From an uncultured Oscillospiraceae bacterium (GTDB taxonomy: Bacteria > Bacillota_A > Clostridia > Oscillospirales > Oscillospiraceae): a stretch of DNA of 13,320 bases. Made by a program: the position numbers and the translations under genes. The stretch is taken from positions 1 through 13,320 of the forward strand of contig CAJTTS010000085.1 of NCBI GenBank assembly GCA_910579155.1, read 5' to 3'. A model generated the notes under the pieces. The model searched no databases. It saw nothing but the letters and a program-made list of their open reading frames with translations, and was not told the origin of the DNA. This document shows positions 1-13,320 of the stretch, piece by piece (within the stretch, counting starts at the first letter, position 1; each line of letters starts with the position of its first letter).

Positions 1-38
1 TTTTTCTGTATCATGCTCCTATTATAGCACTTTCTTTC

Positions 39-185
39 CTATTGGTACAGCTTCTCATTTTCTTCTTCCTTGCATTCTGGGAACATCGTTGTGAAGTCCG
101 CCGAGTAGTAGCCTGACGCATTGAAGCGGATCTTCATCTCCGTGCCGTTTTGGAGAGACAGTGTGGCGTAAGTGTCGGACCTTTT
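39..185 (-). pseudogene. Start-less 3' remnant of an unidentified ORF
   Basis: An open minus-strand frame runs from just after an in-frame TAA (186-188) to a TAG at 39-41 and encodes 48 residues. It begins KRSDTYATLSLQNGTE and continues with MKIRFNASGYYSADF, ending in an acidic stretch and KLYQ. The only ATG (135-137) directly abuts a GGAG with no spacing, so it is a poor start. The mixed, globular-looking composition (aromatic and charged residues) suggests the C-terminal tail of a larger protein cut off next to the MFS stop codon, rather than a functional small gene. I do not recognise the family. The alternative is a genuine 32-residue ORF from 137. What is seen is the open frame and the missing start; that it is a truncation is inferred. 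Confidence 0.4.
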
Positions 186-196
186 TTAATTGCGTT

Positions 197-1441
197 TTAT
201 TTTACAGCGGATTCCATTTCAAGAACCGCAAAAACCTTTTTGGAGTACAGCGAAACCGCCATAGCCAAAATTGCCGCTCCTATCATTACCCAATACGGCT
301 TGTCAGAAAAAACGTCAAACAAAATTCCATAAACCGCCTGCCCCACAGGCTGGGAGCAGCTTGACACGGCGATGGTCACAGCCATTATTTTTCCGAGAAG
401 GTTAGTCGGGGTTTGCTGCTGTACCGCTGTCATCATGGACACGTTGAACATTGTGGACGCGCACATTGCGCCGAAGCTTATGACGGTTATTACGAAATAT
501 CCGACGTTTTTCGGTGCTGCTTCAAAAAGTGAAATTCCCATAAAGGCCGCCGCCAGCGAGCATATGATCAAAAAAACATATCCGTTCCTAAGACGGAGCT
601 TTTCCGCCGCAGCGCCTGCGATAATTCCTCCCGCAAGTCCGCCCAGACCCATTGCGCCCTGTGTTATCCCGAGGGCGGTATCGGACATTCCCAAAATCTG
701 CACCACAATTATAGGAATACCCACGATCATCATTGCCGACAAAATAAGATTGATCAGCGCAACTATCCCCAGTACCGAAAGAAAGATCGGCTTTTGGTTT
801 TTAATAAATTTAAAGCTGTCGGACAGATCAGAACCCACCGCACCCAAAATGCTTTTGCCGTCGATATTTTTTTCAAAGGGGATATATATGAAAATTTCCA
901 TAACTGCCGAAAAAACAAAGCAGCCGGCGCTTATAAACAGAATGGGCATAATCCCGAACGCGCCGAACAGAACGCCGCCTGTGATCGGTCCCAGCAGACC
1001 CGCAAGGGTGCTTACCATATTTATCACCGCGTTGCCCTGCATAAGAAATTGCTTTTCCACAATAAGCGGTATGCTTGCCTGAACGGCGGGCTGATAAATT
1101 CCAAAAATGCCGTACAGTATCATCAGCACAGCTATCATCAGGGGGACAAGCGAAACTTTTCCCAGCGCAAAGCTGAATATCAAAATAACCGCCGCTGTTG
1201 TAAAATCAAGTGTCACCATTATATTCCGTTTGTTTTTTCTGTCGGCAATAACTCCCCCAAAGAGGGAAAAAATCACCATTGGAATAAATGCACAGGCTGT
1301 TACCACTCCGAAAAGAGACGAGGAATCCGTTTCGCGAAGCAGGTAAAGCGGTAAAGCAAACCGTAGTATAGCGTTGCCGAAAAGCGAGATGATCTGACCG
1401 ATAACAACCATTGTAAAGTCGCGTTTAAAAAGTTTGCTCAT
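197..1441 (-). CDS. MFS efflux-type transporter (DHA3/macrolide-efflux-like)
   Basis: Predicted 12-helix major facilitator of 414 aa, most likely exporting a drug or other small toxic compound across the cytoplasmic membrane by proton antiport. The N-terminus MSKLFKRDF leads straight into TM1. The MFS motif A loop between TM2 and TM3 is visible as GGVIADRKNKR (about residues 62-72). A second cluster of glycine-rich helices (GAMGLGGLAGGIIAG) begins the C-terminal half, and the protein ends in a short cytoplasmic tail, ESAVK. The start at 1439-1441 is chosen because GGAGG lies 7 nt upstream. A longer in-frame ATG at 1492 would add 17 residues that read through this ribosome site. It lies downstream of the TetR-type repressor on the same strand, the usual arrangement for a repressor-controlled efflux pump. 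The gene is AT-rich, unlike the right-hand two thirds of the window. The substrate cannot be read from sequence; DHA3-like assignment is by overall resemblance. Confidence 0.85.
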   Translation of the reverse strand: MSKLFKRDFTMVVIGQIISLFGNAILRFALPLYLLRETDSSSLFGVVTACAFIPMVIFSLFGGVIADRKNKRNIMVTLDFTTAAVILIFSFALGKVSLVPLMIAVLMILYGIFGIYQPAVQASIPLIVEKQFLMQGNAVINMVSTLAGLLGPITGGVLFGAFGIMPILFISAGCFVFSAVMEIFIYIPFEKNIDGKSILGAVGSDLSDSFKFIKNQKPIFLSVLGIVALINLILSAMMIVGIPIIVVQILGMSDTALGITQGAMGLGGLAGGIIAGAAAEKLRLRNGYVFLIICSLAAAFMGISLFEAAPKNVGYFVITVISFGAMCASTMFNVSMMTAVQQQTPTNLLGKIMAVTIAVSSCSQPVGQAVYGILFDVFSDKPYWVMIGAAILAMAVSLYSKKVFAVLEMESAVK

Positions 1442-1445
1442 ATTT

Positions 1446-1453
1446 GCACCTCC
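1446..1453 (-). promoter_or_regulatory. Ribosome-binding site deciding the MFS start
   Basis: GGAGG (1449-1453) is followed by TGCAAAT and then ATG. The same string GGAGGTGCAAA precedes the TetR start. This favours the 1441 start over the upstream in-frame ATG at 1492. Confidence 0.7.
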
Positions 1454-1493
1454 GATTTTCGCATTGCCAATCAGCTCTTCATTTTTGCTCATT

Positions 1494-1538
1494 CTAATTT
1501 CGTGCGTCCTTACTGAAAAATATTAGGGTTTTTTTCAT
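1494..1538 (-). CDS. Possible 14-codon leader ORF between repressor and pump
   Basis: ATG at 1536-1538 overlaps the TGA of the repressor gene (ATGA). The ORF encodes MKKTLIFFSKDARN and stops at TAG 1494-1496, two bases before the upstream in-frame ATG of the MFS gene. Purine-rich AAGGAAGGAAG in the end of the repressor gene could serve as its ribosome site. It could couple translation from repressor to pump, or be a leader peptide. No convincing attenuator hairpin was seen in the spacer, so this may be chance. Confidence 0.2.
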   Translation of the reverse strand: MKKTLIFFSKDARN

Positions 1539-2110
1539 AATAAGCTTCCTTCTTTTAGCAGATACATTGCGCCAAAATAGGCATTGGACAATATCTTTAT
1601 ACAGTATGCTTCATCATAAACCATTGCATTATCAGCAAGCAGACTGGCTATTCCATGTGTTACTAAATAAATTTGAAAAAATATGTCATATGCCTGTCGA
1701 TTGTCTACTTTTGCCTGTTTCTTTAAAATAGAAATTAAAGAATCAAAGTTTTCCGCTGTAAGCCATTCAGAAAGGGAAATGCCTGTATTATAGTTTGAAT
1801 GAAATAAAAAGCGAAAAAGATTTTTTTCTTCTATGGCAAGTTGAATATGTCTCATACCCACTTCTAACATAGGGCGTCCGTATTTGCCGCTTAAATTTGT
1901 TACATAGTCAATATGAAATTTGCTTGCTTTTTTATGTGCTGCAATTCGGACATCTTCAATCGTTTTAAAATGATATAAAACGGGCTGTGTGGAACAGCCG
2001 AGTTTTTGCGAAACTGTCCGGGCGGTTATGTTTTCGACTCCCATTTCTTTTGCAATTTCAAAGGCTGCGTCTATAATCATTTCTTTTGTGACTTTTGCGA
2101 TTGCCGGCAT
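1535..2110 (-). CDS. TetR/AcrR-family transcriptional repressor
   Basis: Cytoplasmic one-component regulator of 191 aa, a normal length for the family. The N-terminal TetR DNA-binding domain spans about residues 7-55. It contains a first helix (EMIIDAAFEIAKEMG), the helix-turn-helix ITARTVSQKLGCSTQPVLYHF and the characteristic F/YHF-K after the recognition helix. The remainder is an all-helical ligand-binding and dimerisation domain of no recognised subfamily. Start MPAIAKV is chosen because GGAGG lies 7 nt upstream; the ATG at 2137 would run through that site. The MFS gene begins 93 bp downstream on the same strand. The repressor very probably controls both genes from the promoter at 2168-2196, with release by a drug-like ligand (family knowledge plus inference). 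AT-rich, like the MFS gene. Confidence 0.9.
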   Translation of the reverse strand: MPAIAKVTKEMIIDAAFEIAKEMGVENITARTVSQKLGCSTQPVLYHFKTIEDVRIAAHKKASKFHIDYVTNLSGKYGRPMLEVGMRHIQLAIEEKNLFRFLFHSNYNTGISLSEWLTAENFDSLISILKKQAKVDNRQAYDIFFQIYLVTHGIASLLADNAMVYDEAYCIKILSNAYFGAMYLLKEGSLL

Positions 2111-2114
2111 TTTT

Positions 2115-2122
2115 GCACCTCC
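2115..2122 (-). promoter_or_regulatory. Ribosome-binding site deciding the TetR start
   Basis: GGAGG (2118-2122), then TGCAAAA, then ATG. It is nearly identical to the site in front of the MFS gene and excludes the upstream ATG at 2135-2137. Confidence 0.7.
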
Positions 2123-2176
2123 ATTTATAATTTGCATGATACATAACTGAGATTATATATAGCGTAAATTATAAAT
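2123..2176. repeat. 11-bp inverted repeat, candidate repressor operator
   Basis: ATTTATAATTT at 2123-2133 is repeated inverted and perfectly as AAATTATAAAT at 2166-2176, separated by 32 bp. The right arm covers the -10 box, and the left arm lies in the 5' leader beside the ribosome site. This position fits autoregulation by the adjacent TetR-type protein. The arms are AT-only and the spacing is longer than a typical compact TetR operator, so the role is inferred. Confidence 0.4.
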
Positions 2177-2196
2177 CGTGGCAATCAATATGTCAA
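2168..2196 (-). promoter_or_regulatory. Consensus sigma-70-type promoter for tetR-MFS
   Basis: On the minus strand TTGACA (2191-2196) and TATAAT (2168-2173) are both perfect consensus and separated by exactly 17 bp. Transcription should begin near 2161, about 50 nt before the TetR start. Such a strong promoter is normally held down by a repressor, consistent with the gene it drives. Confidence 0.85.
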
Positions 2197-2373
2197 TCCC
2201 TCTTATCTAATTTCGCAAGAGGTCTAATATCGGAATTGTGTTCAAAAAGAGAGCCGCTGTCAAGCGGTTTTTTATAAGTATGCTTGAATTAGATGCTGCA
2301 TAGAGAACAGGATACCAATATTATGCAAGCTGCGTCTAAAAATCGGGGGGCCATTTTTTCACCAAGTGCCTTA
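2197..2373. other. Gene-free spacer at the composition boundary
   Basis: This is the main part of the 339-bp gap between the divergently transcribed TetR and recombinase genes. It contains a stranded hairpin-T tract (2254-2273) and otherwise no ORF with a ribosome site, no tRNA and no long repeat that I can see. The change from AT-rich to GC-rich sequence happens in or just after this stretch. Confidence 0.5.
2254..2273 (+). terminator. Terminator-like hairpin with T tract, no gene in front
   Basis: CCGCT-gtca-AGCGG (stem 2254-2258 with 2263-2267) is followed by six T on the plus strand. No plus-strand gene precedes it in this window, so it may be the leftover end of a lost gene. On the minus strand it is followed by a less regular CTCTCTTTTT, so it could also stop transcription leftward. 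Confidence 0.5.
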
Positions 2374-2402
2374 TCCTTGTTTTATTTTGGGGAAAACAGG
2401 GA
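2374..2402. repeat. 29-bp imperfect dyad upstream of the recombinase
   Basis: TCCTTGTTTT and AAAACAGGGA (2393-2402) form 10-bp arms matching at 9 positions around a 9-bp spacer. The dyad overlaps the putative -35 element. It could be a recombinase binding site or operator, but this is inferred from position and symmetry only. Confidence 0.3.
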
Positions 2403-2415
2403 TTTCATGTAGAAT
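2387..2415 (+). promoter_or_regulatory. Putative recombinase promoter
   Basis: TTGGGG (2387-2392), a 17-bp spacer and TAGAAT (2410-2415) give a moderate match to consensus on the plus strand, about 35 bp before the ATG. The -35 is weak. Confidence 0.35.
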
Positions 2416-2417
2416 AT

Positions 2418-2446
2418 GGTGGCTAACATTATAAAAGGAGGCCACC
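2418..2446. repeat. GGTGGC/GCCACC dyad around the recombinase ribosome site
   Basis: GGTGGC (2418-2423) and GCCACC (2441-2446) are a perfect 6-bp inverted repeat enclosing most of the AAAGGAGG ribosome site (GGAGG at 2437-2441). In RNA this could hide the site. If transcription starts from the putative promoter, the left arm lies at the very 5' end, so a DNA-level role is equally possible. Confidence 0.3.
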
Positions 2447-2449
2447 CTT

Positions 2450-3070
2450 ATGGAAGGAACGACTTACGGCTATGTGCGGGTGTCTACCCAGGAGCAGAAC
2501 GAAGCGCGCCAGCTCAACGCTATGCGGGAGTTTGGGGTGACGGAAGAGCACATTATCGTAGAAAAGCTGTCAGGGAAAAATTTTGACCGCCCCCGCTACC
2601 AACGCCTGGTGCACGGGATTGGGGCGGCGGATGTGCTGGTAGTCAAAAGTATCGACCGGCTGGGGCGCAATTACGAGGAAATTTTGGAGCAGTGGGCCTT
2701 TATTACCAAGAAGCGCAGGGCCTCCATCGTGGTGCTGGATATGCCCCTGCTGGATACGAGACGGGGACGGGACCTGACCGGGACGCTGATCGCCGACATC
2801 GTACTCCAACTGCTCAGCTATGTGGCACAGACGGAGCGGGAGAACATCCGCCGACGGCAGGCGGAGGGCATCGCTGCGGCAAAGGAAAAGGGTGTGCGTT
2901 TTGGCCCGCCGCCCCGGGCATTACCGGGTAATTTCGATACGATGCGGCAGGCATGGCGGGACGGTCAGATTACATTGCGTGTGGCCGCAGATCGGTGTGG
3001 CATTCCAAAGTCTACCTTTCGAGATGCCGTGATCCGTGCGGAAACAGCCTTGGGCTGTGTGGGTCCATAA
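2450..3070 (+). CDS. Serine recombinase, resolvase/invertase family
   Basis: A 206-aa site-specific DNA recombinase, a typical size for small serine recombinases that resolve cointegrates or invert DNA. The catalytic domain (about residues 5-140) starts YGYVRVSTQEQN with the nucleophile Ser12 and the usual Arg10. It continues with VVKSIDRLGRN (Asp69, Arg70, Arg73) and the long E-helix TERENIRRRQAEGIAAAKEKG. The C-terminal part (about 160-200) is a helix-turn-helix domain (TLRVAADRCGIPKSTFRDAV). All key residues are present, so it is probably active. The start follows AAAGGAGG at 9 nt. It is the only plus-strand gene in the window and stands exactly where composition changes. It has no long C-terminal domain, so it is not a large serine integrase. 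It has no N-terminal MerR-like domain, so it is not an IS607 transposase. Confidence 0.93.
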   Translation: MEGTTYGYVRVSTQEQNEARQLNAMREFGVTEEHIIVEKLSGKNFDRPRYQRLVHGIGAADVLVVKSIDRLGRNYEEILEQWAFITKKRRASIVVLDMPLLDTRRGRDLTGTLIADIVLQLLSYVAQTERENIRRRQAEGIAAAKEKGVRFGPPPRALPGNFDTMRQAWRDGQITLRVAADRCGIPKSTFRDAVIRAETALGCVGP

Positions 3071-3119
3071 AACGCATTGGACAGAATAGGGTACAATCCC
3101 GTCCGGCCTTTATGACATG

Positions 3120-3156
3120 AAAAAATACCGCCCCACCCATTTGGGTGGGGCGGTAT
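3120..3156 (-). terminator. Intrinsic terminator ending the catabolic run
   Basis: A perfect 15-bp stem (3125-3139 with 3142-3156), rich in G and C, is followed on the minus strand by six T (3120-3125). It lies 55 bp after the stop of the last esterase gene. The recombinase gene converges from the other side; on that strand no T tract follows, although so strong a hairpin may still hinder read-through. Confidence 0.9.
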
Positions 3157-3211
3157 GCATTCGGCGTCATCCATGTCCCCCATGGACAGAGGCCACAATG
3201 ACGGGAATCCC

Positions 3212-4207
3212 TTACAATTGGGCCTTGAAGAAAGCGCCGCTGTGCTCCAAACACTCCACCGCCTCGGGCATCATGCGGCCGTAGTGCATGAAGGCGTGGA
3301 GTGCGCCGGGAACGATGTCCACCTGGGTGGGGACATCGTAATACTTCATCATCTGCTCCAGTGTCTTGGTGTCGTCCAGCAGGGGGTCCAAGCTGCCGCA
3401 GCACATATAGATGGGGGGCACGCCGGTGGACAGGTCGTTGAGGAAGGCGGCGAAGTAAGGGTTCTCCATATCCTCTGCGTTGACATAGTAGCTCATGTAG
3501 GCGGCCAAGTCAGACCTCCGCATTCCGTCCAGCAGGGTGCCGTACAGCCGGGCGGAAGAGGAGTCCTGGAGCCAGAAGGCGCCGTAATACAGCAGCAGGG
3601 CCTTGACAAACTCATTGCCGCCGGGGGTGTCCCGGAGGTACAGGTTCACGCCAAGGGCCAGATTGGCTCCGCCGGAGTCACCGGCCAAGGCCATCTTGTC
3701 GGTGAGGATGCCGTACTCCGCGCCGTGCTCCTGGAAGAAACGCACCACCGCGGCGGACTCGTACAGGGGGATGGGGAACTTTGCCTCGGGGGCCAGGTGA
3801 TAATCCACACCGATGACACAGCAGCCGCTGGAGGCCATGACGGAACGCATCATGCGGTCATGGGTATCGTTGCTGCCCACGGTGAAGCCGCCGCCGTGGA
3901 TGAACACCACCGCGTAATGCTCCGGCTTGTCGTCGGGATAGTAGACCCGGGCGGGCACGTCCCCCATGGGCCCGGGGACCATAACTTCCACTGTCTTGAC
4001 CGCCTCGGGGCCGCCCTCGTTCCAGAAACGGCGCTCCTCCACATACTTCACCCGCAGCTCGTCCCAGGAGCAGTCGGTATCGAAGGCGTCGGCGGAGTGT
4101 TCGGCCTGATAGTCGATGACCTTCTTCATGCTCTCGCAGAGCATGGGATAGGGGTCGGGCTTGTTGATCTCATAATCGGGTTTGCGGTCGGGCATATAAA
4201 ATTCCAT
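3212..4207 (-). CDS. HSL-family (family IV) alpha/beta-hydrolase esterase, distal copy
   Basis: A 331-aa cytoplasmic carboxylesterase, about the usual length for bacterial hormone-sensitive-lipase-type enzymes, which hydrolyse short acyl or aryl esters. An N-terminal cap region (about 1-95) is followed by the oxyanion motif HGGGF (104-108), the strand VDYHLAPEAKFP, the nucleophile motif GDSGG (Ser178), Asp274 in SLDPLLDD and His304 in GALHAFMHYG, giving a complete triad. There is no signal peptide or membrane segment. The start is supported by AAGGAGG 9 nt upstream. It is the last gene of the run, 49 bp after the amidohydrolase, and is followed by the terminator. It is a close paralogue of the esterase at 6726-7730: the first 240 or so residues align without a gap and there is one single-residue insertion after that. 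The substrate is unknown. Confidence 0.92.
   Translation of the reverse strand: MEFYMPDRKPDYEINKPDPYPMLCESMKKVIDYQAEHSADAFDTDCSWDELRVKYVEERRFWNEGGPEAVKTVEVMVPGPMGDVPARVYYPDDKPEHYAVVFIHGGGFTVGSNDTHDRMMRSVMASSGCCVIGVDYHLAPEAKFPIPLYESAAVVRFFQEHGAEYGILTDKMALAGDSGGANLALGVNLYLRDTPGGNEFVKALLLYYGAFWLQDSSSARLYGTLLDGMRRSDLAAYMSYYVNAEDMENPYFAAFLNDLSTGVPPIYMCCGSLDPLLDDTKTLEQMMKYYDVPTQVDIVPGALHAFMHYGRMMPEAVECLEHSGAFFKAQL
3885..3913. repeat. 29-bp exact direct repeat, copy 1
   Basis: This stretch inside the distal esterase gene encodes the region around the HGGG motif. It is identical base for base to 7408-7436 in the proximal esterase gene. It reflects paralogy of the two genes and could serve as a recombination substrate. 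Confidence 0.85.
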
Positions 4208-4256
4208 GATACGTAACCTCCTTAAAATATGGGGCGCAGGTTCTGCCGGGCCTGAT

Positions 4257-5510
4257 TTAGAGTTGCTTTTTCATCTGTTCCAGCACGCCGGCGGCCGGTT
4301 TTCTGGGCGGCGGCGTGAAGCCGTCTCCCAGAAAGTCCAGCGCGTAGGAGACAGTGGCCGCCGTCCCCAGGCTGAGCCCCTGGGGATCCAGGTCGAACTC
4401 CGCGCTGTGGTGGGGCGCGCCGCAGCCCGCCCCATCCTGGATGCCCAGGAAGGCCAGCACGCCGCGATACAGGGTGTTGTAAACCGCCATGCTCTCCGAG
4501 GCCATCCAGGGGCCGGCGGGGGCCACGGCCTCCTGGCCCAGCGTCCGGCTCAGGCTCCACCGGGCCAGGTCTGCGCAGGCCGCGTCGTTGTATACGCCCG
4601 GTATTGGCTCCATGATGTAATTGTAGCGTACCGAGCAGTCGTAAATCTCGGCATCCTTTTCGACGATCCGCTTTGCCGCCGCCAGGAAGGGTTTGCCGCA
4701 GCTCTCCTCGTTGAAAAAACGAGCCAGGCAGGAAAACCGCAGACTGTCCGGAATGACGTTGGACTTATTCCCCCCCTGGAGCAGGCCCACGGCGTAGGTC
4801 AGGCAGTCGTTGGGGTCGGTGTGCCGCATCCGCACGGCGGCCAGGTCGTTGTAGATGCTCACGAAGCAGTCTACCGGGTTGTTGCACAGGTCCGGGCGGG
4901 AGCTGTGGCCTCCCTTTCCGGTGAGCACCACGTCGAATCCCAGCGCTCCGCACATGACATACCCCGGCTGAACGGAGATGGTGCCTGCGGGGGCGTCGGC
5001 ATAGACATGGATGGCGAAGCAGCCGTCCATCCCGTCAAAGCGGTCCTCCAGATATTCCAGCAGGGGGATCACGCCGTAGGAGGTCTCCTCCCCCTGCTCA
5101 AAAACGGCCACGATCTGGCCGGACCACTCCTCCCGGTGGGCGGACAGCACCTGGAGGGCGGACAGCAGCATAGCGGTGTGGGCATCGTGGCCGCAGGCGT
5201 GGGACACACCCTCCACCTCGCTGACCACCCGCTTAGGGCCGGACAGGTTGGAGGCGCTTTCACCCACGGGCAGGGCGTCCACATCGGCCCGCAGGAGCAG
5301 CCGCTTCCCCGGCCCCCGGCCGTCCAGCACGGTGACCAACCCGCCGTGCTCCACCCGGTCCACGGGAAGGCCCAGCGCGGTCAGCCGCCGCTCAATCCAA
5401 GCCAGGGTCTGCTCCTCCTGCCCGGAGAGCTCGGGATGGGCGTGGAGGTAGTCCCGGTCCGCGGCGATCTGGGCCCCCAGGGTCCGGCACTCCGTTCTGA
5501 CGTCAATCAT
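4257..5510 (-). CDS. M20D-family amidohydrolase (aminoacylase/hippuricase-like)
   Basis: A 417-aa metal-dependent hydrolase of peptidase family M20, subfamily D, whose members remove acyl groups from N-acyl amino acids or conjugates. Visible metal-site motifs are HACGHDAHTA (Cys106, His108), EQGEE (catalytic and metal Glu141/Glu142), AIHVYADAPAG (His168) and APHHSAEFDLD (His367/368). The lid/dimerisation domain begins near GFDVVLTGKGGHSSRP. Length and order are normal, and there is no signal peptide, so it acts in the cytoplasm. The ATG stands 9 bases after the stop of the MalY-type gene, which implies translational coupling and joint use of the two enzymes. A plausible role is releasing a free amino acid or cysteine conjugate from its N-acyl form (inferred). 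Known M20D relatives include hippuricase, indole-acetyl-amino-acid hydrolases and skin-bacterial N-acyl-glutamine aminoacylase. Confidence 0.92.
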   Translation of the reverse strand: MIDVRTECRTLGAQIAADRDYLHAHPELSGQEEQTLAWIERRLTALGLPVDRVEHGGLVTVLDGRGPGKRLLLRADVDALPVGESASNLSGPKRVVSEVEGVSHACGHDAHTAMLLSALQVLSAHREEWSGQIVAVFEQGEETSYGVIPLLEYLEDRFDGMDGCFAIHVYADAPAGTISVQPGYVMCGALGFDVVLTGKGGHSSRPDLCNNPVDCFVSIYNDLAAVRMRHTDPNDCLTYAVGLLQGGNKSNVIPDSLRFSCLARFFNEESCGKPFLAAAKRIVEKDAEIYDCSVRYNYIMEPIPGVYNDAACADLARWSLSRTLGQEAVAPAGPWMASESMAVYNTLYRGVLAFLGIQDGAGCGAPHHSAEFDLDPQGLSLGTAATVSYALDFLGDGFTPPPRKPAAGVLEQMKKQL

Positions 5511-5519
5511 AGCCGGCCC

Positions 5520-6686
5520 TCAGCGCTGGTCCATGGCGGTCTTGAAGCGAAGCAGGGCGTCTTCCAGCGCCTTCCGGGTGCAGGCCAGGTTAATGCGCTC
5601 GAAGCCGTCCCCCGCCGGGCCGAAGATGAAGCCGTCGTCCAGGAACAACTGGGCCTTTTCGTTGAGGAACTTGGCCAGGGTCTGGCCGTCCATGCCGAAG
5701 CAGCGGCAGTCGAACCAGCACAGGTAGGTGCCCTCCAGGTCGGCCACCCACACGTCGGGGAAATGCTTGGCCATGAAGTCCTTAAAATACTGGTAATTAC
5801 CCCAGATGTGCTGGTTGAGCTGGTCCACCCAGTCGCCGCACTTCCAGTAGCCCGTCTCCAGGGCGCGAATGCCGAAGATGCTGTAGCTGTAGCAGCCGCA
5901 GACGTTGACCTCGTCGTCCAGCTTCTTGCGAAGCGACCCGTTGGGAATGATGGCGTTGGCCACGCACAGGCCGGCCAGGGAGAAGGTCTTGCTGGCGGCG
6001 GTAAACAGGACGCAGTTGTCGGCGTACTTCTCCCCCAGGGTGGGATAGCTGATGTGCTGATGGCCGGGCATGATGAGGTCAAAGTGGATCTCGTCGCTGA
6101 CCACCAATACGTTGTGCTTCAGGCAGATGTCGCCCATCCGGCGCAGCTCCTCCTCCGTCCACACCCGGCCCACCGGGTTGTGGGGACTGCAAAGGATGAA
6201 CATCTTACACTGCTTGGCCTTCTCCTCGAAGTCGTCGAAGTCGATCCCATAGCGGCCGTTTTCCAGCTTCAGGGGGCACTCCACCAGCTTGCGGCCGTTC
6301 AGGTTCACCGCCCGGTAGAAGGGATAGTAGACCGGGGTGAGTACCAGCACGCTGTCCGTGGGCTGGGTGTAGGCCCGGACGGAGGCATACAGCCCCTGCA
6401 CCACGCCGTTGGTCTGGACGATCCAGTCCTGCTGGATGTCCCAGCCGTGACGGGTGGACAGCCAGTGCTTGACCGCGTCGGCGTAAGGCTTGCCCCACCA
6501 GGTGTAACCCCACATGCCGAACTCGGCGGTCTTTTTCAGCTCCTCGATGATCTCCGGCGGGGAGAGCAGCTCCATATCGGCCACAGACAGGGGCACCACC
6601 CCGGGGGCTGGGTCGGGGCCGATGGCGTCCCACTTGGCGGCTTCCATCCCCACGCGGGCGTGGGCGGTTTCAAAATCGTATTTCAT
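5520..6686 (-). CDS. MalY/PatB-family PLP-dependent C-S beta-lyase or aminotransferase
   Basis: A 388-aa fold-type I pyridoxal-phosphate enzyme. Characteristic MalY/PatB features are VPLSVADMEL near residue 31, GYTWW near 60, SPHNPVGRVW (Asn170), VVSDEIHFDL (Asp198 binding the pyridine nitrogen) and AASKTFSLAGL with Lys233 as the Schiff-base lysine. Characterised relatives split the C-S bond of cystathionine or cysteine S-conjugates to a thiol, pyruvate and ammonia; some also transaminate. The start at 6684-6686 is chosen for AAAGGAA 7 nt upstream; the frame also stays open to a GTG at 6725, abutting the previous stop, without a ribosome site. It lies 39 bp after the proximal esterase and 9 bp before the amidohydrolase, so the three are one transcription unit. 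The family call is firm; the lyase activity on a particular conjugate is inferred. Confidence 0.9.
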   Translation of the reverse strand: MKYDFETAHARVGMEAAKWDAIGPDPAPGVVPLSVADMELLSPPEIIEELKKTAEFGMWGYTWWGKPYADAVKHWLSTRHGWDIQQDWIVQTNGVVQGLYASVRAYTQPTDSVLVLTPVYYPFYRAVNLNGRKLVECPLKLENGRYGIDFDDFEEKAKQCKMFILCSPHNPVGRVWTEEELRRMGDICLKHNVLVVSDEIHFDLIMPGHQHISYPTLGEKYADNCVLFTAASKTFSLAGLCVANAIIPNGSLRKKLDDEVNVCGCYSYSIFGIRALETGYWKCGDWVDQLNQHIWGNYQYFKDFMAKHFPDVWVADLEGTYLCWFDCRCFGMDGQTLAKFLNEKAQLFLDDGFIFGPAGDGFERINLACTRKALEDALLRFKTAMDQR

Positions 6687-6725
6687 GTTGGGTTCCTTTC
6701 TTTCTTTGTCCATATACCGGCCCAC

Positions 6726-7730
6726 TTACGCGTCCAGCAGTTTTTTGTAGAAAGCCCCGCTGCGCTCCAGGCATTCCACCGCCTCGGGCATCATACGTCC
6801 GTAGTGCATAAACGCATGAAGTACGCCGGGGATCACATCCAACTGAACGTGCGTGCCGTGGGTGGACAGGATGGCTTCCAAGAGCCGGCTGTCGTCCAGC
6901 AGGGGGTCCAGATCCCCGCAGCACAGATAGGTGGCGGGAATGCCGTGGGTCAGGTCGGCGTTGATGGTCCGGTAATAGGGGTTTTCCATGTCGGCCCCAT
7001 CGGGCATATAGTTGTTTTTGTAGGCGGCCAGGTCGCAGCGGCGCATCCCGTCCAGCTCAGAGCCCTGTAGGCGGCGGGTGACGCCGTCCGTCAGGCCGAC
7101 GCCGGGATAGTACAGCAGCAGGGCGGAGACGTAGTCGTTCCCGCCAAAGGCGTCCCGCAGGTAAAGATTCGTGGCCAGGGACAAATTACCGCCGCCCGAG
7201 TCGCCCGCGATGGCCATCCGGTCAGGCAGGATGCCCCACGGCGCCCCGTTCTCATGGAAGTACCGGACCACTGCGGCACATTCGTACAGCGGAGTGGGGA
7301 ACTTTGCCTCAGGCGCCAAATGGTAGTCCACCCCGATCACCGCGCAGCCGCTGGCCGCCATCAGGCAGCGCATCAGACGGTCGTGGGTGTCGTTGTTGCC
7401 CACGGTAAAGCCGCCGCCGTGGATGAACACCACCGCATGGTGCTGCGGGGCGGCGTCCGGATAGTAGATGCGCACCGGGACCGGGCCGATGGGGCCCTCC
7501 ACCGTGGTTTCCACGGTCCTGTGCGCTTCAGGACCGCCCTCGTTCCAAAAGCGGCGCTCTTCGACGTAGTTTTTGCGCATCTCCTCCAGTGAACAGTTGG
7601 TGTCAAAGGCCCCCTTTGCGTGGGCCTCCTGCCAATCAATCACCCTGCGCATACCTTCACTCAGATGGAGGCGGGGGTCCAATTTGTTGACCTCATAGTC
7701 TACTGTATAGTCCGGCATAGAGAATTTCAT
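6726..7730 (-). CDS. HSL-family (family IV) alpha/beta-hydrolase esterase, proximal copy
   Basis: A 334-aa paralogue of the distal esterase with the same cap, oxyanion and triad layout: HGGGF (104-108), Ser178 in GDSGG, Asp275 in DLDPLLDD and His305 in GVLHAFMHYG. Both share the N-terminal pattern MPD..DYE.NK.DP and the segment YVEERRFWNEGGPEA, so they arose by duplication rather than by convergence. Differences cluster around residues 209-225 and 242-245, which may line the acyl or alcohol pocket and suggest split substrate ranges (inferred). AAAGGAGG lies 9 nt before the ATG. It is the first gene after the hairpin at 7855-7882 and so possibly the head of its own transcript. No signal peptide is seen. 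Confidence 0.92.
   Translation of the reverse strand: MKFSMPDYTVDYEVNKLDPRLHLSEGMRRVIDWQEAHAKGAFDTNCSLEEMRKNYVEERRFWNEGGPEAHRTVETTVEGPIGPVPVRIYYPDAAPQHHAVVFIHGGGFTVGNNDTHDRLMRCLMAASGCAVIGVDYHLAPEAKFPTPLYECAAVVRYFHENGAPWGILPDRMAIAGDSGGGNLSLATNLYLRDAFGGNDYVSALLLYYPGVGLTDGVTRRLQGSELDGMRRCDLAAYKNNYMPDGADMENPYYRTINADLTHGIPATYLCCGDLDPLLDDSRLLEAILSTHGTHVQLDVIPGVLHAFMHYGRMMPEAVECLERSGAFYKKLLDA
7408..7436. repeat. 29-bp exact direct repeat, copy 2
   Basis: Identical to 3885-3913 and in the same orientation, 3,523 bp away. The segment between the copies contains the whole MalY-type and M20D genes. Confidence 0.85.
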
Positions 7731-7854
7731 GCTCAGCCGCCTCCTTTTATGTTCTATTTATCATGACTGGGCCGCCTTTTTACTCGCCTCAATTCGACAC
7801 CCCATGCCGCAGAGAAAGGAGGAGGCGCCGTTTACTTCCCCAGGAGAGAAGGAA
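7731..7854. other. Upstream region of the proximal esterase
   Basis: Spacer holding the esterase ribosome site at its left end. On the minus strand a TTGAGG and a TGATAAATA are present, but their spacing does not make a convincing promoter. No ORF is supported. Confidence 0.3.
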
Positions 7855-7882
7855 GCGGAGCCGCCGCGCCGGGCGGCTCCGC
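7855..7882 (-). terminator. Hairpin after the MFS permease, probable weak terminator
   Basis: An 11-bp perfect stem (7855-7865 with 7872-7882) with a 6-base loop, 20 bp after the MFS stop. On the minus strand it is followed by CTTCCTTCTCTCC, a pyrimidine tract rather than a clean T run. It may end or reduce transcription coming from the transporter genes and so separate them from the esterase-lyase-amidohydrolase run. Confidence 0.5.
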
Positions 7883-7902
7883 GCTGGAAACGGTCGGGAT
7901 AC

Positions 7903-9174
7903 TTACTCCGCGGAGATGGCGTTGGAATTGGAGGCGCGGTGCTTCCTGATCAACCGTTCAGCCAGGAAGGCGCACACCAGGCCCAGCGCCATGGCGCAGC
8001 AGGCGGCGGTGAAAATGTTCTTGTAGCCGCCCACGGGGTCGGCCTCCAGCCAGCTTCCGCACAGGGAGGTGTAGAAGGTGTCGGGCAGGAAGCCAAAGAG
8101 GGAGGCGATGCCGATAACGCTGCCCACCATGTTCTTGGGGGTGCCGCTCTCGTCCACGGTGGCGTAGTACAGTGCGCGGAACACGTACACGGCCATGGAA
8201 GCCACGATGGTGATAATCATCACGGGCCACAGCACGGCGGCGGAGGCGGGGATGAGGATCATGCCGACGAAGCAGACAATGCCTACGATGCCCGCGCCGA
8301 TCATGGGCTTACTGGAGTTCTTCATTTTGGTGGCCAGCACAGCGGCCAGGGAGGCGCCGATGAGCTGGCAGACGATGCCCCGGTAGCTGGTGAAGGTGAC
8401 GGCGATGTTGGTGGGCATGCCGCAGAAGTCCTGGAGGTAGGGGGCATAGTAGGCGGCGGAGGCCAGGGTCATGGAGCCGCAGAAGATCAGGCCGGCCAGC
8501 ACGTAGGTGATGGGCCGCGTGAAGGCCACGCCCATGGCCTTGATGCTGTCGATGAGAGTGGCGTTGGTGGCTTCCTGAGCGTTGGATTTGGGCATGAGCA
8601 GAGCCAGGGCGACGCCCACCAGGATCATGATGACGGACACGGTGCGCACGATGGCGCCCATGGCCTTGACGCTATCGGAGGAGAAGATGTTGAACAGGGA
8701 CACGCAGATGGTGGTGACAATCAGGCCGGACACGCCGCGCAGGGCCTCCAGGCTGCCGAACATGCCGCCCTGCTCGTCGGAATCGGCCAGCAGGTTAATG
8801 CACTTGACGGAGGAGGACCAGAAGGTGAGCACGGTGGTGACGGCCCACAGCACGTGGATGGCCATCAGCATGGTGTAGCTGGGCCAGAAGGACTCCCACA
8901 GGCCCAGGATGCCGGTGCCGACCATGGAGAACACCAGCAGCTTCTTGGGGTCGAACTTATCGGCGATCCAGCCGCCGGGCAAATACAAAATCACGTTGGC
9001 GATGCCGTAGACGTTGAGCAGCTTGCCGTAGTCGGAATCCCGGCCCACCAGGCCCATGGCCTCCTGGAGGGGGGTGTAGTAGGTGTACATCAGGTAGGGC
9101 AGCACGTAGATGGTGTTCATAGCCAGCACCATCAGGATGAAGGTCAGGAACTTTTTCCCTTGCGGTTTTTTCAT
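7903..9174 (-). CDS. MFS permease, organic-anion/sugar-phosphate-permease-like
   Basis: A 423-aa polytopic membrane protein of the major facilitator superfamily with two six-helix halves. After a short basic N-terminus (MKKPQGKKF), TM1 starts at about residue 9. The motif A loop reads GGWIADKFDPKK (67-78). The second half starts near RPITYVLAGLIF, with a matching but degenerate loop at ATKMKNSSKP. The C-terminus is a short basic and polar tail. GGAGG lies 8 nt before the ATG. It differs clearly from the left-hand efflux MFS and lacks a neighbouring repressor, so uptake of a substrate for the downstream hydrolases is the simplest inference. It is separated from YitT by 97 bp and from the esterase by 172 bp with a hairpin. 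The substrate cannot be determined from sequence. Confidence 0.88.
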   Translation of the reverse strand: MKKPQGKKFLTFILMVLAMNTIYVLPYLMYTYYTPLQEAMGLVGRDSDYGKLLNVYGIANVILYLPGGWIADKFDPKKLLVFSMVGTGILGLWESFWPSYTMLMAIHVLWAVTTVLTFWSSSVKCINLLADSDEQGGMFGSLEALRGVSGLIVTTICVSLFNIFSSDSVKAMGAIVRTVSVIMILVGVALALLMPKSNAQEATNATLIDSIKAMGVAFTRPITYVLAGLIFCGSMTLASAAYYAPYLQDFCGMPTNIAVTFTSYRGIVCQLIGASLAAVLATKMKNSSKPMIGAGIVGIVCFVGMILIPASAAVLWPVMIITIVASMAVYVFRALYYATVDESGTPKNMVGSVIGIASLFGFLPDTFYTSLCGSWLEADPVGGYKNIFTAACCAMALGLVCAFLAERLIRKHRASNSNAISAE

Positions 9175-9271
9175 AACAATTTCCTCCGAATCTTTTGAAA
9201 TACAGGCCGGTAGGACGGGACCGTCGCAGGTTCTCTCTTGCCTCCTTCCTGTGGGGTTTGCGCCGAGACGC

Positions 9272-10150
9272 TCACGCCTTGCGGCCGGTGAGGGCCCGGG
9301 AGTTGAAGTTGCCGCCGATGAGCTCGTTGGCGGGCAGCAGCATGACGAAGGCGGCGGGGTCCAGGGAGGGCAGCAGGGCCTTCACCCGGGGCACCTCCGA
9401 GGGCTTCATGGCCAGGATGAGCATATTGCGCTCCGCTCCGGTGTACATTCCGGTGCCGGACAGGCGGGTCACCGCCCGGCCCAGGGCTTTCATCAGCGGG
9501 TCAGCCACCTGGTGGGCGTCGATGGAGGTGATGATCATGCAGATGCACCCCCGGTCGAAGCCCAGCACGATGCGGTCGGAGATCACCGAGCAGATGAAGA
9601 TGGTGATGATGGCGTACAGGCCGATTTCAATGCTCCCCGAGGCCGCCATGGACAGCAGCACCACCGTCCCGTCCAGCACCACGCTCATCTTGCCCACGCT
9701 CATGGTGGGGAACTTTTTGATGAGCAGGCGGTTGAGCAGGTCCGTGCCCCCGGTGGAGCCGTTGCCGATGGTGAGAAAGGCCATTCCCACCCCGTAGATC
9801 ACCCCGCCGAACACAGCGGCCACGGTGGGGTCGTCGGTGAGGGTGGGCAACCCCTCGAACAGCCAGATGGTGCCGGAGTACAGCGTGGCCCCCACGATAG
9901 CCCCGGCGGCGTATTTCCAGCCGTTGGTCAGCAGCGCCACCAGAAGAATAGGGATGTTCATCAGGTAGATCAGGGTGGCCACATTGATGGGGACAAATTG
10001 GTTGAGCACCACCGCCAGGCCGGAGATGCCCCCGGCGGCAATGTTGTTGCCAACCAGAAACAAATCCAGGGACAGGGAGTACAGCAGGATGCCACCCAGG
10101 ACATAGAGCCAGCGTTTGACGGTGGGGACATACTGAGACAGGTCGCTCAT
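9272..10150 (-). CDS. YitT family membrane protein (DUF161 plus DUF2179)
   Basis: A 292-aa protein with about five or six membrane helices in the first 200 residues, including LLYSLSLDLFLVGNNIAAGG and the family-typical GNGSTGGTDLLNRLL. A soluble C-terminal DUF2179 domain (about 215-285) is recognised by GTGMYTGAERNMLILAMKPSEVPRVK split around SGTGMYTG and the final LIGGNF. YitT-type proteins are widespread in Bacillota and their function is not settled. The start at 10148-10150 has GAGG 9 nt upstream. The frame extends much farther upstream, but that part lies antiphase inside the symporter gene and is not real. It begins 35 bp after the symporter stop, so it is probably co-transcribed with it. 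Confidence 0.9.
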   Translation of the reverse strand: MSDLSQYVPTVKRWLYVLGGILLYSLSLDLFLVGNNIAAGGISGLAVVLNQFVPINVATLIYLMNIPILLVALLTNGWKYAAGAIVGATLYSGTIWLFEGLPTLTDDPTVAAVFGGVIYGVGMAFLTIGNGSTGGTDLLNRLLIKKFPTMSVGKMSVVLDGTVVLLSMAASGSIEIGLYAIITIFICSVISDRIVLGFDRGCICMIITSIDAHQVADPLMKALGRAVTRLSGTGMYTGAERNMLILAMKPSEVPRVKALLPSLDPAAFVMLLPANELIGGNFNSRALTGRKA

Positions 10151-10185
10151 GGGCGATTCCCTCTTTTTCGCTTCAGGATGGGCCC

Positions 10186-11811
10186 TCAGATCAGGCCGTT
10201 GTAGGGCAGAGCCCAGGTGAACAGCAGGAACAGGGTGGTCAGTATGCCCATGACGATCAACAGCCAGCCGTAGCGCCGGTCGATCTGATACTCCCGGGCC
10301 ACCCGTTCCTCCTTGGGGAGGACCAGCAGGCTGTCCCGGTAGGCGGACTCCTCCGCCGTCACCGGGCTGACCTTGGAGCCGACGACCGCGAAGATCAGGC
10401 TCAGGTACAGGCCGATGAAGAAGGGGTCCAGGAAGTTGATGAAGATGGCGTTGAAGGGGGCGACCCCGAAGCCCACCAGGCATTTGGAAATGATGAAGCC
10501 CAGGAAGCCCGCCGTCATGGACCACCGGGCCCCGGTGGCGGACAGCTTGCCGGACACAATGCTCCCCACGCCGGGCACCAGCCAGGAGGCGGCGATGATG
10601 GTGGAGGCGAACCAGGAGATCACCCGCACCCCGCCCAGGCCCAGGTAGGCCAGGACCAGGGAGACGATGCCCACCGCCAGCATGATGATGCGGCTGGTGC
10701 GCAGTTGGTGCTTCTCGTCCTTGAACTCCACGGGGAAGATGTCCGATGTGACCGAGAAGCCCACCACCGACAGGAAGGTGGAGGCGGAGGACAGGCCTGC
10801 GGCCATAATGCCCGCCAGCAGCAGGGTGCCCACCAGCTTGGGCATGACGTTGAACGCCGCCCAGATCAGCACCCGCTGGGGGTCCTCCATGTTGGGCTGG
10901 AGGTTGATGACCGAGATGGACATGATGTTTACATACAGCAGGAACACGGTGGTGCAGATGGCGGCGACGGCGCCGGAGCGGAAGGTGACGTGCTCGCTCT
11001 TGGCCATCAGGTTGCGCCCCGCCTGCCAGGGGGATACGCCCACGGTGATAAACCAGATGATGCCCATGGTGACGGCGTACATCACCGCGCCGAACACGTC
11101 GGAGGCCCCGGTGCCGGGGACGTTGCCGTGGTAGTCCAGCAGGCCCTCGGCGGCGGCGGGGTTGTTCATCAGGTTCTCCAGCAGACTGCCGATGCCGCCC
11201 TGGGCGTTGAAGATGTAAGGTCCGGCGATGATGGCGGCCACGATGAACACCATGAACATCATGGTGTCGGTGATGATGACTCCCTTGGAGCCGGACCAGA
11301 AGGTGAACGCGGTGAAGCAGGCCCAGGCGATCAGCAGGCACAGCTCGTAGCTCAGCCCGGTGAGCTCCTGCATGAGGATGCCCACGCCGGTGATGCAGGC
11401 CAGCAGGTAGGCCGTCAGCGAGATGATGGTGATGATGCCGGCGATCCGGCGGTTGCGGGGGTCCTTATAGCGGGTGCCGAAGTACTCCGGCATGGTGCCG
11501 CACTCCGACCGGCGCAGGTAGCGTCCGAAGAACAGCGGCCCGAATACGTAGCCGCAGGCGCACATGGAGTTGAGCAGTACCAGGGAGGTAATGTTGCCGG
11601 TGTAACAGAAGCCCTGGTCCCCCATGAAGCCGTTTACCGACAGCATGGAGGCGAACAGGGTGCCTGCGATGAGGATGGTGGGGGCGTTGCGGCCGCTGAC
11701 GTAGTAGTCGTCGATGTCCTTGACCTTCCGTCCCGCCAGCAGCCCTACCACCAGATAGACCGCAATGCTGACGATAACGCCCACAAAGAAGATGATGTTG
11801 CCGTCGTTCAT
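10186..11811 (-). CDS. Sodium:solute symporter (SSS family)
   Basis: A 541-aa polytopic membrane protein of the SSS/SSF family, which couples sodium entry to uptake of amino acids, carboxylates, vitamins or sugars. Family signs are the N-terminal helix ending in AGRKVKDIDDYYVSGRN and the TM2-3 region TLFASMLSVNGFMGDQGF, which resembles the sodium-site signature. About 13 hydrophobic segments follow, with the last helix LLIVMGILTTLFLLF at the C-terminus. The start MNDGNIIFF is chosen because GGAGG lies 7 nt upstream and because its ATG overlaps the stop of the preceding small gene (ATGA). A frame extension to 11853 lies within that small gene. The substrate is not recognisable. Neighbours suggest an organic acid or amino-acid-like solute feeding the local catabolic enzymes (inferred). 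Confidence 0.92.
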   Translation of the reverse strand: MNDGNIIFFVGVIVSIAVYLVVGLLAGRKVKDIDDYYVSGRNAPTILIAGTLFASMLSVNGFMGDQGFCYTGNITSLVLLNSMCACGYVFGPLFFGRYLRRSECGTMPEYFGTRYKDPRNRRIAGIITIISLTAYLLACITGVGILMQELTGLSYELCLLIAWACFTAFTFWSGSKGVIITDTMMFMVFIVAAIIAGPYIFNAQGGIGSLLENLMNNPAAAEGLLDYHGNVPGTGASDVFGAVMYAVTMGIIWFITVGVSPWQAGRNLMAKSEHVTFRSGAVAAICTTVFLLYVNIMSISVINLQPNMEDPQRVLIWAAFNVMPKLVGTLLLAGIMAAGLSSASTFLSVVGFSVTSDIFPVEFKDEKHQLRTSRIIMLAVGIVSLVLAYLGLGGVRVISWFASTIIAASWLVPGVGSIVSGKLSATGARWSMTAGFLGFIISKCLVGFGVAPFNAIFINFLDPFFIGLYLSLIFAVVGSKVSPVTAEESAYRDSLLVLPKEERVAREYQIDRRYGWLLIVMGILTTLFLLFTWALPYNGLI

Positions 11812-11945
11812 GCGCCGTCCTCCTTCCGTTCTTCCTTGTCCCCGGAGGCCCACTTCTTCTCCTCACGCTTGAGGTAGACGTTCATGAAGACGCCGGACAG
11901 AGCCAGGAAGCCGCCGATGAGGATGGAATAAACGATCTCTCCCAT
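11808..11945 (-). CDS. 45-aa single-helix protein, likely symporter accessory subunit
   Basis: A short gene: MGEIVYSILIGGFLALSG, then VFMNVYLKREEKKW and a charged tail ending KEDGA. One transmembrane helix (about residues 4-24) is followed by a lysine/glutamate-rich cytoplasmic tail. AAAGGAG stands 9 nt before the ATG, and its TGA overlaps the symporter ATG as ATGA, showing translational coupling. Small one-helix partners encoded directly upstream of large sodium symporters are known in other families (for example YhdT with PanF, and MetS with MetP). By that analogy it probably assists assembly or activity of the SSS protein (inferred). No sequence match to those partners is claimed. Confidence 0.8.
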   Translation of the reverse strand: MGEIVYSILIGGFLALSGVFMNVYLKREEKKWASGDKEERKEDGA

Positions 11946-11970
11946 AGGATCGAACTCCTTTCTCGCGGTG

Positions 11971-11998
11971 GGGGGCTGCCGTTTGGCGGCGGTCCCCC
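11971..11998. other. Intercistronic bulged hairpin
   Basis: GGGGGCTGCCG (11971-11981) pairs with 11987-11998 over 11 base pairs, including one G-T wobble and one bulged T at 11993, around a 5-base loop. Neither strand has a following T run. It lies between the Bcd-like gene and the small symporter subunit, 23 bp after the dehydrogenase stop on the minus strand. It could protect the 3' end of the dehydrogenase message or lower read-through. Confidence 0.4.
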
Positions 11999-12021
11999 GG
12001 TTCGGATCGAACAGCGGGCCC

Positions 12022-13161
12022 TTACAGGCCCATGCGGGAGGCGATGACCATCTTCTGCACCTCGGAGGTGCCCTCGTAAATTTCGGTGATCTTGGCGTCC
12101 CGCATCATGCGCTCCACGGGGTAGTCACGGGTGTAGCCGTAGCCGCCGAAGAGCTGCACGGCCCGCCAGGTGACCTCACGGGCGGTTTCGGAGGCGAACA
12201 GCTTGGCCATGGCCGCGTCCGAGGAGTAGGGGTCCCCGGCGTCCTTGGCGGCGGCGGCGCGGTAGACCAGCAGCCGGGCGGCGTCCACCCGGGTCTGCAT
12301 CTCGGCCAGCATGAACTGGGTGTTCTGGAACTTGGAGATGGACTTGCCGAACTGCACGCGGTCCTTGACGTACTTCACCGTTTCGTCGATGGCGCCCTGG
12401 GCGATGCCCAGCGCCTGAGCGGCAATGCCGATGCGCCCGCCGTCCAGCGTCATCATGGCGATCTTGAAGCCCTTGTTGAGCTCGCCCAGCAGGTTCTCCT
12501 TGGGCACCTTTACGTTCTCGAACACCAGCTCGCAGGTGGAGGAGCCCCGAATGCCCATCTTCTTCTCGTGGCTGCCGAAGGAGAAGCCCTCCCAGCCCTT
12601 CTCGATGATGAAAGCGGAGATGCCCTTGTTGCCCGCGGCCTTGTCGGTCATGGCGAACACCACGTAGGTGTCGGCCACCTCGCCGTTGGTGATGAAGATC
12701 TTGGAGCCGTTGAGCAGCCAGTGGTCGCCCTTGTCCTCAGCGGTGGTGCGCTGCATGGCCGCGTCGGTGCCCGCGTTGGGCTCGGTGAGGCCGAAGGCGC
12801 CCAGCTTATCGCCGGTGGCCAGGTCGGGCAGGTACTTTTCCTTCTGCTCCTGGGTGCCGAAGTGCTCGATGGGCCAGCAGCACAGGGAGGTATGGGCGGA
12901 GATGGTCACGCCGGTGCTGGCGCAGGCCTTGGAAATCTCCTCCACCGCCATGACGTACTCCAGGTTGCCCATGCCCACGCCGCCGAACTCCTCGGCGATG
13001 GGGATGCCCAGCAGGCCGATTTCGCCCATTTTGGGGATCAACTCAGAGGGGAAGCGCTCCTGCTCGTCCAGCTCGGCGGCGATGGGGCGCAGCTCCTTGT
13101 CCACAAACTCCCGGAACATGGTCTGCATGAGCTGCTGCTCGTCGTTCCACTTAAATTCCAT
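12022..13161 (-). CDS. Acyl-CoA dehydrogenase, short-chain/butyryl-CoA (Bcd) type
   Basis: A 379-aa FAD flavoprotein of the exact usual length, catalysing alpha,beta-dehydrogenation of short acyl-CoA, or the reverse with electron-transfer flavoprotein. Domains: N-terminal helical (1-120); middle beta-barrel with the signature GAFGLTEPNAGTD (121-133); C-terminal helical with the second signature QLFGGYGYTRDYPVERMMRD and the catalytic base Glu363 in EIYEGTSEVQ. AAGGAG precedes the ATG by 9 nt. It starts 34 bp after the end of another acyl-CoA dehydrogenase gene, so the two are likely co-transcribed. No etfA or etfB gene is inside the window. The Bcd-type assignment rests on strong family resemblance; chain-length preference is inferred. 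Confidence 0.93.
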   Translation of the reverse strand: MEFKWNDEQQLMQTMFREFVDKELRPIAAELDEQERFPSELIPKMGEIGLLGIPIAEEFGGVGMGNLEYVMAVEEISKACASTGVTISAHTSLCCWPIEHFGTQEQKEKYLPDLATGDKLGAFGLTEPNAGTDAAMQRTTAEDKGDHWLLNGSKIFITNGEVADTYVVFAMTDKAAGNKGISAFIIEKGWEGFSFGSHEKKMGIRGSSTCELVFENVKVPKENLLGELNKGFKIAMMTLDGGRIGIAAQALGIAQGAIDETVKYVKDRVQFGKSISKFQNTQFMLAEMQTRVDAARLLVYRAAAAKDAGDPYSSDAAMAKLFASETAREVTWRAVQLFGGYGYTRDYPVERMMRDAKITEIYEGTSEVQKMVIASRMGL

Positions 13162-13195
13162 GGGGGAACACTCCTTTTCAGATGGATTTTTGAGA

Positions 13196-13320
13196 TCAGC
13201 GGTACTTCTTGAGCACCTGGCGGGCGGCGATCACGGTCTGGATCTCGCCGGTGCCGCCGGAGATGCGGGTGATGCGCAGGTCGCGGTAGATCCGGCTGAC
13301 CCGGCTGCCGCAGAAGCCGA
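13196..13320 (-). CDS. Acyl-CoA dehydrogenase C-terminus (partial, 5' end outside window)
   Basis: Only the last 40 or so residues are present. They include SRIYRDLRITRISGGTGEIQ and end ARQVLKKYR. The RD.RIT.I..GT.EIQ pattern is the conserved FAD-contacting end of acyl-CoA dehydrogenases. At the place where Bcd-type enzymes carry the catalytic Glu (YEGT) this protein has SGGT, so its base must come from elsewhere, as in isovaleryl-CoA-dehydrogenase-like enzymes, or its activity differs. The tail KKYR extends past the motif. The stop is at 13196-13198. What it oxidises cannot be judged from this piece. Confidence 0.85.
   Translation of the reverse strand, partial: GFCGSRVSRIYRDLRITRISGGTGEIQTVIAARQVLKKYR

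Follow-up and report, generated by a model that had tools for sequence, protein, structure and literature searches.

The window, a stretch of 13,320 nucleotides from an uncultured Oscillospiraceae bacterium (GenBank assembly GCA_910579155.1, contig CAJTTS010000085.1), carries genes for two Aes-type esterases (est1 and est2), a MalY/PatB-type lyase and an M20D-type amidohydrolase (Table 1). All four were confirmed as genuine and intact genes, closely spaced on the minus strand. They are separated by gaps of 39 (est1-MalY), 9 (MalY-M20) and 49 bases (M20-est2), ribosome-binding-like sequences stand ahead of est1, MalY and est2, and the strong terminator 3' of est2 folds with -32.4 kcal/mol (z -6.3). 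MalY probably starts at the ATG after GAAAGAAAGGA rather than at the listed GTG (6725). Coordinates and stem thus bear out the first-pass annotation, which had described four same-strand genes with short gaps and a closing terminator. Its span, 3212-7730, omits the same-strand genes upstream, which encode an MFS transporter, a YitT-type membrane protein, a sodium:solute symporter (SSF) and an acyl-CoA dehydrogenase.

Table 1. Features of the window, listed in the direction of the minus strand
Feature	Position	Strand	Family or basis
Acyl-CoA dehydrogenase, acryloyl-CoA-reductase-like	13161-12022	minus	NF042972 539.8 bits, below cut-off 640
Sodium:solute symporter (SSF)	11811-10186	minus	PF00474
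YitT-type membrane protein	10150-9272	minus	PF02588, PF10035; not in the cluster of relative G123
MFS transporter	9174-7903	minus	PF07690
Stem-loop between MFS and est1	7882-7855	minus	Fold analysis
Esterase 1 (est1)	7730-6726	minus	Aes-type acetyl esterase, Abhydrolase_3; ortholog group separate from est2
MalY/PatB-type PLP C-S beta-lyase	6686-5520	minus	TIGR04350, Aminotran_1_2
M20D-type amidohydrolase (N-acyl amino acid deacylase type)	5510-4257	minus	TIGR01891, Peptidase_M20
Esterase 2 (est2), Aes-type, HSL family	4207-3212	minus	PF07859 (Abhydrolase_3), NF007547
Intrinsic terminator 3' of est2	3156-3125	minus	14-pair stem, then TTTTT

The enzyme classes assigned earlier were upheld by family scores and conserved catalytic residues. 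Both esterases exceeded the cut-off of the Aes acetyl esterase model NF007547 (389 bits) with 406.1 bits for est2 and 405.9 bits for est1, and est1 is 44% identical to E. coli Aes over 287 residues. The residues H104, G105, G106, S178, D275 and H305 (HGGG motif, GDSGG nucleophile, Asp and His), which we take to have their Aes-family catalytic roles, were invariant across 16 aligned relatives. The two esterases are only 64% identical and fall into separate tree clades, each with its own orthologs, and a recent duplication was rejected on these grounds as the source of the second. The lyase reached 406.3 bits with the PatB C-S lyase model TIGR04350 (cut-off 340), and its best solved relative was cystalysin (E 2e-108). 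When it is aligned to cystalysin and to MalY of E. coli, the PLP lysine and the surrounding active-site motifs prove conserved; their roles are presumably the same. The M20 protein scored 229.5 bits with TIGR01891 (cut-off 153.75), and its best solved relatives were ILL2, N-alpha-acyl-glutamine aminoacylase, 4ewt and YxeP. The Cys, His, Glu, His and His of the metal site, which we assume to be the ligands, align with those of M20D aminoacylases (ILL2, AgaA-type aminoacylase, YxeP), but these relatives are distant (E 2e-41 to 3e-46), so that their specificity cannot be transferred to the window protein. MalY would split cysteine S-conjugates and M20 would cut N-acyl conjugates. Microbial C-S lyases are covered in the available text of a review (PMC11203769). 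Metal-dependent bile salt hydrolases (PMC13081902) were set aside, since they belong to PF07969 rather than to M20.

Conservation of the four-gene order, to which the earlier interpretation had been tied, was not found. The exact order est1-MalY-M20-est2 was absent from all relatives' loci read. The clusters of the nearest relatives, G001 and G123, lack est1, and that of G123 also lacks M20, of which a short remnant is left, while MalY and an esterase are kept. An est2 ortholog closes the cluster in both (87-88% identity in G001, 86% in G123). A stem-loop 3' of MFS also occurs in both genomes, where it lies directly 5' of MalY because est1 is absent. The combination of genes, order aside, is not random: clusters with other arrangements, and a paralogous cluster, again bring together MalY, an Aes-type esterase and a transporter, in some cases with M20. 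No description of this combination was recognised among the top-ranked literature matches listed. The earlier interpretation therefore stands in part, with regard to classes, residues and a recurring Aes-MalY (partly M20) association, and fails with regard to the fixed order and to a self-contained module.

In G001 and G123 the set is the end of a 10-12-gene carnitine-like run, most of which corresponds to DNA outside the window. This run opens with CoA-transferases, enoyl-CoA hydratase and acyl-CoA dehydrogenases, and it diverges from a CaiC-like ligase with ETF. One arm of the G001 island encodes LacI, the CaiC-like ligase and ETF; the divergent arm encodes two CoA-transferases, an MBL hydrolase, enoyl-CoA hydratase, two acyl-CoA dehydrogenases, SSF, YitT, MFS, MalY, M20 and est2. 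The G001 counterparts of the window acyl-CoA dehydrogenase and SSF are 98% and 95% identical. Compared with E. coli cai/fix (CaiTABCDE, FixABCX), in the gene layout that we take it to have, the relatives' divergent locus shares a CaiC-like ligase, a CaiA-like dehydrogenase, family III CoA-transferases, a crotonase and ETF, but differs in its LacI-type regulator gene, its SSF and MFS transporters and the added esterases, MalY and M20. Proteins of G001 missed the cut-offs for CaiA (420/540), CaiB (156/413) and CaiD (206/500).

Aes genes were rare at E 1e-60, being found in 4/400 genomes of the family, 2/394 of the order and 2/391 of the class, G001 included each time. A CaiC-like ligase, a gene that lies beyond the window, was present in nine of the 12 Aes-bearing genomes, with three lacking it at E 1e-80; it exceeded the NF005947 cut-off of 651 in two of the 12, reaching at most 656 bits, and scored 604-649 bits in seven. 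Ligase and Aes were on one contig in seven of these nine genomes, 0.4-15 kb apart. At E 1e-150 the ligase occurred in one of 392 genomes of the order of G011, namely G011 itself, where the esterase closes an ETF-CaiC-ETF run. G008 and G010 have a row of Aes genes 3' of CaiC. Elsewhere Aes genes adjoin BCCT and SSF genes or close runs for glycine-betaine-type (OpuAC) ABC transporters. In G127 a 64% identical relative of the window SSF adjoins BCCT and a pair of Aes genes, and the best solved relative of the window SSF was the choline transporter SLC5A7, as a weak match (E 1e-7). A search of solved structures with the MFS protein gave no match.

Operator-like sites of the LacI type were sought with a matrix of 13 training sites from the CoA-gene promoters of five of nine genomes, the other four yielding none. 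In 521 kb, which includes overlapping loci with repeated sites counted once, 23 sites were found against 0.2 expected, or 0.35 in random sequence built from intergenic stretches alone. Seven of the 12 untrained sites lay before MFS(-MalY) (five), MalY (one) or an Aes run (one); the others were in the LacI/CaiC gap of G012 (three), in the G011 promoter (one) and within a predicted gene of G003 (one). MFS-MalY or MalY shares such sites with the CoA-gene promoter in G002-G004 and G011. The sites were present in only 7/17 genomes, and none occurred in the DNA read of G008, G010 and G127, among others.

These observations on gene content, layout in relatives, recurrence and shared operator-like sites in relatives point to a carnitine-like (Cai-like), conjugate-opening catabolic operon of gut Clostridia under LacI control, with the four genes at its distal end; we assign this reading a probability of about 45%. 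For substrates, order of steps, co-transcription and regulator binding we infer the following. The window's own run presumably continues upstream as in G001. SSF and MFS transporters would import conjugates; the esterases would cleave O-acyl esters, with those of a quaternary-amine hydroxy acid, for instance the carnitine of acylcarnitines, as the likeliest; M20 would remove N-acyl groups; and MalY would convert cysteine S-conjugates to thiol, pyruvate and ammonia. The carboxylic acid so released would be activated by CoA-transferase or CaiC-like ligase and dehydrated by the crotonase, and the product would be reduced by acyl-CoA dehydrogenase and ETF as an electron sink. In favour of the carnitine-like operon are the content of the G001 island with its close counterparts to the window genes, the occurrence of the rare Aes genes near CaiC, BCCT/SSF and OpuAC genes, the excess of operator-like sites, and a precedent in P. 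aeruginosa. The carnitine operon caiX-cdhCAB-hocS of that organism includes short-chain acylcarnitine hydrolysis, but it leads from carnitine to glycine betaine (PMC5806209).

Several results count against the carnitine-like operon, namely the missed CaiA, CaiB and CaiD cut-offs, the CaiC cut-off exceeded in so few genomes, and the limited spread of the operator-like sites. In G005, G006, G007 and G009 the MalY orthologs (74-77% identity) stand in loci without an Aes or M20 relative, and no Aes gene was found in these genomes at E 1e-30; in locus L005, housekeeping genes lie 3' of MalY and mobile-element genes 5'. We also know of no role of MalY or M20 in carnitine breakdown. By title, several records stem from rabbit or roe deer, hosts that may offer little acylcarnitine.

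The four genes might instead strip mercapturate-like conjugates serially of ester, N-acyl group and C-S bond, the released thiol acid entering the CoA pathway, which we consider unlikely. MalY and M20 do recur outside this lineage: M20 was within 3.5 kb of MalY in seven of 80 loci and was its same-strand neighbour in five (L001, L008, L010, L015, L080). Eight of the 80 were shorter than 6 kb, so that gene absences in those carry little weight. The genomes of 50 of the 67 distant MalY loci were searched, with a match at E 1e-40 in three; the regions of G1201 and G1205 were read and G1213 was left out. G127 has a single same-strand run that encodes Aes, a glyoxalase-like protein, a peptide-type ABC transporter, M20 and a MalY-like protein, and the acryloyl-CoA-reductase-like dehydrogenase of the window would suit products of the 3-mercaptopropionate type. 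However, M20 is missing in G123, and in G002-G004 and G011 none was found next to the main MalY cluster, so serial action on a single molecule is not required there; nor does this reading account for the CaiC-like ligase or the betaine-type transporters. Mercapturates are possible substrates, but no result of this analysis points to them in particular; the surroundings of the esterase genes suggest quaternary-amine esters, probably acylcarnitines or the like, rather than mercapturates.

Enoyl-CoAs add to thiols, and MalY and M20 could clear cysteine and N-acylcysteine adducts of the pathway's reactive enoyl-CoA intermediates while the esterases serve the real substrate. The enoyl-CoA route encoded in the island (crotonase, two acyl-CoA dehydrogenases, GloB-like MBL hydrolase) and the sites common to it and MFS-MalY or MalY would fit such metabolite repair. 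We regard it as quite improbable, as an MFS gene (59-91% identity) directly precedes MalY in G001, G002, G003, G004 and G123, which suggests an imported substrate.

It is very unlikely that the neighbours are an incidental run, in which esterases of general function gathered with a peptidase and a cysteine desulfhydrase behind an unrelated operon. These families all have a broad substrate range, and the unconserved order agrees with such a run. However, a PatB-family gene lay within 10 kb of four of seven Aes loci in five Aes-drawn genomes (P 2e-5 under random placement, assuming uniform placement and plus/minus 10 kb, with the G003 locus that is split between contigs scored as a miss). Without G001, the centre of the draws, the count was 3/6 (P 5e-4). 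In G123, G127 and G853 alone, which are independent of that choice and of the MalY search that had earlier brought in G003, the excess was modest (2/4, P 0.005), which counts in favour of an incidental run. The independent paralogous clusters L141-L143 and the operator-like sites 5' of MalY also speak against it.

If the carnitine-like operon exists, it hints at a route by which gut bacteria may release acids from conjugates and then use them, and the locus supplies candidate genes with which gut anaerobes may cleave conjugates of the cysteine and N-acyl types. It is a long shot that Aes-type esterases are the missing hydrolases of acylcarnitines (quaternary-amine esters) in gut carnitine systems, E. 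coli included, with MalY/PatB lyases serving the same nutrient route. Aes genes within CaiC-type loci nominate Aes as the candidate, and the genomic link of Aes-type and MalY-type genes in Clostridia is a metabolic clue; two questions become testable in this way. If true, the idea would explain why the two enzyme-type MalT inhibitors of E. coli are precisely Aes and MalY: both would report one host-derived conjugate class.

In E. coli, MalT is bound and inhibited by Aes as well as by MalY, an effect whose physiological roles are called unclear (PMC10427625). That the window proteins likewise hold a MalT-like activator inactive is barely credible and was rejected, since none of the seven MalT-contact residues of E. 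coli MalY is kept in the window MalY; no MalT-like protein was found among the subset of proteins given to Pfam. A suspected MalT-like gene 3' of MalY in L002-L004 proved to be a shadow frame with no Pfam match, the true genes being those for the CaiC-like ligase and ETF. The E. coli genes are also placed differently, aes lying between hemH and gsk, and malY elsewhere, after malX.

The window carries the est1-MalY-M20-est2 run as the first-pass annotation described it; the gaps between the genes measure 39, 9 and 49 bases, and the terminator that closes the run is strong. The unit starts before est1, with genes for an MFS transporter, the membrane protein YitT, a sodium:solute symporter (SSF) and an acyl-CoA dehydrogenase (ACAD) upstream on the same strand. 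The catalytic residues of all four products align with those of known enzymes. No obvious signal peptide was seen by eye at the start of any of the four, and the enzymes are therefore probably cytoplasmic.

A MalY search of one collection gave 163 loci, and the best 80 were taken, 13 of them with at least 66% identity. Conservation of the four-gene order was not borne out. The closest of these 80 loci, L001 in the related genome G001, carried ACAD-SSF-YitT-MFS-MalY-M20-est2 at 82-98% identity and lacked est1, while the cluster of genome G123 (ACAD-SSF-MFS-MalY-est2) lacked YitT, M20 and est1. Hence est1 was either gained in the window or lost in the relatives; it falls in a clade of its own. 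Between MalY and est2 of G123, about 50 bases resembled the start of M20, a short match that rests mainly on position (BLAST E value of 0.002 for the best 17 bases). Few members of the gene set are less well conserved than M20.

Both relatives carried a carnitine-like island. LacI stood on one side, and after it came a CaiC-like ligase and ETF, both on the opposite strand. The divergent run began with two CoA-transferases, an MBL hydrolase, an enoyl-CoA hydratase and two acyl-CoA dehydrogenases and ended with SSF, (YitT), MFS, MalY, (M20) and est2, the bracketed genes being absent in G123. The same kinds of genes were present, rearranged, in G002-G004 and G011, and in G011 the esterase was the final gene of an ETF-CaiC-ETF run. 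G011 is labelled Roseburia and, if the label is right, therefore belongs to another order than G001. The CaiC-like ligase scored 604-656 bits (cut-off 651) in 9 of 12 Aes-bearing genomes, the frequency of such ligases having been measured in the order of G011 only. Scores for CaiA (420 bits, cut-off 540), CaiB (156, cut-off 413) and CaiD (206, cut-off 500) were below the cut-offs. The island would work like a Cai system but is not classed as one.

At the search level used, five of nine genomes had in their divergent promoter a palindrome with the consensus ACTTTAACGTTAAAGT, which has the form of a LacI-family operator. With a matrix built from 13 promoter sites, the motif being defined after the fact, 23 operator sites were predicted across 521,057 bases from 17 genomes, versus 0.2 expected in order-1 random sequence. 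They were confined to seven genomes (G001, G123, G002, G003, G004, G011 and G012), and 12 of the 23 lay outside the training set. Five of these 12 preceded MFS-MalY in G002, G003 and G004 (a contig of G003 breaks off inside MFS, and MalY follows on a different one), one preceded MalY in G011 and one the Aes-glyoxalase-M20 run of G012; three were located in the LacI/CaiC gap of G012, one in the G011 promoter and one inside a predicted G003 gene. The window had no predicted site (best match 10.5 bits), which would be compatible with one promoter far upstream, as for G001.

An Aes-type esterase was found within 3.5 kb of MalY at 6 of the best 80 of 163 loci (L001, L002, L004, L008, L010 and L011), all among the 13 closest, and at none of the 67 more distant ones in the locus DNA examined; in G003 a contig break separates the two genes. 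A second cluster in G002, G003 and G004, which in G002 also has MFS, had a MalY of only 31-32% identity beside an Aes of 44%. In G127 a single run held Aes, a glyoxalase-like gene, genes for a peptide-type ABC transporter, M20 and a MalY-like gene extended by a ferredoxin-like end, and G012 had M20, a glyoxalase-like gene and three Aes genes. A PatB-family gene was present within 10 kb of 4 of 7 Aes loci (P = 2e-5, genomes drawn by Aes searches), of 3 of 6 when G001, the centre of the draws, was left out (P = 5e-4), and of 2 of 4 in G123, G127 and G853, the three genomes that the Aes searches alone had brought in (P = 0.005). Against the linkage count G005, G006, G007 and G009, with close MalY orthologs and no Aes in the locus or, at E 1e-30, in the genome. 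In G853 and G1201 the Aes-like genes (34% and 42% identity, respectively) each close a glycine-betaine-type ABC transporter run; they had no MalY within 10 kb and also count against it, as does the weaker esterase of G1205 (28%), with neither MalY within 10 kb nor such a run.

The context of the Aes genes points to esters of quaternary amines as substrate, because they accompany CaiC, BCCT and SSF, and OpuAC-type transporters, and because the best solved relative of SSF is a choline transporter (a weak match, E value of 1e-7). By family, the direct chemistry is presumably C-S cleavage for MalY and N-deacylation for M20, and their target may be the esterases' own molecule, separate conjugates or adducts formed in the pathway. 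None of the enzyme families in the set is new, and the Cai-like part varies on a system already described. No description of the esterase-MalY-M20-carnitine-like combination was recognised among the top-ranked matches of the literature searched. The carnitine operon of P. aeruginosa includes acylcarnitine hydrolysis of its own (PMC5806209). The most interesting consequence is that Aes is predicted to be an acylcarnitine esterase, which is testable by E. coli genetics.

Features in and beside the predicted operon and in related loci
Feature	Location	Strand	Remark
AT-rich gene pair	window 197-2137	minus	MFS efflux-like protein and protein with sub-threshold TetR match
Serine resolvase gene	window 2450-3070	plus	just past the operon's terminator, beside the AT-rich pair
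Stem-loops after MFS	window 7855-7882; L001:9905-9985; L138:7945-8030		stable, three genomes
Glyoxalase_3 (PF13468) genes	L141:6423-7223; L148:10135-10938; L144:8258-9040; L140:8775-9572		
Tandem Aes-type esterase genes	L148:10943-15046; L144:9053-12261		four and three genes
MalY-like gene	L140:771-2168 (G127)		465 aa, C-terminal 4Fe-4S ferredoxin-like extension
ABC transporter runs closed by Aes-like gene	L173:6263-10612 (G853); L177:9980-14395 (G1201)		glycine-betaine-type

The Glyoxalase_3 protein recurred near M20/Aes genes in G002, G010, G012 and G127, and the tandem esterases are perhaps specialised on several esters. The AT-rich pair had GC contents of 46% and 35%, versus 61-67% in neighbouring genes, and was likely acquired separately. 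The T run of the stem-loops after MFS was short or absent, and the element may serve in mRNA processing or attenuation.
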